Part shown: in pieces, positions 1 through 64,000 of the stretch
Numbering within the stretch: the first letter of the stretch is position 1
How the letters are laid out: every line of letters starts with the position of its first letter
NCBI RefSeq assembly: GCF_920984675.1
Contig: NZ_CAKLBV010000010.1
Coordinates: forward strand, 1 to 64,000
Source: Methylobacterium sp. Leaf118
Lineage (GTDB): Bacteria > Pseudomonadota > Alphaproteobacteria > Rhizobiales > Beijerinckiaceae
Direction: 5' to 3'
Length of the DNA stretch: 64,000 bases
Translations under genes and position numbers: made by a program
The notes under the pieces: model-generated
Databases searched by the model: none
Told to the model about the DNA's origin: nothing
The model's input: only the letters and a program-made list of their open reading frames with translations

Positions 1-2
1 TC

Positions 3-803
3 GGCGGCATCGTCGCCGCGGTCTCGACCGCGGCCGAGCAGCTGGAGGCCGCGGCCCGGACCCTGAGCGCCACCGCCGCCGAGACCTCCGCCCTGAGCGG
101 GGCGGCGGCCCAGGCCTCGTCCCGGACCGCCCTGTCCGCCGACGGCATCGCCGCCGCCACCGAGGAGCTCTCCGCCTCGATCCGCGAGATCGGCACCCAG
201 GTCACCGCCGCGGCGGGGGGCGCCAGCCTCGCCGAGCAGGACGCCGCCCGCACCGCCGCCGAGGTGGAACGGCTCGCCCAGGCGGCCGGCGGCATCGGCC
301 GGATCGTCGGGCTGATCTCGCAGATCGCCGGCCAGACCAACCTGCTCGCGCTCAACGCCACGATCGAGGCCGCCCGGGCCGGCGAGGCGGGGCGCGGCTT
401 CGCCGTGGTCGCGGCGGAGGTGAAGGACCTCGCCGGCCAGACCGCGCGGGCGACCGAGGAGATCGCCGGCCGCGTGGCCGAGATTACCGCCTCGGGCGAG
501 GCCTCGGTCTCCGGCATCACCGGCATCACCCGCACGATCCGGGATCTGTCGCGCATCTCCGGCGACATCGCCGCGGCGGTCGAGGAGCAGGGCGCGGCCA
601 CCGCCGAGATCGCCCGCACCACCGTCGAGACGTCGCACGGCACCCGCACGGTCTCGGACACGGTCGCCGGGGTGGCGAGCGCCGCCATCGGCGCCAGCGC
701 CGGCTCGGCCCAGGTGCTCGGCGCGGCGAGCGACCTCGCCCGTCAGGCCGCCGCCCTGCGCCACGAGGTCGGCGGCTTCCTGGCCCAGGTGCGGGCGGCG
801 TGA
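3..803 (+). CDS. Methyl-accepting chemotaxis protein, C-terminal part
   Basis: The window opens inside this gene. The frame is open from base 3, so the real start lies upstream and about 266 C-terminal residues are visible. The region is a long Ala-rich helical hairpin containing the conserved cytoplasmic tip [16 protein letters not shown], followed by [15 protein letters not shown]. This is the part of chemoreceptors that contacts CheA and CheW. No membrane or ligand domain is present in the visible part, so ligand and membrane topology cannot be told. It would signal to the CheA kinase and modulate swimming. A GTG at 264 is internal and not the start. The end is a clear TGA. Confidence 0.93.
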
Positions 804-837
804 GGGCCGTCCCGTCGGATCCCGGGCCGGGCGGGGC

Positions 838-1047
838 TCACAGCACCGCGTAGCCCGCGAAGCCGACGAACAGCCCCGCATGCGCCTCGTCGAGCGCGGC
901 GGCGATCATCAGGAGCACGACGAGGACCAGGGCGGTCCCGGTGAGGAGGCGGGCGAGGGCCGCCGCATGGCCGCGGGCGGCGTGGATCGCCAGACAGCCC
1001 AGCGCGAACAGGAGCAACTGCACCGCGGGCGTGGAGAGAAGCGTCAT
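838..1047 (-). CDS. Small membrane protein of unknown function (69 aa)
   Basis: The protein is short and almost entirely hydrophobic. Two membrane spans are likely, at about residues 5-20 and 32-50, with the second rich in Leu/Val (LVLVVLLMIAAAL). The ATG at 1047 is preceded by a GAGAGG ribosome-binding sequence, so it is preferred over a longer open frame reaching 1161. No family was recognised. It lies downstream of the RND adaptor gene on the same strand, about 120 bp after it. It could be co-transcribed with the adaptor, but nothing shows a functional link. Confidence 0.55.
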   Translation of the reverse strand: MTLLSTPAVQLLLFALGCLAIHAARGHAAALARLLTGTALVLVVLLMIAAALDEAHAGLFVGFAGYAVL

Positions 1048-1168
1048 CCTGAACCTCTCGGGATGGGGGCCGCCCGCCTCGGACGGCCGCGGACGCGGGG
1101 TCCGAATCGCTCCGAGGGGGTCGGTCCGTTGCCCATTGGATAGACGAGCACGAAAGTCCAAAAAATCC

Positions 1169-2374
1169 TCACTGCCGCGCCGCGCCCTCGGGGGTCGCGT
1201 TCTGCGCGGCGGTGACCTCGCCCCCGGAGCGCGGCGTGACCGTGAGGTTCTGGCGCATGCTCTGGAGATGGTCGACCACCACCCTCGTGTCGGGCTTGAG
1301 GCCCTTCACCACCTCGGTGGTCTCGCCGTAGGCGTCGCCCGTCTCGATCGGGGTCATGTGCACCTTGTTCGTGTCGTCCACGGTCCAGACGACCTGCTGG
1401 TCGAGTTGGGCCGAGAGAGCGATCGTTGGCACGAGCAGGCGCTCCTGGCGGCCGACCTCGATGCGGGCGCGCACGAAGCGCCCCGGCAGGTAGCGCTCGT
1501 CCCCGTTCTCGAGATGGGCCTGGATCAGGCGCCGCCCGGTGCGGGGATCGAAGCGGTTGTCGAGCCGGTAGATCGTGGCCTCCCGGACGGGCTCGCGCCG
1601 CACGTCGAGGAGCTGGACCTTGGTGCGCTTCTCGGCGAGGGCGACCCGCACGGCCTCGGCATCCTCGGAGGAGAGCGCCATCTGCACGTCGATCGGGTTC
1701 ACCTGGACCACGGAGACGAGCTTGGTCTGGTTCTCGATCACCATGTCGCCGACATTGGCGAGCGACAGGGAGGAGCGCCCGTCGAAGGGCGCGCGGATCA
1801 CCGCGTAGTCGAGGTTCAACTTCTCGCGGGCGATGGCGGCCTCGGCCTCGTTGAGCTTGGCGTTGGCGGTGGCGAGGTTCGACTGGTTCTGCTGGGCGCG
1901 CTGCTCGGTGGCGAAGCCCTTGTCGGCGAGCTGCTCGGTGCGGTTCACCTCGGCCTGGGCGAAGTCGAGGGTGGCCTTGGCCTGGTCGCGGAGCGCGGTG
2001 GCCGATTGCAGCGCCACCTCGAAGGGGCGCGGATCGATGCGGAACAGCACCTGTCCCTTCTTGACGGGGCCGCCGGGCTCGAAGGCGCGCTCCACCACGA
2101 TGCCGGTGACCCGGGCCTGGAGCTCCGCGTCGCGGGGCGAGATGATCGTGCCGGTGTATTCGAAGGCCACCGGAACGTCCCCCCGGGTCGCCCGCACGGT
2201 CTTCACCGCCAGCGGCGGGTCCTCCTTCGCCTTGGGCCCGGCCCGCTGGGAGACCTTGAGGTGGTGGGCGAGGAAGCCCGGGATCGGATGGCCCATCCCC
2301 CACCACGCCCCGCCGGCGATCCCCATCGTCCCGATGACGAGGCCGGTGATGACGAAGCCGACGCCTGACCGCAC
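1169..2374 (-). CDS. RND efflux periplasmic adaptor (MexA/AcrA type)
   Basis: This is a membrane-fusion protein that bridges an inner-membrane RND pump and an outer-membrane channel. After one N-terminal membrane anchor (VGFVITGLVIGTMGIAGG), a lipoyl-like half domain (ISPRDAELQARVTGIV) is followed by a coiled-coil hairpin rich in Ala, Glu and Gln. The second lipoyl half (FDGRSSLSLANVGDMV) and a beta-barrel region come after that. The frame is open upstream to a TTG at 2458. The GTG at 2374 has GGAG at good spacing and puts the anchor right at the N-terminus, so it is preferred; the start is uncertain. Its cognate permease is probably the divergent gene at 2515. No outer-membrane factor gene lies nearby, so a TolC-type channel must be supplied from elsewhere. 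Confidence 0.9.
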   Translation of the reverse strand: MRSGVGFVITGLVIGTMGIAGGAWWGMGHPIPGFLAHHLKVSQRAGPKAKEDPPLAVKTVRATRGDVPVAFEYTGTIISPRDAELQARVTGIVVERAFEPGGPVKKGQVLFRIDPRPFEVALQSATALRDQAKATLDFAQAEVNRTEQLADKGFATEQRAQQNQSNLATANAKLNEAEAAIAREKLNLDYAVIRAPFDGRSSLSLANVGDMVIENQTKLVSVVQVNPIDVQMALSSEDAEAVRVALAEKRTKVQLLDVRREPVREATIYRLDNRFDPRTGRRLIQAHLENGDERYLPGRFVRARIEVGRQERLLVPTIALSAQLDQQVVWTVDDTNKVHMTPIETGDAYGETTEVVKGLKPDTRVVVDHLQSMRQNLTVTPRSGGEVTAAQNATPEGAARQ

Positions 2375-2514
2375 GAACACCGCTCCCGAAACCGCCGCCC
2401 GGTCCCGGCCCGGCCGGGCGTGACCGTGACGCACGGGAGGGAACACGCTTCCCGACAAGACGTTGCACGCGGGCCCTTCACGGCCTCGTAGATTTACCGG
2501 AGACGGCCCGGCCC

Positions 2515-5500
2515 ATGTTCGCCACGTTCGTCGACCGGCCGATCCTCGCCGGGGTGATCTCGGTCATCATCACGACGATCGGCATCGTGGCGGGGCTGAC
2601 GCTGCCGGTGGCGCAATATCCGGAGATAGCCCCCCCGGTCATCAACGTCCAGGCGACCTATCCGGGCGCGTCGGCCCAGCAGGCCTACGAGTCGATCGCG
2701 ATTCCCCTGGAGCAGGAGATCAACGGGGCGCCCGCGCTCATCTACATCCAGTCGACCTCGTCGGGCGACGGCAGCGTCTCGATCGACGCCACCTTCGAGG
2801 TCGGCTCGAACCTCGACGCGGCCGCCGCCGAAGTGCTGACCCGGGCGAGCCGGGCCGAGGCCAAGCTGCCGGAGGCGGTGCGCGACCAGGGCCTGGAGAT
2901 CCAGAAATCCTCGCGCCAGCGCCTCGGCAACGTCGTGCTCTACGCCGACGAGGGCACCGGCTTCGACGAGCTGTTCCTCGCGAACTACGCCGAGACGCAG
3001 GTCATCAAGCCCCTGCGCCGGGTCACCGGCATGGGCCGCATCCTGAACTTCTCGAACATGCGCTACGCCATGCGGATCTGGCTCGATCCGGCCAAGATGG
3101 AGGCGCTCGGCATGGCGACCGAGACCGTCCTCAAGGCGATCGAGGCGCAGAACGCGCAGGTGACCACGGGCTCCCTCGGCAAGCTGCCGATGGGCCGGGC
3201 CACGCCCTTCGAGGTGCAGCTCGTCACCAAGGGCCGCCTCGTCAAGCCGGAGGAGTTCGGCAACATCGTCCTGCGGGCCAATGCCGACGGCTCGGTGGTG
3301 AGGGTCTCCGATGTCGGCTCGGTCGAGCTCGGCTCCGAGCAATACGGCGTCACCTCGAACTTCGACGGCAAGCAGGCAGCGACGCTCGGCATCTTCCAGA
3401 ACCCCGACGCCAACGCCGTCGAGGTGATGAACGGGACGCGCGAGACCATGGCGGACCTCGCCAAGCGCTTCCCCCCGGGACTGCACTACGCGATCGCCCT
3501 CGACTCCACCGAGTTCGTCAAGGAGGCGATCTACGAGGTGGTGCGCACGCTGGTCGAGGCGATCCTGATCGTCACGGTCGTCACCTACCTCTTCCTCCAG
3601 AACTGGCGCGCGACCCTCATCCCGACCATCGCGGTGCCGGTGGCGCTGATCGGCACCTTCGGGCCGATGGCCCTGCTCGGCTTCTCCTTCAACACCCTGA
3701 GCCTGCTCGGCCTCGTCCTGGCGGTGGGACTCGTGGTGGACGACGCCATCATCGTGGTCGAGAACACCGAGCGGCTCATGGCCGAGGGCATGGAGCCCAA
3801 GCCTGCCGCCCGGGCGGCGGTCGACGAGGTCGGCGGGCCGGTCATCGCCACGACCCTGGTGCTCGCCGCGCTGTTCGTGCCGGTGGCCTTCATCCCGGGG
3901 CTGACCGGCCAGCTCTACAACCAGTTCGCGCTGACCATCGCGATCTCGGTGATGATCTCGGCGGTGGTCTCGCTGACCCTGACGCCGGCGCTCTGCGGGA
4001 TGCTGCTGCGCCCGCACGATGCGGATGCGCGCCGCCCCTGGTGGCAGCGCCCGCTCGACTGGTTCAACACGGCGCTGGACCGCGCCGCCGGCTTCGTCGT
4101 CGCCACGATCGGCTGGCTCGCCCGCCACGTGGCGCTGACGCTCGCCGTGTTCGCGCTGTTGGCTGGCGCCACCGTCGTGCTCGTGATGCAGCGCCCGACC
4201 GGCTTCGTGCCGGACGAGGACCAGGGCTACCTCTATGCCGAGGTCGCGATGCCCCTCGGGGCCTCGGTGCAGCGGACCGAGGCGATGAATGCCCGCTTCG
4301 GCGCGGCGTTGCGCGCCCGCGACGACGTCGACCACACGATCGGGGTGTCCGGGCGCTCCTTCCTCGCCGACACGGTGGCCCCGTTCTACGGCTTCAACAT
4401 CCCGGTCATGAAGCCCTGGGACGCCCGCACGACCACGGTCGACGACCTGATCCGCGACATGGAGGAGCGCTTCAAGCACGATCCCGACGGGCAGGTGCGC
4501 ATCGCCAACCCCTCGCCGCTCCCGGGCCTCGGCACCCGCGGCGGCCTGACCCTGGAGATCCAGGACCGCTCGGGCAATGGCGGCCTCGGGCTCGCGAAGA
4601 CCTCGGCGGAGTTCATCGAGCGGATCAAGGCGCTGCCCGGCGTCAGCGGCGCGACGCCGACCACCGAATGGGGCGTGCCGCAGCTGCGCCTCGACATCGA
4701 CCGGGCCAAGGCCGAGCAGCTCGGCGTGCCGGTGGCACGATTGTTCGAGGCGCTCGGCACCTATGTGGGATCGAGCTTCGTCAACCTCTTCAACCGCTTC
4801 GGCTTCGTCTACCAGGTCTATGTCCAGAGCGAGGCCTCGGGCCGGCGCCTCTACCAGGACCTCGAGGCGCTCACCGTGCTGAACGGGGAGGGGCAGCCGG
4901 TGCGGCTCGGCTCGCTGGTCCAGGCCAAGTTCACCACGGGGCCGACGGCGGTCCTGTCCTACAACACCTATCCGGCGATCGAGGTGGCGATCACCATCGA
5001 CCCGTCCTCCTCCTCCGGCACGATCATCGAGGCGGTCGAGGGCCTCTCCGCCGAATTGCCGCGCAACTTCTCGATCGAGTGGACCGAGATCGCCTACCAG
5101 GAGAAGATCGCCGGCGGCTACGCGCCGATCATCTTCGGGCTCGGCGTGTTCATGATCTTCTGCTTCCTGGCCGGGCAGTACGAGAGCGTGCGCCTGCCGC
5201 TCGTCATCCTGCTCGCGACCCCGCTCGCCATCTTCGGCGCGGTCGGCGCCCTGGCCTTGCGGGACATGCCGCTCGACGTGTTCGGGCAGATCGGCCTGCT
5301 GCTGCTGGTCGGCCTGGCGGCCAAGAACTCGATCCTGCTCGTCTCCTTCGCGGAGGAGCTGCGCGCGAAGGGCGAGGACGCCCTCGCCGCCGCCCAGCAC
5401 GCCACCCGCCTGCGGATGCGCCCGATCCTGATGACCTCCTTCGCCTTCATCCTCGGCTCGGTCCCGCTCGCCATCGCCAGCGGCGCCGGGGCCAATGCCC

Positions 5501-5709
5501 GGCTCTCCATGGGCACGGTGGTGATCGGCGGCCTCCTGGTGGCCACCATCCTGACCCTGTTCGTGACGCCGGTCTTCTACGTCGCCGCCGAGCGGCTGCG
5601 GGGGGAGGCGCCCGAGGGGGGCAAGGCGCCGTCCACGAAGCCGTCCGAGACGGCGCCCAATTTACCGAAGGGCGAGGCCGGGGAGGGGCGGGGGGCACCG
5701 GCGGCCTGA
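2515..5709 (+). CDS. RND efflux permease, HAE1 family (AcrB/MexF type)
   Basis: This proton-driven inner-membrane pump has 1064 residues, the usual length of the hydrophobe/amphiphile efflux-1 family. The N-terminus (FATFVDRPILAGVISVII) is the classic first membrane helix. Two large periplasmic loops alternate with two blocks of membrane helices. The paired aspartates of the proton relay are visible in GLVVDDAIIVVEN near residues 408-409, as in AcrB D407/D408. A second signature, GLAAKNSILLVSFAEEL, lies in the C-terminal half. The last 40 residues are a loose Lys/Glu/Pro/Gly tail. The adaptor gene is divergent rather than in the usual adaptor-permease operon. Substrate cannot be deduced. Confidence 0.96.
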   Translation: MFATFVDRPILAGVISVIITTIGIVAGLTLPVAQYPEIAPPVINVQATYPGASAQQAYESIAIPLEQEINGAPALIYIQSTSSGDGSVSIDATFEVGSNLDAAAAEVLTRASRAEAKLPEAVRDQGLEIQKSSRQRLGNVVLYADEGTGFDELFLANYAETQVIKPLRRVTGMGRILNFSNMRYAMRIWLDPAKMEALGMATETVLKAIEAQNAQVTTGSLGKLPMGRATPFEVQLVTKGRLVKPEEFGNIVLRANADGSVVRVSDVGSVELGSEQYGVTSNFDGKQAATLGIFQNPDANAVEVMNGTRETMADLAKRFPPGLHYAIALDSTEFVKEAIYEVVRTLVEAILIVTVVTYLFLQNWRATLIPTIAVPVALIGTFGPMALLGFSFNTLSLLGLVLAVGLVVDDAIIVVENTERLMAEGMEPKPAARAAVDEVGGPVIATTLVLAALFVPVAFIPGLTGQLYNQFALTIAISVMISAVVSLTLTPALCGMLLRPHDADARRPWWQRPLDWFNTALDRAAGFVVATIGWLARHVALTLAVFALLAGATVVLVMQRPTGFVPDEDQGYLYAEVAMPLGASVQRTEAMNARFGAALRARDDVDHTIGVSGRSFLADTVAPFYGFNIPVMKPWDARTTTVDDLIRDMEERFKHDPDGQVRIANPSPLPGLGTRGGLTLEIQDRSGNGGLGLAKTSAEFIERIKALPGVSGATPTTEWGVPQLRLDIDRAKAEQLGVPVARLFEALGTYVGSSFVNLFNRFGFVYQVYVQSEASGRRLYQDLEALTVLNGEGQPVRLGSLVQAKFTTGPTAVLSYNTYPAIEVAITIDPSSSSGTIIEAVEGLSAELPRNFSIEWTEIAYQEKIAGGYAPIIFGLGVFMIFCFLAGQYESVRLPLVILLATPLAIFGAVGALALRDMPLDVFGQIGLLLLVGLAAKNSILLVSFAEELRAKGEDALAAAQHATRLRMRPILMTSFAFILGSVPLAIASGAGANARLSMGTVVIGGLLVATILTLFVTPVFYVAAERLRGEAPEGGKAPSTKPSETAPNLPKGEAGEGRGAPAA

Positions 5710-5822
5710 GGCGGCGGGCGCCAGCGGCCCGGCGCGGGACGCGATCCCCGCGCCCGCCGGCCCTCCGCGCCTCCGCCCTTAACCCCGCAGGCGGGGCGAG
5801 GGCGATCCCGGGCGTCGGGTCT

Positions 5823-5891
5823 CTCCCACGAACGCCCGCGGCTCCGCCGGGCCTGCCGGGGAAACCGGCGCCGAACGGGCGTTCGTGGGAG
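5823..5891. repeat. Long inverted repeat between convergent genes
   Basis: A 16-bp arm at 5823-5838 (CTCCCACGAACGCCCG) has its exact reverse complement at 5876-5891, enclosing a GC-rich loop that can fold further. It sits between the stop of the RND permease and the stop of the receiver-like gene. It could act as a bidirectional transcription barrier or be one copy of a dispersed REP-like palindrome. There is no T tract on either side. Confidence 0.6.
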
Positions 5892-5897
5892 GCACTC

Positions 5898-6329
5898 CTA
5901 CGCCGGGTCCGCCTCCTCGCGCACCCGATCCCGCTCCTCCCGGGCCAGCGCCGCCGTGAGCGGCTTCGGTCGGAAGCGAACGCCCGCGGGCAGGACGCCC
6001 GGCTCCGGCTCCGGCTGGGCCGAGACGGCGACGAGGCCGGGGTGAGGGGCGTGGGTTTCGGCAACGGTTTGGGCGAGAGTTTCGGCAAGCGTGCGCACGA
6101 GGCCGAAGCGTCCGTCCGGATCCGGCAGGTCGGCGGCGATCACGAGGCGGATGCCCGGGTGGCGCTCGATCTGGAGCAGGGCGGTCGGCCCGCTCCAGGC
6201 CTCCAGCACCTCGAACCCGGCCTCCGTCAGCCGGTCCGCCGTCACGATGCGCAGGTCCGTCTCCGCCTCGACGACCAGGGCGAGCGGCCGGGTGCCGTCG
6301 CGCGGGGCAGGGGGCGCGGTCTGATCCAT
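5898..6329 (-). CDS. Degenerate response-regulator receiver protein
   Basis: This 143-residue protein has a receiver-like fold. The first strand, LALVVEAETDLR, corresponds to the usual VVDDE motif. A middle strand LVIAADLPDPDG matches xxLLDVMLPxMDG in register, and near the end RPKPL carries the conserved lysine. The acidic pair is changed to EA and the phospho-acceptor position reads Ala, so it probably cannot be phosphorylated in the standard way. There is no output domain. The start is the ATG at 6329, because upstream codons look non-coding. A kinase partner is not adjacent. It may be a stand-alone pseudo-receiver that binds a partner protein. Confidence 0.72.
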   Translation of the reverse strand: MDQTAPPAPRDGTRPLALVVEAETDLRIVTADRLTEAGFEVLEAWSGPTALLQIERHPGIRLVIAADLPDPDGRFGLVRTLAETLAQTVAETHAPHPGLVAVSAQPEPEPGVLPAGVRFRPKPLTAALAREERDRVREEADPA

Positions 6330-6418
6330 CGGGGTTCCTGGGCCGGGTTCCTGGGCCAATTTCTCCGACAAGCGGCGAAGCGCCGGATCGTTGCCCTCCC
6401 CTCCCGGGAAATCCGGTC

Positions 6419-6462
6419 GCACCCCGCCGCTTTCGCCCCGCGCGGCGAAAGCGGCGGGGTGC
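6419..6462. repeat. Perfect 19-bp hairpin downstream of VOC gene
   Basis: Bases 6419-6437 pair perfectly with 6444-6462 around a 6-base loop (CCGCGC). It begins 14 bp after the stop of the VOC gene and lies upstream of the receiver-like gene, both on the minus strand. It is a candidate terminator or mRNA stabiliser, or a REP-type element. No U-run follows the stem on the minus strand. Confidence 0.6.
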
Positions 6463-6475
6463 GCTCGGCGGCGCG

Positions 6476-6967
6476 TCACCCGCGGCGGGCCGCCTCGATG
6501 GCCGCGACATCGATCTTGCTCATGGTCATCATGGCCGTGAAGGCGCGCTGCGCTTCCGCGCCGCCGGCCGAGAGCGCAGCGGTGAGCGCCCGCGGGATGA
6601 TCTGCCAGGAGATGCCCCAGCGGTCCTTGCACCAGCCGCAGGCGCTCGCCTGCCCGCCATGGCCGACGACGGCGTTCCAGAGGCGGTCGGTCTCCGCCTG
6701 ATCGTCCGTGGCGATCTGGAACGAGAAGGCCTCGCTGTGCCGGAAGGCGGGTCCGCCGTTCAGGCCGATGCAGGGGATGCCGGCCACGGTGAACGCCACC
6801 GTCAGCACGTCGCCCGCCTTCCCCGACGGGTAATCGGCCGCCGCCCGGTGGACGGTCCCCATCGCGCTGTCGGGAAAGGTCTCGGCATAGAACCGGGCGG
6901 CGGCCTCGGCGTCCCGCTCGTACCAGAGGCAGATCGTGTTCTTGGGCACGCGTTTCTCGGCGACCAT
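6476..6967 (-). CDS. VOC-family protein (PhnB / 3-demethylubiquinone methyltransferase-like)
   Basis: The protein is 163 residues long with the glyoxalase/dioxygenase-superfamily pattern PKNTICLWYERDAEAAARFY, then FPDSAMG, then GIPCIGLNGGP and CGWCKDRWGISWQIIP. These motifs are typical of the PhnB-like group often mislabelled 3-demethylubiquinone-9 3-methyltransferase. Members bind small molecules in a beta-alpha-beta-beta-beta barrel; the substrate is unknown. The ATG at 6967 has a near-perfect GAAGGAGGAG ribosome site, so a longer open frame to 7234 is rejected. It is a single gene with a strong hairpin directly downstream. Confidence 0.88.
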   Translation of the reverse strand: MVAEKRVPKNTICLWYERDAEAAARFYAETFPDSAMGTVHRAAADYPSGKAGDVLTVAFTVAGIPCIGLNGGPAFRHSEAFSFQIATDDQAETDRLWNAVVGHGGQASACGWCKDRWGISWQIIPRALTAALSAGGAEAQRAFTAMMTMSKIDVAAIEAARRG

Positions 6968-7233
6968 GGCGGCTCCTCCTTCGCGGCGACCTTCGACCGG
7001 GCCGCGCCCTCGCGGGGCGGCCGCGGCCCGCGGGTCATCCCGAGGCTCATCCAAGCATCCGGCGGGTGGCCTGGAAAGGGCAGGGGCGGGCATCCGCCGG
7101 TCGCCGCGGCCATGGCGGCGTCGCGATCCGCGCGGCCGGCCGGCGGGTTGGTCCGCTCGTTCGACCGTGACGGTTCGGATGCTCGGCGACGGTCGGCGGG
7201 GGAGGGTCGTGCCGCCTCCCACGTCCCGAAACA

Positions 7234-9987
7234 TCAGTCCTTCTCCAGCAGGCCCGACAGCGGCGCGGTGATGCGGCAGACCACGCCGTCCGGGGCATAG
7301 ACGGTCCGGGTCTCGCCGCCGACCGCCCCCGACAGCCCGCGCTCGATCAGGCGGGAGCCGAAGCCCTTTCGCGTGGGTTCAGAGACCGGGGGGCCGCCGC
7401 GCTCGGTCCAGGTCAGGCGCACCCGCCGCTCGGAGCCGGGGGCGTCCTCGATCGTCCAGTCCACGCCGACGCGCCCGCCGGGCACGGAGAAGGCGCCGTA
7501 CTTGGCGGCGTTGGTGGCGAGTTCGTGGATCATCAGCGAGAGCGACAGCGCGGCCTTCGGGCCGAGTTCGATCACCGGACCCGACAGGCGGATGCGGTCC
7601 GGCTCGCCGTCGTCGTGGATGGCGAGCGCCCCGGCCAGCACCGCCTCGAGCTCCGCCCCCTCGCCCTCCCCCGAGAGCAGGATGTCGTGCGCCTTGCCGA
7701 GGGCGACGAGGCGGGCCACCAGCGCGTCCTTGACCGAGCCGACATCGGACACGTTGCGCAGGGTCTGCGAGGCGATGGCCTGGGCCATGGTCAGGGTGTT
7801 CTTGAGGCGGTGGCTCAGCTCGCGGTTGAGGACGCGCTGCTGCTCCTCCGCCTGCAGGCGGCCGAGCGCCGCCCAGACCCGGTCGGCCACGTCGCGCACG
7901 AAGGCGACCTCGCCGGGCTCCCACAGGCGGGGCTCGGCCGCGTGGACGAACAGGAGGCCGACCAGCGCGCCCCGGCGCAGCGTCGGCACCTTGATCTGGG
8001 CGCGGACCCCGATGCCGGCATAGAGGGCCATGTCGGGCGCGAAGCCGGGATCGGCCATCACATCCGGCGCGACCAGGACCTCGCCGCGCCGCAGCCGGTC
8101 GAGCGTGGCGGGGAACAGCGCGAGGGGGGCGATGGAGGCGAGGCTCGCGACGGTCCCGTCGGTCCAGTCGCGCTCGATCCGGAAGCGGCCCCCACCGCCC
8201 TCGGCCGTGGCGTAGCCCGCCCGCGACACGCCCAGGGTGCGCCCCAGGATCTCGGCGGCGATGCCGGAGAGTTCGGCGGTGTCGGTCGCGTCCCGCAGCC
8301 GGTCGCCGAGGGCGATCAGGGCCCGCTGACGCGCCTCGACCCGCTTCTCCCCCGTGATGTCCTCGATCATCGCCGTGATCTGGATCGCGTCGCCGCTCAC
8401 CTGGGAGACGAGGTTGACCCGGCCCCAGATCAGGCGCCCGTCCTTGCGGCGGTAGCGCTTCTCCAGGGTCTCGCGCATGATCTCGCCCGCGGCGAGGCGC
8501 CGGTGCAGCCGGTCGCGCTCCTCGGCATCCTCCTCCGGCGTCCATTTGGCGACCGATTGGCCGACGACGTCGGATTCCTCGGCACCCCAGATCGCGCAGA
8601 GCTTGGCGTTGACCTGCAGGGCGATCAGGCTGCGCGGGTCGATCTGGACGATGCCGACATTGGCCCCCTCGAACACCGCCCGGAGCTGGGCGGCGACCCG
8701 GTTGCGCTCGGTCAAATCGAGCATGGCGCCGATCATGCGCAGGGGCTCGCCACCGGGCCCGCGCACCATCGAGCCCCGGTCGAACACCTCGGCATAGGTG
8801 CCGTCGGCGCGGCGGAAGCGGTATTCGTGGCGCCAGTCGCGGCCCGTGCCGCCGATGACGGCGTGGATGTCGGCCTCGACCCGGGCCCGGTCGTCGGGAT
8901 GGACCTGGGCGAGCCACCAGCCACCGGTCGGCTCGACCTCGGCCGGCGCCCAGCCATAGGCGTCCGCCAGCGCCTCGTTCCACAGGACGTGGTCGGTGAC
9001 GAGGTCCCAGTCCCAGATCGCGTCGTTGGTGGCCCGGGTGGCGAGCCGCAGCCGCTCCTCGGTGGCGCGGAGCGCGTCCTGCGCCGTGCGCTCGGCCGTC
9101 ACGTCGCGCACCGCGCCGACGAAGCGGATCGCTTCGCCGCCCTCGACCACGAGGGCGCCCCGGGCGGCGACGCGATGGAGGAGGCGGCCGTCGCGGGCGA
9201 CCGTGCGGTACTCGCAGTCGAGCCGGCCAGGCCCGGCGGGATCGAGGGCGGCCTGCACCGCGGCCTCGATCCGCCCCCGGTCCTCCGGGTGGAGGCCGGG
9301 CAGGAAGGTGTCGGCGTAGCTCACGGGCTGGTCCGGCCCGATCCCGAACAGGGCGCGGGTGCGCCCGTCCCAGCTCAGCACCCCGGTCACGAGGTCGTAG
9401 TCGAAGATGCCGATGCCGGTCGCCTCCACGGCGAGCCGCAGGCGCAGCGCGCTCTGGGCGAGCGCCGCGGCCTCCCCCCGGCGCTCCGCCACCGCCCGCC
9501 GCAACTCGAGCTGCGCCATCACCGTGCGGGCGAGCGCCGTCAGCCCTGACCGCTGCGCCGGGCTCAGCCCCTCGGGCCGGACCTTGGTGTCGAGCACGCA
9601 CAGGGCCCCGATCGCCGTACCCTCGGGCGTCACCAGCGGCGCGCCCGCGTAGAAGCGCAGCGCGGGCGGACCGGTGACGAGGGGGTTGGCGCGGGTGCGC
9701 GGGTCGGCGGTCAGGTCGGGGACGACGAGGAGGTCGCGCAGGCCCAGCGTGTGCCGGCAGATCGAGCGGTCGAGCCCGGTCTCGGTGGGGGTGAAGCCGA
9801 GCCGCGCCTTGAACCATTGCCGGTCGTCGGTGACGAGGCTGACCAGGGCGGTGGGCGCCGCGCAGAGCCCGGTGGCGAGGGCGACCACGTCGTCGAAATC
9901 CGGCTCGGGCGCCGTGTCGAGGATGCCGTAGCGCGCGAGCGCGGCGAGCCTTGCCTCGGTCGCGTCGGGGTCAGTCGGTCGGCGCAT
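7234..9987 (-). CDS. HWE-family sensor histidine kinase with GAF and PAS domains
   Basis: This is a 917-residue soluble sensor kinase with no membrane helix. Domains in order are an N-terminal GAF (about 20-165), then three PAS/PAC segments (about 180-300, 305-430 and 430-555), then a second GAF (about 560-700) and the kinase core. The phospho-acceptor motif ELSHRLKNTL places the histidine near residue 726. The N-box reads HELATNAAKYGA and LTWTERGGP carries the W-x-E signature, all diagnostic of the HWE/HisKA_2 class common in Hyphomicrobiales. Related proteins sense light or redox through PAS cofactors or drive the general stress response. No cysteine context for a LOV domain was noted. No response regulator is adjacent, so its target is unknown. 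Confidence 0.94.
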   Translation of the reverse strand: MRRPTDPDATEARLAALARYGILDTAPEPDFDDVVALATGLCAAPTALVSLVTDDRQWFKARLGFTPTETGLDRSICRHTLGLRDLLVVPDLTADPRTRANPLVTGPPALRFYAGAPLVTPEGTAIGALCVLDTKVRPEGLSPAQRSGLTALARTVMAQLELRRAVAERRGEAAALAQSALRLRLAVEATGIGIFDYDLVTGVLSWDGRTRALFGIGPDQPVSYADTFLPGLHPEDRGRIEAAVQAALDPAGPGRLDCEYRTVARDGRLLHRVAARGALVVEGGEAIRFVGAVRDVTAERTAQDALRATEERLRLATRATNDAIWDWDLVTDHVLWNEALADAYGWAPAEVEPTGGWWLAQVHPDDRARVEADIHAVIGGTGRDWRHEYRFRRADGTYAEVFDRGSMVRGPGGEPLRMIGAMLDLTERNRVAAQLRAVFEGANVGIVQIDPRSLIALQVNAKLCAIWGAEESDVVGQSVAKWTPEEDAEERDRLHRRLAAGEIMRETLEKRYRRKDGRLIWGRVNLVSQVSGDAIQITAMIEDITGEKRVEARQRALIALGDRLRDATDTAELSGIAAEILGRTLGVSRAGYATAEGGGGRFRIERDWTDGTVASLASIAPLALFPATLDRLRRGEVLVAPDVMADPGFAPDMALYAGIGVRAQIKVPTLRRGALVGLLFVHAAEPRLWEPGEVAFVRDVADRVWAALGRLQAEEQQRVLNRELSHRLKNTLTMAQAIASQTLRNVSDVGSVKDALVARLVALGKAHDILLSGEGEGAELEAVLAGALAIHDDGEPDRIRLSGPVIELGPKAALSLSLMIHELATNAAKYGAFSVPGGRVGVDWTIEDAPGSERRVRLTWTERGGPPVSEPTRKGFGSRLIERGLSGAVGGETRTVYAPDGVVCRITAPLSGLLEKD

Positions 9988-10126
9988 CGACGCAAGCGGT
10001 CTCGTGGGCGGTCATGACCGTTCTCGTGTCGGACCGCGCCCGGGCACCGTTGTGCCGGACACTGCGCCTCGCTTGGGCCCGCCCAGATGGGGGTTCATCG
10101 GGGCGTTCACGGTTCGAGCCTCTGCT

Positions 10127-10888
10127 CTAAGCGGGCGGCTCGATCGCGACAAGCCGCCCGGTCGGGCTGTAGACCGCACCCAGCACCGTCTGGAAATGGC
10201 GCCGGACGCAGGCGTGGCACTCGCAGGCCACCGCCTCCGCGTCCCCGCGGTTCAGGATGGTGATGCGCCCGCGCCCGACCTCGATCAGGCCCTGCTGCTG
10301 CAGCATCCGCAGGATCCGGGTCAGATAGGTGCGCTGCACGCCGAGCATCGCCGCGAGCGTCTCCTGGGTGATCGGCAGGACGGGGCTCTCCAGCCGGTCC
10401 TGCAGGGTCAGGAGCCAGCGCAGGCAGCGCTCCTCGATCGGGTGCAGGGCGTTGCAGGCGACCGATTGCAGCACCTGGGCGAGCAGGCAGTCGGAGTAGC
10501 GGGTGAACAGGTCGCGCAAGGATTCCGAGCGGCGCTTGGCCTCCTGGAGGCGGGCCGAATCCATCCGCAGGACCGGGCCGGGGAGCTGGACCAGGGCATG
10601 GGTCGAGGCCGGGAGGCCGCCGTTGCTGACGACGCCGCCCACCGCGCCCTCGCGGCCGATCGTGGCGGTCTCGGCGCTGCGCCCGTCGATCATCGAGATC
10701 ACGAGGGTCACGACCGTCTGCTCGAGGGGGAAGCTGATGAAGTCCACCTCGCGGCCCGCGGCGAACAGGGTCGCCCCGCGCCCGTAATCGATCCGCTCCG
10801 TATGGGGCAGCAGCAGGGCCCGGTCCTCGGGACGCAGGGATCGCAAGAGCAGATTGCCTTCGAAGCAGCGCTCTGAGGCCGAAGGCAT
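10127..10888 (-). CDS. Crp/Fnr-family transcriptional regulator
   Basis: This 253-residue protein has an N-terminal cyclic-nucleotide-binding-like beta roll (ERIDYGRGATLFAAGREVDF) and a C-terminal winged helix of the Crp_2 type (LPITQETLAAMLGVQRTYL). It ends with a CxxC pair (ACECHAC) near the C-terminus. The four-cysteine [Fe-S] pattern of FNR is not visible at the N-terminus, so oxygen sensing by that route is unlikely. Start ATG at 10888. The promoter side holds two palindromes at 10950-10967 and 10981-10996 that could be its own operators. It lies upstream of the HWE kinase gene on the same strand with a 139-bp gap. Confidence 0.9.
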   Translation of the reverse strand: MPSASERCFEGNLLLRSLRPEDRALLLPHTERIDYGRGATLFAAGREVDFISFPLEQTVVTLVISMIDGRSAETATIGREGAVGGVVSNGGLPASTHALVQLPGPVLRMDSARLQEAKRRSESLRDLFTRYSDCLLAQVLQSVACNALHPIEERCLRWLLTLQDRLESPVLPITQETLAAMLGVQRTYLTRILRMLQQQGLIEVGRGRITILNRGDAEAVACECHACVRRHFQTVLGAVYSPTGRLVAIEPPA

Positions 10889-10949
10889 ATCGTGGCTCGG
10901 ATTCGTCGGGTCGATCGTGGGGCTCGTAGCCCAGGCATTCACGCAGCGT

Positions 10950-10996
10950 CTGTCTACAAGTAGACAGAACCCGTGCCGGCCCCGAAATAATTCGGG
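10950..10996. promoter_or_regulatory. Two palindromes upstream of the Crp/Fnr gene
   Basis: CTGTCTAC-AA-GTAGACAG (10950-10967) has perfect 8-bp arms, and CCCGAA-ATAA-TTCGGG (10981-10996) has perfect 6-bp arms. Both lie 60-110 bp upstream of the regulator start. Dyads of this size fit a dimeric regulator such as the Crp/Fnr protein itself, so autoregulation is plausible but inferred. Confidence 0.5.
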
Positions 10997-11105
10997 CGAG
11001 GCGTGCCACGACCCAGGCTTGGCAGATGCCAGGCCCGCCTGACGACAACCTATGTTCTGGACAAGCCTTGGCGCCCGCGCCCGGGTCGGGGCGCGACGCC
11101 GGCGC

Positions 11106-11963
11106 TTACTTCGCGCTGCAGAGGCCCCGCGTCGCAAGATCGCGATGATCGCGCGGGTCGCAATCGGTGGCGAGGAAGGAGGCCCATTCCTTCGGGCTGC
11201 CGTAGAAGGCGTTCCGGTCCACGTCGCCGCGCACGCCGGGCACGCGTCCCGTCGAGGTGAACTGCCAGAGCATCCACTTGCGGTTGGCGTAGCGCTGCTC
11301 CGGCTCGGCCGCGGTGGAGCGGACCCAGTGGGGATAATCGGGCAGCTCGTCCTCGAGCACGTCCTTGTGGAAGGTGATGTCGGTGTAGATGATCGGCCGC
11401 TTGCCGGTGTAGCGCTCCATCTCCTCCAGCATGTAGCGCGTCATGGCGAGCGCCTGGGCCTTGGGCAGCTTCTTCGGGCACTTGGCCGAGTGGCCGTTCC
11501 ATTCGACGTCGAGCACCGGGGGCAGGGCGGTCGGGTCGTTGGGCACGTTCTGCTTGAACCACGCCATCTGGTCCTCGGCCGAACGGCACCAGAACACGAA
11601 ATGGTAGGCGCCCCGCGGCACGCCCGCGCGCCCGGCCCCCTCCCAGTTCTCGCGGAAGCGCTCGTCGACGTGGTCGCCGCCCTCGGTCGCCTTGATGAAG
11701 GCGAACTGCGTCCCCGCTCCCTTGACCGAGGCCCAGTCGATCGGGCCCTGCCACTTCGAGATGTCGATGCCCTGGATCGGATGGTGCTTGGCCTTCGCCA
11801 CGCCGGGATGGGGCTTCACGTCGCCCTTGGTGGGGTAGAAGTCGCTCTGCGAGGCGCAGGCGGCGAGCCCCGAGAGCAGGGCGGCGGCGAGCCCCCGCTT
11901 CAGCCAGGCGCCCGACGACGACCTCGGCGCGCGCCGTGAAAGATACCCGGTGTCCTGCGACAT
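11106..11963 (-). CDS. GH25 (lysozyme-type) lipoprotein
   Basis: This 285-residue glycoside hydrolase family 25 protein is predicted to cleave peptidoglycan beta-1,4 bonds. Residues 1-36 form a signal with an Arg-rich start and a lipobox ending LAAC, so it should be anchored as a lipoprotein. The catalytic module starts at IQGIDISKWQGPIDWASV. It continues through FAFIKATEGGDHVD, RGAYHFVFW and PPVLDVEWNG to WMLWQFTSTGRVPGV, with the acidic pair of the family in DxSK and DVEWNG. The ATG at 11963 is preferred because it puts the signal at the N-terminus; an ATG at 11996 is possible. It is monocistronic. A role in wall remodelling is more likely than attack on other cells, but this is inference. 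Confidence 0.9.
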   Translation of the reverse strand: MSQDTGYLSRRAPRSSSGAWLKRGLAAALLSGLAACASQSDFYPTKGDVKPHPGVAKAKHHPIQGIDISKWQGPIDWASVKGAGTQFAFIKATEGGDHVDERFRENWEGAGRAGVPRGAYHFVFWCRSAEDQMAWFKQNVPNDPTALPPVLDVEWNGHSAKCPKKLPKAQALAMTRYMLEEMERYTGKRPIIYTDITFHKDVLEDELPDYPHWVRSTAAEPEQRYANRKWMLWQFTSTGRVPGVRGDVDRNAFYGSPKEWASFLATDCDPRDHRDLATRGLCSAK

Positions 11964-12152
11964 CGACGGCCCGCCACTTCCCGCGTGCAAATTCATTGGG
12001 TATTCGATGCCCTCCGGGCGGTTAACAGAGCTTTGCCACCTTTGCGGCGGATTTCCGGAAGGCGTGACCGCGCCGACACATAGCGCCCGGCGACCGCCGA
12101 CGGAGGCGCCTGCTAATTCCCTCCGATTCTTCAACTTTCGGCGGCGTGTCCC

Positions 12153-12605
12153 ATGGGTAACACTCTGTTCACCATCGGCTACGAAGGCCTCGCCCCGGAG
12201 CGCTTGCACGCCGCCCTGCGGGAGGCCGGCGTGGCCGTCCTCGCCGACGTGCGGGCGGTGGCCAATTCGCGCAAGCGCGGCTTCTCGAAGACCGCGCTCA
12301 AGGCCGGGCTGGCCGAGGCGGACCTCGGCTACGAGCACTTTCGCAGCCTCGGCACCCCGAAATCCGGCCGCAAGGCGGCCCGCGCCCACGATGCCGGGCT
12401 GATGCGCAGGATCTATTGCGAGGAGGTGCTCGACACCGCCGACGGGGGGCTCGCCCTCGACGGCCTCGCGGCGCTCGCCGCCCGCGCGCCGACCTGCCTG
12501 CTCTGCTTCGAGCGCGACCCCGCCCGCTGCCACCGCCGGGTGCTGGCCGAGCGCTTGGCGGACCGTGGCTTCGCGACGGTCGATCTCTACGGTGATTTCC
12601 TATGA
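12153..12605 (+). CDS. DUF488 domain protein
   Basis: The protein is 150 residues long and contains the DUF488 pattern. It starts FTIGYEGLAPERLHAALREA, then LADVRAVANSRKRGFSK. It ends with LLCFERDPARCHRRVLAERL, which holds the conserved cysteines and arginines near residues 115-125. The biochemical role of the family is not established. The gene is alone, divergent from the GH25 gene with about 190 bp between them, and convergent with the monooxygenase gene. Confidence 0.9.
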   Translation: MGNTLFTIGYEGLAPERLHAALREAGVAVLADVRAVANSRKRGFSKTALKAGLAEADLGYEHFRSLGTPKSGRKAARAHDAGLMRRIYCEEVLDTADGGLALDGLAALAARAPTCLLCFERDPARCHRRVLAERLADRGFATVDLYGDFL

Positions 12606-12906
12606 TGCCACGGATCGCCGGCTCATGTGAAAGTGACCCTGACCGCGCCCGAACTTGATTGCACGGGAATAAAACCGAATAGAGCCCGTCCGGTCTCCGC
12701 ACGATGGCAAGCCTTCTTCGAACAGAAGGCTCGTCTCAGGCATGTTCGTCCCCGATGCGCATTGCCTCCAAGGTCTCTACGAGGGGCATGGAGGTCGGCC
12801 GGTCCATGCACAGGCCGGGCCCCGACCACCGCCGATGGCCTTGAGACAGGCCGCCTCGCATCCTCGCGCCCCCCCGCGGATCGCGGTCTCGATCACGCGA
12901 AAAACG
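12606..12906. other. Intergenic region between convergent genes
   Basis: About 300 bp without a supported gene. Short inverted arms CCTTCT/AGAAGG occur near 12710-12730. No T-rich terminator, RNA gene or conserved frame was recognised. Confidence 0.5.
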
Positions 12907-14133
12907 TCACCGCATCAATCGCGGCGCCCCGAGCCGCGGCTGCACGCCCTCGCGCATGACGAGGCGGCGCAGCGGGGCGATCGAGGAGAGGACGACGAGG
13001 CCCAGGCCCCGGAGCGCGTCGACCGGGACGAGGTCGGTGAGCAGCGAGCGGTTGAGCATGTCGACCGCGGCGCCGCGCAGGCGGGCGTCGAGGCTGCGGC
13101 CCCGGCCGAAACCCGCCAGCGCGGCGGCGGCGCCCGGATCGCGCCCGGCCTCGCGGGCGGCGAGGACCGCGTCGCGTAAGGAGGCGGCGTCGCGCAGGCC
13201 CAGATTCAGCCCCTGCGCTCCGATCGGCGGGAAGACGTGGGCGGCCTCGCCGATCAGCGCGAGCCGCTCGCCCACCGGGCTCGCCACCGAGAGCCCGCGC
13301 ATCGGCACGAGGCCGCGGGGGCCGTCGATCCGCATGGCGCCGAGCATCGAGCGGGCCTGATGCTCGACCGCGGCGGCCAGGGCGGCATCGTCGAGGCCGG
13401 ACAGACGCTTGGCCGCCCGCTCGCCCGTCACCCAGACGAGGCTGGAGCGCTGCCCGCCCGGCAGCGGCACCAGGGTGAACGGACCGTTGCGGGTGTGGAA
13501 CTCGGTGGAGACGTCGCGGTGGGGCCGCTCGTGGGCGAGCAGCGTCGTCAGCGCCGCCTGCGGGTAGGACCATTCCCGGGTGCGCAGGCCGGCGGCCTTC
13601 CGCAGGGGCGAGCGCCCCCCATCGGCGCCGACGACGAGGCCGGCTTCGAGGGAACGCCCGTCCTGCAAGGTGAGGACGGCGTGTCCGTCCCCCACGCGCA
13701 TCCCGGTCGAATCCGCCTCGAACAGGGTCAGGCCCGGCGTCGTGCGGGCCTGCCCGCGCAGGGTTTCGACGAGGCGGGCGCTCTCGACGTTCCAGCCGAA
13801 GGCCTCAAGGCCGATCTCGGCGGCCGAGAACCGGGCCGGGGGCGGACGGAACAGGCTGCCGGTGTCGTCGACGAGGTGGAGTTCGGCGAGCGGCGCCGCG
13901 TGCGGGGCGATCTCGGGCCAGGTGCCGAGGGCCGCGAGCAGCCGCACCGAGCCGTCGAGCAGCGCCACGGTGCGCCCGTCGGCGACGGGGGCGTGACGCC
14001 CGACCAGGGCGGTCGCCACGCCGTCGCGGGCGAGGGCGATGGCCGCCGCGAGGCCCGCGGCTCCGGCGCCGACCACCGCGACCTCGAAGCGGGGCAGGGC
14101 GGCGGGGGAGGGCGTCTGGATCGGAACCGTCAC
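12907..14133 (-). CDS. UbiH/COQ6-type FAD-dependent monooxygenase
   Basis: This 408-residue flavoprotein hydroxylase opens with the dinucleotide-binding motif VAVVGAGAAGLAAAIALA near residue 18. A mid-protein GADGGRSPLRKAAG is the DG motif, and LIGEAAHVFPPIGAQGLNLG is the GD-type FAD motif. This arrangement is that of the UbiH/UbiF/VisC/COQ6 family, which hydroxylates the ubiquinone ring, so a role in ubiquinone biosynthesis is likely. A UbiF- or UbiL-type position specificity cannot be read. The start is GTG at 14133, with GAGGAG 11 bases upstream. It is a single gene. Confidence 0.88.
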   Translation of the reverse strand: MTVPIQTPSPAALPRFEVAVVGAGAAGLAAAIALARDGVATALVGRHAPVADGRTVALLDGSVRLLAALGTWPEIAPHAAPLAELHLVDDTGSLFRPPPARFSAAEIGLEAFGWNVESARLVETLRGQARTTPGLTLFEADSTGMRVGDGHAVLTLQDGRSLEAGLVVGADGGRSPLRKAAGLRTREWSYPQAALTTLLAHERPHRDVSTEFHTRNGPFTLVPLPGGQRSSLVWVTGERAAKRLSGLDDAALAAAVEHQARSMLGAMRIDGPRGLVPMRGLSVASPVGERLALIGEAAHVFPPIGAQGLNLGLRDAASLRDAVLAAREAGRDPGAAAALAGFGRGRSLDARLRGAAVDMLNRSLLTDLVPVDALRGLGLVVLSSIAPLRRLVMREGVQPRLGAPRLMR

Positions 14134-14480
14134 GACGGAAGGGGCTCCTCGGGGGCGAAGGTTCTCCGGAGCCGAACCCGCCCTGACGGCATCAGGCCGG
14201 CGGCTCCCGATGATGGCGTGGGCGCGTCGTCCCTCGACGAACCGGCGGACGGCCCTCGAGACGGCGCGCGGCGGCCCGAACGCGCGGGGCCCGCTGGTCT
14301 CCTACAGAGGTTCCGGCCGGGCCGGGTCAAGGGCCGCAGGACAGGGCAGACGATCGATCGCAGGTCCGATGAAACCAAACGCGCCGTGGGGCATTGCCAA
14401 CCTATGTTTCAAGGCCTGCGCGCTCGCGTCGCAGTCCGGCGAGGCCGACACCCGAGAACACGCGTCAAAGGGGGCGTCCT
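14134..14480. other. Intergenic region between divergent genes
   Basis: About 350 bp separating the monooxygenase from two small genes. It should contain both promoters. No confident -35/-10 pair, hairpin or RNA gene could be identified; the GC content falls slightly at 14365-14410. Confidence 0.45.
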
Positions 14481-14699
14481 GTGAAGAAGTTCATCTCTGC
14501 CCGTCCCGAGGCCGGTGCCTCGGGCTTCGGCTCCCAGTACGATCCCGTGCTCGCAGGGGTCGCCCAGGGCCTCGCCCGCCTGTTCCCGCCCCTCGACGGC
14601 ACGCGTCCGGCCTCGCCCGGTCGCCCGGCCGAGGCCGATGACGGGTCCGCGGCCACCGCCCAGGCGGGCGGGGCCACGGAGGCCGGGGCGCGGGGATGA
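14481..14699 (+). CDS. Small protein of unknown function (72 aa)
   Basis: A GTG start at 14481 follows AAAGGGGG at ideal spacing. The N-terminal half (KKFISARPEAGASGFGSQYD) looks ordered and the C-terminal half is Ala/Gly/Pro-rich and probably disordered. Its stop overlaps the start of the next small gene by four bases (ATGA), which implies translational coupling. No family was recognised. Confidence 0.6.
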   Translation: MKKFISARPEAGASGFGSQYDPVLAGVAQGLARLFPPLDGTRPASPGRPAEADDGSAATAQAGGATEAGARG

Positions 14700-14935
14700 A
14701 CAGAGAACCGATGCGGGCGGATCTGATCGACCAGCACATCGCCGCGATGACGACGGCGAGCGACAACCTTCTGCGGCAGATGCGGGACGAGGGGCTGACT
14801 TACCGGGTGAGCGTGCATCCCGAGGACACCGGGACGATGCATGTCCGCGTCCGCGCGCTGACGCCGGAGATCGCCGAGCGCATTCGCCGCTGCCTGTCCG
14901 GCACCGGCATGCGGGTCGCCGTCGCGGCCGAATAA
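14696..14935 (+). CDS. Small helical protein of unknown function (79 aa)
   Basis: The start ATG overlaps the previous stop. The protein has an amphipathic helix (DLIDQHIAAMTTASDNLLRQ), then a short strand-rich segment (YRVSVHPEDTGTMHVRVRAL) and a second helix (PEIAERIRRCLSG). The pattern is a small alpha/beta domain rather than noise. It is probably a two-gene operon with the upstream 72-residue gene. No homologue was recognised by eye. Confidence 0.62.
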   Translation: MNREPMRADLIDQHIAAMTTASDNLLRQMRDEGLTYRVSVHPEDTGTMHVRVRALTPEIAERIRRCLSGTGMRVAVAAE

Positions 14936-15154
14936 AAGGCCTTTCTCCGACACCGGGCGGGGTGCCGCGGCGCAGGAAATCACGGCGCCGCGCGGCGACA
15001 CCGCTTGCCGAGCGCGCCGCGCCGGATATGTCCCGCTGCCGGACGGCCCCGCGCCCGGCGCCCACTTCCACGAGGACGGCGCCCCGCGCGGACCGATGCG
15101 GCGGGCGTTGCGCGGGGGGCCCCGCGGGACAGGCGGCGAGGACGGAGAAGCACG

Positions 15155-16129
15155 ATGCCGAAGGCGATCCGGGTGCACGAGTACGGCGGCCCCGAGGCGA
15201 TGGTCTACGAGGATATCCCGACGCCAGAGCCCGGACCCGGCCAGATCCGCGTCCGCCAGACCGCCATCGGCGTCAACTTCATCGACATCTACTTCCGCTC
15301 CGGCCAGTACAAGGCGCCCTCCCTCCCGTTCACCCTCGGCAAGGAGGGGACGGGCGAGGTCGACGCGGTGGGCGAGGGCGTGACCGGTTTCCGGGTCGGC
15401 GAGCGCGTCGCCTATGCGGGCGCCGTCGGCACCTATGCCGAGGAGGTCGTGGTGGCGGCCCAGGGCGTCGTCCACCTGCCCGACGCCATCGCCGACGAGA
15501 CCGCCGCCGCGATGATGCTCAAGGGCCTCACCGCCCAGTACCTGCTGCGCCTGACCTACCGGGTGCAGCCCGGCGACACGATCCTGTTCCACGCCGCGGC
15601 CGGCGGCGTCGGCCTCATCGCCACGCAATGGGCCAAGCATCTCGGCGCCACCGTGATCGGCACCGTCGGCACGCCGGAGAAGGCGGAGCTCGCGAAGGCG
15701 CATGGCTGCGACCACGTGATCCTCTACCGTGACGAGGACTTCGCCGCCCGTGTGAAGGAGATCACGGGGGGCAAGGGCGTGCCGGTCGTCTATGACGGCG
15801 TCGGCAAGGCGACCTTCCCGGCCTCCCTCGACTGTCTCGCCCCCCGCGGGGTCTTCGCGAGCTTCGGCTCGGCCTCCGGCCCGATCGAGGCCTTCGACAT
15901 CGGCATCCTGGCCGCCAAGGGCTCGCTCTACGCCACCCGCCCCACCCTCTTCACCCACATCGCGACCCGCGAGAGCCTCGACGCCAACGCCGCCGAGCTG
16001 TTCGAGGTGGTGGCGAGCGGCGCGGTGCGGATTCCGATCCATACCCGGGCGCGGCTCGCCGACGTGGCCCAGGTGCACCGGGATCTCGCTGCGCGGCAGA
16101 CGACCGGATCGACGGTGATGACCCCGTGA
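15155..16129 (+). CDS. qor: NADPH:quinone oxidoreductase (zinc-free MDR family)
   Basis: This 324-residue medium-chain dehydrogenase/reductase matches the Qor type. The N-terminal catalytic domain begins KAIRVHEYGGPEAMVYEDIP and includes GVNFIDIYFRSGQY. The Rossmann segment FHAAAGGVGLIATQWAKHLG binds NADPH. The zinc-ligand cysteines of alcohol dehydrogenases are absent. It would reduce quinones or related enones by one- or two-electron transfer. Start ATG at 15155, with GGAGAAG just upstream; a longer frame to 15005 lacks a ribosome site. A nicotinamidase gene follows 82 bp downstream on the same strand. Confidence 0.93.
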   Translation: MPKAIRVHEYGGPEAMVYEDIPTPEPGPGQIRVRQTAIGVNFIDIYFRSGQYKAPSLPFTLGKEGTGEVDAVGEGVTGFRVGERVAYAGAVGTYAEEVVVAAQGVVHLPDAIADETAAAMMLKGLTAQYLLRLTYRVQPGDTILFHAAAGGVGLIATQWAKHLGATVIGTVGTPEKAELAKAHGCDHVILYRDEDFAARVKEITGGKGVPVVYDGVGKATFPASLDCLAPRGVFASFGSASGPIEAFDIGILAAKGSLYATRPTLFTHIATRESLDANAAELFEVVASGAVRIPIHTRARLADVAQVHRDLAARQTTGSTVMTP

Positions 16130-16211
16130 TCCGCCGATCACCGGATCACGGGATGCCGGGCTCTGCCCGGGCCCGCCGCGGGACAGGTCCCTCGGAACCC
16201 GGGATTCCGGC

Positions 16212-16835
16212 GTGAGGCGCGACGCCACCGACGTTCTGCTCGTCGTCGACGTGCAGAACGATTTCCTGCCCGGAGGGGCGCTCGCGGTGCCCGAGGGCGA
16301 CGCCGTGATCGGGCCGATCAACCGGCTGGCCGCCGCCCTCCCGCAGGTGGTGCTGACCCAGGACTGGCACCCGCCCGGCCACGCCTCCTTCGCCTCGCGC
16401 CATCCGGGCCGGCGGCCGTTCGAGACCGTGGCGATGCCCTACGGCGCGCAGGTGCTATGGCCGGACCATTGCGTGCAGGGCACGCCCGGCGCCGCGTTCG
16501 CCCCCGGCCTCCGGGCGGACGGGGCCGGCCTCGTGATCCGCAAGGGGATCCACCCGGGGGTCGACAGCTACTCCGCCTTCCTCGAGGCCGACCGGCTCAC
16601 CCGCACCGGACTTGCCGGCGCCCTCGCCGAGCGGGGCCTGACCCGCCTGTTCGTGACCGGCCTCGCCACCGATTACTGCGTTCTCTGGACCGCCCTCGAC
16701 GCCCGCGCCGCCGGGTTCGACGTCGTCGTGGTGGAGGACGCCGTGCGCGGCATCGACCGCGACGGCACGGCCCGCGCCTGGGACGCGATGGAGCGGGCCG
16801 GTGTCCGGCGGGTCATGAGCGCCGATCTCGGCTGA
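16212..16835 (+). CDS. pncA: Nicotinamidase
   Basis: This isochorismatase-fold amidohydrolase of 207 residues converts nicotinamide to nicotinic acid for NAD salvage. The catalytic triad is complete: D13 in LLVVDVQNDFLPGG, K111 in LVIRKGIHPG, and the nucleophile C156 in ATDYCVLWTALDA. The metal-site histidines fit TQDWHPPGHASFA. The start is GTG at 16212; the protein then begins exactly at the family's first strand. It may be transcribed together with the quinone oxidoreductase upstream. Confidence 0.95.
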   Translation: MRRDATDVLLVVDVQNDFLPGGALAVPEGDAVIGPINRLAAALPQVVLTQDWHPPGHASFASRHPGRRPFETVAMPYGAQVLWPDHCVQGTPGAAFAPGLRADGAGLVIRKGIHPGVDSYSAFLEADRLTRTGLAGALAERGLTRLFVTGLATDYCVLWTALDARAAGFDVVVVEDAVRGIDRDGTARAWDAMERAGVRRVMSADLG

Positions 16836-16843
16836 CCCGGGAT

Positions 16844-16905
16844 GCCGGGATCAGGGCGTCCCCGGATCGCGGCGTCCCAGGATCAGGGCGTCCCAGGATC
16901 AGGGA
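16844..16905. repeat. Short GGATC-rich imperfect direct repeats
   Basis: A unit close to CCCAGGATCAGGGCGT repeats imperfectly about three to four times between the convergent stops of pncA and pabC. Similar GGGATC/GGATCC strings occur at 16130-16200 and 22358-22430, so this may be one dispersed family of intergenic filler. Confidence 0.5.
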
Positions 16906-17756
16906 TCGAGCGCCCCGGGCTCGACCCCGCAATCCGCCGCGACCGCCTCGCGCAAGGCGGCATGGAGCCGCCGCACGGTCGCGTGGCCGGCACTGTCGTA
17001 AGCGGTGGCGCCGAGCGCCGCGACGGGGGCGATCAGGCGCAGGGAATTGGTGACGAACATTGCCTCGGCCCAGCCGAGTTCGGAGGGCAGGAGAGGGCGC
17101 TCCTCGACGGTCACACCGAGCGCGGGCGCGATCGTCGAAACGATCGCACCGCGGATGATGCCGGGCAGCACGCCCTCCCCGGGGGGCGGCGTCACGATCA
17201 CCGCCCCGAACACCGCGAACAGATTGCCGGTGCCGGCGCAGGCCACCCGCCCCTTCGTGTTGAGGAACAGGGCCTCGTCGAAGCCGGCCGCCCGCGCCGC
17301 GCGGGCGGCGAGCACCGCGTCGAGATAACCCAGCGTCTTGAGGCGGGCGGCGGGGGAGGTCTCGTTGCGGGCGATCTCCGTCGGCAGGAGCCGCAAGGGA
17401 GCGCCGAACAGGCCGGCCTTGGCCGGGGCGGCGCTCGCGAACAGGAACGGCGCGGGCTCCGCGGGCGGAGCGAGGCCGCGGGGACCGGCGCCCCGGGTCA
17501 GCGTGGTGCGGATCGCCGCCAGCGGCAGGGCGCCGGCCAAGGCCCCCATCGCCGCGCGGATGCGCTCCGGCTCGGCGGGAATGCCGAGGCTGGCGGCGGC
17601 GGCGGCGAGGCGCGCGACATGAGCCGCCTCGAAGGCGACGCGGCCGCCCACGGCGAGCGCCGTGTCGAACAACCCGTCGCCCAGGAGCAGCCCGCGGTCG
17701 CCCATGTCGAAGGGGAGCGTGCCGCCCTCGACGAGGCGCCCGTCAGACCACAGCAT
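16899..17756 (-). CDS. pabC: Aminodeoxychorismate lyase (class IV aminotransferase fold)
   Basis: This 285-residue PLP enzyme of fold type IV begins with FDMGDRGLLLGDGLFDTALA, the usual family opening. The Schiff-base lysine lies in LKTLGYLDAVLAAR near residue 140. GTGNLFAVFGA and EAMFVTNSLRLIAPV are also typical. Position alone would allow a branched-chain or D-amino acid aminotransferase. Its 14-base overlap with pabA and the presence of pabB make 4-amino-4-deoxychorismate lyase, which releases p-aminobenzoate and pyruvate, the best call. It is the third gene of pabB-pabA-pabC. Confidence 0.9.
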   Translation of the reverse strand: MLWSDGRLVEGGTLPFDMGDRGLLLGDGLFDTALAVGGRVAFEAAHVARLAAAAASLGIPAEPERIRAAMGALAGALPLAAIRTTLTRGAGPRGLAPPAEPAPFLFASAAPAKAGLFGAPLRLLPTEIARNETSPAARLKTLGYLDAVLAARAARAAGFDEALFLNTKGRVACAGTGNLFAVFGAVIVTPPPGEGVLPGIIRGAIVSTIAPALGVTVEERPLLPSELGWAEAMFVTNSLRLIAPVAALGATAYDSAGHATVRRLHAALREAVAADCGVEPGALDP

Positions 17757-18360
17757 CGGCCACCTGCGTCCGCGCGGTGGCCCGCCACGCGCGGGCGCCC
17801 TTCAGGAAATTCGCGAACAGGGCGTGGCCGTTCTCGGTCAGCACCGATTCCGGGTGGAACTGGATGCCCCAGGTCGGGTGCGTCCGGTGCGAGAGGGCCA
17901 TCACCTCGCCTTCGGACGAGACGGCATCGACCGTCAGCTGGCGCTCCATTTCCGGGGTCGGCGCCACGATCAGCGAGTGGTAGCGCCCGACCTGCATCGG
18001 CTGCGGCAGGCCGGAGAACAGCCCCGTGCCGCCGTGCTGGATCGGCGTGGCGTGGCCGTGCAGCGGGCGCCCCGCCCGCTCGACCCGGCCGCCGAAGGCC
18101 GCGCCGATCGCCTGATGGCCGAGGCAGACGCCGAGGATCGGCACCGCGCCGGACAGCTCGCGGATCGCCGGCAGGCTGACGCCGGCCTCCGCCGGGGTGC
18201 AGGGCCCGGGCGAGATCACCACGGCCTCCGGGTTCAGGGCGCGGATGCCGGCGACGTCCAGCGCATCGTTGCGGACGACCTCGACGGTCTCGCCGAGCTC
18301 CTCGAAATAGCGCACGACGTTGAAGACGAAGGAATCGTAATTGTCGACGACGAGGATCAC
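17743..18360 (-). CDS. pabA: Aminodeoxychorismate synthase glutaminase subunit
   Basis: This 205-residue class I glutamine amidotransferase gives ammonia to PabB. VDNYDSFVFNVVRYFEELGE opens the protein. The nucleophilic cysteine is in GVCLGHQAIG near residue 77, and the His-Glu pair is in GIQFHPESVLTENG near residue 167. It could serve anthranilate synthase as well, since PabA and TrpG are often shared. The GTG start overlaps the pabB stop in GTGA, so translation is coupled. The neighbours favour folate rather than tryptophan synthesis. Confidence 0.95.
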   Translation of the reverse strand: MILVVDNYDSFVFNVVRYFEELGETVEVVRNDALDVAGIRALNPEAVVISPGPCTPAEAGVSLPAIRELSGAVPILGVCLGHQAIGAAFGGRVERAGRPLHGHATPIQHGGTGLFSGLPQPMQVGRYHSLIVAPTPEMERQLTVDAVSSEGEVMALSHRTHPTWGIQFHPESVLTENGHALFANFLKGARAWRATARTQVADAVV

Positions 18361-19742
18361 GGGGCCTCCTCGAACGCGGCGAAGACCCGGGCGGCCTTGG
18401 TCAGCGTCTCCTCGTATTCGGCGGCCGGATCGGACAGGAGCGTCACGCCCCCGCCCGCCTGGAGCACCGCCTGCCGGCCGTCCATGACCACGGTGCGGAT
18501 CGCGATCGAGGTGTCGAGGGAGCCGTCGAAGCCGATCGCCCCGATCGCCCCGCAATAGAGCTCGCGCGCGTCGCCCTCGATCTCGGTGATGATGTCCATG
18601 GCCCTGAGCTTCGGCGCCCCGGTGATCGAGCCGCCCGGGAAGGTCTTCTCGATGAGGTCGAGGGCGTCCATGCCCTCGCGGAGCGTGCCCGTCACCACCG
18701 AGACGAGATGGTGGATGCCGGCATAGGATTCCAGCCCGCACAGGACCGGCACCCGGACGCTGCCCGGGGCGCAGACCCGCGACAGGTCGTTGCGCAGGAG
18801 GTCCACGATCATGATGTTCTCGGCCCGCTCCTTGGGGTTGCGGGCGAGCGCGGCGGCGATCTCGGCGTCGCGGGCGGGGTCGGCGTCGCGGCGCACCGTG
18901 CCCTTGATCGGCCGGGTCTCGACCTCGCGGCCCTGCACCCGCAGGAAGCGCTCCGGCGAGGAGGAGGCGACCGTCACGCCGTTGAGGTCGAGATAGGCCC
19001 CGAAGGTCGCCGGATTGGTCGCGCGCAGCCGCCGGTAGAACGCGAACGGATCGAAGCCCGGCGGCAGATCGGCGGCGAAGCGCTGGGCGATGTTGGCCTG
19101 ATAGATGTCGCCCGCGCGGATGTAGCTCCGGACCTTTTCGACAGCGATCTCATAGGCGTCCCGGGAGAAGTTCGAGCGCCATGCGAGCGTGACCGGCGCC
19201 TGCTCCGGCAGCGGCTCGGCCGGGGCGGCGAGCAGGGCCGCGAAGGCGTCGAGCCGTTCCTCCGCCCGGGCCCGCCGGGCCTGCGGGTCGGTCTCCGGGA
19301 AGCCCGTGGCGATCAGCCGGCCGGTGCCGCGGCCGTGATCCACGGCGAGCAGCGTGTCGTAGAGGTTGAAGGCGATGTCGTCGGTCATCCCGGCCCGGCG
19401 CGCCGGCGGATCGACCCGCTCCAGGCTCGCCCCGAGATCGTAGGCGAAATAGCCGATCGCCGCCCCGGGAAAGGCGGGCAGCCCGGGCGCGGGGGCGAGG
19501 CGGTAGGGCGCGAGGCAGGCCCGCAGGGCGGCGAGCGGCGGGCCAGGCACCGTCCGCCCGTCCAGGCTGGCGCGGCCGTCGCGATAGCGAAACCGCCCGA
19601 ACGGGTCGGCGGCGAGCACCGAGACCCGCCCCAGCGTGTCGTGGAGCATGGCGCTGTCGAGGAAGGCGAGTCCGGGCAGCCGGGCGAGGCGGGCGGCCGC
19701 CGCGACCGGATCGAGGAAGGGAATCTCGCGGGTCCAGACCAT
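18357..19742 (-). CDS. pabB: Aminodeoxychorismate synthase component I
   Basis: This 461-residue chorismate-binding enzyme makes 4-amino-4-deoxychorismate from chorismate and ammonia for folate. The residue that separates it from anthranilate synthase is visible: RPIKGT at about 277 has the lysine of PabB, where TrpE has alanine. GDIYQANIAQRF, ENIMIVDLLRNDLSRV and FPGGSITGAPKLRAMDII are other family blocks. The N-terminal domain is shorter than in TrpE. Start ATG at 19742; an upstream in-frame extension looks non-coding. It is the first gene of a tight operon with pabA and pabC. Confidence 0.95.
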   Translation of the reverse strand: MVWTREIPFLDPVAAAARLARLPGLAFLDSAMLHDTLGRVSVLAADPFGRFRYRDGRASLDGRTVPGPPLAALRACLAPYRLAPAPGLPAFPGAAIGYFAYDLGASLERVDPPARRAGMTDDIAFNLYDTLLAVDHGRGTGRLIATGFPETDPQARRARAEERLDAFAALLAAPAEPLPEQAPVTLAWRSNFSRDAYEIAVEKVRSYIRAGDIYQANIAQRFAADLPPGFDPFAFYRRLRATNPATFGAYLDLNGVTVASSSPERFLRVQGREVETRPIKGTVRRDADPARDAEIAAALARNPKERAENIMIVDLLRNDLSRVCAPGSVRVPVLCGLESYAGIHHLVSVVTGTLREGMDALDLIEKTFPGGSITGAPKLRAMDIITEIEGDARELYCGAIGAIGFDGSLDTSIAIRTVVMDGRQAVLQAGGGVTLLSDPAAEYEETLTKAARVFAAFEEAP

Positions 19743-20251
19743 GCTTTTTCGACGTGTTGCGCCTCGGCGCCCGTCGCGGCACCGCCTCGCCCTACCCAAG
19801 GGCGTCCGGTGGCGCGCCGTCAATCGCCTCGCCCGTTCCCGGCCTGCGGGAGAGGTATGCGCGCTCTCCCGAGGCGGGGCTCATCCCGTCTCTCAACGGA
19901 AATGTGCAAGTGCCTCTTGAATCACCCGAATGAATGAGACGCCGCAGGGTTGGGGACCGGCCGCGCGTGTCGTCGCGGCCCTTGTGGGCGAGGGAGGGGC
20001 GGCCCCTGCATGCGGCCCGCCATGTGCGCCATACGGTCGCCGGCCTGCCCGTCCCCCGAGCCGGCCCATGAGACAGGCGCCGCGGCCGCGCCACCGCCGG
20101 GTCTCGGAGCGGGTCCGGCCCCCTTCCGGGCGTCCGCCTCCGGCTCCGCTCGCAACCGCGCCTCAATGCGGCTATATCGGCCGCTTCACTGCCATTTCCG
20201 TGAAGTGCCCGCGGCCTTTCCCTGCGAAGGTGCCGCCCACGACGAGCCGTC
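19743..20251. other. Intergenic region between pabB and rimO
   Basis: About 510 bp between divergent genes with no supported coding frame. A locally AT-richer patch at 19895-19935 could hold the pabB promoter. No tRNA, riboswitch or strong hairpin was recognised. Confidence 0.45.
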
Positions 20252-21598
20252 ATGACCGCCACCGCCTCTCCCTCGGACACCAAGAGCGCCGCCGCGCCGC
20301 GGATCTCCTTCGTGTCGCTGGGCTGCCCCAAGGCGCTCGTCGATTCCGAGCGCATCCTCACCCATCTGCGGGCCGAGGGCTACGAACTGAGCCGCCGCCA
20401 CGACGGGGCGGACGTCGTCATCGTCAACACCTGCGGCTTCCTCGATTCCGCCAAGGCGGAGTCGCTCCAGGCGATCGGCGAGGCCATGGCCGAGAACGGC
20501 CGGGTGATCGTGACGGGCTGCATGGGCGCGCAACCGGACGAGATTCGCGAGAAATACCCGAACCTTCTGGCCGTCACCGGCCCCCAGGCCTACGAATCGG
20601 TGGTGGCCGCCGTCCACGAGGCGGTGCCGCCGGCCCACGATCCGTTCCTCGACCTGATCCCGCCGCAGGGGGTCAAGCTCACCCCGCGCCACTACGCGTA
20701 TCTGAAGATCTCGGAGGGCTGCAACAACCGCTGCAGCTTCTGCATCATCCCCTCCTTGCGCGGCGACCTCGTCAGCCGCCCGGCGGCGGACGTGCTGCGC
20801 GAGGCCGAGAAGCTGGTCAAAGCCGGCGTGAAGGAACTCCTGGTCGTCTCGCAGGACACCTCCGCCTACGGGCTCGACATCCGCTACGCCCCGAGCCGCT
20901 GGCAGGACCGCGAGGTGCGCGCCCGCTTCTACGATCTCGCGAAGGAACTCGGCACGCTCGGAGCCTGGGTGCGGCTGCACTACGTCTACCCCTACCCGCA
21001 CGTGGACGAGGTCATCCCGCTGATGGCCGAGGGCCTCGTTCTGCCCTACCTCGACATGCCGCTCCAGCATGCGAGCCCGTCGGTGCTCAAGCGGATGCGC
21101 CGCCCGGGCAACCAGGAGCGCCAGCTGGAGCGCATCCGGCGCTGGCGCGAGATCTGCCCCGACCTCGCGATCCGCTCGACCTTCATCGTCGGCTTCCCCG
21201 GCGAAACGGATGCGGAGTTCGAGGAACTGCTGGAGTGGATCAAGGAGGCCCGGCTCGAGCGGGTCGGCTGCTTCACCTACGAGCCGGTGAAGGGCGCCGC
21301 CGCCAACGCGCTCGGCGCCGCCGTGCCGCCCGAGGTGATGGCCGAGCGCAAGCGCCGCTTCATGGCGGCGCAGGAGACGGTCTCGCTCCGGCTGCAGCGG
21401 GCGAAGGTCGGCAAGCGCCTCCCGGTCATCATCGACGAGGCGGGGCCCGGCACCGCGCGCGGGCGCTCGAAATCCGACGCGCCGGAGATCGACGGCACCG
21501 TCCACGTCGCCGCCCGCCGCCCGGTCCGGCCGGGCGACATCGTCACCGTGAAGATCGAGCGGGCCGAGGCCCACGATCTGCACGGCATCGTGGTCTAG
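20252..21598 (+). CDS. rimO: Ribosomal protein S12 methylthiotransferase
   Basis: This 448-residue radical-SAM enzyme adds a methylthio group to the conserved aspartate of ribosomal protein S12. The N-terminal UPF0004 domain has its three cluster cysteines in [25 protein letters not shown] and TGCMGAQ. The radical-SAM cluster motif is C157-x3-C161-x2-C164 in [16 protein letters not shown]-terminal TRAM-like segment follows (about 380-448). This order distinguishes RimO and MiaB from other radical-SAM enzymes, and the SLGCPK opening points to RimO. It is a single gene. Confidence 0.96.
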
Positions 21599-21713
21599 AC
21601 CATCGGCCCGAGTTCCGGAGGCCGGCGCTCGCGAAGACCCAGGGGGGAGGGCGCAGCGAACCGCCGCGCGCGCCGGCGCGTTGCCCCGCCGAGACCAACC
21701 GGAGGGCCTGAGC

Positions 21714-21899
21714 ATGGCGGACGAGCAGCGCGACCGGACCGACGCGGCGGCGGTCTCACCCCGGGATCCGGTGACGGGCCAGGTGAAAGCGCAGCCCGGG
21801 CCGATGGAGCGCGCCGGCACCGAGGCCGAGGAGGCCGCCCGCGGCAAGGCGCCTGCGGGGGAGGAGCGCGGGCGCCCGAAGGACGACCGGCCTGCCTGA
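21714..21899 (+). CDS. Small polar protein of unknown function (61 aa)
   Basis: An ATG at 21714 has GGAGGG eight bases upstream. The product is rich in Glu, Ala, Pro, Gly and Arg with no hydrophobic core and is predicted to be disordered. It lies about 115 bp after rimO on the same strand. It could be a small stress-type protein, but there is no motif to support that. Confidence 0.5.
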   Translation: MADEQRDRTDAAAVSPRDPVTGQVKAQPGPMERAGTEAEEAARGKAPAGEERGRPKDDRPA

Positions 21900-21952
21900 C
21901 CTGTGCCCCCGTCCTTGTTCCCCGACCCGCGTCCCCCGAGTCCCGTCCCGCG

Positions 21953-22402
21953 ATGACGGGAGCGGATGACCGCCATTGGCTGCGGCTCGGCCTGATCGGC
22001 CTCTACGGCGTCATCGGCGCGATCCACCTCGCCGCCCCCGACCGCTTCCTGCCGATCATGCCGGACTGGGTGCCGGCGCCGCGGGGCGTCGTGATCGGCA
22101 CCGGCCTGTGCGAGATCGCGGCGGCCATCGCCCTGATGACGCGGCGGCTGCGCCGGGCGGCAGGGATCGGGCTCGCACTCTACGCGGTCTGCGTCTTTCC
22201 GGCGAATGTGAAGCACGCGCTGGAGGGCATTCACCTGCCGCCGCTTCCCGACACGTGGTGGTACCACGGCCCGCGACTGGCGCTGCAGCCGGTCCTGGTG
22301 TGGTGGGCGCTCTACGCCACCGGCGTGATCGACTGGCCGTTCGGCGGCGGGCACAGGACGCCAGGATCGGAGGATGCCGGGACCGGACGATCCAGGGATT
22401 GA
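21953..22402 (+). CDS. DoxX-like membrane protein
   Basis: This 149-residue protein has four hydrophobic segments, at about 10-28, 44-62, 68-84 and 105-125. Motifs such as IHLAAPDRFLPIMPDWVPAP and AVCVFPANVKHALEG are the familiar DoxX-like pattern. The family consists of small inner-membrane proteins of mostly unknown role; some are linked to quinone oxidation or thiol redox stress. It is 54 bp after the preceding small gene. The last 20 residues are encoded by the GGATC-rich repeat sequence and may be a recent extension. Confidence 0.8.
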   Translation: MTGADDRHWLRLGLIGLYGVIGAIHLAAPDRFLPIMPDWVPAPRGVVIGTGLCEIAAAIALMTRRLRRAAGIGLALYAVCVFPANVKHALEGIHLPPLPDTWWYHGPRLALQPVLVWWALYATGVIDWPFGGGHRTPGSEDAGTGRSRD

Positions 22403-22663
22403 GGGATCCGGGGATCTCAGGATCCGATCGCATCATGAATTCAGAGGATGCACGGGGTCTACCATGGTCTCAGGCGCTCTAGGCGAGGGTTGCCGCCGTT
22501 CCGGGATCACCGAGCCAAGACGTCGTCGCGACGTCGTCTTCACGCTTCGTCAGGGATATTTCCAAAATCGGCACGGTCTTTTCTTGAGGAAAACCCGGCC
22601 TGCGGTCGCTGAAGGCCGGATGCACGGTGGCCGTGCGGGCGCGGGGGCGTCTAGCCTCCCCCC

Positions 22664-22825
22664 ATGCCAAAGCGCCGCACCCCCAGCCGCCCGAAGCCGC
22701 CGCGCGGCGGCACCGACGATCTGCCCCGACCGGAGCAGTCGGCCGTCGAGCGCGCCCTGGAGCGGATCGTGGAATTGCTGAAGCCGAAGGCGCCGTCCCG
22801 GCCGCCGCGCCGGGACGGCGAGTGA
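22664..22825 (+). CDS. Very small basic protein (53 aa)
   Basis: Reading from the ATG at 22664 gives 53 residues and a TGA at 22823-22825. The protein starts with a Lys/Arg/Pro-rich stretch (PKRRTPSRPKPPRG) and then has one clear amphipathic helix (EQSAVERALERIVELLK). The composition suits a small nucleic-acid or protein-binding peptide, but no family was recognised. A weak ribosome site (CTCC-rich, no GGAGG) lowers confidence. It converges on hspQ. Confidence 0.42.
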   Translation: MPKRRTPSRPKPPRGGTDDLPRPEQSAVERALERIVELLKPKAPSRPPRRDGE

Positions 22826-22874
22826 GGGGCCGGCCCCCGTCGAGCCTTCCAGCGACGCGCCGCGCGGCCGCCGC

Positions 22875-23213
22875 TCAGTTGGTGTGGCTCATCCGCATCC
22901 GGTAGGCGCCGTCGGCGTCGCGCTCGAACACCTCCGAGATGCCCGCATGGCGCAGGGCTTCGCCGGAGGTGTCGGGCACGAGGTTCTGCTCCGAGACGTA
23001 GGCGACGTACTCGCTGTCCGCGTTCTCGGCGAGCAGGTGGTAGAAGGGCTGGTCCTTGCGCGGCCGGACCTCCTCGGGAATGGCGAGCCACCATTCCTCG
23101 GTATTGGAAAATTCCGGGTCCACGTCGAACACCACGCCCCGGAACGGGTAGATCCGGTGACGGACCACCGCGCCGAGGCCGAACTTGGCGTTTCTCACGC
23201 TGATCTGGGTCAT
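22875..23213 (-). CDS. hspQ: Heat shock protein HspQ
   Basis: This 112-residue protein has the HspQ pattern. NAKFGLGAVVRHRIYPFRGV is followed by FDVDPEFSNTEEWW, PRKDQPFYHLLAEN and YVAYVSEQNLVPD. HspQ acts as a specificity-enhancing factor of the Lon protease and binds hemimethylated DNA in E. coli. The ATG at 23213 gives the usual length; an upstream TTG at 23270 is unlikely. It is 61 bp downstream of the CoA ester lyase gene on the same strand, so the two may be co-transcribed. Confidence 0.92.
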   Translation of the reverse strand: MTQISVRNAKFGLGAVVRHRIYPFRGVVFDVDPEFSNTEEWWLAIPEEVRPRKDQPFYHLLAENADSEYVAYVSEQNLVPDTSGEALRHAGISEVFERDADGAYRMRMSHTN

Positions 23214-23274
23214 GACCGTCAGATAGGCCTCGCGCCCGCTCCCTGCCACCGCGACGCTCGATCCTGTCAAATGA

Positions 23275-24324
23275 TCAGGGCAGATTGTAGACCTTGGCGA
23301 GGTCCGGGTCCTTGTCGGCGACGAGCCGGGCCAGATCGACGATGACCTTGGCCTGCTTCCAGGTGGCGTCGTCCTGCATCTTGCCGTCGATCATCACGGC
23401 GCCGGTTCCGTCGGGCATGGCCTCGACGATGCGGGCGGCGAAGTTCACCTCGGCCGGATCGGGGGCGAACACGGTCTTGGCCAAGGCCACCTGGCTCGGA
23501 TGGAGCGTCCAGGCGCCCGCGCAGCCCATCAGGAAGGCATTGCGGAACTGCACCTCGCAGGCGGCCGAATCCGAGAAGTCGCCGAAGGGGCCGTAGAAGG
23601 CCTTGATGCCGTTGGCCATGCAGGCATCGACCATCTTGGCGATGGTGTAGTGCCAGAGATCCTGTTGGGCGGAGGCCCGCTCGGCCTCGCCCTTCGGATC
23701 GGACAGGACGCGGTAATCCGGGTGGCCGCCGCCGACGCGGGTGGTCTTCATGCCGCGGGAGGCCGCGAGATCGGCGGGCCCGAGGCTCATGCCGTGCATG
23801 CGGGGCGAGGCGGAGGCGATGGCATCGACATTGGCCACGCCCTCGGCCGTCTCCAGGATGGCGTGGACCAGGATCGGCTTCGTCACGCCGTGGCGGGCTT
23901 CGAGCTGGGCGAGCAGCTGGTCGATGTAGTGGATGTCCCAGGGCCCCTCGACCTTGGGCACCATCACCACGTCGAGCTTGCTCCCGACCTCCGCCACGAG
24001 GGTGAACAGATCGTCGAGAATCCAGGGGGAGTTGAGCGCGTTGATGCGCGTCCACAGGCCGGTGCCGGAGGCGGCGAAGTCGGTGGCCTTGGCCATCGCG
24101 ACGAACCCGTTGCGCGCCGCCTCCTTCTGGTCGGCGGGGACCGCGTCCTCCAGGTTGCCGAGCACCACGTCGACGGTCTTGGCGAGCTCCGGCACCCGGG
24201 CCCGGACCTTCTCGTTGTGGGGCGGCACGAAATGGATCATCCGCTCGAGCTTGATCGGCAGTTCGCGGTAGGGCTCGGGCGCGCCGGCGGCGAGCGGCTG
24301 GAAGAAGCGGCGGGGCAGTTTCAT
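23275..24324 (-). CDS. HpcH/HpaI-type CoA ester lyase (malyl-CoA lyase-like)
   Basis: This 349-residue citrate-lyase-beta/HpcH fold enzyme shows [20 protein letters not shown] with the acidic metal ligand and [10 protein letters not shown] with the conserved arginine. [18 protein letters not shown] carries the catalytic glutamate, and [18 protein letters not shown] is the CoA-site signature. Family members cleave malyl-CoA, methylmalyl-CoA or citramalyl-CoA, or hydrolyse malyl-CoA. In methylotrophs they serve the serine cycle and the ethylmalonyl-CoA pathway. The opening [20 protein letters not shown] is unlike the canonical MclA start, so this is more likely a paralogue of unproven substrate. 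No serine-cycle gene is nearby. Confidence 0.88.
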
Positions 24325-24846
24325 CGGATGTCTCGGCTCCGGGGTCGGCGTCTGCCCTCCGCGTTAGAGCACGCCGCCCCCCGCCGTAAAGCCGGGCTCC
24401 GGCGCCGCGCCCGGCCCCGCCCCTGCCGAATACCCGCCGCCCGCCCGGCGCAGGCCGGCGCTGCCGCAAGGAGAGAGCGGAGGGGATCTCGGAGGGGATC
24501 TGGGCAGGGTGTCGCGCCAGAATTCGCGTGGCGAGAACGGTCCGCGCCGGCCCCAAACCGGTTTCCAGCCGGCTCAGGAAAGAACAGACGGAAAAAATCC
24601 CCGCGGAGGGCGGACCCTCGCCAGTGTTCGATATTGCGAAGGAACCCGGGGAGGAAGATGATGCGGGTCCGATCCCAGTGTCCGGCAAGGATTCGGGTGT
24701 GCCGCCGCACCGCGCCGGGGGTTCGGTTCGCGCAAGGTCACCGGACGAAGCTTGCCCGGCGAAGCACGATCCGAGCGGAACGGGCCGCCGCACGCCGTGT
24801 TTTCCGGCCGAGGCGGGCGATCGAACACCGTCGGGGACGTGCGTCG
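24325..24846. other. Intergenic region between divergent genes
   Basis: About 520 bp upstream of both the lyase and the patatin-like gene. Long open frames here are reading-frame shadows with no ribosome site. No RNA gene or strong palindrome was found. Confidence 0.45.
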
Positions 24847-26100
24847 ATGCCGAAACTGTTCCACATGCCAACCGGTCCCGACCGGCGGCTCCCCCGGACC
24901 CTGCTGGGGGCGCTGCTGGCCCTGAGCCTGTCGCAGGGAGCGATGGCCGGCGAGAAGCCGGGCCGGAAGGCGCCCGACACGCGGCCGGACTACACCGCCG
25001 CCCAGGCCGCCACCGCCCGGCCCGAGGGCCTGCCGGCCTCCGTGCGCATCGCGGGCGACGACGTCGCCGCCTTTCGCGCGCTGATCGAGAGCGCGGGCCG
25101 GGCCACCGACCCCTGGCTCGTCCTGTCCGGGGGCGGGGAGAACGGCGCCTTCGCGGCCGGGCTGCTCGCGGGCTGGAGCGAGCGGGGCGACCGCCCCGCC
25201 TTCGGCGTCATCACCGGCGTCTCGACGGGGGCGCTGATCGCGCCCTTCGCCTTCGTCGGCCCGCAGGCGGACGCGGCGCTGCGGACGAACTACACCGAGA
25301 TCTCGGCGGCCGACGTGTTCGAGTTCGGGGCGACCCGGGATTCGCTCACCGACACTTGGCCGCTCAAGGAGCGGATCGAGCGCGGGGTCACCCCCGCGCT
25401 CCTCAAGGCGGTGGCGGCGGAGCACGCCAAGGGCCGGCGCCTCCTCATCGCCACGACGCAGGTCGACAGCGAGCGGCCGGTGCTGTGGGACATGGGCGCC
25501 ATCGCGACGCGCAGCGCCGCATCCGGCGATCCCCGCGCCCTGAAGCTGTTCCGGGAGATCGTGCTGGCCTCCACCGCCGTGCCCGGCGTGTTTCCCCCCG
25601 TGCTGATCCCGGCCACCTCCGGGGACAAGACCTTCGAGGAGATGCACGACGACGGCGGCGCGATGAGCCCCTACTTCCTGGCCCCGGCCGCGGCGGTGAG
25701 CGGGGAGGCCGGCCTGCGCCTGCCGGCCCGGAAGGTCTATCTCGTGATCAACAACCGGCTCGATCCGGAATTCCAGATGGCCGGCCGCTCCACGCTCTCG
25801 GTGCTCGGCCGCACCATGTCGGCGGCGATCAAGGCGCAGACCCGGGCGGCGCTGGCGCTCACCCGCGCCTATGCCCAGCGCACCGATCTCGACCTGCGGA
25901 TCGCCCAGATCGACGGGCGCTTCGGCAAGACTTCGGAGAAGCCGTTCGACCAGCCCTACATGCAGGCCCTCTTCGCCCATGGCCAGTCGCTCGGCCGCGA
26001 CGGCACTGCCTTCGCGGACGCGCCCGCCCCGCGCCGGGAGGCGGACCGCACCGCCGAGACCGGATCGGTCGGCGCCCTCGCCACCTCGGCCGCACGCTAA
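24847..26100 (+). CDS. Patatin-like phospholipase
   Basis: This 417-residue lipid acyl hydrolase has a signal-like N-terminus (PRTLLGALLALSLSQGAMAG), so the protein is probably exported. The oxyanion loop is SGGGENGAFAAGLL at 94-107. The nucleophile S126 sits in ITGVSTGALIAPF, a GxSxG elbow, and the catalytic aspartate is in HDDGGAMSP near 269. Ser and Asp form the dyad typical of patatins. Similar proteins hydrolyse phospholipids at the envelope or act as secreted effectors. The C-terminus beyond 390 is polar. It is monocistronic, convergent with the TetR gene. Confidence 0.92.
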   Translation: MPKLFHMPTGPDRRLPRTLLGALLALSLSQGAMAGEKPGRKAPDTRPDYTAAQAATARPEGLPASVRIAGDDVAAFRALIESAGRATDPWLVLSGGGENGAFAAGLLAGWSERGDRPAFGVITGVSTGALIAPFAFVGPQADAALRTNYTEISAADVFEFGATRDSLTDTWPLKERIERGVTPALLKAVAAEHAKGRRLLIATTQVDSERPVLWDMGAIATRSAASGDPRALKLFREIVLASTAVPGVFPPVLIPATSGDKTFEEMHDDGGAMSPYFLAPAAAVSGEAGLRLPARKVYLVINNRLDPEFQMAGRSTLSVLGRTMSAAIKAQTRAALALTRAYAQRTDLDLRIAQIDGRFGKTSEKPFDQPYMQALFAHGQSLGRDGTAFADAPAPRREADRTAETGSVGALATSAAR

Positions 26101-26233
26101 CGGGTTTCGTTCGGTCGGGCGGCCGGGCCCGCCCTCCCCGGATCGGGCAGGGGCCTCACGGGCCGGGCCGCGCGACGGGCGTGACGCGCGGCGGCGAGAA
26201 TCGATCCTCCTCAAGCCGTCGCGGCGGCCCCCT

Positions 26234-26947
26234 TCAGGCGGGGGGAGGGGCGGGAGACCCGGGTGATGGATCCGACGGGTCGGGGCGGTCCGCCGCGCAA
26301 CCCGGGATTCCGCTCTGCCCCATCGCGATCCGGGCCACGGCTTCCAGTTCGGCGCGGCTCGCCCCGTCGCGGGCCAGGATCGACATGCCGCTCTGGACGG
26401 CCTGCAGGAAGCGGGCGAGGCCGCCGATCTCGGTCCCGGCCGGCAATTCGCCCTCCGCGAGCGCCCGGCCCAGCCGCGCCTCCAGGCGCTCCAGCGTGAC
26501 CGCCCGCGCGGCGCGCAGGCGCGCGCCGAGATCGGAACGGCCGCCGCCGACCGAGGCGAGGGTCACCATACAGCCGAGGGGATGGTCGCTGAGCGATCCG
26601 GTCAGGACCGCGGCCGAATCCATCAGGTAGCACCGGACCGCCTCGCCGACCGTCGCGGCCCCCCGGAACCGGCCCCAGACCGACGCCTCGTAGGCGTCGT
26701 GGTAGTGGCCCAGGGCCTCCGTATAGAGCGCCTCCTTCGAGCCGAAGGCGGCGTAGAGGCTCGGCGCGCCGATCCCCATCGCCTCCGTCAGATCGGCGAT
26801 GGAGGTCGCCTCGTAGCCCCGCTCCCAGAACAGGTGGGTCGCCCGGGCGAGGGCCGCCGCGCGATCGAACGCACGGGGCCGCCCGCGGCCGCGGACCGGC
26901 TCTCCCGCGGCGGCCCCCTGTCCGGATCTCGGTTCCGATTTCTGCAT
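26234..26947 (-). CDS. TetR-family repressor
   Basis: This 237-residue regulator has an N-terminal helix-turn-helix in ALARATHLFWERGYEATSIA and LTEAMGIGAPSLYAAFGSKE, followed by a helical ligand domain. It resembles the group that controls neighbouring dehydrogenases or efflux. Starts at 26947 and 26959 are both possible; neither has a strong ribosome site. The SDR gene is divergent and the 80-bp gap holds two related palindromes, so the SDR is the likely target. The C-terminal Pro-rich tail is outside the fold. Confidence 0.9.
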   Translation of the reverse strand: MQKSEPRSGQGAAAGEPVRGRGRPRAFDRAAALARATHLFWERGYEATSIADLTEAMGIGAPSLYAAFGSKEALYTEALGHYHDAYEASVWGRFRGAATVGEAVRCYLMDSAAVLTGSLSDHPLGCMVTLASVGGGRSDLGARLRAARAVTLERLEARLGRALAEGELPAGTEIGGLARFLQAVQSGMSILARDGASRAELEAVARIAMGQSGIPGCAADRPDPSDPSPGSPAPPPA

Positions 26948-27027
26948 CGCTCGATACATAAACCGCTTGACCGGTCCCGCCAACACGCCTAGCCATTTCT
27001 ATATCGATCGATACAGAAAGACAGACG
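26945..27027. promoter_or_regulatory. Divergent promoter with two TetR-type operators
   Basis: Near 26999-27017 the sequence CTATATCGATCGATACAG is a near-perfect dyad around TATCGATCGATA. On the other side, near 26943-26961, the minus strand reads TATGTATCGAGCGATGCA, a variant of the same site. One copy overlaps each gene start. This layout suits a TetR protein that represses itself and the SDR gene. Confidence 0.6.
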
Positions 27028-27768
27028 ATGAGTGATCTGGTCGGGAAACGCGCCCTCGTGACGGGCGCCTCGCGGGGGATCGGCGCCGCCATCGCGGCGG
27101 CGCTCGCGGCGAGGGGGGCGGATGTGGCGATCACCTACGAACGGTCGGCCGACCGCGCCGCCGAGGTGGTCCGGAGGATCGAGGGGACGGGCCGGCGGGG
27201 CCATGCGATCCAGGCCGACAGCGCCGATGCCGACGCCGTGACGCGCTCGGTCGCCCAGGCCGTCGAGGCGCTGGGCGGCCTCGACATCCTGGTCAACAAT
27301 GCCGGGATCAGTCGCAGCGGCTCCCTGGCCGAAATGAGCCGTGCCGACATCGACGCGCTCCTTCACGTCAATGTCCGGTCCGTCGTGCTGGCCTCCCAGG
27401 CCGCCCTGCCGCATCTCGGGCCGGGGGGCCGCATCGTCTCGATCGGCTCGTGCCTCGCCGAGCGCGTCCCCTTCCCCGGGGCGACGGTGTATTCGATGAC
27501 GAAATCGGCGCTGCTCGCCTTCACCCGGGGCCTGGCCCGCGAGCTCGGCCCCCGCGCCGTCACCGTGAACCTCGTCCAGCCCGGCGGAACCGACACCGAC
27601 ATGAACCCGGCCGAGGGCGCCCAGGCCGACGCGATCCGGGCCCTGACGCCGCTCGGCCGCTACGGCACGCCGGAGGACGTGGCGGCGGCGGTGGCCTTCC
27701 TCGCCGGCCCGGCCGCGCGGCAGATCACCGGCACCACCCTCACGGTGGATGGCGGGCTGAACGCCTGA
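27028..27768 (+). CDS. Short-chain dehydrogenase/reductase (FabG-like)
   Basis: This 246-residue SDR of the classical type has the cofactor motif VTGASRGIGAAIAAALAARG near residue 11, NNAG in DILVNNAGISRSG, and catalytic Ser...Tyr-x3-Lys in SIGSCLAERVPFPGATVYSM followed by TK. The C-terminal GTTLTVDGGLNA is the usual family end. It would reduce a ketone or oxidise an alcohol with NAD(P)H; the substrate is unknown. It is under probable control of the divergent TetR protein, which suggests an inducible detoxification role. Confidence 0.93.
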   Translation: MSDLVGKRALVTGASRGIGAAIAAALAARGADVAITYERSADRAAEVVRRIEGTGRRGHAIQADSADADAVTRSVAQAVEALGGLDILVNNAGISRSGSLAEMSRADIDALLHVNVRSVVLASQAALPHLGPGGRIVSIGSCLAERVPFPGATVYSMTKSALLAFTRGLARELGPRAVTVNLVQPGGTDTDMNPAEGAQADAIRALTPLGRYGTPEDVAAAVAFLAGPAARQITGTTLTVDGGLNA

Positions 27769-27788
27769 CGCCTCCGCGCCCGGGCGGC

Positions 27789-28397
27789 CTACCCCTCCTC
27801 CGCCTCGGCCGGCGCGTAGACCGCCTCGCCGAGGCGCCGGAGCGGGCCGCCGGGGCCCGAGCGCTTCCACAGGCGCGTGTTGAGCGCCGCGACCGGGTCC
27901 TGGCCCGGCAGGGCGAAGCCGCGCGCGGACAGGTGCCCCCAGATCTCACTGGCATGGAGCGGCCGGCCCGCCTCCTCGAGGACGGCGAGCGCCGCCTCGA
28001 CCAGGGCCCGGCCGTAGCGGCGGGCCAGCACCGTCTCGGACAGGCCGGAGGCCGGTTCCTCCGGCTCGGGCGAAGACAGGGGCGGGGAGGCCGGGACCGG
28101 CCGAGCCGCGGCCGCCCCGACGGGCGGAGCCGGGGCAAAGGGCGCGGCAAAGGGCGCGGCAGGGGCAGGGGCAGGGGCAGGGGGCGCGGCGCGGACCGTC
28201 TCCCGGACCGGAGACGAGGCCGGCGCGGGCATCAGCCCCCGGCTCGCCTCCGACGCTGCCCCTGCCCCGGCCGCACCGCCCAGGCGCCGCCCGAGATCGA
28301 GATAGAGGACGAGGTCGGCCATCTCCCGCTCGATCGCGTCGCGCTGCCGGCGCAGCTCCGCCAGCCGCGCCTCGGCCTGGGCTTCCGACAGGGCCAT
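27789..28397 (-). CDS. Coiled-coil and winged-helix (HARE-HTH-like) protein
   Basis: This 202-residue protein has three parts. Residues 1-40 form a charged coiled coil (EAQAEARLAELRRQRDAIER). A long Ala/Pro linker spans about 55-115. The C-terminus looks like a HARE/HB1 winged helix, with VLEEAGRPLHASEIWGHLSA and AALNTRLWKRSG. HARE-HTH domains occur in RNA polymerase delta subunits, restriction enzymes and chromatin proteins and are thought to bind DNA. The gene lies next to the RepA replication module and could act with it, but this is inference. Internal GC-rich repeats encode the linker. Confidence 0.68.
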   Translation of the reverse strand: MALSEAQAEARLAELRRQRDAIEREMADLVLYLDLGRRLGGAAGAGAASEASRGLMPAPASSPVRETVRAAPPAPAPAPAAPFAAPFAPAPPVGAAAARPVPASPPLSSPEPEEPASGLSETVLARRYGRALVEAALAVLEEAGRPLHASEIWGHLSARGFALPGQDPVAALNTRLWKRSGPGGPLRRLGEAVYAPAEAEEG

Positions 28398-28800
28398 GCG
28401 GGAATCTCCGGTCCGCCTTCCGGAACGGAACGCGTTTCTGAGAAAGGAATATCACGGAAACCGCGGAAGAGGAACGGCTCTCCGGAATATTCCAATCTGT
28501 TTGTCGCTGTTGGGAATGGTCCTCATGCGGTCGGAATGTGATGCGGAGTGTATCGGGAATTAATAAGCTTTCGGAGCATGATGGACACGATCGGCCAAGG
28601 ACCGCAACACGGAATATGAAGGCTCTGGAATAGGAAGGTGGCCGTTGGAGAAAAAGAATATCCCAAAAATATCGGAATAGGGCCGACGCCTCGGCAGCGG
28701 CCCACGCGAGGGCGAGCCCTTGGCCCAACGCCCCCGCGGGAGCGAAGGCGGCCCGAGGATCGTGGATCGGGGCGTCTGCCGATAAGCGCGCGGTGGCCCG
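28398..28800. other. AT-richer intergenic region with repeated GGAAT motifs
   Basis: About 400 bp. GGAAT appears roughly nine times between 28410 and 28680, including the palindrome GGAATATTCC at 28484-28493. The tract has unusually many A and T bases for this chromosome. It separates repA from the winged-helix gene. It could be a protein-binding cluster, an unwinding element or a promoter region. Confidence 0.5.
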
Positions 28801-29892
28801 TCAGCCCCGGCCGGAGGCGGCCCGGGCCGGCCGGGTGGCCTTGGGCGGCACCAGGAGGCTGCCGGGCTCGGCGGGGTGGAGCAGCATGCCGCCCTCGTCG
28901 AGGTCGATGCGCAGCCGCGGAAACACGTCCAGCAGGCCGGCGAGATCCGCCTTGAAGGCCTGGCGGAAGCTGCGCAGGCTGGCATTCTCGGCACCGAACT
29001 GGCGGTGCAGGTTCGCCCAGGTGAGCCGCAGGGGGCGCTGGAGGGCGCGCAGCCGGTAGCCGGTCCAGAACAGCAGGTCGAGCTTGCGCGCCGAGCCGGA
29101 GAAGGCCCGGGCCGCGCGGATATCGACCGGCAGGGCGTGCCGGATCAGGCTGTCGTAGAAATCCTGGTGGAACGAGACGGTCCGTTGCCAGACGAGGCCG
29201 TCCTCGCCGCGGCGCCACAATTCGAGCGCGCGGAACGGGGGCACGTTGAGGGTCGAGGCCTGGCCCTCGCCGTCCCACAGGCCGATCTGCATCGAGCAGG
29301 CGGCGAGCCGGTTGAGCTGTTCCTTGAAGGCGCCGATCGTGCCGCGCTCGCCGCCGGTGACGGAGAACCCCATCGCCCGCATGAAGCCCGAGAGGCTGTC
29401 GGCGACCTCGATCGTCGGGCTCCTCTGGCGCACCGCCTCGGTGCACAGATGCAGGAGCACCAGCCGGGCCTTGGGGCCGTAGGGAAGCCCCTGCGGCTCC
29501 ATCTCGCCGGTCACCGGGTTCTTGAGGCGCCCCGCCATCAGGCTGAGGGAATTGCGCCCGTATTCCCGCACGAATTCCCGGGTCGGGCCGGGATCGCGAT
29601 AGGGCAGGCCGCAGAGCGCCAGGACCGAGTGCAGGTGCTGGAGGTTCTCCGGGGCGGTCGGCTCGTTCTCGATCACCTCGCGCACGGCCTCGCGGCGGCG
29701 GCGGTCGCGGCCGAGGCTCTCGCGGCGCCGGGCCTCGGCGCCGGCCTGGGCCTGCTCCGCGTCGCGCTGGCGCTGCCGGTAGAGGAGATGCTCGACGATC
29801 GGCGCGAACAGGAATCCGCCGCGGGCCGCCTCCAGCTCAGCGCGGAGATCCGCGTCGCGAATCTCGGCGATCTTGGCCTCGAGCCCGGACAT
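28801..29892 (-). CDS. repA: Plasmid-type replication initiator RepA
   Basis: This 363-residue protein matches the plasmid-encoded RepA_C family found in alphaproteobacterial replicons. The N-terminal part is charged and helical. The core includes LPYGPKARLVLLHLCTEAVR, GFSVTGGERGTIGAFKEQLN and SFHQDFYDSLIRHALPVDIR. Such proteins bind iterons and start replication. Six iteron-like repeats lie upstream at 30153-30367, as expected for a functional origin. Its presence among chromosomal housekeeping genes suggests an integrated plasmid or a domesticated replication gene. Start ATG at 29892. The frame is intact with no stop or shift. Confidence 0.85.
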   Translation of the reverse strand: MSGLEAKIAEIRDADLRAELEAARGGFLFAPIVEHLLYRQRQRDAEQAQAGAEARRRESLGRDRRRREAVREVIENEPTAPENLQHLHSVLALCGLPYRDPGPTREFVREYGRNSLSLMAGRLKNPVTGEMEPQGLPYGPKARLVLLHLCTEAVRQRSPTIEVADSLSGFMRAMGFSVTGGERGTIGAFKEQLNRLAACSMQIGLWDGEGQASTLNVPPFRALELWRRGEDGLVWQRTVSFHQDFYDSLIRHALPVDIRAARAFSGSARKLDLLFWTGYRLRALQRPLRLTWANLHRQFGAENASLRSFRQAFKADLAGLLDVFPRLRIDLDEGGMLLHPAEPGSLLVPPKATRPARAASGRG

Positions 29893-30639
29893 GGCCGGTT
29901 CCTAGCGCCCGGCTGCCGGGCGGGGGATGGGGGAGGGATGCGCGCTCACGGGTCCTCAGGGTCCTCGATGGAAATCCGCCACGGCCGAGCCTCGTCTGGC
30001 GTCAGGCCGGCAACCGATCTGTCGCGATTCGGCTCCGCGGAGTCTCAGGCCGCCCGCGAGTTTTCCCGGCAATTCACGCTTCCAGACCCCGGTCTGCACA
30101 GGCCCGGCAGGCAAGGGGCCAGAGAAGGGGCCCGAGTAGGGGCCGGCGGCGGCGCGCAGAGTTCGATACGGGGGCCATCCGCCCGCGCAGAGTTCGATAC
30201 GCCCCGCGCCGGCCCCTTCTCCCCACGATCCACCGGCGGGGGCCGCGATCCACGCTGAATCGCCTGCGGCCCCACGCAGACTCCGATGCAGAACCGCCCC
30301 GGCGCCGCGCAGACTCCCATGCGCGCCCGCGCAGAGTTCGATGCGTCCCCGCGCAGAGTCGGATGCGCGAATGCCCCTTAAACCACCGCAGGAACAGGGG
30401 TTTTTCCGTCCCCCTATAACCTGCTGAACTGACTCCCTGAGAATCCTTAACAGATAGCTTTCCTAAGGGGGTTGGCGCTTCGTTCGTCAAAAAGAACGGC
30501 CGGGATCCCCTCTTCATCAAAAGGAATACAAGGAATTTCCCACAGGGGGAGGGCAGATTCGCCCCGACCTTTCCCCTGCACAGCCTCGCGTGGAAGCGGG
30601 TATGACCGGACGCACCGGACAGGGGCGGGAAGACGCGGG
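29893..30639. other. Putative replication origin region
   Basis: The 750-bp gap between repA and mazG contains the iteron cluster and, past it (30400-30540), an AT-richer stretch with runs such as TCCTTAACAGATAG and two more GGAAT motifs near 30521-30535. Iterons plus a neighbouring AT-rich tract is the usual plan of an iteron plasmid origin. No perfect DnaA box was found. Confidence 0.5.
30153..30367. repeat. Six iteron-like 18-bp direct repeats
   Basis: The consensus is CGCGCAGAGTTCGATGCG. Copies begin at 30153, 30184, 30273 (most degenerate), 30306, 30328 and 30350, all in the same direction. Spacings of the last copies are 33, 22 and 22 bp, which are whole helical turns. They lie upstream of repA, as RepA-binding iterons do. 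Confidence 0.8.
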
Positions 30640-31500
30640 ATGGACGAGGGCGCGACGATCGACAGGCTGCTGGCGCTGATGGCCGCCTTGCGCGATCCCG
30701 AGCGGGGCTGTGCCTGGGACGTCCGGCAGACCCATACCAGCATCGTCCCCTTCACGATCGAGGAGGCCTACGAGGTCGCCGACGCGGTCGAGCGGGGCGA
30801 TGCGGACGACCTGCGCGACGAGCTCGGCGACCTGCTGCTCCAGGTCGTGTTCCAGGCCCGGATCGCCGAGGAGGCGGGCCGCTTCGGCTTCGGCGACGTG
30901 GTGGGGGCGATCTGCGCCAAGCTGATCCGCCGCCATCCGCACGTGTTCGACGCGCGCGGCCGCCTCCTGCCGCCGGAGCGGCGGCCGACCGACCCGGAGG
31001 CCGTGGCGGCGAGCTGGGAGCGGATCAAGGCGGAGGAACGGGCCGCGAAGGTGGCGTCGGGCCGAGGGGGCGGACAAGAGACCGGACAGGGCGCCGAACC
31101 GGCGGCCGGCCCCTTCGACGGCATCCCCCGGGCGCTGCCGGCGCTCACCCGGGCCGACCGGGTCTCGACGCGGGCGGCGGCGACGGGCTTCGACTGGCCG
31201 GACGCGGCCCAGGTGCTCGCCAAGGTCCGCGAGGAGGCGGACGAGGTCGAGGAGAGCCTCGTCGCCGGCGATGCCGGGGCGGTAGCCGAGGAGATCGGCG
31301 ATCTCCTGTTCTCGGTGGCCAACCTCGCCCGGCATGCGGGCGTCGATCCCGAGGAGGCCCTGCGCCGGGGGACGCACAAGTTCGAGCGCCGCTTCGCCGC
31401 GATGGCGGCCCGCCTCGCCACGGAGGGACGCGGCCTGGACGAGAGCGACCTGGCCGCGATGGAGGCGGCGTGGCAGGCGGTGAAGCGGGACGAACCATAG
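30640..31500 (+). CDS. mazG: Nucleoside triphosphate pyrophosphohydrolase
   Basis: This 286-residue all-helical enzyme hydrolyses non-canonical or excess NTPs to NMPs and pyrophosphate. Two MazG domains are visible. The first has FTIEEAYEVADAVERGD and LRDELGDLLLQVVFQARIAE with the E-x-x-E...E-x-x-D metal motif. The second has VREEADEVEESLVAGD and VAEEIGDLLFSVANLARHAG. A low-complexity linker lies at about 145-160. Start ATG at 30640; the longer frame upstream reads through the origin region and is rejected. It appears to be a single gene. Confidence 0.94.
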   Translation: MDEGATIDRLLALMAALRDPERGCAWDVRQTHTSIVPFTIEEAYEVADAVERGDADDLRDELGDLLLQVVFQARIAEEAGRFGFGDVVGAICAKLIRRHPHVFDARGRLLPPERRPTDPEAVAASWERIKAEERAAKVASGRGGGQETGQGAEPAAGPFDGIPRALPALTRADRVSTRAAATGFDWPDAAQVLAKVREEADEVEESLVAGDAGAVAEEIGDLLFSVANLARHAGVDPEEALRRGTHKFERRFAAMAARLATEGRGLDESDLAAMEAAWQAVKRDEP

Positions 31501-31572
31501 GAAGAGCCCGCCGGCGCGCGCGCGCTCCGACGGGCCTGCACGAAGGTCATGGTTTCGAGAAGGACATGGTTT

Positions 31573-31592
31573 CGAAAGGACGCGTCCTTTCG
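31573..31592. repeat. Perfect 20-bp palindrome
   Basis: CGAAAGGACGCGTCCTTTCG is its own reverse complement. It is flanked by two copies of CATGGTTTCGA. It lies between the convergent ends of mazG and a small gene, so it may be part of a dispersed palindromic element or a barrier to read-through. Confidence 0.6.
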
Positions 31593-31644
31593 CGGGTGCA
31601 GGGTGGAGCCCTGCGACGGTCGGGCCCTTGCCCCGACGCCCCAC

Positions 31645-31663
31645 CCAGGGTCCGAGACCCTGG
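31645..31663. terminator. Hairpin near the end of a small minus-strand gene
   Basis: CCAGGGTC and GACCCTGG pair around a three-base loop, just 12 bp after the stop of the minus-strand gene at 31675. The stem is strong, but the following bases are not T-rich, so termination is only possible. Confidence 0.4.
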
Positions 31664-31674
31664 GAATTCCCGCC

Positions 31675-31869
31675 TTAGGAGATGAGGTCGAGCTTGGCCG
31701 CCTCGAACCCGGCCTGGCGCAGGCCGTCGGGGAGCGCGGCGTAGTCGGCATAGCCCGCCTCGCGGGCCATGGCGTCGAGGGCGGTGGCCTCGTCGTCGGC
31801 GCTGCCGGTCCGGAGGACGGCAGCGCTGGTCCTCTGGCGAATCTGGAAGATGCTCATGACGATGCTCAT
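31675..31869 (-). CDS. Small protein of unknown function (64 aa)
   Basis: The ATG at 31869 is preceded by GGAGG seven bases upstream. The protein is mostly helical (SADDEATALDAMAREAGYAD, LPDGLRQAGFEAAKLDLIS). No family was recognised. It is divergent from the RND adaptor gene; the gap between them holds a run of ten G bases. Confidence 0.6.
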   Translation of the reverse strand: MSIVMSIFQIRQRTSAAVLRTGSADDEATALDAMAREAGYADYAALPDGLRQAGFEAAKLDLIS

Positions 31870-32087
31870 GCCGGGCCTCCGGGGTTCCTGCGCCATCGGG
31901 CGCGGGAACAACCCGCAGGGTCGCACCGGGTTGCGGGGGGGGGGCGGCCCGTGTGTTGCACCGGGGCCATGGCTCGGGCAGGGTTGGCGGCGGAAGGGGT
32001 GCGACCGTGAACCGCGCCATGAAATCGCCGGCCGTCGTGGACAAGGGGAGGGCGGCCCTTGCCCGCTCTCCATTGAAACGAAACCCG

Positions 32088-33308
32088 ATGCCCGCCCGCT
32101 CACCTCTCCTGCCGGCCGCGGCGCTCGTCTGCCTCGGCCTGACCGTCGGAGCCGCCCGGGCCGCCGAGTCGGCGCCCGGCGCGGCCGTGCCCGATCCGGC
32201 CGCGCTCCTGCCCGCGGTGAGCGTGGTGCCGGCCGAGCGGCGCGAGATCGTCGAGCGCGCCGTCGTCACCGGCACCCTGGTGCCCCGCGATGAGATCCTG
32301 GTCGCGCCCGAGGTCGAGGGCCTGCGCATCGTCGCGCTCCTCGTCGAGGAGGGCGACCGTGTGGAGAAGGGCGCGGTGCTGGCCCGCCTCTCGCTGGAGA
32401 TGATCGAGACGCAAGAGGCCGCCAACGCCGCCGCGACCGCGCGCGCCGAGGCCGCGATCCTCCAGGCGAAGAGCCAGATCGTCCAGGCCGAGGCGGCCCA
32501 GGTCGAGGCGCGCCAGGCGCTGGAGCGGGCGCAGGCGCTGGTCAGGACCGGCAACGCCACCGCGGTCACGCTGGAGCAGCGCGTCTCGGCGGCGCAGGGC
32601 GCCGAGGGGCGGCTCGACGCGGCGAAGGCCGGGCTGGCGCTCGCCCAGGCCGATCTCGCCACGGCGCGGGCGCAGGGCCGGGAGATCGCCCTCCGGCGCG
32701 CCCGCACCGAGATCCGCGCCCCGGAGGCCGGCCTCGTCAGCCGCCGCACGGCGCGGGTCGGCGCCACCGCGAGCGCCGTCGGCGAGCCCCTGTTCCGCCT
32801 GATCGCCCGGGGCGAGATCGAGCTCGAGGGGGAGGTGCCCGAGACGGCCCTGCCCCGTCTCAATCCCGGCGACCCGGCCCGCCTCGAGCTGGAGGACGGG
32901 CGCGTCGTTCCCGGCGCCGTGCGCCGGGTCTATCCCGAAGTCGACCGCGCCACCCGGCTCGGGAAGGTGCGCATCCGGCTGGAGCCGCATCCCGCGCTGC
33001 ATATCGGCGCCTTCGCCCGCGGCCGGGTCGAGGTGGCGCGGCGCTCCGGCGTCGCAGTGCCGCTCACCGCGGTGCTCTACGCCGCCGACGGCACGGCCAC
33101 GGTGCTCGCCGTGGTCGAGGGCCGGGTCGCCGCCCGTCCGGTCGAGACCGGCCTGTCGGCGGAGGGCTTCACGGAACTCCGCTCCGGCGTGCGCGCCGAC
33201 GAAAACGTCGTGGCCCGGGCCGGCTCGTTCCTGCGTGACGGCGACCGGGTCCGCCCGGTCCTGCCGGCGGCCCGCACCGCCGGATCCGCCGCCGCCGAGC
33301 CCCGCTGA
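32088..33308 (+). CDS. RND efflux periplasmic adaptor
   Basis: This 406-residue membrane-fusion protein has an N-terminal signal (LLPAAALVCLGLTVGAARAA). The first lipoyl half (EILVAPEVEGLRIVALLVEE) is followed by a long alpha-helical hairpin of Ala/Gln/Glu repeats (about 110-210). The second lipoyl half (IRAPEAGLVSRRTARVGATA) and a beta-barrel follow. The closing segment is a membrane-proximal domain. The permease gene follows after only 10 bp, so the pair forms an operon. The ATG at 32088 places the signal at the N-terminus; an in-frame extension to 31953 is rejected. No outer-membrane channel gene is present. Confidence 0.92.
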   Translation: MPARSPLLPAAALVCLGLTVGAARAAESAPGAAVPDPAALLPAVSVVPAERREIVERAVVTGTLVPRDEILVAPEVEGLRIVALLVEEGDRVEKGAVLARLSLEMIETQEAANAAATARAEAAILQAKSQIVQAEAAQVEARQALERAQALVRTGNATAVTLEQRVSAAQGAEGRLDAAKAGLALAQADLATARAQGREIALRRARTEIRAPEAGLVSRRTARVGATASAVGEPLFRLIARGEIELEGEVPETALPRLNPGDPARLELEDGRVVPGAVRRVYPEVDRATRLGKVRIRLEPHPALHIGAFARGRVEVARRSGVAVPLTAVLYAADGTATVLAVVEGRVAARPVETGLSAEGFTELRSGVRADENVVARAGSFLRDGDRVRPVLPAARTAGSAAAEPR

Positions 33309-33318
33309 GGATCCCGCC

Positions 33319-36300
33319 ATGCGCCTGAACGTCTCGGCCTGGGCGATCCGCAAGCCCATTCCCTCGCTCGTCCTGTTCCTCGTGCTGATGGTGCTCGGCC
33401 TCGTCAGCTTCCGGAGCCTGCCGATCACGCGGTTTCCCAACATCGACATCCCGATCGTCTCGGTGGCGATCACCCAATCCGGTGCGGCGCCCTCGGAACT
33501 CCAGACCCAGGTCACGAAATGGGTCGAGGATTCGGTGGCGGGCGTGAAGGGCGTCAAGCACATCCTCTCGACGATCTCGGAGGGCTCCTCGATCACGACG
33601 ATCGAGTTCCGCCTGGAGACGAACCAGGACCGCGCCGTCAACGACGTGAAGGACGCGATCTCGAAGATCCGCATCAACCTGCCCCGCACCATCGACGAGC
33701 CGATCATCAGCCGCGTCGAGATCGCCGGCCTGCCGATCATGATCTACGGCGCCTCGGCGCCGGCCATGACGCCGGAGGACCTGTCGTGGTTCGTCGACGA
33801 CGTGGTGGCCCGCCAGATCCAGGGCGTGAAGGGGGTCGGCGGCGTCGAGCGGCTGGGCGGCGTCGCCCGCGAGATCCGGGTGACGCTCAAGCCCGACCGG
33901 CTGCTCGCCCTCGGCATCACCGCGGCCGACGTGAACCGGCAGCTGCGCCTCACCTCCGCCGACATGGCGGGCGGGCGCGGGGAGCTCGCCGGCTCGGAGC
34001 AGTCGATCCGCACGCTCGGCGGCTCGGCGAGCCTGGAGACGCTGGGGGCCACCTCCATCGTCGTGCCGGGCGGGCGCAAGGTGCGCCTCGACGAACTGGC
34101 CACCCTGATGGATTCGGCGGAGGAGCCGCGCACCTTCGCCCGGTTCAACGGCGAGCCGGTGGTCGGCTTCGCGATCTCCCGGGCCATGGGGGCGAGCGAC
34201 GCCGAGGTCGCCACCGCCGTGGCCAAGCGGATCGCGGAGCTGCACGCGGCCAATCCCGACGTGCGCTTCGACCTGATCGACACCAGCGTGATCAACACCG
34301 TCGGCAACTATCACTCGGCGATGCTCGGCCTGCTCGAAGGCGCGGCCCTCGCGGTGATCGTGGTGTTCCTGTTCCTGCGCGACTGGCGCGCGACGCTCAT
34401 CGCCGCCGTGGCCCTGCCGCTCTCGGTGCTGCCGACCTTCTGGGTCATGAGCGCCCTGGGCTTCTCGCTCAACGCGGTGAGCCTGCTCGCCATCACGCTG
34501 GTGACCGGCATCCTGGTCGACGACGCCATCGTCGAGATCGAGAACATCGTCCGCCACATGCGGATGGGCAAATCGCCCTACCGCGCCGCCCTGGAGGCCG
34601 CCGACGAGATCGGGCTCGCGGTCATCGCGATCACCGCGACCATCATCGCGATCTTCGCGCCGGTCTCGTTCATGCCGGGCATCGCCGGCCAGTACTTCAA
34701 GCAGTTCGGGCTGACCATCGCGGCGGCGGTGTTCATGTCGCTGCTGGTGGCGCGCCTCATCACGCCGCTCCTGGCCGCCTATTTCCTGCGCGATCACGGC
34801 CCCGAGGACGAGCGCGAGGGCGCGGTGATGCGGCTCTACGGCCGGATCGTGGCGTGGTCGGTGCGCCACAAATACCTCACCCTGGTGCTCGGGCTCGCCT
34901 GCTTTGCCGGCTCGATCGCGTCCACGAAGCTCCTGCCCGCGGGCTTCCTGCCGGCGGAGGACGCGGCGCGCACGATGTTCGTGGTGGAACTGCCCCCCGG
35001 CGCCCGGCTGGACGACACCCGGCGGGTCGCCGACGCGATCGTCGCGACGATCCGGGCGATGCCCGAGGTCCGCTCGGTCTTCGTCGATGGCGGGCGCCAG
35101 CTGCCGGGCAAGAAGGAGGTCCGGCTCGCGAGCCTCACGGTGAATCTCACCCCGAAGAACACCCGCCACCTCACCCAGAAGCAGATCGACCTCAAGATCT
35201 CGGACATCCTGCGGCAGGTGCCCGACATCCGCTTCTGGTCGCTTCAGGAGGGCGGCCAGCGCGAATTCGCCCTGATCGTCTCCGGCCCCGACAAGGACGT
35301 GGTGGCCGAGGTCGCGAGCCGGCTCCAGCGCGAGGCCATGGGCGTGCCCCACCTCGTCAACGTCATGTCGACGGCCCCCCTCGACCGCACCGAGATCCGA
35401 ATCGTGCCGAAGCCCGGGGTCGCGGCCGATCTCGGCGTCTCGACCGACCTCATCGCCGAGACGGTCCGGGTCGGCACCATCGGCGACATCGCGGCCAACC
35501 TCGCCAAGTTCAACGCCAAGGATCGCCAAGTGCCGATCCGGGTGATGCTGCCCGAGACCGTGCGCGGCCAGCTGCCCGAGATCGAGACCCTCAAGGTGCC
35601 GGTGAAGGCCGGCGCCGCGGTGCCGCTCTCCACGGTGGCCGATCTGCGGCTCGGGCGCGGCCCCACCGCCATCGACCGCTACGACCGCACGATCCGCGTC
35701 GCCATCGAGGGCGATCTCCAGGGCTCGGACGCGCTGGGCACCATCATCGAGCAGGTGCTGGCCCTGCCGGCCGCCACCACCCTGCCCGACGGCGTCACCA
35801 TCAAGCAGACCGGCGACGCCGAGGTGATGGGCGAGGTGTTCGAGGGCTTCGCGCTCGCCATGGGCGCCGGGCTGATGATGGTGTTCGGCGTCCTCGTGCT
35901 GCTGTTCGGCAACTTCCTGCAGCCGCTGACGATCCTGTTCTCGCTCCCGCTCTCGATCGGCGGCGCCATCCTCGGTCTGTTGCTCTTCCACATGCCGATC
36001 TCGATGCCGGTCGTGATCGGCATCCTGATGCTGATGGGCGTGGTGACCAAGAACGCGATCATGCTGGTCGATTTCGCCGTGGAGGAGATGGCCCGCGGGG
36101 TCGACCGGGTCACCGCCATCGTCGAGGCCGGCCGCAAGCGGGCGCGGCCGATCGTGATGACCACCATCGCCATGGCGGCCGGCATGGTGCCCTCGGCCAT
36201 GGCGCTCGGCATCGGCGGCGAGTTCCGGGCTCCGATGGCGGTGGCGGTGATCGGCGGGTTGATCGTCTCGACGGTGCTCTCGCTCGTGTTCGTGCCGGCG

Positions 36301-36459
36301 ATCTTCCTGCTCGTCGACGACCTGTCGGGAGTGTTCGTGCGGCTGTTTTCGCGGTTCATCGGCGCCGTGGACGAGCCGCAGCCGGAGGCGACCTATCGTC
36401 CCGACACGCCGCCGGCGAACCTGCTGGGCGCCCCCGTGTCGCGGGTCGCCGCCGAATAG
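33319..36459 (+). CDS. RND efflux permease
   Basis: This 1046-residue proton-driven pump begins SAWAIRKPIPSLVLFLVLMV with the first membrane helix. It contains FPNIDIPIVSVAITQSGAAP, TGILVDDAIVEIENIVRHM with the aspartate pair at about 401-402, and GVVTKNAIMLVDFAVEEM in the second half. Two hydrophobic blocks and two large periplasmic loops give the normal twelve-helix layout. Its sequence differs clearly from the permease at 2515, so it is a separate system. The gene is 10 bp after its adaptor. Substrate is unknown. Confidence 0.95.
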   Translation: MRLNVSAWAIRKPIPSLVLFLVLMVLGLVSFRSLPITRFPNIDIPIVSVAITQSGAAPSELQTQVTKWVEDSVAGVKGVKHILSTISEGSSITTIEFRLETNQDRAVNDVKDAISKIRINLPRTIDEPIISRVEIAGLPIMIYGASAPAMTPEDLSWFVDDVVARQIQGVKGVGGVERLGGVAREIRVTLKPDRLLALGITAADVNRQLRLTSADMAGGRGELAGSEQSIRTLGGSASLETLGATSIVVPGGRKVRLDELATLMDSAEEPRTFARFNGEPVVGFAISRAMGASDAEVATAVAKRIAELHAANPDVRFDLIDTSVINTVGNYHSAMLGLLEGAALAVIVVFLFLRDWRATLIAAVALPLSVLPTFWVMSALGFSLNAVSLLAITLVTGILVDDAIVEIENIVRHMRMGKSPYRAALEAADEIGLAVIAITATIIAIFAPVSFMPGIAGQYFKQFGLTIAAAVFMSLLVARLITPLLAAYFLRDHGPEDEREGAVMRLYGRIVAWSVRHKYLTLVLGLACFAGSIASTKLLPAGFLPAEDAARTMFVVELPPGARLDDTRRVADAIVATIRAMPEVRSVFVDGGRQLPGKKEVRLASLTVNLTPKNTRHLTQKQIDLKISDILRQVPDIRFWSLQEGGQREFALIVSGPDKDVVAEVASRLQREAMGVPHLVNVMSTAPLDRTEIRIVPKPGVAADLGVSTDLIAETVRVGTIGDIAANLAKFNAKDRQVPIRVMLPETVRGQLPEIETLKVPVKAGAAVPLSTVADLRLGRGPTAIDRYDRTIRVAIEGDLQGSDALGTIIEQVLALPAATTLPDGVTIKQTGDAEVMGEVFEGFALAMGAGLMMVFGVLVLLFGNFLQPLTILFSLPLSIGGAILGLLLFHMPISMPVVIGILMLMGVVTKNAIMLVDFAVEEMARGVDRVTAIVEAGRKRARPIVMTTIAMAAGMVPSAMALGIGGEFRAPMAVAVIGGLIVSTVLSLVFVPAIFLLVDDLSGVFVRLFSRFIGAVDEPQPEATYRPDTPPANLLGAPVSRVAAE

Positions 36460-36810
36460 GAGACCGGGCGCCCCGCCGCGACGGGCGGAGCGACGCGCGG
36501 CGCGGGCTGACGTGAAGCGAGCCGTGCCCGGACCAGATCCGGACAATCCAATTCGAACGCGGGAGCGATCGCGTCGGCCCGAGAGGTGGAGACCGGCGCT
36601 CGGGCCGATGCGGAACAAGAACCGAGAAACGCGTCCTCGATCTCGGATTCGGGAGGATTCTCTACCGGCGCGGCGGTTGCTGCGGCGATGCCGCCGGCGA
36701 ATACGGCGCGCTGCCCGTAGGAGACGAACGCAAAGCTTTTCGCAACGTTTTCGTTATATCATTGGCCTCGCTGCTTCGGGTCCGAAGGCTCGCGGCTGAC
36801 GGATGTCCTC
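36460..36810. other. Intergenic region before HD-GYP gene
   Basis: About 350 bp. The last 100 bp are AT-richer (TTTTCGCAACGTTTTCG then TTATAT at 36754-36759), which could be a -10 region for the downstream gene. No convincing -35 box, hairpin or RNA gene was recognised. Confidence 0.4.
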
Positions 36811-38001
36811 ATGCCGGAACGCCTCGTCTGCCTCGTGTCAGACCGCCGCGCGCGGGCGGAGCGGCTGGCGCGCGGCATCGCTCTCGTCCTGCCCTGCCGC
36901 GTGATCGAGCCGGGCGGAGCCCTTCCCCCGGGGCGCGTCTCCGCCTTCGTCCTCGATCTCGATGCGGAACGCGCCGAGGGCAGCGCCTGGATGGCGCGCC
37001 TCGCCGACCGGATCCGCGCCGACGTCGAACCCTGCCTCTGCCTCGCCCGGGGCAACGGGGCCCAGGACGCGGCGGCCCGGCGGCTGTTCGGCGCGACGGC
37101 CGTGATCGATCCGCGCGGCTCCGTCGGCATCGTCCCGACGCTGCTGCGACTCATCGAGGAGGCGCAGGCCCGGGAGCGCCCAGCCGGGGCGGGGCAAGGG
37201 GGCGGGCAAGGGGCTGGGCCGAGCTCTGTGCAAAGCCCGGCGCCCGGACACGACACCGAGAGGCGGGCGGCGGCGGAGGCCCGGACCGGCAGCCCCGAGG
37301 CACGGGCCGCCGCCGCGACGACACTCGTCACCGGCCTGTTCGCCGAAGCCGCCGCCGGCCGGGCGCCCGACCCGGTGGAGGCGGAGGCGGGCACGCAGAT
37401 CGTGCTCGACACTGTCTCGGAGATCGGCATCCGCGCCTGGCTCGACCTCGTCTGGCGCCACGACATCCAAGTCTACCAGCACTCCCTCAGCGTGGCGGGC
37501 TTCGCCGCCGCCTTCGCGGCCGAACTCGGCTTCCCCCGAGCCGACCGGGAGCGGCTCGCCCGGGCCGCCCTGCTCCACGATGTCGGCAAGGCCCTGATCC
37601 CGCTCGCCATCCTTCAGAAGCCGGGGGTTCTGACCCCGGACGAGATGGCGGTGATGCAGACCCACGCCGCCCTCGGGGCCGACCTGCTGGCGCAGGAGGG
37701 CGCCTACGGCGCCGACATCCTCGACGCGGTGCGCCACCATCACGAGCGCCTGGACGGCTCGGGCTATCCGGAGGGCCTGATGGCCGGGCGGATCGGCGAC
37801 CTGACCCGGATCGTGGCGATCTGCGACGTCCATTCCGCGCTCACCGAGCGCCGGGTCTACCGGCCCCCGCTGCCCGTCGCGGAAGCCTGGGCGATCATGC
37901 ATGCCCAGGCCGGGCAGCTCGATCCGGACCTGCTGCGGGCCTACCGCCCGATCGTGGCCCGCGCCGGCTCCGGGGCGGGCGGACCGATTCCGCCCGGCTG
38001 A
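36811..38001 (+). CDS. HD-GYP domain protein (predicted cyclic di-GMP phosphodiesterase)
   Basis: The protein has 396 residues. Residues 1-115 look like a degenerate receiver (LVCLVSDRRARAERLARGIA, AFVLDLDAE). A low-complexity linker spans about 120-170. The HD-GYP domain covers about 195-380, with the HD pair at 256-257 (ALLHDVGKALIP) and the defining HHHERLDGSGYP at 309-320. Both hallmark motifs are intact, so hydrolysis of c-di-GMP is expected. It is a candidate regulator of motility or biofilm. The receiver has changed acidic residues, so phosphorylation is uncertain. It converges on the agmatinase gene 5 bp away. Confidence 0.9.
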   Translation: MPERLVCLVSDRRARAERLARGIALVLPCRVIEPGGALPPGRVSAFVLDLDAERAEGSAWMARLADRIRADVEPCLCLARGNGAQDAAARRLFGATAVIDPRGSVGIVPTLLRLIEEAQARERPAGAGQGGGQGAGPSSVQSPAPGHDTERRAAAEARTGSPEARAAAATTLVTGLFAEAAAGRAPDPVEAEAGTQIVLDTVSEIGIRAWLDLVWRHDIQVYQHSLSVAGFAAAFAAELGFPRADRERLARAALLHDVGKALIPLAILQKPGVLTPDEMAVMQTHAALGADLLAQEGAYGADILDAVRHHHERLDGSGYPEGLMAGRIGDLTRIVAICDVHSALTERRVYRPPLPVAEAWAIMHAQAGQLDPDLLRAYRPIVARAGSGAGGPIPPG

Positions 38002-38006
38002 TCGGA

Positions 38007-39014
38007 TCAGGGGCCCCCGTCCGTCCCGCGCCGCGCCGCGACGCGCTCCGCCAGGAGGCACAGGATCTCGAAGGCGAGGCCCGCCCCGGCGAGCGCCGTG
38101 ACGCCCGCCGGATCGAGCGGGGGGGCGACCTCCACCACGTCCGCACCGACGAGGTCGAGCCCGCGCAGGGCCCGCAGCAGATGCAGCGCCTCCCGCGTCG
38201 TGAAGCCGCCGATCTCCGGCGTGCCGGTGCCGGGGGCGAAGGCGGGATCGAGGGCGTCGATGTCGAAGCTCAGATAGGCGGGCGCCTCGCCGATCACGGC
38301 CCGGGCCTCCGCCGCTACCTCGGGCAGGCCGCGGGCGCAGACCTCCTCCATCTCGATGATCCGGATGCCCTGCCCCCGCGCCCAGTCGCGCTCGTCGGCG
38401 GCGTCCAGGCTGCCGCGGAGGCCGATCTGCACGCAGCGCCGCGGATCGAGCGCGCCCACCTCCACCGCCCGCCGGAACGGGGTGCCGTGGGTGAGGCGCG
38501 ATCCGCCGTACTGGCTGTCGTCGGTGTCGCTGTGGGCGTCGATATGGATCAGGCCGAGCGGCCGGGCGGCCCCCAGCGCCCGCAGGACCGGATAGCTCAC
38601 GAAATGATCGCCGCCGACCGAGAGCGGCACGATCCCGGCCTCGGCCAGCGGCCGGTAGAAGGCCTCGATGCGCCGGTCCGTGTCGGCGGCGTCGACGGGG
38701 TTGACCGGCACGTCGCCGAGATCGGCGCAGGCGGCGAGCGCGTAGGGGGCGATGCCGGTGGCGTGGTTGATCGCCCGCGTCCCGGTCGAGGCCTCGCGCA
38801 CCGCCCGCGGGCCCAGCCGGGCACCGGGCCGGTTCGTGGTGGTGCCGTCGAAGGGGATGCCGATGAGCCCGATCTCGACGGCGCCCGGCGCGTCCTCCGG
38901 GGCGAGCACCGGCAGCCGCATGAAGCTCGCGATCCCCGAGAAGCGCGGCGTCTCCATCCCCGAGGCCGGCCGGAACCGTGCGCGCCGCTCCGCCCCGTCC
39001 GCGTCCCGCGCCAT
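38007..39014 (-). CDS. speB: Agmatinase-family ureohydrolase
   Basis: This 335-residue manganese enzyme belongs to the arginase family. Metal ligands are visible in VGGDHFVSYP (H137), IHIDAHSDTDD (D159, H161, D163) and SFDIDALDPAFAPGTGTPE (D251, D253). IPFDGTTTNRPGARLGPRAV is typical of agmatinases and guanidino-acid hydrolases rather than arginase. It should release urea from agmatine or a related guanidino compound, giving putrescine in the agmatine case. The exact substrate is not certain. Start ATG with GGGAGGGAG upstream. Confidence 0.9.
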   Translation of the reverse strand: MARDADGAERRARFRPASGMETPRFSGIASFMRLPVLAPEDAPGAVEIGLIGIPFDGTTTNRPGARLGPRAVREASTGTRAINHATGIAPYALAACADLGDVPVNPVDAADTDRRIEAFYRPLAEAGIVPLSVGGDHFVSYPVLRALGAARPLGLIHIDAHSDTDDSQYGGSRLTHGTPFRRAVEVGALDPRRCVQIGLRGSLDAADERDWARGQGIRIIEMEEVCARGLPEVAAEARAVIGEAPAYLSFDIDALDPAFAPGTGTPEIGGFTTREALHLLRALRGLDLVGADVVEVAPPLDPAGVTALAGAGLAFEILCLLAERVAARRGTDGGP

Positions 39015-39090
39015 GGCGCTCCCTCCCTGAATCGGGCTCCGCCCCGCCCGATGCGGGCGCTCAATCCCGCCCCGTGTCGCTTGAGGCCGA

Positions 39091-40506
39091 TTACTCGCTT
39101 GCCGCCGACTCCCGTGCCATCTTGGCCGCTCTCGCCGCCTTGGCGGCCTTCAGCGTCTCGCGCAGCGCCCGCGCGGCGCCCGCCCGGGTGACCTGGCGCC
39201 CGCGGGCCAGCGCCAGCGCGTCGCCGGGCACGTCCTGGGTGATGACCGAGCCTGCCCCGACGAGCGCCCCGTCGCCGATGCGGACGGGGGCCACCAGGGC
39301 CGCGTTCGAGCCGATGAAGGCGCCCGCGCCGATCACGGTGCGGTGCTTCGAGACGCCGTCGTAGTTGCAGGTGATGGTGCCCGCGCCGATATTGGCGCCC
39401 GCGCCGACCTCGGCGTCGCCGAGATAGGTGAGGTGCGAGGCCTTGGCACCCGCATGCAGGGTCGCGTTCTTGATCTCGACGAAGTTGCCGAGATGGACCC
39501 CCGCCTCCAGCACCGCGCCGCCGCGCAGGCGCACATGCGGGCCGATATCGACGCCGTCCATCAGCCGGGCGTCGTGCAGGTGCGAGAAGGCGCGGATCGT
39601 GCAGCCGTCCCCGATCACCACGCCGGGGCCGAACACGCAGTGGGGCTCGATCGTCACGTCGCGGCCGAGCACCGTGTCGGCGCCGAGGAACACCGTCTCG
39701 GGGGCGACGAGCGTCGCGCCGCCGAGCTGAGCGGCGCGACGCAGCCGCGCCTGGATCGTGGCCTCGGCGACGCCGAGCTGCACCCGGTCGTTGACGCCGA
39801 GCGCCTCGCTCTCCGCCACCGGCACCACGGCGACGGCGAGCCCCTCGGCGACGGCGAGCGCCACCGCGTCGGTGAGGTAGTATTCGCGATTGGCGTTGTC
39901 GTTGCCGATCCGCGCGAGCAGGGATAGCGCGTGCGGGCCCGCGAGCGCCATCAGCCCGGCATTGGAAAGGCGCACCTGCCGCTCGGCCTCGCTCGCATCC
40001 TTCTCCTCGCGGATCGCCCGGACCCGGCCGTCCTCGGTCAGGACCCGGCCGTAGCCTGCGGGATTCTCCGCCTCGAAGGCCAGCACCGCGACCGCCGCGC
40101 CCGCGCGCAAGGGGGCGCGCAGCCGGGCATAGGTCTCGGCGGTGATGAGCGGCGTGTCGCCGAAGGCCACGAGGAGGTCCGCCTCCGAGCCGTCCAGCGC
40201 CGCGCGGGCGGCGAGCACCGCGTGGGCGGTGCCGAGCCGCTCGGCCTGGGGATGCACGCTGGCTCCGGGGGCGAGCCGGGCGATCTCCTCGGCCACGTCG
40301 GCGCGGCCGGGCTCGACCACCACCGCGAGCCGGGCGGCGCCGGCCTCCTGCACGGCGACGAGCACGTGGCCGAGCATCGAGCGGCCCGCCAGCGCGTGCA
40401 GCACCTTGGGCCGGTCGGAGCGCATCCGCGTGCCCTTGCCCGCGGCGAGCACCACCGCGGTGAAGCCGCTCCCGTCCGGGCCGTGGCCCGCGCCCTCGAT
40501 CGCCAT
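39091..40506 (-). CDS. glmU: Bifunctional GlmU: N-acetylglucosamine-1-P uridyltransferase and acetyltransferase
   Basis: This 471-residue enzyme makes UDP-GlcNAc. The N-terminal pyrophosphorylase has AVVLAAGKGTRMRSDRPKVL with the nucleotide loop and DLLVAFGDTPLITAETYARL. The C-terminal half is a left-handed beta helix of hexapeptide repeats, ending with AGANIGAGTITCNYDGVSKH, which holds acetyl-CoA-site residues. The product feeds peptidoglycan and lipopolysaccharide synthesis. Start ATG at 40506. An in-frame extension to 41016 runs into a tandem repeat and is rejected. It is probably transcribed alone; a VNTR lies about 100 bp upstream. Confidence 0.96.
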   Translation of the reverse strand: MAIEGAGHGPDGSGFTAVVLAAGKGTRMRSDRPKVLHALAGRSMLGHVLVAVQEAGAARLAVVVEPGRADVAEEIARLAPGASVHPQAERLGTAHAVLAARAALDGSEADLLVAFGDTPLITAETYARLRAPLRAGAAVAVLAFEAENPAGYGRVLTEDGRVRAIREEKDASEAERQVRLSNAGLMALAGPHALSLLARIGNDNANREYYLTDAVALAVAEGLAVAVVPVAESEALGVNDRVQLGVAEATIQARLRRAAQLGGATLVAPETVFLGADTVLGRDVTIEPHCVFGPGVVIGDGCTIRAFSHLHDARLMDGVDIGPHVRLRGGAVLEAGVHLGNFVEIKNATLHAGAKASHLTYLGDAEVGAGANIGAGTITCNYDGVSKHRTVIGAGAFIGSNAALVAPVRIGDGALVGAGSVITQDVPGDALALARGRQVTRAGAARALRETLKAAKAARAAKMARESAASE

Positions 40507-41125
40507 GCCGATCCGGTCTCCCGCACCCTGTGCCCCGCGGCGGGGGTCGCCGGAGACGCTTAGCCGATCCCCGCGCGGGCGCGAAGGCCGCATCCGTGGC
40601 GCGCGGCCAGGAGGGGCATGGCCAGGACGGGCATGGCCAGGACGGGCATGGCCAGGACGGGCATGGCCAGGACGGGCATGGCGGCGCCGACGCGTCGCCC
40701 GCGACCGGGACACCCACAGGAGGCTGCGCCGATCGTCCCCATTCGCCATGAAGGTTCGGGAGAAGGCCTCCCCGAGGTCGGATGCGTGAGAGTGCGAAGC
40801 AACGTGACCTTGGAAAAAATTGATTTGTCCTGCGTCTGAAGACGCTTGGCCGATCTGCGATGTCAGGGGCATTGACGTCGATGACAACGAATCGGTCCGT
40901 GATCGCGCCGGACGCCAGAAAATGAAAGAGATCAAGGCCCATCGGTCCGTCTCGCGGTCGCCAAGCATCGCCGGTCGGTGAATTCCACCTAAAGCTTTGC
41001 AAATGAGGAGATACAACCGATTTGGTTGCGGGTGCCGCGATCCGCGCGCGCCCGGCCTGACCGGGTGCGGTCGATTTTATCGCGAAAAACCTTCCGGTGG
41101 GGGAAGGTTGCGCTACCTCCCCCGG
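40507..41125. other. Long intergenic region upstream of glmU
   Basis: About 620 bp. The first part holds the 15-bp tandem repeat. From 40790 to 41000 the sequence is clearly less GC-rich than its surroundings and may be old foreign or decayed DNA. Both strands have open frames here but none has a ribosome site or recognised family. A hairpin (AACCTTCC/GGAAGGTT) lies at 41088-41109, just before the next small gene. Confidence 0.45.
40605..40679. repeat. 15-bp tandem repeat, five copies
   Basis: The unit GGCCAGGACGGGCAT repeats without interruption five times, with one base change in the first copy. Since 15 is a multiple of three, every frame stays open (minus strand: Met-Pro-Val-Leu-Ala). 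It lies about 100-170 bp upstream of the glmU start and is a good candidate VNTR. Confidence 0.85.
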
Positions 41126-41368
41126 ATGCCCCGTCTCGTGACATACGCGATCGGCGATCGGGAGGACGGTCTGTTCGACGTGACCGCGACGATCGCGCCC
41201 GACAAGGTCTTCCGGCGCCAAGGCCTCGCCACCCGGGCGGAGGCCGAGGAATGGGTGGAGGGCCTGCGCGTCCTCATGGCCGCGCTCGGCGCCCCCGTCG
41301 CCCGGGCCGAGCCGGAGGCGGAGCTCCCGGTGCGGGACCCGGCCTGGGCCCGGCGCGGCGCGGGGTGA
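41126..41368 (+). CDS. Small protein of unknown function (80 aa)
   Basis: The ATG at 41126 begins a sensible alpha/beta product. A strand-rich start (LVTYAIGDREDGLFDVTATI) is followed by a helix (LATRAEAEEWVEGLRVLMAA) and a polar tail. No clear ribosome site is seen and a hairpin ends 16 bp upstream. No family was recognised. It is convergent with the heme-binding-like gene. Confidence 0.55.
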   Translation: MPRLVTYAIGDREDGLFDVTATIAPDKVFRRQGLATRAEAEEWVEGLRVLMAALGAPVARAEPEAELPVRDPAWARRGAG

Positions 41369-41432
41369 GACGCCTGCGCGACGATCGCAAAAGGGCGCCG
41401 CGCCGTCAGACAGGCGCGGGCGCCCGCGGCGT

Positions 41433-41867
41433 TCAGGTCCGCCAGGGGTGATCCGGCAGTTCGGTGTCGCCGACGACCTTGGCGCCGGCCAGGGCCACCG
41501 CCTCGTCGTTCTCCACCGAGGAGCCGCTGACTCCGATGGCGCCGGACATCTCGCCGTCGGAATCCACGATCGGGATGCCGCCGGGGAAGGTGATGAGGCC
41601 GTCGTTCGAGTGCTCGATCCCGTAGAGCGAGCCGCCGGGCTGCGAGAGGCTGCCGATGGCGCCGGTCTTCATGCCGAAGAACACGGCGGTCTTGGCCTTC
41701 TTCTGGGCGATGTCGATGGAGCCGACCCAGGCGCCGTCCATCCGGTCGAACGCCTTGAGGTTGCCGCCGGAATCGACCACCGCGATGCACATCTGCGTGC
41801 CGAGTTCGACCGCCTTGGCGCGGGCGGCGGCGATCGCCTTCTCCGCCTGTTCGAGGGTGACGTGCAT
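41433..41867 (-). CDS. GlcG/HbpS-family heme-binding-like protein
   Basis: The protein is 144 residues. It has the pattern [40 protein letters not shown], then [20 protein letters not shown] and [16 protein letters not shown]. This is the GlcG/HbpS family, some members of which bind heme or corrinoids while others are encoded with glycolate or diol catabolism. No such genes are nearby. The start has a strong GGAGGAC site nine bases upstream. No export signal is visible, so it is probably cytoplasmic. Confidence 0.9.
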
Positions 41868-42102
41868 GCGCGTGTCCTCCGTTCCTGAGTGGGCTCGTGC
41901 CCGCGTTTGTTCTTGAGAGCCTGCACGGGCTCCCGGCCGAGGTATGCCCCGGCTCCGTCCGTTCAAGTCGCCTCGCGCGCCATCGTTTTTGCGTCGGCCT
42001 GTCGGGGCCGGCTACCCTGGCCCGTCCTCGCGCATCGTTTCCGTCCGAACGCCGGACGCCCCCTGTCGGGACGCGGGCGCGAGGAGCGGGAAAGGAACAG
42101 CC

Positions 42103-42498
42103 ATGCTCTATGCCATCCTCTGCTACCACGACGAAGCCGCGGTCTGCGCCTGGAGCCGGGAGCAGGACGAGGCCGTGATGGCGCGGCTCGGCGCCGTGCA
42201 GGAGCGGCTCGCGGCGGACGGAACGCTCGGCCCCGTGGTGCGGCTGATGCCGACCACCGCCGCCACCACCCTGCGCAAGGACGTCGAGCCGCCCCTCGTC
42301 ATCGACGGCCCCTTCGCCGAGACCAAGGAGCAGCTCCTCGGCTTCTACCTCGTCGAGGTGGCGGGGCTGGAGGCGGCCCTGGCGATCGCCCGCGCGCTGG
42401 GGGCGGCCAATCCCGGCGGCGCCTACGAGCTGCGCCCGGTCGGCCATTTCCATCCCGGCGCCCTTCCGGAGAGGCGGCCCGCGAGCGAGGCGTCATGA
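42103..42498 (+). CDS. DGPF (YCII-related) protein, ECF42 partner
   Basis: This 131-residue protein has a YCII-like ferredoxin fold. The diagnostic DGPF motif is in LVIDGPFAETKEQLLGFYLV, and GGAYELRPVGHFHP ends the domain. DGPF proteins are regularly encoded beside ECF42 sigma factors, and here the stop overlaps the sigma start in ATGA. Their role with the sigma factor is not understood. There is no anti-sigma factor. The ATG at 42103 has AAAGGA upstream. Confidence 0.9.
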   Translation: MLYAILCYHDEAAVCAWSREQDEAVMARLGAVQERLAADGTLGPVVRLMPTTAATTLRKDVEPPLVIDGPFAETKEQLLGFYLVEVAGLEAALAIARALGAANPGGAYELRPVGHFHPGALPERRPASEAS

Positions 42499-43787
42499 GT
42501 GGGATCGAGTGGATCGCGCCGGCGCTCAAGGCGGCCCGGCCCAAGGCGATGGCGGCGCTGCTGCGCTACTTCCGCGACCTCGACACCGCGGAGGAGGCCT
42601 TCCAGGAGGCCTGCCTGCGGGCGCTCGCGCACTGGCCGCGCCAGGGCCCGCCCCGCGACACCGCCGCGTGGCTGATCCTGGTCGGGCGCAATGCCGGGGT
42701 CGACGCCCTGCGCCGGCGTCGCCGCGACGCGCCGCTGCCGGACGAGGCGGCCCTGTCCGAAGTCGGGGCCGATCGCGACGACGCGGAGGCCGACCTCGCC
42801 GAGCGGCTCGACGCCTCCCATTACCGCGACGACATCCTGCGGCTCCTGTTCGTCTGCTGCCATCCGGACCTGCCGCGCACGGGGCAGATCGCCCTGGCGC
42901 TGCGGGTCGTCTCCGGGGTGCCGACGGCGCGCATCGCCCGGGCCTTCCTCGTGAGCGAGGCCGCGATGGAGCAGCGCCTCACCCGCGCCAAGGCCCGGGT
43001 GGCCCGGGCCGCGGTGCCGTTCGAGGCGCCGGGCGGCCCGGAGCGGGAGGCCCGCCTCGCGGCGGTCGCCGCCATGCTCTACCTCGTCTTCAACGAGGGC
43101 TACTCCGCCGCCTTCGACGCCGCGGGCGACCGCTCGCCGCTCTGCGACGAGGCGATCCGCCTCGCCCGCCTGCTGCTGCGGCTGTTTCCCGCCGAGCCCG
43201 AGATCCTGGGGCTCACGGCCCTGATGCTCCTGCAGCATGCCCGCGCCGCCGCCCGCTTCGATCCGCACGGCGCGGCGATCCTCCTGGAGGCGCAGGACCG
43301 GACCCGGTGGGACCGGGCGCTGATCGGGGAGGGGCTGGCGCTCCTCGACAAGGCGATGCGCCACAACCGGGCCGGGCCCTACCAGATCCAGGCGGCGGTC
43401 GCCGCGCTTCACGCCCGCGCGGCCCGGGCGGACGCGACCGACTGGGCGCAGATCGACCACCTCTACGCCACCCTGGAGCGGATGCAGCCCTCGCCGGTGG
43501 TGACGCTGAACCGCGCCGTGGCGGTCTCCAAGGCGAGGGGGCCGATCGAGGGGCCGGCCGAGGCGCTCGCCCTGATCGCGCCCCTGGAGGCGGCGCTGTC
43601 CGCCTATTTCTACTTTCACGGGGCGCGGGGGGCCTTCCTGAAGGCGCTCGGGCGCCGGGCCGAGGCACGGGTCGCCTTCGACCGGGCGATCGCCCTGGCG
43701 GGAAGCGCGGCGGAGGCCGCCTTCATCCGCGCGCAGCTCGACGCCCTGGCGGAGGGGGAGGCCGGCGCAGACAGGGCGAACGCCTGA
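42495..43787 (+). CDS. ECF42-type RNA polymerase sigma factor with C-terminal extension
   Basis: This 430-residue sigma factor has sigma-2 at about 15-75 (TAEEAFQEACLRALAHWPRQ) and sigma-4 at about 110-170 (SGVPTARIARAFLVSEAAME). A long helical extension spans 190-425 and includes LVFNEGYSAAFDAAGDRSPL and SPVVTLNRAVAVSKARGP. The extension matches the TPR-like domain of the ECF42 group, which is thought to replace an anti-sigma factor. The overlapping DGPF gene supports this call. Its target promoters were not identified. Confidence 0.92.
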   Translation: MSGIEWIAPALKAARPKAMAALLRYFRDLDTAEEAFQEACLRALAHWPRQGPPRDTAAWLILVGRNAGVDALRRRRRDAPLPDEAALSEVGADRDDAEADLAERLDASHYRDDILRLLFVCCHPDLPRTGQIALALRVVSGVPTARIARAFLVSEAAMEQRLTRAKARVARAAVPFEAPGGPEREARLAAVAAMLYLVFNEGYSAAFDAAGDRSPLCDEAIRLARLLLRLFPAEPEILGLTALMLLQHARAAARFDPHGAAILLEAQDRTRWDRALIGEGLALLDKAMRHNRAGPYQIQAAVAALHARAARADATDWAQIDHLYATLERMQPSPVVTLNRAVAVSKARGPIEGPAEALALIAPLEAALSAYFYFHGARGAFLKALGRRAEARVAFDRAIALAGSAAEAAFIRAQLDALAEGEAGADRANA

Positions 43788-44115
43788 CGCGAGGCCCCGG
43801 AGGTCTTGATGTCTCCATCCTCGGAAACGCCCGCGGCGCGCGATGCGCCGATGGCGCGGCGAAGCCGCCAACACGGCGTCGTGCGATCCCCCGGCCGGCG
43901 CGCAGCCGCGCACTTGAGCCGCCCGGTTCCAGCGGCTACGTCTTTCGCCCGAAGGGCCGGACGGCGAGGGCGGGCCCTGGGAACCTCGGGTGGGACACCG
44001 TGTCCCGCGCGCGGCGCCCGGGTCTTGCTTCCGCAAGGTCCCTTTCCGAAGGCCGGACCACCACCTTTCGGGACGACGCTCTCACGTCCCGCTTCCCGTC
44101 GCCCGAGGTGCATGC
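43788..44115. other. Intergenic region before DUF502 gene
   Basis: About 330 bp after the sigma-factor stop with no supported gene. It is GC-rich, with several short hairpins such as GCGGCGAAGCCGC, but no riboswitch, RNA gene or T-tract terminator could be recognised. Confidence 0.4.
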
Positions 44116-44904
44116 GTGGCGCCCACCCTCTCGCCGATCCCCGAGGCCCCCGAACCCGCCGCGTCCCGCAAGCGCGTCAGCGCGAGGGGGCGCCTGCGCA
44201 CCTACTTCCTCACCGGCATCATCGTCGCCGGGCCGCTGGCGATCACGATCTACATCACGTGGTGGTTCATCGCCCTCATCGACGGCTGGGTGAAGCCGCT
44301 GGTGCCGGCGCATTACCTGCCGGACCACTACCTGCCCTTCTCGATTCCCGGCTTCGGCCTCGTCATCGCCTTCGTCGCCCTGACGATGCTGGGCTTCCTC
44401 ACCGCCAATCTCGTCGGGCGCTCGGTGGTGGAGTTCGGCGAGGTGCTGCTCGCCCGCACGCCGGTGATCTCCGGGCTCTACCGGGGCCTGCGCCAGATCT
44501 TCGAGACCCTGTTCTCGGCCAACGGCACCTCGTTCCGCACCGTCGGCCTCGTCGAGTTCCCGGTGAAGGGCACGTGGTCGGTGGTGTTCCTCTCCGCCCC
44601 GGCGGCGAACGAGGTGCGAGACGCGCTCCAGGCGAAGGAGGGCGGCGCGCAGGATTACGTCGGCGTGTTCCTGCCCTGCGCCCCGAACCCGACCACGGGG
44701 TTCTTCTTCTACCTGCCGCGCTCCGAGATCGTGGAGGTCGGCATCAGCGTGGACGACGCGGCCAAGCTCGTGATGTCGGCGGGCGTGATCCAGCCCGAGG
44801 ATCCGCAAGCCCGCCTCAACGCCATGGCGGCGTCCCTGCGCACCGCGCAGTCGGCGCCGGACATGGAAAAGGCGCGCCGGGAGCCGGCGCGCCAGGACGG
44901 ATGA
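44116..44904 (+). CDS. DUF502 family membrane protein
   Basis: The protein is 262 residues. Two membrane helices lie at about 30-52 (YFLTGIIVAGPLAITIYITW) and 75-100 (FGLVIAFVALTMLGFLTANL), and a soluble domain follows. The conserved blocks GEVLLARTPVISGLYRGLRQ and FPCAPNPTTGFFFYL-like text (VFLPCAPNPTTGFFFYLPRS) are typical of DUF502. The function is unproven. The start is GTG at 44116, which follows GAGGTG; longer frames upstream are rejected. The last 30 residues are polar. Confidence 0.9.
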   Translation: MAPTLSPIPEAPEPAASRKRVSARGRLRTYFLTGIIVAGPLAITIYITWWFIALIDGWVKPLVPAHYLPDHYLPFSIPGFGLVIAFVALTMLGFLTANLVGRSVVEFGEVLLARTPVISGLYRGLRQIFETLFSANGTSFRTVGLVEFPVKGTWSVVFLSAPAANEVRDALQAKEGGAQDYVGVFLPCAPNPTTGFFFYLPRSEIVEVGISVDDAAKLVMSAGVIQPEDPQARLNAMAASLRTAQSAPDMEKARREPARQDG

Positions 44905-44922
44905 TCCGACGATCGCGTGCGA

Positions 44923-45246
44923 TCAGTGCTGGAACGAGGCCCGCTCGACCGCCAGGGTCGGCGGGGTCGCATCGGCGACCTGACCAGTCGCCGGGCGGGC
45001 GACGGGGCTGTTCCAGTCGGACGCCACCTGGGCGGCCAGCAACAGGGCAAGGCCCGCGCACAGGGCGTTCGCCGCGATCCAGAGGCGCCGGGAGGAGGCG
45101 CGCACCGCGCTCATCAGCGCGTCGCTCGTGGCTTCCTCGCGGGTCTCGCGATCGGAGATGGGCATGAGCCAAGGCTCGACGGAGAGGGCGTCGGCTCCCC
45201 AATTCTCGGAGGAACCCGGCAGGCGTTGGAACGGTGCGATCGACAT
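44923..45246 (-). CDS. Small single-span membrane protein of unknown function (107 aa)
   Basis: The ATG at 45246 follows AAGGAGGA, a strong ribosome site. The first 60 residues are polar. One membrane helix is predicted at about 65-82 (LWIAANALCAGLALLLAAQ). The C-terminal 25 residues (PVARPATGQVADATPPTLAV) would face the periplasm. No family was recognised. It is convergent with the DUF502 gene, 18 bp away. Confidence 0.7.
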   Translation of the reverse strand: MSIAPFQRLPGSSENWGADALSVEPWLMPISDRETREEATSDALMSAVRASSRRLWIAANALCAGLALLLAAQVASDWNSPVARPATGQVADATPPTLAVERASFQH

Positions 45247-45565
45247 CGCGATCCTCCTTCTTTCCAGTGGCACCCCGGTCTACGAGGCCGTTTGTTCATC
45301 TTCAGTTAAGGGGCAATTGGGGCAGATACAAGGTAATTCCGTATTTTGCACCCGTCCGCCCGCTCCCCCAGGGCGTGAAGGGATCCGCCCAAGTCACTGA
45401 TTGCAAACGAGAAAGACGATTTGCCGGAGCGGCGATGCCGCAGCCGGGTTTTTCGGTTGCGTGCCCATCCGTGACATGAACGGACCCCGCCGTTTCGTCG
45501 CTTCCTGAACGGATTTCTGAACGAAGCGGCCGATCTCCGGCCCGTTCCGCGACCCGAGGACCGGA
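45247..45565. other. Intergenic region downstream of recG
   Basis: About 320 bp between the recG stop and a small gene on the same strand. A mildly AT-richer patch at 45290-45350 should hold the promoter of the small gene. No terminator with a T tract and no RNA gene were seen. Confidence 0.45.
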
Positions 45566-47755
45566 TCAGCCGGCCCCGATCAGCCGGATCGCCGCCTCGC
45601 GCTCGAACAGGTAGAGCAGCACCCTGAGGGCCTGTCCGCGCACGCTCGAGAGGCGCGGGTCGCGCTCGACGATCAGCCGCGCGTCGTCGCGGGCGGCCTC
45701 CAGCAAGTCGCCGTCGGTCTCGAGCCGGGCGAGGCGGAAGGCGGCGGCGCCGGATTGGCGGGTGCCGAGCACCTCGCCCTCGCCGCGCAGGCGCAGGTCC
45801 TCCTCGGCGATCCGGAAGCCGTCCTCGCTCGCGCGCATCATCTCCAGCCGCGCCTTGGCCACCTGCCCGAGGGGGCCGCGATAGAGCAGCAGGCAGGAGG
45901 AGGCCTTGTGCCCGCGCCCGACCCGGCCGCGGAGCTGGTGGAGCTGGGCCAGCCCGAAGCGCTCGGCATGCTCGATCACCATGATGGTGGCCTCGGGCAC
46001 GTCGACGCCGACCTCCACCACCGTGGTCGAGACGAGCACGCGGGTGCGGCCGGCGGCGAAGGCCTCCATCGCGGCATCCTTCTCCGGCCCCGGCATCTTG
46101 CCGTGGATCAGGCCGACCGCGTCGCCGAAATGCTTCTTCAGGTCCTCGAAGCGCTCGCCCGCCGCGGCGAGATCGACATATTCGGATTCCGCCACGAGCG
46201 GGCAGATCCAGTAGATCCGGTCGCCTCCGTGAAGCGCCCGGTGCAGGCCGCCCACCACCTCGTCGATGCGCTCCACCGGCACCGTGATGGTCTTGATCGG
46301 CTGGCGCCCGGCCGGCTTCTCGTCGAGCACCGACACGTCCATGTCGCCGAAGAAGGTCAGCGCGAGCGTCCGCGGGATCGGGGTCGCGGTCATCACGAGG
46401 ATGTCCACCGCCTCGCCCTTGGCGCCGAGCGCGAGGCGCTGGTGCACGCCGAACCGGTGCTGCTCGTCCACCACCGCGAGGCCGAGGTCGCGGAACGCCA
46501 CCGCCTCCTGGAACAGGGCATGGGTGCCGACCACGATGTCGATCGCGCCGGATGCCAGATCCGCCAGCGTCGCCCGCCGCTCGGCGGCGCGGTCGCGGCC
46601 GGTCAGCAGCCGCAGGCGCAGGGCGCCGGCCAGCGGCACCAGCCGCTCGTAGTGCTGGCGCGCGAGAATCTCCGTCGGCGCCATCAGGGCGGCCTGCCGC
46701 CCGGCCTCCACCGCCGAGACCATGGCGAGCAGCGCCACGGCGGTCTTGCCCGAGCCGACATCGCCCTGGAGCAGGCGCAGCATCCGCCGCTCCGAGGCGA
46801 GGTCGGCGCGGATCTCCGCCACCGCCCGCGCCTGGGCGCCCGTGAGCGCGAAGGGCAGGGCGGCCTCGACGCGCTCCGCCAGATGCCCGTCGCCGGCATT
46901 GACCCGGCCGGGCTTCCGCCGCTGCCGGGCGCGCACCAGGGCCAGCGCGAGCTGCGAGGCGAGCAATTCGTCGTAGGCGAGGCGCTTGCGCGCGGCGCTC
47001 GCGGGCGGGGCCTGCCCCTCGACCGGGGGAGGGGGCGCCTCCTCCGGGCGATGCTCGAGGCGCAGGGCCTCGGCGAAGGGCGGGAAGCGGTTGCGGGCGA
47101 GATAGGACGGGTCCTGCCACTCGGGCAGAACGGGAAGCCGGTCCAGGGCGCCATGGACGATCCGGCTGATGACCCGCGAGGTCAGACCCTCGGTCACGCC
47201 GTAGATCGGCTCGACCGCGGGCAGGCTCGCCAGCCCCTCCTGGTCGAGGATGCGCGAGGGATGCACCATCTGCCGGGTGCCGTCCCACAGGTCGATCCGG
47301 CCGGAGACGTAGCGGTGGCTGCCGAGCGGCAGCATCTTCTCGATGCGGCCCTTGGGCATGCCGAAGAAGACGAGGCTGATGTCGCCGGTCCCGTCCTCGA
47401 CCAGCACCCGGAACGCGCGTTTTCCGAGGCCCGGCGGGCGATGGGCCACGACCGTGACTCCGAGCGTCACCGGCTCACCGGTCGGCGCGTCGCGGATCGA
47501 ACCGCAGAGCGGCCGGGCGACGCCGCTCTGGGGCAGGTGGAACAGCAGATCGGCGACGCGGGCCGGGCGCTCCTCGGTGCCGAGCAGCTTCTCGATGAGC
47601 GGCGCGATCTTGGGGCCCACGCCCGGCAGGCCGCGGGCGGGGGCGAAGAGTTGATCGAGGAGGCTGGGGCGCAGGCCGGGGGCGTCGTCCCGCCCCGGAC
47701 GGGAAGGGGCGGTGTCGGCCTCGGCGGCGAGGGGCTGGCTCGGGTCGGGGATCAT
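45566..47755 (-). CDS. recG: ATP-dependent DNA helicase RecG
   Basis: This 729-residue helicase reverses stalled replication forks and branch-migrates Holliday junctions. The N-terminal wedge domain has an OB fold. Helicase motifs follow: Walker A QGDVGSGKTAVALL near 330, the DEQH box in VVDEQHRFGVHQRL near 430, TATPIPRTLALTFFGDMDVS, and the C-terminal QLRGRVGRG. Length and order match RecG rather than PriA or Mfd. It is a single gene, followed in the chromosome by a low-GC insert and sdhE on the other strand. Confidence 0.97.
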   Translation of the reverse strand: MIPDPSQPLAAEADTAPSRPGRDDAPGLRPSLLDQLFAPARGLPGVGPKIAPLIEKLLGTEERPARVADLLFHLPQSGVARPLCGSIRDAPTGEPVTLGVTVVAHRPPGLGKRAFRVLVEDGTGDISLVFFGMPKGRIEKMLPLGSHRYVSGRIDLWDGTRQMVHPSRILDQEGLASLPAVEPIYGVTEGLTSRVISRIVHGALDRLPVLPEWQDPSYLARNRFPPFAEALRLEHRPEEAPPPPVEGQAPPASAARKRLAYDELLASQLALALVRARQRRKPGRVNAGDGHLAERVEAALPFALTGAQARAVAEIRADLASERRMLRLLQGDVGSGKTAVALLAMVSAVEAGRQAALMAPTEILARQHYERLVPLAGALRLRLLTGRDRAAERRATLADLASGAIDIVVGTHALFQEAVAFRDLGLAVVDEQHRFGVHQRLALGAKGEAVDILVMTATPIPRTLALTFFGDMDVSVLDEKPAGRQPIKTITVPVERIDEVVGGLHRALHGGDRIYWICPLVAESEYVDLAAAGERFEDLKKHFGDAVGLIHGKMPGPEKDAAMEAFAAGRTRVLVSTTVVEVGVDVPEATIMVIEHAERFGLAQLHQLRGRVGRGHKASSCLLLYRGPLGQVAKARLEMMRASEDGFRIAEEDLRLRGEGEVLGTRQSGAAAFRLARLETDGDLLEAARDDARLIVERDPRLSSVRGQALRVLLYLFEREAAIRLIGAG

Positions 47756-48264
47756 GGGTCTCGCGGTGCGGGAGGCAGCGCTCCGGCGATCTTACCCTGC
47801 TTCACGCCGCCGCGGCATCTGCGCATATGGCATCATGCGCGGGCTTCTCACGGGATCGTTTCACGGGATCCTCGGGCTGGCGCGGTCGCTTTCTCACCCC
47901 ACCCGCGTCGGGCCCGACTGGGCGACGGGCCCGACTTGGCGACGGGCCCGACTTGGCGGCGGGCGCGGAAACGCGGGCGAACGGCTCGGTGGCCGACACG
48001 ACCATTCCTCCGGCCGACCCGGACCACGGGGCGACGACGGAGCGCGTCGCCCCGTGGCGGGCGCGGCACCATGGATCGCATCCGCCGAGCGACGACGGCG
48101 AGCGTGCCGTTGTACGCGGGTGGCGGGGTCGAGCGGCGCGCCTCGCCGCCCTGCCCTCCCGCAGGGGGATTCTGGGGATCGCCAAATCACGACAAGCGGA
48201 CGCAATCTGCGGGGCGGCGTTCCGCTCGCGATCACTGGCAACGCTATTCCTTGGGACGAAAAAC
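47756..48264. other. Intergenic region between recG and a low-GC gene
   Basis: About 510 bp. The first half is GC-rich with the 17-bp direct repeats at 47910-47960. From about 48230 on the base composition drops sharply, marking the boundary of the foreign-looking segment. No gene or terminal inverted repeat was recognised. Confidence 0.45.
47910..47960. repeat. 17-bp direct repeat, three copies
   Basis: Units near GGGCCCGACTTGGCGAC follow one another at 47910, 47927 and 47944 with one or two changes. They lie in the recG upstream region, a possible minor VNTR. Confidence 0.75.
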
Positions 48265-49191
48265 ATGGATGTCGCGCAGAACGTATTTCATACAGGATTT
48301 ATGAGAATCAATAATTTGATTCGGGTGTGTGCCCAACGACTTCGCGAGTCAAGATCCGAAGGAAATATAAAAATACTATCATTTGGATGCTCGGTTGGCG
48401 ACGAGGTGGGAACCTTGTTATGCTATTTTCCTAAATCTGAGATTTATGCTTGCGATATCGACAAAAGATTGGTCGCAATATGCAGAAGATCTTTCATAAG
48501 CGGCGGGCCGGCTGAAGTATTTTTCTCGAATGAGAAAAACATTGCCGCTCATGGGCCCTACGATCTCATCGTCGCGAGCGCCGTCCTCTGCCGAAATCCT
48601 GCCCCGAAAAATTATGCGGAAGAGTTTCCCTTCTCAAGATTTGACACCATACTGAGCTTCTTCGACGCTCATCTCCGGGGAGGCGGCATCATTGCCATCC
48701 CAAATACCGGCTACCTTTTTTCGGAAAGTTCCATATGCAAAGACTATAGGGCGATTCGATCCGATGTCGGTGTTGGAGCATCGTTTGTCAATGTATATCG
48801 TAAGGACGGATCGATATTCTTGAGGCAAGAGCCGTCATATGGCTCCCATATCCTTAGCAGGCACGGGTCTTGGAGCTTCGATGACGATGAGAGCGTGTTT
48901 GATTTCATGTTTGAAAAAACACCCGGCGCGAAACAGCCGATTTTCCTTCAGCTCAGCCCGGTCCCAGCGGATCTAAAAATAGAATCGACCTATATCCGCC
49001 GTAACATCGATTATTCCCCGAAAACAATTCATGAAAACTCTGTGATCATGGAGCAAAAAATCGATATTCTGTCAGATCCATCGGGAAAAATATGTGGTTA
49101 TGCGACGTCGATCGGATGGAGTTCCTTCGTTCGCGAAGGAATGTACCACCGGAGCACCCCACCCTGGTTCGTGCCCGTACACGTCCGTTGA
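48265..49191 (+). CDS. Low-GC CheR-like SAM-dependent methyltransferase, probably horizontally acquired
   Basis: The protein is 308 residues. SAM motif I is ILSFGCSVGDEVGTLL at about 37-52, followed by an acidic loop YACDIDKRL near 61-69. A later motif, YDLIVASAVLCRNP, resembles the CheR pattern in which the phrase LIxCRNVL recurs. GGGIIAIPNTGYLF fits the post-catalytic strand. Base composition is visibly AT-richer than both neighbours, with many A/T-ending codons. There is no Shine-Dalgarno sequence. The C-terminal third was not recognised. The substrate could be a protein side chain or small molecule. It stands between recG and sdhE. Confidence 0.75.
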   Translation: MDVAQNVFHTGFMRINNLIRVCAQRLRESRSEGNIKILSFGCSVGDEVGTLLCYFPKSEIYACDIDKRLVAICRRSFISGGPAEVFFSNEKNIAAHGPYDLIVASAVLCRNPAPKNYAEEFPFSRFDTILSFFDAHLRGGGIIAIPNTGYLFSESSICKDYRAIRSDVGVGASFVNVYRKDGSIFLRQEPSYGSHILSRHGSWSFDDDESVFDFMFEKTPGAKQPIFLQLSPVPADLKIESTYIRRNIDYSPKTIHENSVIMEQKIDILSDPSGKICGYATSIGWSSFVREGMYHRSTPPWFVPVHVR

Positions 49192-49362
49192 CGCGGCCAA
49201 CGATCCCCCTGGCGCGGCAGGGAGTCGTCGGCCCGCATCGGTCGGGTCTCCGACCCCGCACGATCGGTCGTACGGTTTGCCGCAGGGATGGACCGACGCC
49301 GTTTGCCCGTGGCGGCCCGCCTCTCTACATGCCTGAGGCAGACTTTCCCGAGGGGATCGCCC

Positions 49363-49659
49363 ATGTCCGGCACCACCCGCTCCAGCGCCGACCTCGACCC
49401 GCGCCGCCGCCGTACCCTGTTCCGGGCCTGGCACCGCGGCATCCGTGAGATGGACCTGATCATGGGCCGCTTCGCGGATGCCGAGATCGGCGCCCTCTCG
49501 GAGGAGGAACTGACGCAGTTCGAGGCGCTGATCGAGGTGCCCGACCGCGACCTGTTCCGCTGGCTCACCGGGGAGGACGCGACCCCGGAGAACTACGACA
49601 CCGCCGTCTATCGCCGCCTCAAGGCGTTCCATCGCCACGACGCGCCGATCCATAACTGA
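49363..49659 (+). CDS. sdhE: FAD assembly factor SdhE
   Basis: This 98-residue helical protein promotes covalent flavinylation of succinate dehydrogenase. The conserved motif RGIREMDLIMGRFAD at about 24-38 contains the RGxxE core, and FEALIEVPDRDLFRWLTGE follows. The ATG at 49363 has GAGGGG eight bases upstream. mfd lies 246 bp downstream on the same strand, a pairing common in alphaproteobacteria. Confidence 0.94.
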   Translation: MSGTTRSSADLDPRRRRTLFRAWHRGIREMDLIMGRFADAEIGALSEEELTQFEALIEVPDRDLFRWLTGEDATPENYDTAVYRRLKAFHRHDAPIHN

Positions 49660-49905
49660 ACATTGCTGGCCGGGTCGGCTTCCTGTTACGCGCAGACAGC
49701 CACTCGCTCCGCCTCTGCGGGGGAGGGGCCCGCGGAAAGCGGGCGGGGGAAGGGAGCAACGGTGCCGCTTGGGCCGCCCTCGACCCGCCCTCGCTGGCCG
49801 CCGGGCTCCCCTCTCCCGACCCTCGCCGACGCGAGGGCTACCCTTCCCCGCCGAGGGGGGAGGGCGACGACGTCGAGCGCTCGCTTTTAAGAAACCAACG
49901 ATTCG

Positions 49906-52900
49906 ATGGCCAAGCCCCAGCCCAAATCCCCGGCCCCATCCTCGGCTCCTTCGCCGAAGCCGCAGACCGCCCGGTTCGCGCTGCCGAAATCGGCGCCGCT
50001 CACCAAGGCTCTCGACGCGTTGAAGCGCGGCGACAGCCCGACGCTGGCCTCCGTGCCCGACGGGTTCGACGCGCTGGTCGTCGCCGACCTCGCCCGGGCG
50101 CTGTCGGGCTCGTTCGAGGGGCCGGCGGTGCTGGTCCACGTCGCCCGCGACTCGGGACGCTCGAACGCCCTCCAGACCGCGCTGCGATTCGTCGCCTCCG
50201 AGATCGAGGTGATGAGCTTCCCGGCCTGGGACTGCCAGCCCTACGACCGCGTCTCCCCGAACGGCGCCATCGCGGCGCAACGCATGACCGCGCTCTCGCG
50301 GCTGAGCCGCACGCGCTCGTCGGAATCGATGCCCCGCATCCTCTGCACCACCGTGAACGCCCTGGTGCAGCGGGTGCCGCCGCGGGCGAAGGTGGCGGTC
50401 GAGACCTTCTCGGCGGCGATCGGCAACGTGGTGCCGATGGACAAGGTGGTCGCCTGGGTCGAGGCCAACGGCTTCCTGCGCACCGGCACGGTGCGGGACA
50501 CCGGCGAATACGCCGTGCGCGGCGGCATCCTGGACCTGTCGCCGCCGGGCCTGCCGAACCCGATCCGCCTCGACTTCTTCGGCGATACCCTCGAATCGAT
50601 CCGCGCCTTCGATCCGGAGACGCAGCGCACGGTGGGGTCCCTGCGCTCCCTCGACCTCGTGCCGATGAGCGAGGTGCAGCTCACCACCGAGACGATCCGG
50701 CATTTCCGAAGGGGCTATCTCACGAGCTTCGGCGCGGCGACCCGCGACGACCGGCTCTACGAGACCGTGAGCGAGGGACGGCGCTATGCCGGCCTCGAAC
50801 ACTGGATGCCGCTGTTCTACGATCGCCTCGACACGCTGTTCGACTATCTCGGCGACGTGCCGATGGTGTTCGACGCGCAGGTCGAGGAGGCGGCGAGCGA
50901 GCGGCTCTCCCTGATCCAGGACTACTTCCAGGCCCGCGAGGCCGCGCTCAAGACCCCCCAGGCGGGGGTCGCGCCCTACAAGCCGCTGCCGCCGCGCGCC
51001 CTCTACCTCACCCCCAACGAGTGGAAGGCCAAGGTCGAGGCCGGCTCGGTCGCCCGGCTCACGCCCTTCGCCCAGCCCGATTCGGACGCGCGCGCGGTCA
51101 TCGATTGCGGCGCCCGGGCCGGACGCAGCTTCGCCCCCGAGCGGGCCGACGAGGCGGGAAGCGTGTTCGACGCGGCGGTCGCCCATATCCGCGATCTGCA
51201 GGGATCCGGGCATCACGTGATCCTGGGATCCTGGTCCGACGGCTCCCGCGACCGGCTCTGCGGCGTGCTGACCGATCACGGCCTGAAGAAGCCCATCGCG
51301 ATCAACACGCTGACGGCGGTCAACGCCCTGAAGCGCGGCACCGACGTGGCGATGGCGGTCTGGGGCCTGGAATCCGGCTTCACCATCGACCGGCTCGCGG
51401 TGGTGGCCGAGGGCGACATCCTCGGCGACCGGCTGGTGCGCCAGAAGCGCAAGGCCAAGCGGCCTCAGGACATCATCCTGGAGGTGCAGGCGCTCCAGCC
51501 CGGCGACCTCGTGGTCCATTCCGACCACGGCATCGGCCGCTTCGTCGGCCTCAAGACGGTCACGGCGGCGGGCGCCCCGCATGACTGCCTGGAGCTGCAA
51601 TATACCGGCGGGCTGCTCCTGCTGCCGGTGGAGAACATCGAGCTCCTGACCCGCTACGGCTCGGAGGACGCGGAGGTCGCCCTCGACCGCCTCGGCGGCG
51701 GGGCCTGGCAGGCCCGCAAGGCCAAGATGAAGCGGCGCATCCTCGAGATGGCCAGCGAGCTCATCAAGGTCGCCGCCGCCCGCTTCATGAAGCCGGCGCC
51801 CAGTCTCAAGGCGCCGGAAGGGATGTACGAGGAATTCGCCGCCCGCTTCGCCTTTCAGGAGACCGAGGACCAAGCCAACGCCATCGACGCGGTGCTCGAC
51901 GACCTCAATGCCGGCCGGCCGATGGATCGCCTCGTTTGCGGCGATGTCGGCTTCGGCAAGACCGAGGTGGCGCTCCGGGCCGCCTTCGCCGCCGCGATCT
52001 CGGGCAAGCAGGTCGCCGTGGTGGTGCCGACGACGCTGCTCGCGCGCCAGCATTACCGGACCTTCGTCGAGCGTTTCAAAGGCCTGCCGATCAACATCGC
52101 CCAGCTCTCGCGCTTCGTCTCGGCGGGCGATCAGCGCCAGACCCGGGCGGGGCTGACCGAGGGCCAGGTCGACATCGTCGTCGGCACTCACGCGCTGCTG
52201 GCCAAGAACGTGGCGTTCAAGGATCTCGGCCTGATCATCGTCGATGAGGAGCAGCATTTCGGCGTGGCCCACAAGGAGCGGCTCAAGGCGCTCCAGGCGG
52301 ACGTGCACGTGCTGACCCTCTCGGCCACCCCGATCCCGCGCACCCTGCAACTCGCCATGACCGGGGTGCGCGAGCTCTCGATCATCGCCACGCCCCCGGT
52401 CGATCGCCTTGCCGTGCGCACCTTCGTGACGCCGTTCGATCCCCTGCTGATCCGCGAGGCGCTGCTGCGGGAGCGCTATCGCGGCGGCCAGTCCTTCTAT
52501 GTCGTCCCTCGGATCGAGGATCTCGCCGACGTCAAGAAATTCCTCGATCAGGAGATGCCCGAGACGACCGTCGCGGTGGCCCACGGCCAGATGGCGGCGG
52601 GCCAGCTCGAGGACGTGATGACCGCCTTCTACGAGGGCAAGTACGACGTGCTGCTCTCGACCACGATCATCGAATCCGGCCTCGACATTCCGACCGCCAA
52701 CACGCTGATCGTGCACCGGGCCGACATGTTCGGGCTCGCCGCGCTCTACCAGCTCCGGGGCCGCGTCGGCCGCTCCAAGGCCCGGGCCTACGCGCTGTTC
52801 ACGACCCCGCCCAACCGCCAGCTCACGACCCAGGCCGAGCAGCGCCTGAAGGTCCTCCAGAGCCTCGACACCCTGGGCGCGGGCTTCCAGCTCGCCTCCC

Positions 52901-53517
52901 ACGATCTCGACATCCGCGGCGCCGGCAACCTGCTCGGCGACGCCCAGTCCGGCCACATCAAGGAAGTGGGCTACGAACTCTACCAGCAGATGCTTGAGGA
53001 CGCCGTCACCGCGCTCAAGGCCGGGATCGACGAGCCGCAGGCGGAGGCGTGGTCGCCGACCATCGCCCTCGGCGCGCCGGTGACGATCCCCGAGGATTAC
53101 GTCGAGGACCTCACCGTCCGGCTCGGCCTCTACCGGCGCCTCTCGACGCTCGAGAACGACGCCGAGATGGAGAGTTTCGGGGCCGAACTGATCGACCGCT
53201 TCGGCCCGCTGCCGCCGGAGGTGGAACAGCTCCTCAAGATCGTGACGATCAAGATCCTGTGCCGCACGGCCAATGTCGAGAAGGTGGAAGCCGGCCCGAA
53301 GGGCGTCGTCGTCCATTTCCGCGAGAAGTCCTTCGCCAACCCGCACGGGCTCGCCGCCATGGTCGTGGAGCAGGGCTCCTTCGCCAAGGTCCGGCCCGAC
53401 ATGAGCGTGGTGTTCATCCGCGAGCTCGACACCGTGCCCGAGCGACTCAAGGTGACGACGCAGATCCTGCGCGGGCTCGTGACGATCGCCGGCCGGGGGA
53501 AGAAAAAAGCGGCGTGA
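49906..53517 (+). CDS. mfd: Transcription-repair coupling factor Mfd
   Basis: This 1203-residue ATPase removes stalled RNA polymerase and recruits UvrA. An Ala/Pro-rich N-terminal tail leads into a UvrB-like module (about 40-380). The RNA-polymerase interaction domain includes PGDLVVHSDHGIGRFVGLKT near 530. The translocase carries Walker A CGDVGFGKTEVALRAAFAAA near 678 and the DEEQ box IIVDEEQHFGVAHKERLK near 778. TRG-type motifs and a C-terminal UvrA-masking domain (about 1060-1190) follow. Length and order are complete. Start ATG at 49906. Confidence 0.97.
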   Translation: MAKPQPKSPAPSSAPSPKPQTARFALPKSAPLTKALDALKRGDSPTLASVPDGFDALVVADLARALSGSFEGPAVLVHVARDSGRSNALQTALRFVASEIEVMSFPAWDCQPYDRVSPNGAIAAQRMTALSRLSRTRSSESMPRILCTTVNALVQRVPPRAKVAVETFSAAIGNVVPMDKVVAWVEANGFLRTGTVRDTGEYAVRGGILDLSPPGLPNPIRLDFFGDTLESIRAFDPETQRTVGSLRSLDLVPMSEVQLTTETIRHFRRGYLTSFGAATRDDRLYETVSEGRRYAGLEHWMPLFYDRLDTLFDYLGDVPMVFDAQVEEAASERLSLIQDYFQAREAALKTPQAGVAPYKPLPPRALYLTPNEWKAKVEAGSVARLTPFAQPDSDARAVIDCGARAGRSFAPERADEAGSVFDAAVAHIRDLQGSGHHVILGSWSDGSRDRLCGVLTDHGLKKPIAINTLTAVNALKRGTDVAMAVWGLESGFTIDRLAVVAEGDILGDRLVRQKRKAKRPQDIILEVQALQPGDLVVHSDHGIGRFVGLKTVTAAGAPHDCLELQYTGGLLLLPVENIELLTRYGSEDAEVALDRLGGGAWQARKAKMKRRILEMASELIKVAAARFMKPAPSLKAPEGMYEEFAARFAFQETEDQANAIDAVLDDLNAGRPMDRLVCGDVGFGKTEVALRAAFAAAISGKQVAVVVPTTLLARQHYRTFVERFKGLPINIAQLSRFVSAGDQRQTRAGLTEGQVDIVVGTHALLAKNVAFKDLGLIIVDEEQHFGVAHKERLKALQADVHVLTLSATPIPRTLQLAMTGVRELSIIATPPVDRLAVRTFVTPFDPLLIREALLRERYRGGQSFYVVPRIEDLADVKKFLDQEMPETTVAVAHGQMAAGQLEDVMTAFYEGKYDVLLSTTIIESGLDIPTANTLIVHRADMFGLAALYQLRGRVGRSKARAYALFTTPPNRQLTTQAEQRLKVLQSLDTLGAGFQLASHDLDIRGAGNLLGDAQSGHIKEVGYELYQQMLEDAVTALKAGIDEPQAEAWSPTIALGAPVTIPEDYVEDLTVRLGLYRRLSTLENDAEMESFGAELIDRFGPLPPEVEQLLKIVTIKILCRTANVEKVEAGPKGVVVHFREKSFANPHGLAAMVVEQGSFAKVRPDMSVVFIRELDTVPERLKVTTQILRGLVTIAGRGKKKAA

Positions 53518-53632
53518 GGCGGGTGGCTGGGCTCCGGGGCAACCCTCGGCGAACACAGGGGAAAAGACGACGCCGCGGACCGGCTCCGCCCGGCCGCGAT
53601 TCGTTCAGGAAATCGGGAAATAGAATCTCGCC

Positions 53633-53813
53633 TTGATAAAAGTGCAATTGAAGTCCATATGTATTTTCATCGATACGAGGCCGGATTTTCTGGGCCGTAA
53701 CGCCTCCGCAGGGCGGTTCTCATTCTCCCTCGTCATCGGTGGACGACAATGGGTTCGGCGCCTCGTGGCGCCTGGGCTCTCGACCCGCACCCTGCGGAGA
53801 CCAAGGGACTTAC
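53633..53813 (+). promoter_or_regulatory. Promoter and long AT-richer leader of cspA
   Basis: A -35-like TTGATA at 53633-53638 is followed 17 bp later by CATATG (53656-53661), a weak -10 candidate. About 150 bases then separate it from the cspA start. Long structured leaders are typical of cold-shock mRNAs and respond to temperature. The promoter boxes are an inference. Confidence 0.4.
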
Positions 53814-54023
53814 ATGAATACCGGCACTGTCAAGTGGTTCAACGATCAGAAGGGCTTCGGCTTCATTCAGCCGGAGGACGGCTCGAAGGACGTCTTCGTT
53901 CACATCTCCGCCGTCGAGCGCGCCGGCCTGCGTGGCCTCACCGAGGGCCAGAAGGTCTCCTACGTGATGGAGACGGACCGTCGCTCCGGCAAGCAGTCCG
54001 CGGGACAGCTCCAGGTCGCGTGA
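53814..54023 (+). CDS. cspA: Cold shock protein (CspA family)
   Basis: This 69-residue single OB-fold protein starts [20 protein letters not shown], with RNP1 in KGFGFI and RNP2 in [13 protein letters not shown]. Such proteins melt RNA secondary structure. ATG at 53814. It has a long leader with lower GC than its surroundings and an intrinsic terminator 23 bp after the stop, so it is a monocistronic unit. Cold induction is likely but not shown by the sequence. Confidence 0.96.
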
Positions 54024-54045
54024 TCCGCGTCTCTGCCTGATCATT

Positions 54046-54080
54046 GAAGCCGCTCCGCCCGGGGCGGCTTCTCGCATTTT
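54046..54080 (+). terminator. Intrinsic terminator of cspA
   Basis: GAAGCCGC at 54046-54053 pairs perfectly with GCGGCTTC at 54064-54071, and CGCATTTT follows. It lies 22 bp after the cspA stop. Confidence 0.8.
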
Positions 54081-54137
54081 CGAATCGCTGACTTCCGCCC
54101 CGGTTCATCCCGAGCCGGGCCCGATCAAGGATCCTAC

Positions 54138-54506
54138 GTGAGCTTCAGCAAACAGAACTCCTTCGACGACCGTCGCCAGGACTCCGCGTCCGCCCGTGCG
54201 GCCATGCTCGACCGCTTCCGCGCCCGCCCCACCGCCGACGATCCGGCCGTGCAGGCCCGGCAGGCCGAGCGCCTCGCGATCGCCGTCGCCCGCGAGGAGC
54301 GGGTCCGGGAGCGTGAGACCGAGCGGCGTCTCGAAGCCGAGCGACTGGCCGCCGTCGCCGCCGCGGAGCGCGCCGCCGAGGTCCTCCGCAAGGCCGCCGA
54401 GGTTGAGGCCGCCGCCGAGCGCGCCCGTGTCGCCCAGGCCAAGCAGAAGGAAGAGCGGGACGCCCGCTACGCCGCCCGCAAGGCCAAGATCAAGCTGCGG
54501 CGCTGA
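54138..54506 (+). CDS. DUF6481-like coiled-coil protein
   Basis: This 122-residue protein is almost wholly a charged helix of Ala, Glu and Arg (ERVRERETERRLEAERLAAV), ending with a basic tail (AARKAKIKLRR). The start FSKQNSFDDRRQDSASARAA resembles DUF6481 proteins of Hyphomicrobiales. The GTG start at 54138 gives this N-terminus. It may bind nucleic acid through its basic end; the function is unknown. It follows cspA, from which it is separated by a terminator. Confidence 0.75.
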   Translation: MSFSKQNSFDDRRQDSASARAAMLDRFRARPTADDPAVQARQAERLAIAVAREERVRERETERRLEAERLAAVAAAERAAEVLRKAAEVEAAAERARVAQAKQKEERDARYAARKAKIKLRR

Positions 54507-54876
54507 GAGCCGCTCACGACCCTCCCGCTGCGCCGTCGCGGCCGGAGGGAGAACGCCCGGTGATCGGGCGTTTCCGTGAGAGGTTCCCCCCGCATCGGAC
54601 TGGGAGGGGAATCCCCGCTCTCGGACAAAGCCGATGGGGCACGAGACCGCAGAGGGAAGGGCCCTGGATGCACGGATCCGGGCCGAGTCTCTCGACCCTG
54701 GGCCCGATCGCCGGAAACGGCCTCCCGGGCCCGATGCGCCCGGAGCCGGCCGGCCCAGTCGGATCGGCTCTCGTCCCCTTTTTCGACGCGCTCCCGCGCC
54801 GGGCCCGGCGCCCCTTCGGCGGAGCGCGCACCAGGGGCGCTGGTTGCCGGCGCCCCGCGCGACCTCGGAGAGACCC
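54507..54876. other. Intergenic region after DUF6481-like gene
   Basis: About 370 bp. Apart from the hairpin at 54552-54573, it is GC-rich with no ribosome-site-linked frame. It should contain the promoter of the next small gene. Confidence 0.45.
54552..54574 (+). terminator. Intrinsic terminator-like hairpin
   Basis: AACGCCCG (54552-54559) pairs with CGGGCGTT (54565-54572) around GTGAT, followed by a short T/C stretch. It lies 46 bp after the stop of the coiled-coil gene. Confidence 0.65.
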
Positions 54877-55074
54877 ATGACCCACAAGTTCAAGATCGGC
54901 CAGCTCGTCCGTCGTGCCCGCACGCCCCAGACCGACGACCGGTTCGGGTTCGGCGAGGTGGGCGAGATCGTCCGCCTGATGCCGGACGACACGAGCGGCG
55001 AGCCGTCCTACCGCATCCGCTCGGGCTCCGCGGAGCGGGCCGTGCGCGAGAGCGAACTCACCCTCACGTCCTGA
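54877..55074 (+). CDS. Small SH3-like protein of unknown function (65 aa)
   Basis: ATG at 54877 with CGGAGAG upstream. The sequence HKFKIGQLVRRARTPQTDDR, GEVGEIVRLMPDDTSGEPSY and VRESELTLTS suggests a small beta-barrel of SH3 type. No specific family was recognised. It is a single gene. Confidence 0.7.
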   Translation: MTHKFKIGQLVRRARTPQTDDRFGFGEVGEIVRLMPDDTSGEPSYRIRSGSAERAVRESELTLTS

Positions 55075-55353
55075 GGGGCGATCGCCAAAAAATCCGCGGC
55101 GTCCGGGATCGTCGGATCCGGGACGAGGCCCGCGCTGAGCCGGCCGGTCACATCGGGCAGGTTCGCGAGTGAGGGCACGCCCTGCGCAAGGGACCGCGTC
55201 CCGTTATGGGGCTACGGGCCCCTGATCTCGGAAAACGCGGCTTCGCGCACCGCCTGTCACCATCCCGTTACGGGAAAGCCCCAGAGAGGGCCCGCCGGAA
55301 CGAACGCATCCGCTTCGGCCATGCCGGCGCAGACGATGCGGCGTGTGTACGGA

Positions 55354-55695
55354 CTAAAGCTCCGGCTCGTTGAGCACGTAGGGCCCGATCCGGCTCTTGA
55401 GATCGACCGGCGCGCCGGGGCGGAAGCCGATGTCGTCCATGTCGATGACCGGGATTCCGCCCGCGCGCATCTGCTCGCGCAGGCGGGCCGCGAGGGCGGC
55501 GATCTCGGGGTTGGGACGGTTGGACAGCTGGAGCAGGATCGCGGCGGGGCGGGCGATGACGGCGAGAACGTCGTCGGCGGCCTCGATCGAGGCGGTGACG
55601 CTCGCGAATCCGAGCCCCGCCAGATCGGCGGCAAGGGAGCGATCGACGGCGCGGTGGCCATCGTCGACGACAAGCACTTGTTGCAGCGCACCCAT
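55354..55695 (-). CDS. Receiver-like protein lacking phospho-acceptor
   Basis: The protein has 113 residues. The first strand VLVVDDGHRAVDRSLAADLA keeps the acidic pair of response regulators. At the phosphorylation position the text AAILLQLSNRPNPEIAA has glutamine where aspartate is expected. A lysine is present in DLKSRIGPYVL, near the usual place. There is no output domain. It may be a phosphorylation-independent pseudo-receiver. It lies upstream of the AMP-ligase-like gene on the same strand, with a 258-bp gap. Confidence 0.72.
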   Translation of the reverse strand: MGALQQVLVVDDGHRAVDRSLAADLAGLGFASVTASIEAADDVLAVIARPAAILLQLSNRPNPEIAALAARLREQMRAGGIPVIDMDDIGFRPGAPVDLKSRIGPYVLNEPEL

Positions 55696-55953
55696 AAGCT
55701 TCAGCGTTATCCCATGTCGCGCCCCGTGTGAAGAGGCACATCAGACAACCCGCATGGCCACGATTGGTTCGCCGGCCATACGGGCTGAAAGGACGATGGT
55801 GGGGATGCGGTGAAGAGGGTGTGAACGGCGGCGCACAGGCCGGGAGCGGCCCGGATCGGCGGCGTGGCTTTTCTCTAAATCCCTGCTGGATCGATAGGTA
55901 TTGCGAGGGTGATCCGGCCGGGGCCGGCGCCCGGCCGCGCCATCGGCGGCCCG

Positions 55954-57300
55954 TCACGCAGGTGCAAAAATCGTTTCGGACGGCACCGGCTGGTCCACCC
56001 GCGGCGGCGCCATCTCGATCGCGGTGGCGAGGCCGGCGAACAGCGAAGCCGCGTAGGGCGTCTCGCGCCACGTCTCGGCGGCCGCGTCGCGGGGCGCGCC
56101 CCGCTGCAGCGCGGTCGCCGCGCAGGCCTGACCCCGAAAGGCGAGGCGGCCGTCGGGATCACGGCGCAGCGCCATCAGGTTGGCCGGCAGGGCGAGGCGT
56201 TCGGGCTTGCCCAGCACGAGCGCGACGTCGCCGGGGCCGCCGCGGCGGCCCGAGAGGATCGCGGTCTCGTCGAAGGCGACGGCGTCGATCACCGTGTCGA
56301 CGCGGACCGATTGCGGATGGCCCGGCACCCGGCTGCGCCCGGGAAAGCGCGCGGGCGCCCGGTGGAGGAAGGTGGCCGTGCGCAGATCCGGCGGCAGGTC
56401 GCGCCCGGCGAGGTTCTTTTCCAGGAAGGCCGGGGCGACGAGGTGGGTCGGGATCGGCCGGGCCAGAGCGGCGGCGAAGGTCGCGCCGTCGAAGAGCGGC
56501 ATCACCTCCAGCGTGGCGCCCGCGACGAGGGCCGTGGCGAGGCCCGTGGCGAGGCCGCGCAGATCGTGGGGGCCGACCAGGCTCAGGATGCGCTCGCCCG
56601 GCTCGGCGCGCACGGCCACGAGATGGGCGGCGGCGGCGGCGACCAGCGATTCGCCGTTGCGGAAGACCGGTCGGTCGGGATCGCCGCCCGCGAAGGTGAC
56701 GAGGCCGGCGGGGGAGGGGGCCGCGCCGTGGCCGGGCTCGGTCGGGCCGTCGAGCACGAAGCGGTCGAGATTGATCACCCCGTCGGGCACGTCCGGGCCG
56801 AAGGCAGCGAGGTAGCGCAGGCCGAAATAGCGCGCGGCGACGGAGCAGAGCCGCTCCGCGGGCGCCGCGGAGCCGAGGCGGGCCTGGGTGAGGACCGCGC
56901 TCAGCGTCGCCCCCTGTGCGGCGGCGAGGAGGCGTTCCTCGTCCCAGGAGACCGGCAGCGGCACGGCGACGTGGCCGGCGGCCTCGACCGCGAGGATCGC
57001 CAGCACGCTCTCGGCGGAGCCGGGCAGGCAGATGCCGACGCGGCTGCCCGGCGCGAGGCGCCAGCCGCGCAGGCCGCGGGCGAGGCGCCCGACGATCTCG
57101 GCCGCCGCCGCGTAGGTCCAGGTGATGGCGGGCCGCCCGCTCCAGACCGGCTTGTCGGCGGGGTCGATCACGGCGATCCGGTCGGGATGGCACCGGGCGG
57201 TGGCCGCGAGCAGGCTCCCGAGCCCGACCCGCCGCAGGGGCACGTCCGTCGGCGTCTCCCGCGACGCCTGTTCCTGCGTGATCGCCTGATGCGCCGACAC
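55954..57300 (-). CDS. AMP-dependent ligase-like pseudoenzyme
   Basis: The protein has 448 residues with the N-terminal fold of acyl-CoA synthetases. RRVGLGSLLAATARCHPDRI, TYAAAAEIVGRLARGLRGWR and AVPLPVSWDEERLLAAAQGA follow the family in order. The ATP-binding signature that should read [ST]SGTTGxPKG is replaced by LVTFAGGDPDRPVFRN. The A8 segment (GWxRTGD) and the C-terminal lysine domain are absent. It is therefore probably not an adenylating enzyme. The start is GTG at 57300 with GGGAG upstream; a TTG at 57351 is less likely. It is divergent from the ethylene-receptor-like kinase gene. Confidence 0.75.
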   Translation of the reverse strand: MSAHQAITQEQASRETPTDVPLRRVGLGSLLAATARCHPDRIAVIDPADKPVWSGRPAITWTYAAAAEIVGRLARGLRGWRLAPGSRVGICLPGSAESVLAILAVEAAGHVAVPLPVSWDEERLLAAAQGATLSAVLTQARLGSAAPAERLCSVAARYFGLRYLAAFGPDVPDGVINLDRFVLDGPTEPGHGAAPSPAGLVTFAGGDPDRPVFRNGESLVAAAAAHLVAVRAEPGERILSLVGPHDLRGLATGLATALVAGATLEVMPLFDGATFAAALARPIPTHLVAPAFLEKNLAGRDLPPDLRTATFLHRAPARFPGRSRVPGHPQSVRVDTVIDAVAFDETAILSGRRGGPGDVALVLGKPERLALPANLMALRRDPDGRLAFRGQACAATALQRGAPRDAAAETWRETPYAASLFAGLATAIEMAPPRVDQPVPSETIFAPA

Positions 57301-57500
57301 GCGCGTGACTCCCGTATTGCCCGTCGATGTGAGGCCGGCATGGTTAAGCAAGGTTTAACGCGGTCCGCGCCCATCCATCGCGGCGCGCGGCGGGCCCGGT
57401 GTCACCGAACGGCCGGGATTGCCAGGAAGAGACCGGCGCGGCACCAATGGGCGGCAGGGATCGCGGCCCGGGATGGGCGCCGGTCCGGGGGAAGAGGGCG

Positions 57501-58757
57501 ATGCTCGACAGTCTGCGGCGCCTCTGGGAGGTCGAGAATCTCTCGCCCCACGGCATCTGTCTCCTCTGGCGGCCGGAGCTGATCTGGACGCACATCATCT
57601 CCGACACCCTGATCGCCCTGGCCTATTTCTCGATTCCCGTGGCCCTGGCGACCTTCGTCTCCCGGCGGCGCGACGTGGCGTTCGGCTGGGTGTTCTGGTC
57701 CTTCGCGGTGTTCATCACCGCCTGCGGCGCCACCCATCTGATGGCGATCTGGACGCTCTACGTGCCCGATTACGGGCTGGAGGCGATGGTCAAGATCGTC
57801 ACCGCCGCGGCCTCCATCGGCACCGCCTTCGCCCTCTGGTACCTGCTGCCGCGGGCGCTGAGCCTGCCCTCGCCGACCCAGCTGCGCCGGGCGAACGAGG
57901 CCCTGCGCGCCCGCATCGAGGAGCGCGACCAGGCGCTCGCCGCCCTGAAGGAGGCCCAGGCCGAGCGCGACCGCACGGAGGCGCTGCTGCGCCAGGCGCA
58001 GAAGATGGAGGCGGTGGGCCAGCTCACGGGGGGCGTGGCCCACGATTTCAACAACCTCCTCAACGTGGTGCTGATCAATCTCGACCGGGTGGAGCGGGGC
58101 CTGTCCGCCGACAGCCGCCTGCTCGCCCCCCTGCGCGACGCGATGCAGGGGGCCGAGCGGGCGGCCTCGGTGACCCACAAGCTGCTGGCCTTCGCCCGCA
58201 AGCACCCGCTCTCGCCGGTGAGCACGGACGTGAACGCCCGCCTCGCCTCCTTCGCCGGATTGCTGCGCGGCTCCATCGGCGCCAAGATCCGGCTGCAGAC
58301 CGATCTCGCGCCGGATCTGCCCCCGCTCGTCATCGATCCCAACCAGTTCGAGAGCGCCGTCCTCAACCTCGCGGTCAATGCCCGCGATGCGATGCCGGAG
58401 GGCGGCACGCTCACCCTGCGCACGTGCCCGCTGCCGGGAGGCGAGGGGATCTGCGTCGAGGTGTCGGATACCGGCACCGGCATGCCCGCCGAGGTCGAGG
58501 CCCGGGCCTTCGAGCCGTTCTTCACCACCAAGCCCCTGGGCCAGGGCACGGGGCTCGGCCTCTCCCAGGTCTTCGGCTTCGCCCAGCAATCGGGCGGCAG
58601 CGCCGCCATCGTGCCCGGGCCCGGACCCGGCACCACCGTGCGCCTGTCCTTCCCGGTCCGGCCCCCGGTTCCGGCGCGGGCCGAGGCGACGGCGCGCGCG
58701 GGCGCGTCGAACCCGGGCTTGACGGCCGGCCCGGGTTTCGCGATGGCCGCGGGCTGA
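57501..58757 (+). CDS. Histidine kinase with ethylene-binding domain (ETR1-like)
   Basis: This 418-residue sensor kinase has three N-terminal membrane helices (about 30-53, 61-84, 96-117). They match the ethylene-binding domain of plant ETR1: D35, Y42, I45, P46, I72, C75 and H79 equal ETR1 D25, Y32, I35, P36, I62, C65 and H69, all displaced by exactly ten. A lysine in MVKIVTA corresponds to ETR1 K91. A coiled-coil linker (130-170) leads to the kinase, with H181 in GGVAHDFNNLL and the N-box in NLAVNARDAMPEGG. G1/G2 motifs (SDTGTGMP, GQGTGLGLS) are intact. The C-terminal 30 residues are low complexity. The response regulator gene begins 16 bp downstream. Confidence 0.92.
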   Translation: MLDSLRRLWEVENLSPHGICLLWRPELIWTHIISDTLIALAYFSIPVALATFVSRRRDVAFGWVFWSFAVFITACGATHLMAIWTLYVPDYGLEAMVKIVTAAASIGTAFALWYLLPRALSLPSPTQLRRANEALRARIEERDQALAALKEAQAERDRTEALLRQAQKMEAVGQLTGGVAHDFNNLLNVVLINLDRVERGLSADSRLLAPLRDAMQGAERAASVTHKLLAFARKHPLSPVSTDVNARLASFAGLLRGSIGAKIRLQTDLAPDLPPLVIDPNQFESAVLNLAVNARDAMPEGGTLTLRTCPLPGGEGICVEVSDTGTGMPAEVEARAFEPFFTTKPLGQGTGLGLSQVFGFAQQSGGSAAIVPGPGPGTTVRLSFPVRPPVPARAEATARAGASNPGLTAGPGFAMAAG

Positions 58758-58772
58758 CCGGGAGGAGTGGGG

Positions 58773-59135
58773 ATGGCCGACAGGCGGAGGGTGCTCGTCG
58801 TCGAGGACGAGGAGATGCTGCTCAACGCCGTGGCGATGGAGTTCGAGGATGCCGGCTTCGAGGTGATCTGCGCCGGCACCGCGGAGGCGGCCTACGAGCT
58901 GCTCCGCGACAGGCCCGGGATCGACCTGCTGTTCACCGACATCCGCCTGCCCGGCCGGCTCGACGGCTGGGATCTCGCCGAACGCGCCCGTGCCCTGCAG
59001 CCGGACCTGCCGGTGATCTACGTGACCGGCTACAGCGCCGAGGAGCCGCGGCAGGTCGCCGAGAGCGTGCTGGTGATGAAGCCCTACCGCATGACCGCGA
59101 TCCTCACCGCGGCCCGCGGCCTCGGCGTCGCCTGA
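58773..59135 (+). CDS. CheY-like single-domain response regulator
   Basis: This 120-residue receiver has all key residues: E11 and D12 in LVVEDEEMLL, phospho-acceptor D56 in FTDIRLPGRLDGWDLA, T85 in YVTGYS, and K103 in VMKPYR. There is no output domain, so it would signal by protein binding. It follows the ethylene-binding-domain kinase by 16 bp with GGAGGA upstream of ATG at 58773. It is very likely that kinase's cognate regulator. Confidence 0.93.
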   Translation: MADRRRVLVVEDEEMLLNAVAMEFEDAGFEVICAGTAEAAYELLRDRPGIDLLFTDIRLPGRLDGWDLAERARALQPDLPVIYVTGYSAEEPRQVAESVLVMKPYRMTAILTAARGLGVA

Positions 59136-59232
59136 GCCCCCGGGCGAGCGCTTCTTCGCAGGTGCGAAACGGCACGGGCGCCCGCCGGGCCAGGACCAAT
59201 ATCGGGAGCATCGAAGTCACGGCCCCCGCAAT

Positions 59233-59260
59233 CCTTACGGAGACCGCGCACAGCGTAAGG
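59233..59260 (+). promoter_or_regulatory. Inverted repeat hiding a ribosome-binding site
   Basis: CCTTACG (59233-59239) pairs with CGTAAGG (59254-59260). The right arm includes the AAGG that serves as Shine-Dalgarno for the gene at 59270. The stem could block ribosome access, or be a protein operator. Confidence 0.45.
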
Positions 59261-59269
59261 ACACGCCCC

Positions 59270-59524
59270 ATGTTGACCCGTCTTGCCGCCGCCGCCCTGG
59301 CCCTGAGCCTCGCCGCCCCGGTCACCTCCGCCCTCGCGCAGGGCGCCCCCCACGCCGCCCCCTCGGCCGGGTCGTCGGTCTACCTGCTCCTCGACGACGA
59401 CGTCGACGTCACCGGCGCGATCGATTCCCGCGCGCCGGACTGGTCGGCCAAGGCCGGCAACGCCGCCCGTCCCGAACTGTCCTCCCCGAATCTCGGCGAT
59501 ACCTCGGGCGGCCCGGCCTATTAA
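59270..59524 (+). CDS. Small exported protein of unknown function (84 aa)
   Basis: The ATG at 59270 begins a classic signal peptide (LTRLAAAALALSLAAPVTSA, cleavage expected after ALA). The mature part is about 60 residues, with an acidic run LLLDDDVDVTGAIDS that could bind a cation, and a Gly/Ser/Pro-rich end. No family was recognised. It is 134 bp after the response regulator. Confidence 0.68.
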   Translation: MLTRLAAAALALSLAAPVTSALAQGAPHAAPSAGSSVYLLLDDDVDVTGAIDSRAPDWSAKAGNAARPELSSPNLGDTSGGPAY

Positions 59525-59595
59525 GGCGCGCGTCGGGGCGCGGCCGCGAGGCCTCGCCCCCGCCCCCTTGCAGCCTCCCGCGCTTCGGGGCCGAG

Positions 59596-59630
59596 AGCCT
59601 CGTCCCGGATCGTGCATCCGGGGCGAGGCT
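59596..59630. repeat. Fifteen-bp stem-loop between genes
   Basis: AGCCTCGTCCCGGAT (59596-59610) pairs with ATCCGGGGCGAGGCT (59616-59630), with one G-T wobble, around CGTGC. It could terminate the upstream small gene or be a REP-like palindrome. No T tract follows. Confidence 0.55.
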
Positions 59631-59806
59631 TCCGGTCGTCCGCCCTGCATCATCGTTCCAAAGAGAGGGCGGCCGAAACGGGCTCGACGACAGCGCTCCG
59701 CCGGCCGATCCGGAACGGCTCCGAACGCAGGAGGTCGCTAAGTATTCTGCCTTATTGAAATCGGTGCCGATCCTCCCTTCCGTGCGTCTGGGATGGGGCT
59801 ACCGAT

Positions 59807-62077
59807 ATGCCAATCACGATCTCCATAACGCCGTGGCAGAGCTACCGGCCCAGAGTTGCGGCGTGGGACTTGGTCAATCAGAACGGCGTTCTGATCTCCA
59901 CGCTGATTGCCGACAGGCCGAGCGTCGCGCTCGGTCCGATGTCGTCCTTCCTGAAGGATGAGACGAGCAGCACGGTGGGGCTGTTCGACCCCGGCACCAA
60001 GGTCTTTTCCGCCTTGGGAATGCTGGGGTCGCCGGCCAACCTGATCACCGGCCTCAGCGGCGGATATCTGTTCGACCTGACCGGGTATTGCGGCACGGCC
60101 GTGCTGTATGGCGGAAGCTTCGGCGACCGTCTCATCGGCGGCTCGGGCAACGACACGCTCGACGGCGGTCGCGGCGCCGACGCCATGCTGGGCGGGGCCG
60201 GCAACGACAGCTACACCGTCGACGACGCCGGAGATCAGGTGATCGAGGCGGCCGGCGGTGGCCGGGACACGGTCGAGGCCCTCGTGACCTACACCCTGGC
60301 CGCCGGCCAGGAGATCGAGGTCCTGCGGCTGGCCGCCGCCACGGGCGCCCGTTCCCTCGACCTGACCGGCAACGCCTTCGCCAACGCGCTCACCGGCAAT
60401 GACGGCGACAACGTCCTCGACGGGAAGGGCGGCGCCGATACCCTGACGGGCGGACGCGGCAACGACACCTACTTCGTCGACCGGCCCGACGACCGCGTCG
60501 TCGAGGCGGCGGGCGGCGGCATCGATACGGTCCTGACCGCGGGGCATTATGCTCTGGCGTTCGGGCAGGAGATCGAGTGGCTCGCCACGACCGACGCGGC
60601 GGGCACGGCCGCGATCAACCTGACCGGCAACGCCTTCGCCCAGACCCTCAAGGGGAATCGCGGCGCGAACGTCCTCGACGGCGGGGCCGGGGCCGACACC
60701 CTGATCGGTGACGCCGGCAACGACACCTACCGCGTCGACACGGCCGGCGACCGGATCGTCGAAGCGGTGGGCGGTGGCCGGGATGCCGTCGTCGCCTCGG
60801 TGGACTACGTCCTCGCCGCCGGGCAGGAGATCGAGGAATTGCGGATCGCCTGGGCCGCCGGTGATCGGGCGATCAACCTGACCGGCAACGACTTCGCGCA
60901 GACCCTCAAGGGCAATGGCGCCGCCAACCGCCTCGACGGCGGCGGAGGGGCCGATACCCTCGACGGTGGCGCCGGCACCGACCTTCTGATCGGCGGCGCC
61001 GGCAACGACACCTACCTCGTCGACAATGCCGGCGACCGGATCGTCGAGGCCGTGGGCGGCGGAAGGGATGCGGTCGCGACCACCGTGAACTACACCCTCG
61101 CCGCCGGCCAGGAGATCGAGGAACTGCGCATCGCCTGGGCTGCCGGCGACGGGGCGATCCACCTGACCGGCAACGAATTCGCCCAGACCCTCAGGGGCAA
61201 TGGCGGCGCCAACTGGCTCGACGGCGGGGCCGGGGCCGACACCCTGATCGGCGGCGCCGGCAACGACCGGTACTTCGTCGATCATGTCGGCGACCGGATC
61301 ATCGAGGCGGGCGGACAGGGTCTCGATGTCGTCATCGCCAGCGTCAGCTACACGCTGGGGAGCGGGCAGGAGATCGAATATCTGGGCCTGGCCTCGGGCG
61401 ACGCGCCCCTCGACATCACCGGAAACGCCGTCAGCAACCGCATGGTCGGCAATGATGGCGCGAACCGCATCGATGGCGGTGCCGGGATCGATACGATGTT
61501 CGGCGGCAAGGGCGACGACACCTACTTCGTCGACGCTTTCGACGATTACGTCGCCGAGGCCGCCGGCGAAGGATGTGACACGATCTACACCACGTCCGAC
61601 TATTGTTACTTCGACGGGCAGGAGATCGAGTTTCTGATCGGCAATGCGGGCGCGACCGGCCTGCACCTGATGGGCAACGAGCTCGCCCAGACCATCATCG
61701 GGAATAGCGGCGACGATTTTCTCCACGGCGACGGGGGCGCCGACACGCTGATCGGCGGCAAGGGGCAGGACACCTTCGTCTTCCTGGAACTCCACGACGG
61801 TGCGCCGGGAGCGGATCGCTGCGTCATCGCGGATTTCGAGCAGGGGGTGGACCGCATCCTGCTCACGCCGATCCAGGCCGTCACGGGGTCCGCGACCAAC
61901 CAGCCCTTCGACTGGATCGGCTCGGAGCGCTTCAGCGGGAAGGCGGGCGAGCTGCATCAGGTCACGCTCGGCGGCACGACGCTGATCGAGGGCGATGTCA
62001 ACGGCGACCGCATCGCCGACATCCAGATCGAACTGAAGGGCCTCTACCAGCTCACCGCGGGCGATTTTCAACTCTGA
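59807..62077 (+). CDS. RTX (hemolysin-type calcium-binding) repeat protein
   Basis: The protein has 756 residues. After a short N-terminal region (1-95, no signal peptide), seven repeats of about 90 residues follow. Each starts like LTGNAFAQTLKGN and carries GGAGADTLIGGAGNDTYxVD, the nonapeptide RTX calcium motif. A linker with AGQEIEELRIAWAAG comes next. The C-terminal 100 residues (TFVFLELHDGAPGADRCVIA and DFEQGVDRILL) match the secretion end of serralysin-type proteins. It should be exported by a type I system whose genes are not in this window. There is no protease, lipase or other enzymatic domain, so it may be a surface or adhesive protein. Confidence 0.9.
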   Translation: MPITISITPWQSYRPRVAAWDLVNQNGVLISTLIADRPSVALGPMSSFLKDETSSTVGLFDPGTKVFSALGMLGSPANLITGLSGGYLFDLTGYCGTAVLYGGSFGDRLIGGSGNDTLDGGRGADAMLGGAGNDSYTVDDAGDQVIEAAGGGRDTVEALVTYTLAAGQEIEVLRLAAATGARSLDLTGNAFANALTGNDGDNVLDGKGGADTLTGGRGNDTYFVDRPDDRVVEAAGGGIDTVLTAGHYALAFGQEIEWLATTDAAGTAAINLTGNAFAQTLKGNRGANVLDGGAGADTLIGDAGNDTYRVDTAGDRIVEAVGGGRDAVVASVDYVLAAGQEIEELRIAWAAGDRAINLTGNDFAQTLKGNGAANRLDGGGGADTLDGGAGTDLLIGGAGNDTYLVDNAGDRIVEAVGGGRDAVATTVNYTLAAGQEIEELRIAWAAGDGAIHLTGNEFAQTLRGNGGANWLDGGAGADTLIGGAGNDRYFVDHVGDRIIEAGGQGLDVVIASVSYTLGSGQEIEYLGLASGDAPLDITGNAVSNRMVGNDGANRIDGGAGIDTMFGGKGDDTYFVDAFDDYVAEAAGEGCDTIYTTSDYCYFDGQEIEFLIGNAGATGLHLMGNELAQTIIGNSGDDFLHGDGGADTLIGGKGQDTFVFLELHDGAPGADRCVIADFEQGVDRILLTPIQAVTGSATNQPFDWIGSERFSGKAGELHQVTLGGTTLIEGDVNGDRIADIQIELKGLYQLTAGDFQL

Positions 62078-62192
62078 GGCGCCGCCCCCGAATCGACGCG
62101 CCGATCGACCCGACGCCGGGGTCGATCGGCGCGCCCTCCGTCGCATGGCGCCAGGAGCGCGCCGGCGCGGGAGGCCGGGAGGGCAGGCGCTC

Positions 62193-63824
62193 TCACCCCT
62201 CCCGCGCCTTCTCCCGCAGCACGAATTTCTGCACCTTCCCCGTCGAGGTCTTGGGCAGTTCGCCGAACACCACGTGGCGCGGCAGCTTGTAGGGGGCGAG
62301 CCGCTCGCGGCACCACGTGATCAGCTCCTCCGGCGACACCTCCTTGCCCTCCTTCAGCTCGACGAAGGCGCAAGGGGTCTCGCCCCATTTCTCGTCGGGC
62401 TTGGCGACCACGGCCGCCGCGGCGACCGCCGGGTGCTTGAACAGGGCGTCCTCGACCTCGATGGACGAGATGTTCTCGCCGCCCGAGATGATGATGTCCT
62501 TCGAGCGGTCCTTGAGCTGGATGTAGCCGTCGGGGTGCTTCACCCCGAGATCGCCGGAGCGGAACCAGCCGCCCTTGAAGGCCTCCTGGGTCGATTTCGG
62601 GTTCTTCAGGTAGCCGCGCATCACCACGTTGCCGCGGAACATCACCTCGCCGATGGTCTCCCCGTCGGCCGGCAGCGAGGCCATGGTCTCGGGATCGCGC
62701 ACGTCGAGCCCCTCCAGCACGGGATAGCGCACGCCCTGGCGGGCCTTCTTCTTCGCCCGCGCGTCGGAGGGCAGGTCGTTCCATTCCTCGTGCCAGGCAT
62801 TGACCACCGCCGGGCCGTAGGTCTCGGTCAGCCCGTAGAGATGGGTCACGTCGAAGCCGGCCTCCGTCATCGCGGCGAGCACCGCTTCGGGCGGGGGCGC
62901 GGCCGCCGTGAGGAAGTGGACCCGGCCGGTCAGGGGCTGCTTCTGGTCCTCGGGGGCGTTGAGCAGCGTCGACATGACGATCGGCGCGCCGGAGAGATGG
63001 GTCACGCCGTGCTCGGCGAGGGCGGCATACATCGCGCCCGCCCGCACCTGACGCAGGCAGACATGGGTGCCGGCCACCACCGAGAGCGACCACGGGAAGC
63101 ACCAGCCGTTGCAGTGGAACATCGGCAGGGTCCAAAGATAGACCGCGTGCTGGCCCATCCCGGCGGTGATGACGTTGCCGAGGGCCAGGAGCGCCGCGCC
63201 GCGGTGGTGGTAGACCACGCCCTTCGGATCGCCCGTGGTGCCGGAGGTGTAGTTGAGCGAGATCGCGTCCCACTCGTCGTCCGGCATCGCCCAGTCCTGG
63301 GCGGGATCGCCCGCGGCGAGGAATGCCTCGTAGTCGGTCTCGCCGAGGGCAGTGCCCTCGCCGGTGAATTCGGGATCGTCGTAATCGATCACGAACGGCG
63401 TCACCTCGGCCGCCTCCAGGGCGCCGCGGGCGAGCTTCGCGAATTCGCGGTCGACGATGAAGATCGTGGCCTCGCCATGGTCGAGGCAGAAGCCGAGAGC
63501 CTCGGCGTCGAGGCGGGTGTTGAGGGTGTTGAGCACCGCCCCCGTCATCGGCACGCCGTAGTGGCACTCGATCATCGCGGGCGTGTTGGCGAGCAGGACC
63601 GCCACCGTGTCGCCCCGGCCGATGCCGCGGGCCTTGAGCGCCGAGGCGAGGCGGCGGCAGCGCGCGTCGAGGTCGGCATAGGTGCGGCGCAGGCCGCCAT
63701 GGATCACCGCGAGCCGGTCCGGGAAGGTCCGGGCCGCGCGGTCGAGATAGGTCAGCGGCGTCAGCGGCTGGAAATTGGCCGGGTTCTTGTCGAGGTCCCG
63801 GTCGTAGATCGTCTCGCGGGCCAT
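62193..63824 (-). CDS. Acyl-CoA synthetase (AMP-forming)
   Basis: This 543-residue adenylate-forming ligase is complete. LNYTSGTTGDPKGVVYHHRG is the ATP/AMP signature at about 197-216. LYGLTETYGPAVVNAWHEEW is the A5 block. GWFRSGDLGVKHPDGYIQLK is the A8 hinge, and the catalytic lysine is in LPKTSTGKVQKFVLREK. It resembles medium-chain and 3-methylmercaptopropionyl-CoA ligase (DmdB) types, but chain specificity cannot be read. The start ATG at 63824 has GGGGAGG upstream. It should be cytoplasmic and feed beta-oxidation or related CoA ester metabolism. Confidence 0.95.
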   Translation of the reverse strand: MARETIYDRDLDKNPANFQPLTPLTYLDRAARTFPDRLAVIHGGLRRTYADLDARCRRLASALKARGIGRGDTVAVLLANTPAMIECHYGVPMTGAVLNTLNTRLDAEALGFCLDHGEATIFIVDREFAKLARGALEAAEVTPFVIDYDDPEFTGEGTALGETDYEAFLAAGDPAQDWAMPDDEWDAISLNYTSGTTGDPKGVVYHHRGAALLALGNVITAGMGQHAVYLWTLPMFHCNGWCFPWSLSVVAGTHVCLRQVRAGAMYAALAEHGVTHLSGAPIVMSTLLNAPEDQKQPLTGRVHFLTAAAPPPEAVLAAMTEAGFDVTHLYGLTETYGPAVVNAWHEEWNDLPSDARAKKKARQGVRYPVLEGLDVRDPETMASLPADGETIGEVMFRGNVVMRGYLKNPKSTQEAFKGGWFRSGDLGVKHPDGYIQLKDRSKDIIISGGENISSIEVEDALFKHPAVAAAAVVAKPDEKWGETPCAFVELKEGKEVSPEELITWCRERLAPYKLPRHVVFGELPKTSTGKVQKFVLREKAREG

Positions 63825-64000
63825 CGCCGCCTCCCCGTGCTTTCGCAGGAGCTTAGACGAGCCGCGGGGGCGATCAACGACGGAAAAGGCCCCGCGGGGG
63901 TCGGACCCGGGAGCCTTTCACGGTAGGATCGGTGGTCAGGGGGAGCGGGTCGAGTCCCGAAGGTCTCGGCCGATCAACGCTCCCGGCCGCTCAGGAGCTT

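Follow-up and report, generated by a model that had tools for sequence, protein, structure and literature searches.

A histidine kinase with an ETR1-type ethylene-binding domain and its own receiver-only response regulator in Methylobacterium sp. Leaf118, a probable ethylene-sensing pair

The stretch of DNA analysed here (the window, 64,000 nucleotides of contig NZ_CAKLBV010000010.1 of Methylobacterium sp. Leaf118) carries a histidine kinase gene followed by a response regulator gene, and both open reading frames lie where the original prediction had put them. The features discussed below are as follows.

57501..58757, + strand: histidine kinase with an ETR1-type ethylene-binding domain, 418 aa (open reading frame; Pfam ETR1_N, HATPase_c and sub-threshold HisKA)
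57576..57866, + strand: ethylene-binding domain, residues 26-122, three predicted helices (ETR1_N match, AlphaFold2 model, hydrophobic peaks)
57603..57605, + strand: D35 codon, ETR1 D25 (read from the sequence)
57723..57725, + strand: C75 codon, ETR1 C65, a copper ligand in ETR1 (sequence; role as described in PMC11819568)
57735..57737, + strand: H79 codon, ETR1 H69, a copper ligand in ETR1 (sequence; role as described in PMC11819568)
57792..57794, + strand: K98 codon, equivalent of ETR1 K91 (sequence and alignment)
57987..58670, + strand: CckA-like kinase core spanning residues 163-390; H181 lies in an HDFNN box (alignment A1 and PDB relatives)
58773..59135, + strand: receiver-only response regulator, 120 aa, with D56, T85 and K103 (Pfam Response_reg, 57.4 bits)
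58938..58940, + strand: D56 codon, predicted phospho-acceptor (sequence and genus comparison)

The kinase matches Pfam ETR1_N at 128.6 bits (E 1.1e-37), well over the curated cut-off of 27, which bears out its assignment to the ethylene receptor family. This is the only place in the window's genome where ETR1_N is found, and a search of 14 control genomes gave no match. HATPase_c matches at 67.4 bits and HisKA at 19.2 bits, the latter below the Pfam cut-off of 26.9. All four kinase boxes (H, N, G1 and G2) are present, H181 to N185 are invariant in alignment A1, and the best solved-structure relative of the core is 5idj, with the CckA fragment 5idm beside it. No PAS or GAF domain was found by Pfam between the binding domain and the kinase core, and so compact a kinase may suit structural work.

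D35, Y42, I45, P46, I72, C75, H79 and K98 can all be read directly in the kinase. The original prediction held that the seven residues known to bind copper and ethylene in ETR1 occur here at identical spacing, and alignment confirmed this both against AzoEtr1 of Azospirillum brasilense, derived from its DNA, and against an ETR1 N-terminus entered by hand with its numbering checked. It had also proposed an equivalent of ETR1 K91. A helix-3 lysine is indeed present (K98), but it stands 19 residues past the histidine in the kinase and in AzoEtr1 as against 22 in ETR1, and the exact ETR1 spacing is thus limited to the seven. Identity over the binding domain is 65 of 125 aligned residues with AzoEtr1 and 41 of 109 with ETR1 (hand-entered sequence).

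Three hydrophobic peaks (1.88, 1.78 and 1.58) mark the N-terminus, which is predicted to form three membrane helices. The AlphaFold2 model, computed without copper or a dimer partner, places these helices at residues 25-55, 62-85 and 91-120, the first holding D35 to P46, the second I72 to H79 and the third K98. Mean pLDDT for the kinase is 78.2 and pTM 0.48, and the membrane part is modelled with lower, modest confidence, block means being 50-88 across residues 31 to 122. No sequence relative of the binding domain was found in the PDB up to an E-value of 10. A 2026 review states that a high-resolution structure of the ETR1 membrane domain does not exist (PMC13012798), while PMC10452086 treats that structure as elucidated.

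Fifteen bases separate the kinase stop from the regulator start. The regulator was placed correctly by the original prediction, and its figure of 16 bp is the difference between the coordinates. Neither a promoter-like nor a terminator-like site was found within 57300-59320. Pfam gave no output domain in the regulator, which must therefore work through protein contact or hand its phosphate on. Pairing of the kinase with this CheY-like protein, proposed from the single locus, is upheld across the genus: a homologous regulator lies directly downstream in 41 of the 42 strong copies (those with an ETR1_N score of at least 111 bits, the window's included), which is 41 of 41 testable copies, as the contig of the remaining one (L189) stops 235 bases past the kinase stop. 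E11, D12, D56, T85 and K103 are kept in all 41 regulators.

Outside the genus, the receiver is fused to the kinase at 15 of 36 loci, encoded downstream at 9 and found in neither position at 12, as judged with a receiver profile built from Methylobacterium regulators that other receiver types may escape. Among the 20 of these loci with an HDFNN box, the receiver is fused in 14 and downstream in 6, leaving none without one. Consistent with this, the window kinase matches positions 147-403 and the regulator positions 416-527 of the 540-residue hybrid-kinase model NF010076, both scoring under its whole-protein cut-off as expected for pieces. The simplest reading is that these proteins represent one sensor-kinase-receiver module, which would be a single gene in some lineages and two in the window. 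The ethylene-binding domain sits on further kinase types too, including that of AzoEtr1.

Judging from the sequence, we believe it very probable that the pair is a two-gene, copper-dependent ethylene-sensing two-component system, the most likely explanation of the locus. In such a system C75 and H79 would anchor copper(I) within the three membrane helices of the kinase, where ethylene would bind, and D35 and K98 would tune binding and output. Ethylene binding would alter autophosphorylation at H181 in the CckA-like core, and the phosphate would pass from H181 to D56 of the regulator encoded directly downstream. By analogy with the receptors that have been tested, ethylene would lower kinase activity. 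The window's genome has two copper-ATPase genes over cut-off, making a copper supply plausible, though such pumps are near universal (at least one in 13 of the 14 control genomes as well).

A different assignment of the regulator is that the kinase does sense ethylene but signals mainly to another receiver or phosphotransferase, with the adjacent regulator acting as a phosphate sink. The kinase core has its nearest matches among CckA models and structures, the regulator lacks an output domain, and 43 further places in the window's genome match the query, mostly kinase cores of the same CckA-like kind; all of this would fit such a circuit. However, a receiver is adjacent or fused in every testable HDFNN-type relative examined, and we consider a sink role rather unlikely. 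It overlaps with the ethylene-sensing pair favoured above, and our confidences in the two need not sum to one.

Across 111 genomes of the genus, ETR1_N occurs in 45 genomes at 48 places, 42 of them strong and 6 scoring at most 91 bits. Every one of the 42 strong copies (41 of 41 besides the window) retains the seven residues and the lysine, and the complete set is found in none of the 6 weak ones. The original prediction had said that close relatives lacking Cys75 or His79 would speak against it; no strong copy lacks either. One genome counted in the 42, G078, is 85% complete and 5% contaminated, and its receptor, which groups with a different clade than its mfd fragment, may be a contaminant. 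The six weak copies (L213, L214, L215, L216, L217 and L218) are short of ligand residues, reading for example DCMGICHR, NYIAICHR or AFLALCQK at the eight positions, and G048, G050 and G051 each carry one weak copy beside an intact one. Farther afield, ETR1_N was found in 51 of 248 genomes in a family sample and 64 of 397 in an order sample, each of which includes part of the genus, and the complete set is present in 160 of 173 aligned stretches, some places being counted twice. Ligand loss among distant relatives includes Cys to Thr at L246 and His to Arg at the Bradyrhizobium locus L042. Since homologues without the ligand residues exist, ETR1_N by itself is no proof of ethylene sensing.

These comparisons bear on whether the domain might hold copper at the same site and report copper, redox state or another small ligand instead of ethylene. 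Its copper ligands C75 and H79 are identical to those of ETR1, the Cys and His persist in three of the six weaker copies in the genus although other ligand residues are lost there, and PMC11819568 allows that receptors of bacteria may do more than sense ethylene and describes SynEtr1 as sensing both ethylene and light. The strong copies, however, retain not just the Cys and His but all seven ethylene-binding residues in every case, and a non-ethylene ligand therefore seems to us improbable.

In four of four near-relative pairs, dN/dS is lower in the binding domain (0.069, 0.133, 0.109 and 0.257) than in the kinase core (0.196, 0.281, 0.240 and 0.344), values that come from a simple Nei-Gojobori count on GC-rich genes and read as a ranking. 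Within the strong genus copies the H box is present in 42, the N box in 41 and G1 and G2 in 39, with all four boxes in 39. L180, L184 and L189 are the exceptions: their kinase frames are disturbed before or after the N box, either genuinely or through assembly, and the first two belong to sister genomes. We regard it as extremely improbable that the locus is a functionless remnant in decay, for despite these three disturbed frames and the lack of a strong copy in 69 of the 111 genomes, the window copy is intact, dN/dS is low, the four boxes persist in 39 of 42 copies and the receptor is present in every genome of the window's own clade.

That clade was placed on an mfd tree of 109 of the 111 genomes (G008 and G079 have no usable mfd and were left out). 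It comprises 18 Methylorubrum-like genomes, among them the window's and G037, which together form one genus group. The binding-domain row of G037 is identical to that of Methylorubrum podarium DSM 15083, a species assigned in PMC8561711 to clade B, Methylorubrum. The assignment to Methylobacterium made from sequence agrees with this position, and a plant association of the strain would follow from its kin. The receptor is present in 18 of 18 of these genomes and ACC deaminase over cut-off in 0 of 18, the window's genome having a sub-cut-off match only. As the absence of acdS from clade B is already reported in PMC8561711, the new part is the combination: a receptor in every genome of the window's clade and ACC deaminase over cut-off in none. 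For the receptor side of this pattern we found no match in the open-licence literature; earlier surveys of bacterial receptors may already name Methylobacterium. With a receptor in all 18 genomes, ethylene sensing by pink leaf-dwelling methylotrophs would be directly testable; going by the clade, M. extorquens would be expected to have the receptor too.

Over all 111 genomes, those with and without acdS over cut-off number 13/29 where a strong receptor is present and 58/11 where it is absent (Fisher p 3.4e-8), so that ACC deaminase occurs without a strong sensor in 58 genomes. With the window's clade removed the raw table is 11/13 versus 56/11 (p 0.01, kinship ignored), and in one 23-genome clade both receptor and acdS are present in 11 genomes. 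The receptor needs 6 changes on the mfd tree, and the association with acdS is therefore indistinguishable from shared ancestry. Six independent pairs, drawn in 200 random pairings, gave on average 0.5 pairs differing in the same direction, 1.8 in the opposite one and 3.7 with no difference (median p 1). An anti-correlation of receptor and acdS as a functional law is thus not established, the pattern being clade-level and non-significant on the tree. We offer as a tentative and rather unlikely idea that the receptor serves a "listen" strategy, in which the Methylorubrum-like clade, with the sensor and without ACC deaminase in every genome, would use it to adjust metabolism or the colonisation of leaves to ethylene from the host; the ethylene-binding domain would have been joined to a hybrid kinase of the CckA-like type, and the receiver of that kinase would since have split off as a separate gene.

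The kinase-regulator pair lies downstream of mfd with identical neighbours in 18 genomes including the window, and elsewhere in the others. That the pair was transferred horizontally or lost was also considered and set aside; the stretch after mfd was compared in 91 genomes by flank matches, and no precise empty site was defined. Few forks of the binding-domain tree are supported (16 of 78 starred). On a conjugative Novosphingobium plasmid (L346, 2995-4462), an ethylene-binding-domain kinase and an overlapping response regulator gene lie near a type II Cas9 gene, an observation indicating that such modules can travel on plasmids.

Three further reading frames flank the pair. At 55954-57351, divergent from the receptor gene, is a 465-aa protein whose matches, all weak, are to the N-terminal portion of AMP-forming ligases; in several clades most genomes have a homologue of this protein after mfd, with the receptor present or not. 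The short frame at 59270-59524, which starts MLTRLAAAALALSLAAPVTSALAQ, seems to encode a small secreted protein carrying a signal peptide. Just downstream of the pair, at 59807-62077, is a 756-aa protein with RTX-type calcium-binding-like repeats, for which all model matches are sub-cut-off.

PMC11819568 describes two bacterial ethylene receptors backed by experiments, SynEtr1 and AzoEtr1. The window pair belongs to a known class, as AzoEtr1 with its own downstream regulator is already published. According to PMC11819568, residues 1-130 of AzoEtr1 bind ethylene in yeast, cells with AzoEtr1 disrupted show little or no saturable ethylene binding, and disruption leads to constitutive ethylene responses; its authors expect ethylene to inhibit the kinase, which would pass phosphate to the regulator next to it. 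Like the window pair, AzoEtr1 and AzoRR-etr1 (A. brasilense Sp7) combine a homologous binding domain with a receiver-only regulator gene directly downstream. D35, Y42, I45, P46, I72, C75, H79 and K98 are numbered alike in the two kinases, and D35, C75, H79 and K98 carry these same numbers in PMC11819568. By analogy, binding, phosphotransfer and the sign of the response in the window pair may resemble those of AzoEtr1. In contrast to the window kinase (418 aa, no PAS match, HDFNN box), AzoEtr1 has 525 aa, a PAS domain and an HEMSQ box, and the AzoRR-etr1 gene overlaps the kinase gene whereas the window regulator begins 15 bases downstream.

The hybrid kinase of Bradyrhizobium sp. LTSP885 (L041) shares the binding domain, the HDFNN type and a homologous receiver, but there the receiver is fused to the kinase, and in the window it is a separate gene. 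SynEtr1 of Synechocystis resembles the window kinase, by its description in PMC11819568, in having an ETR1-type domain, a histidine kinase and response-regulator signalling; it differs in also sensing light and in that its regulator, slr1213, activates small-RNA transcription (PMC11819568). Arabidopsis ETR1, in the hand-entered sequence, has the seven ligand residues equally spaced and the lysine three residues further on. Unlike the window kinase, it has GAF and fused receiver domains, as set out in PMC13012798, and it signals mainly via CTR1 instead of by phosphotransfer, as PMC11819568 describes.
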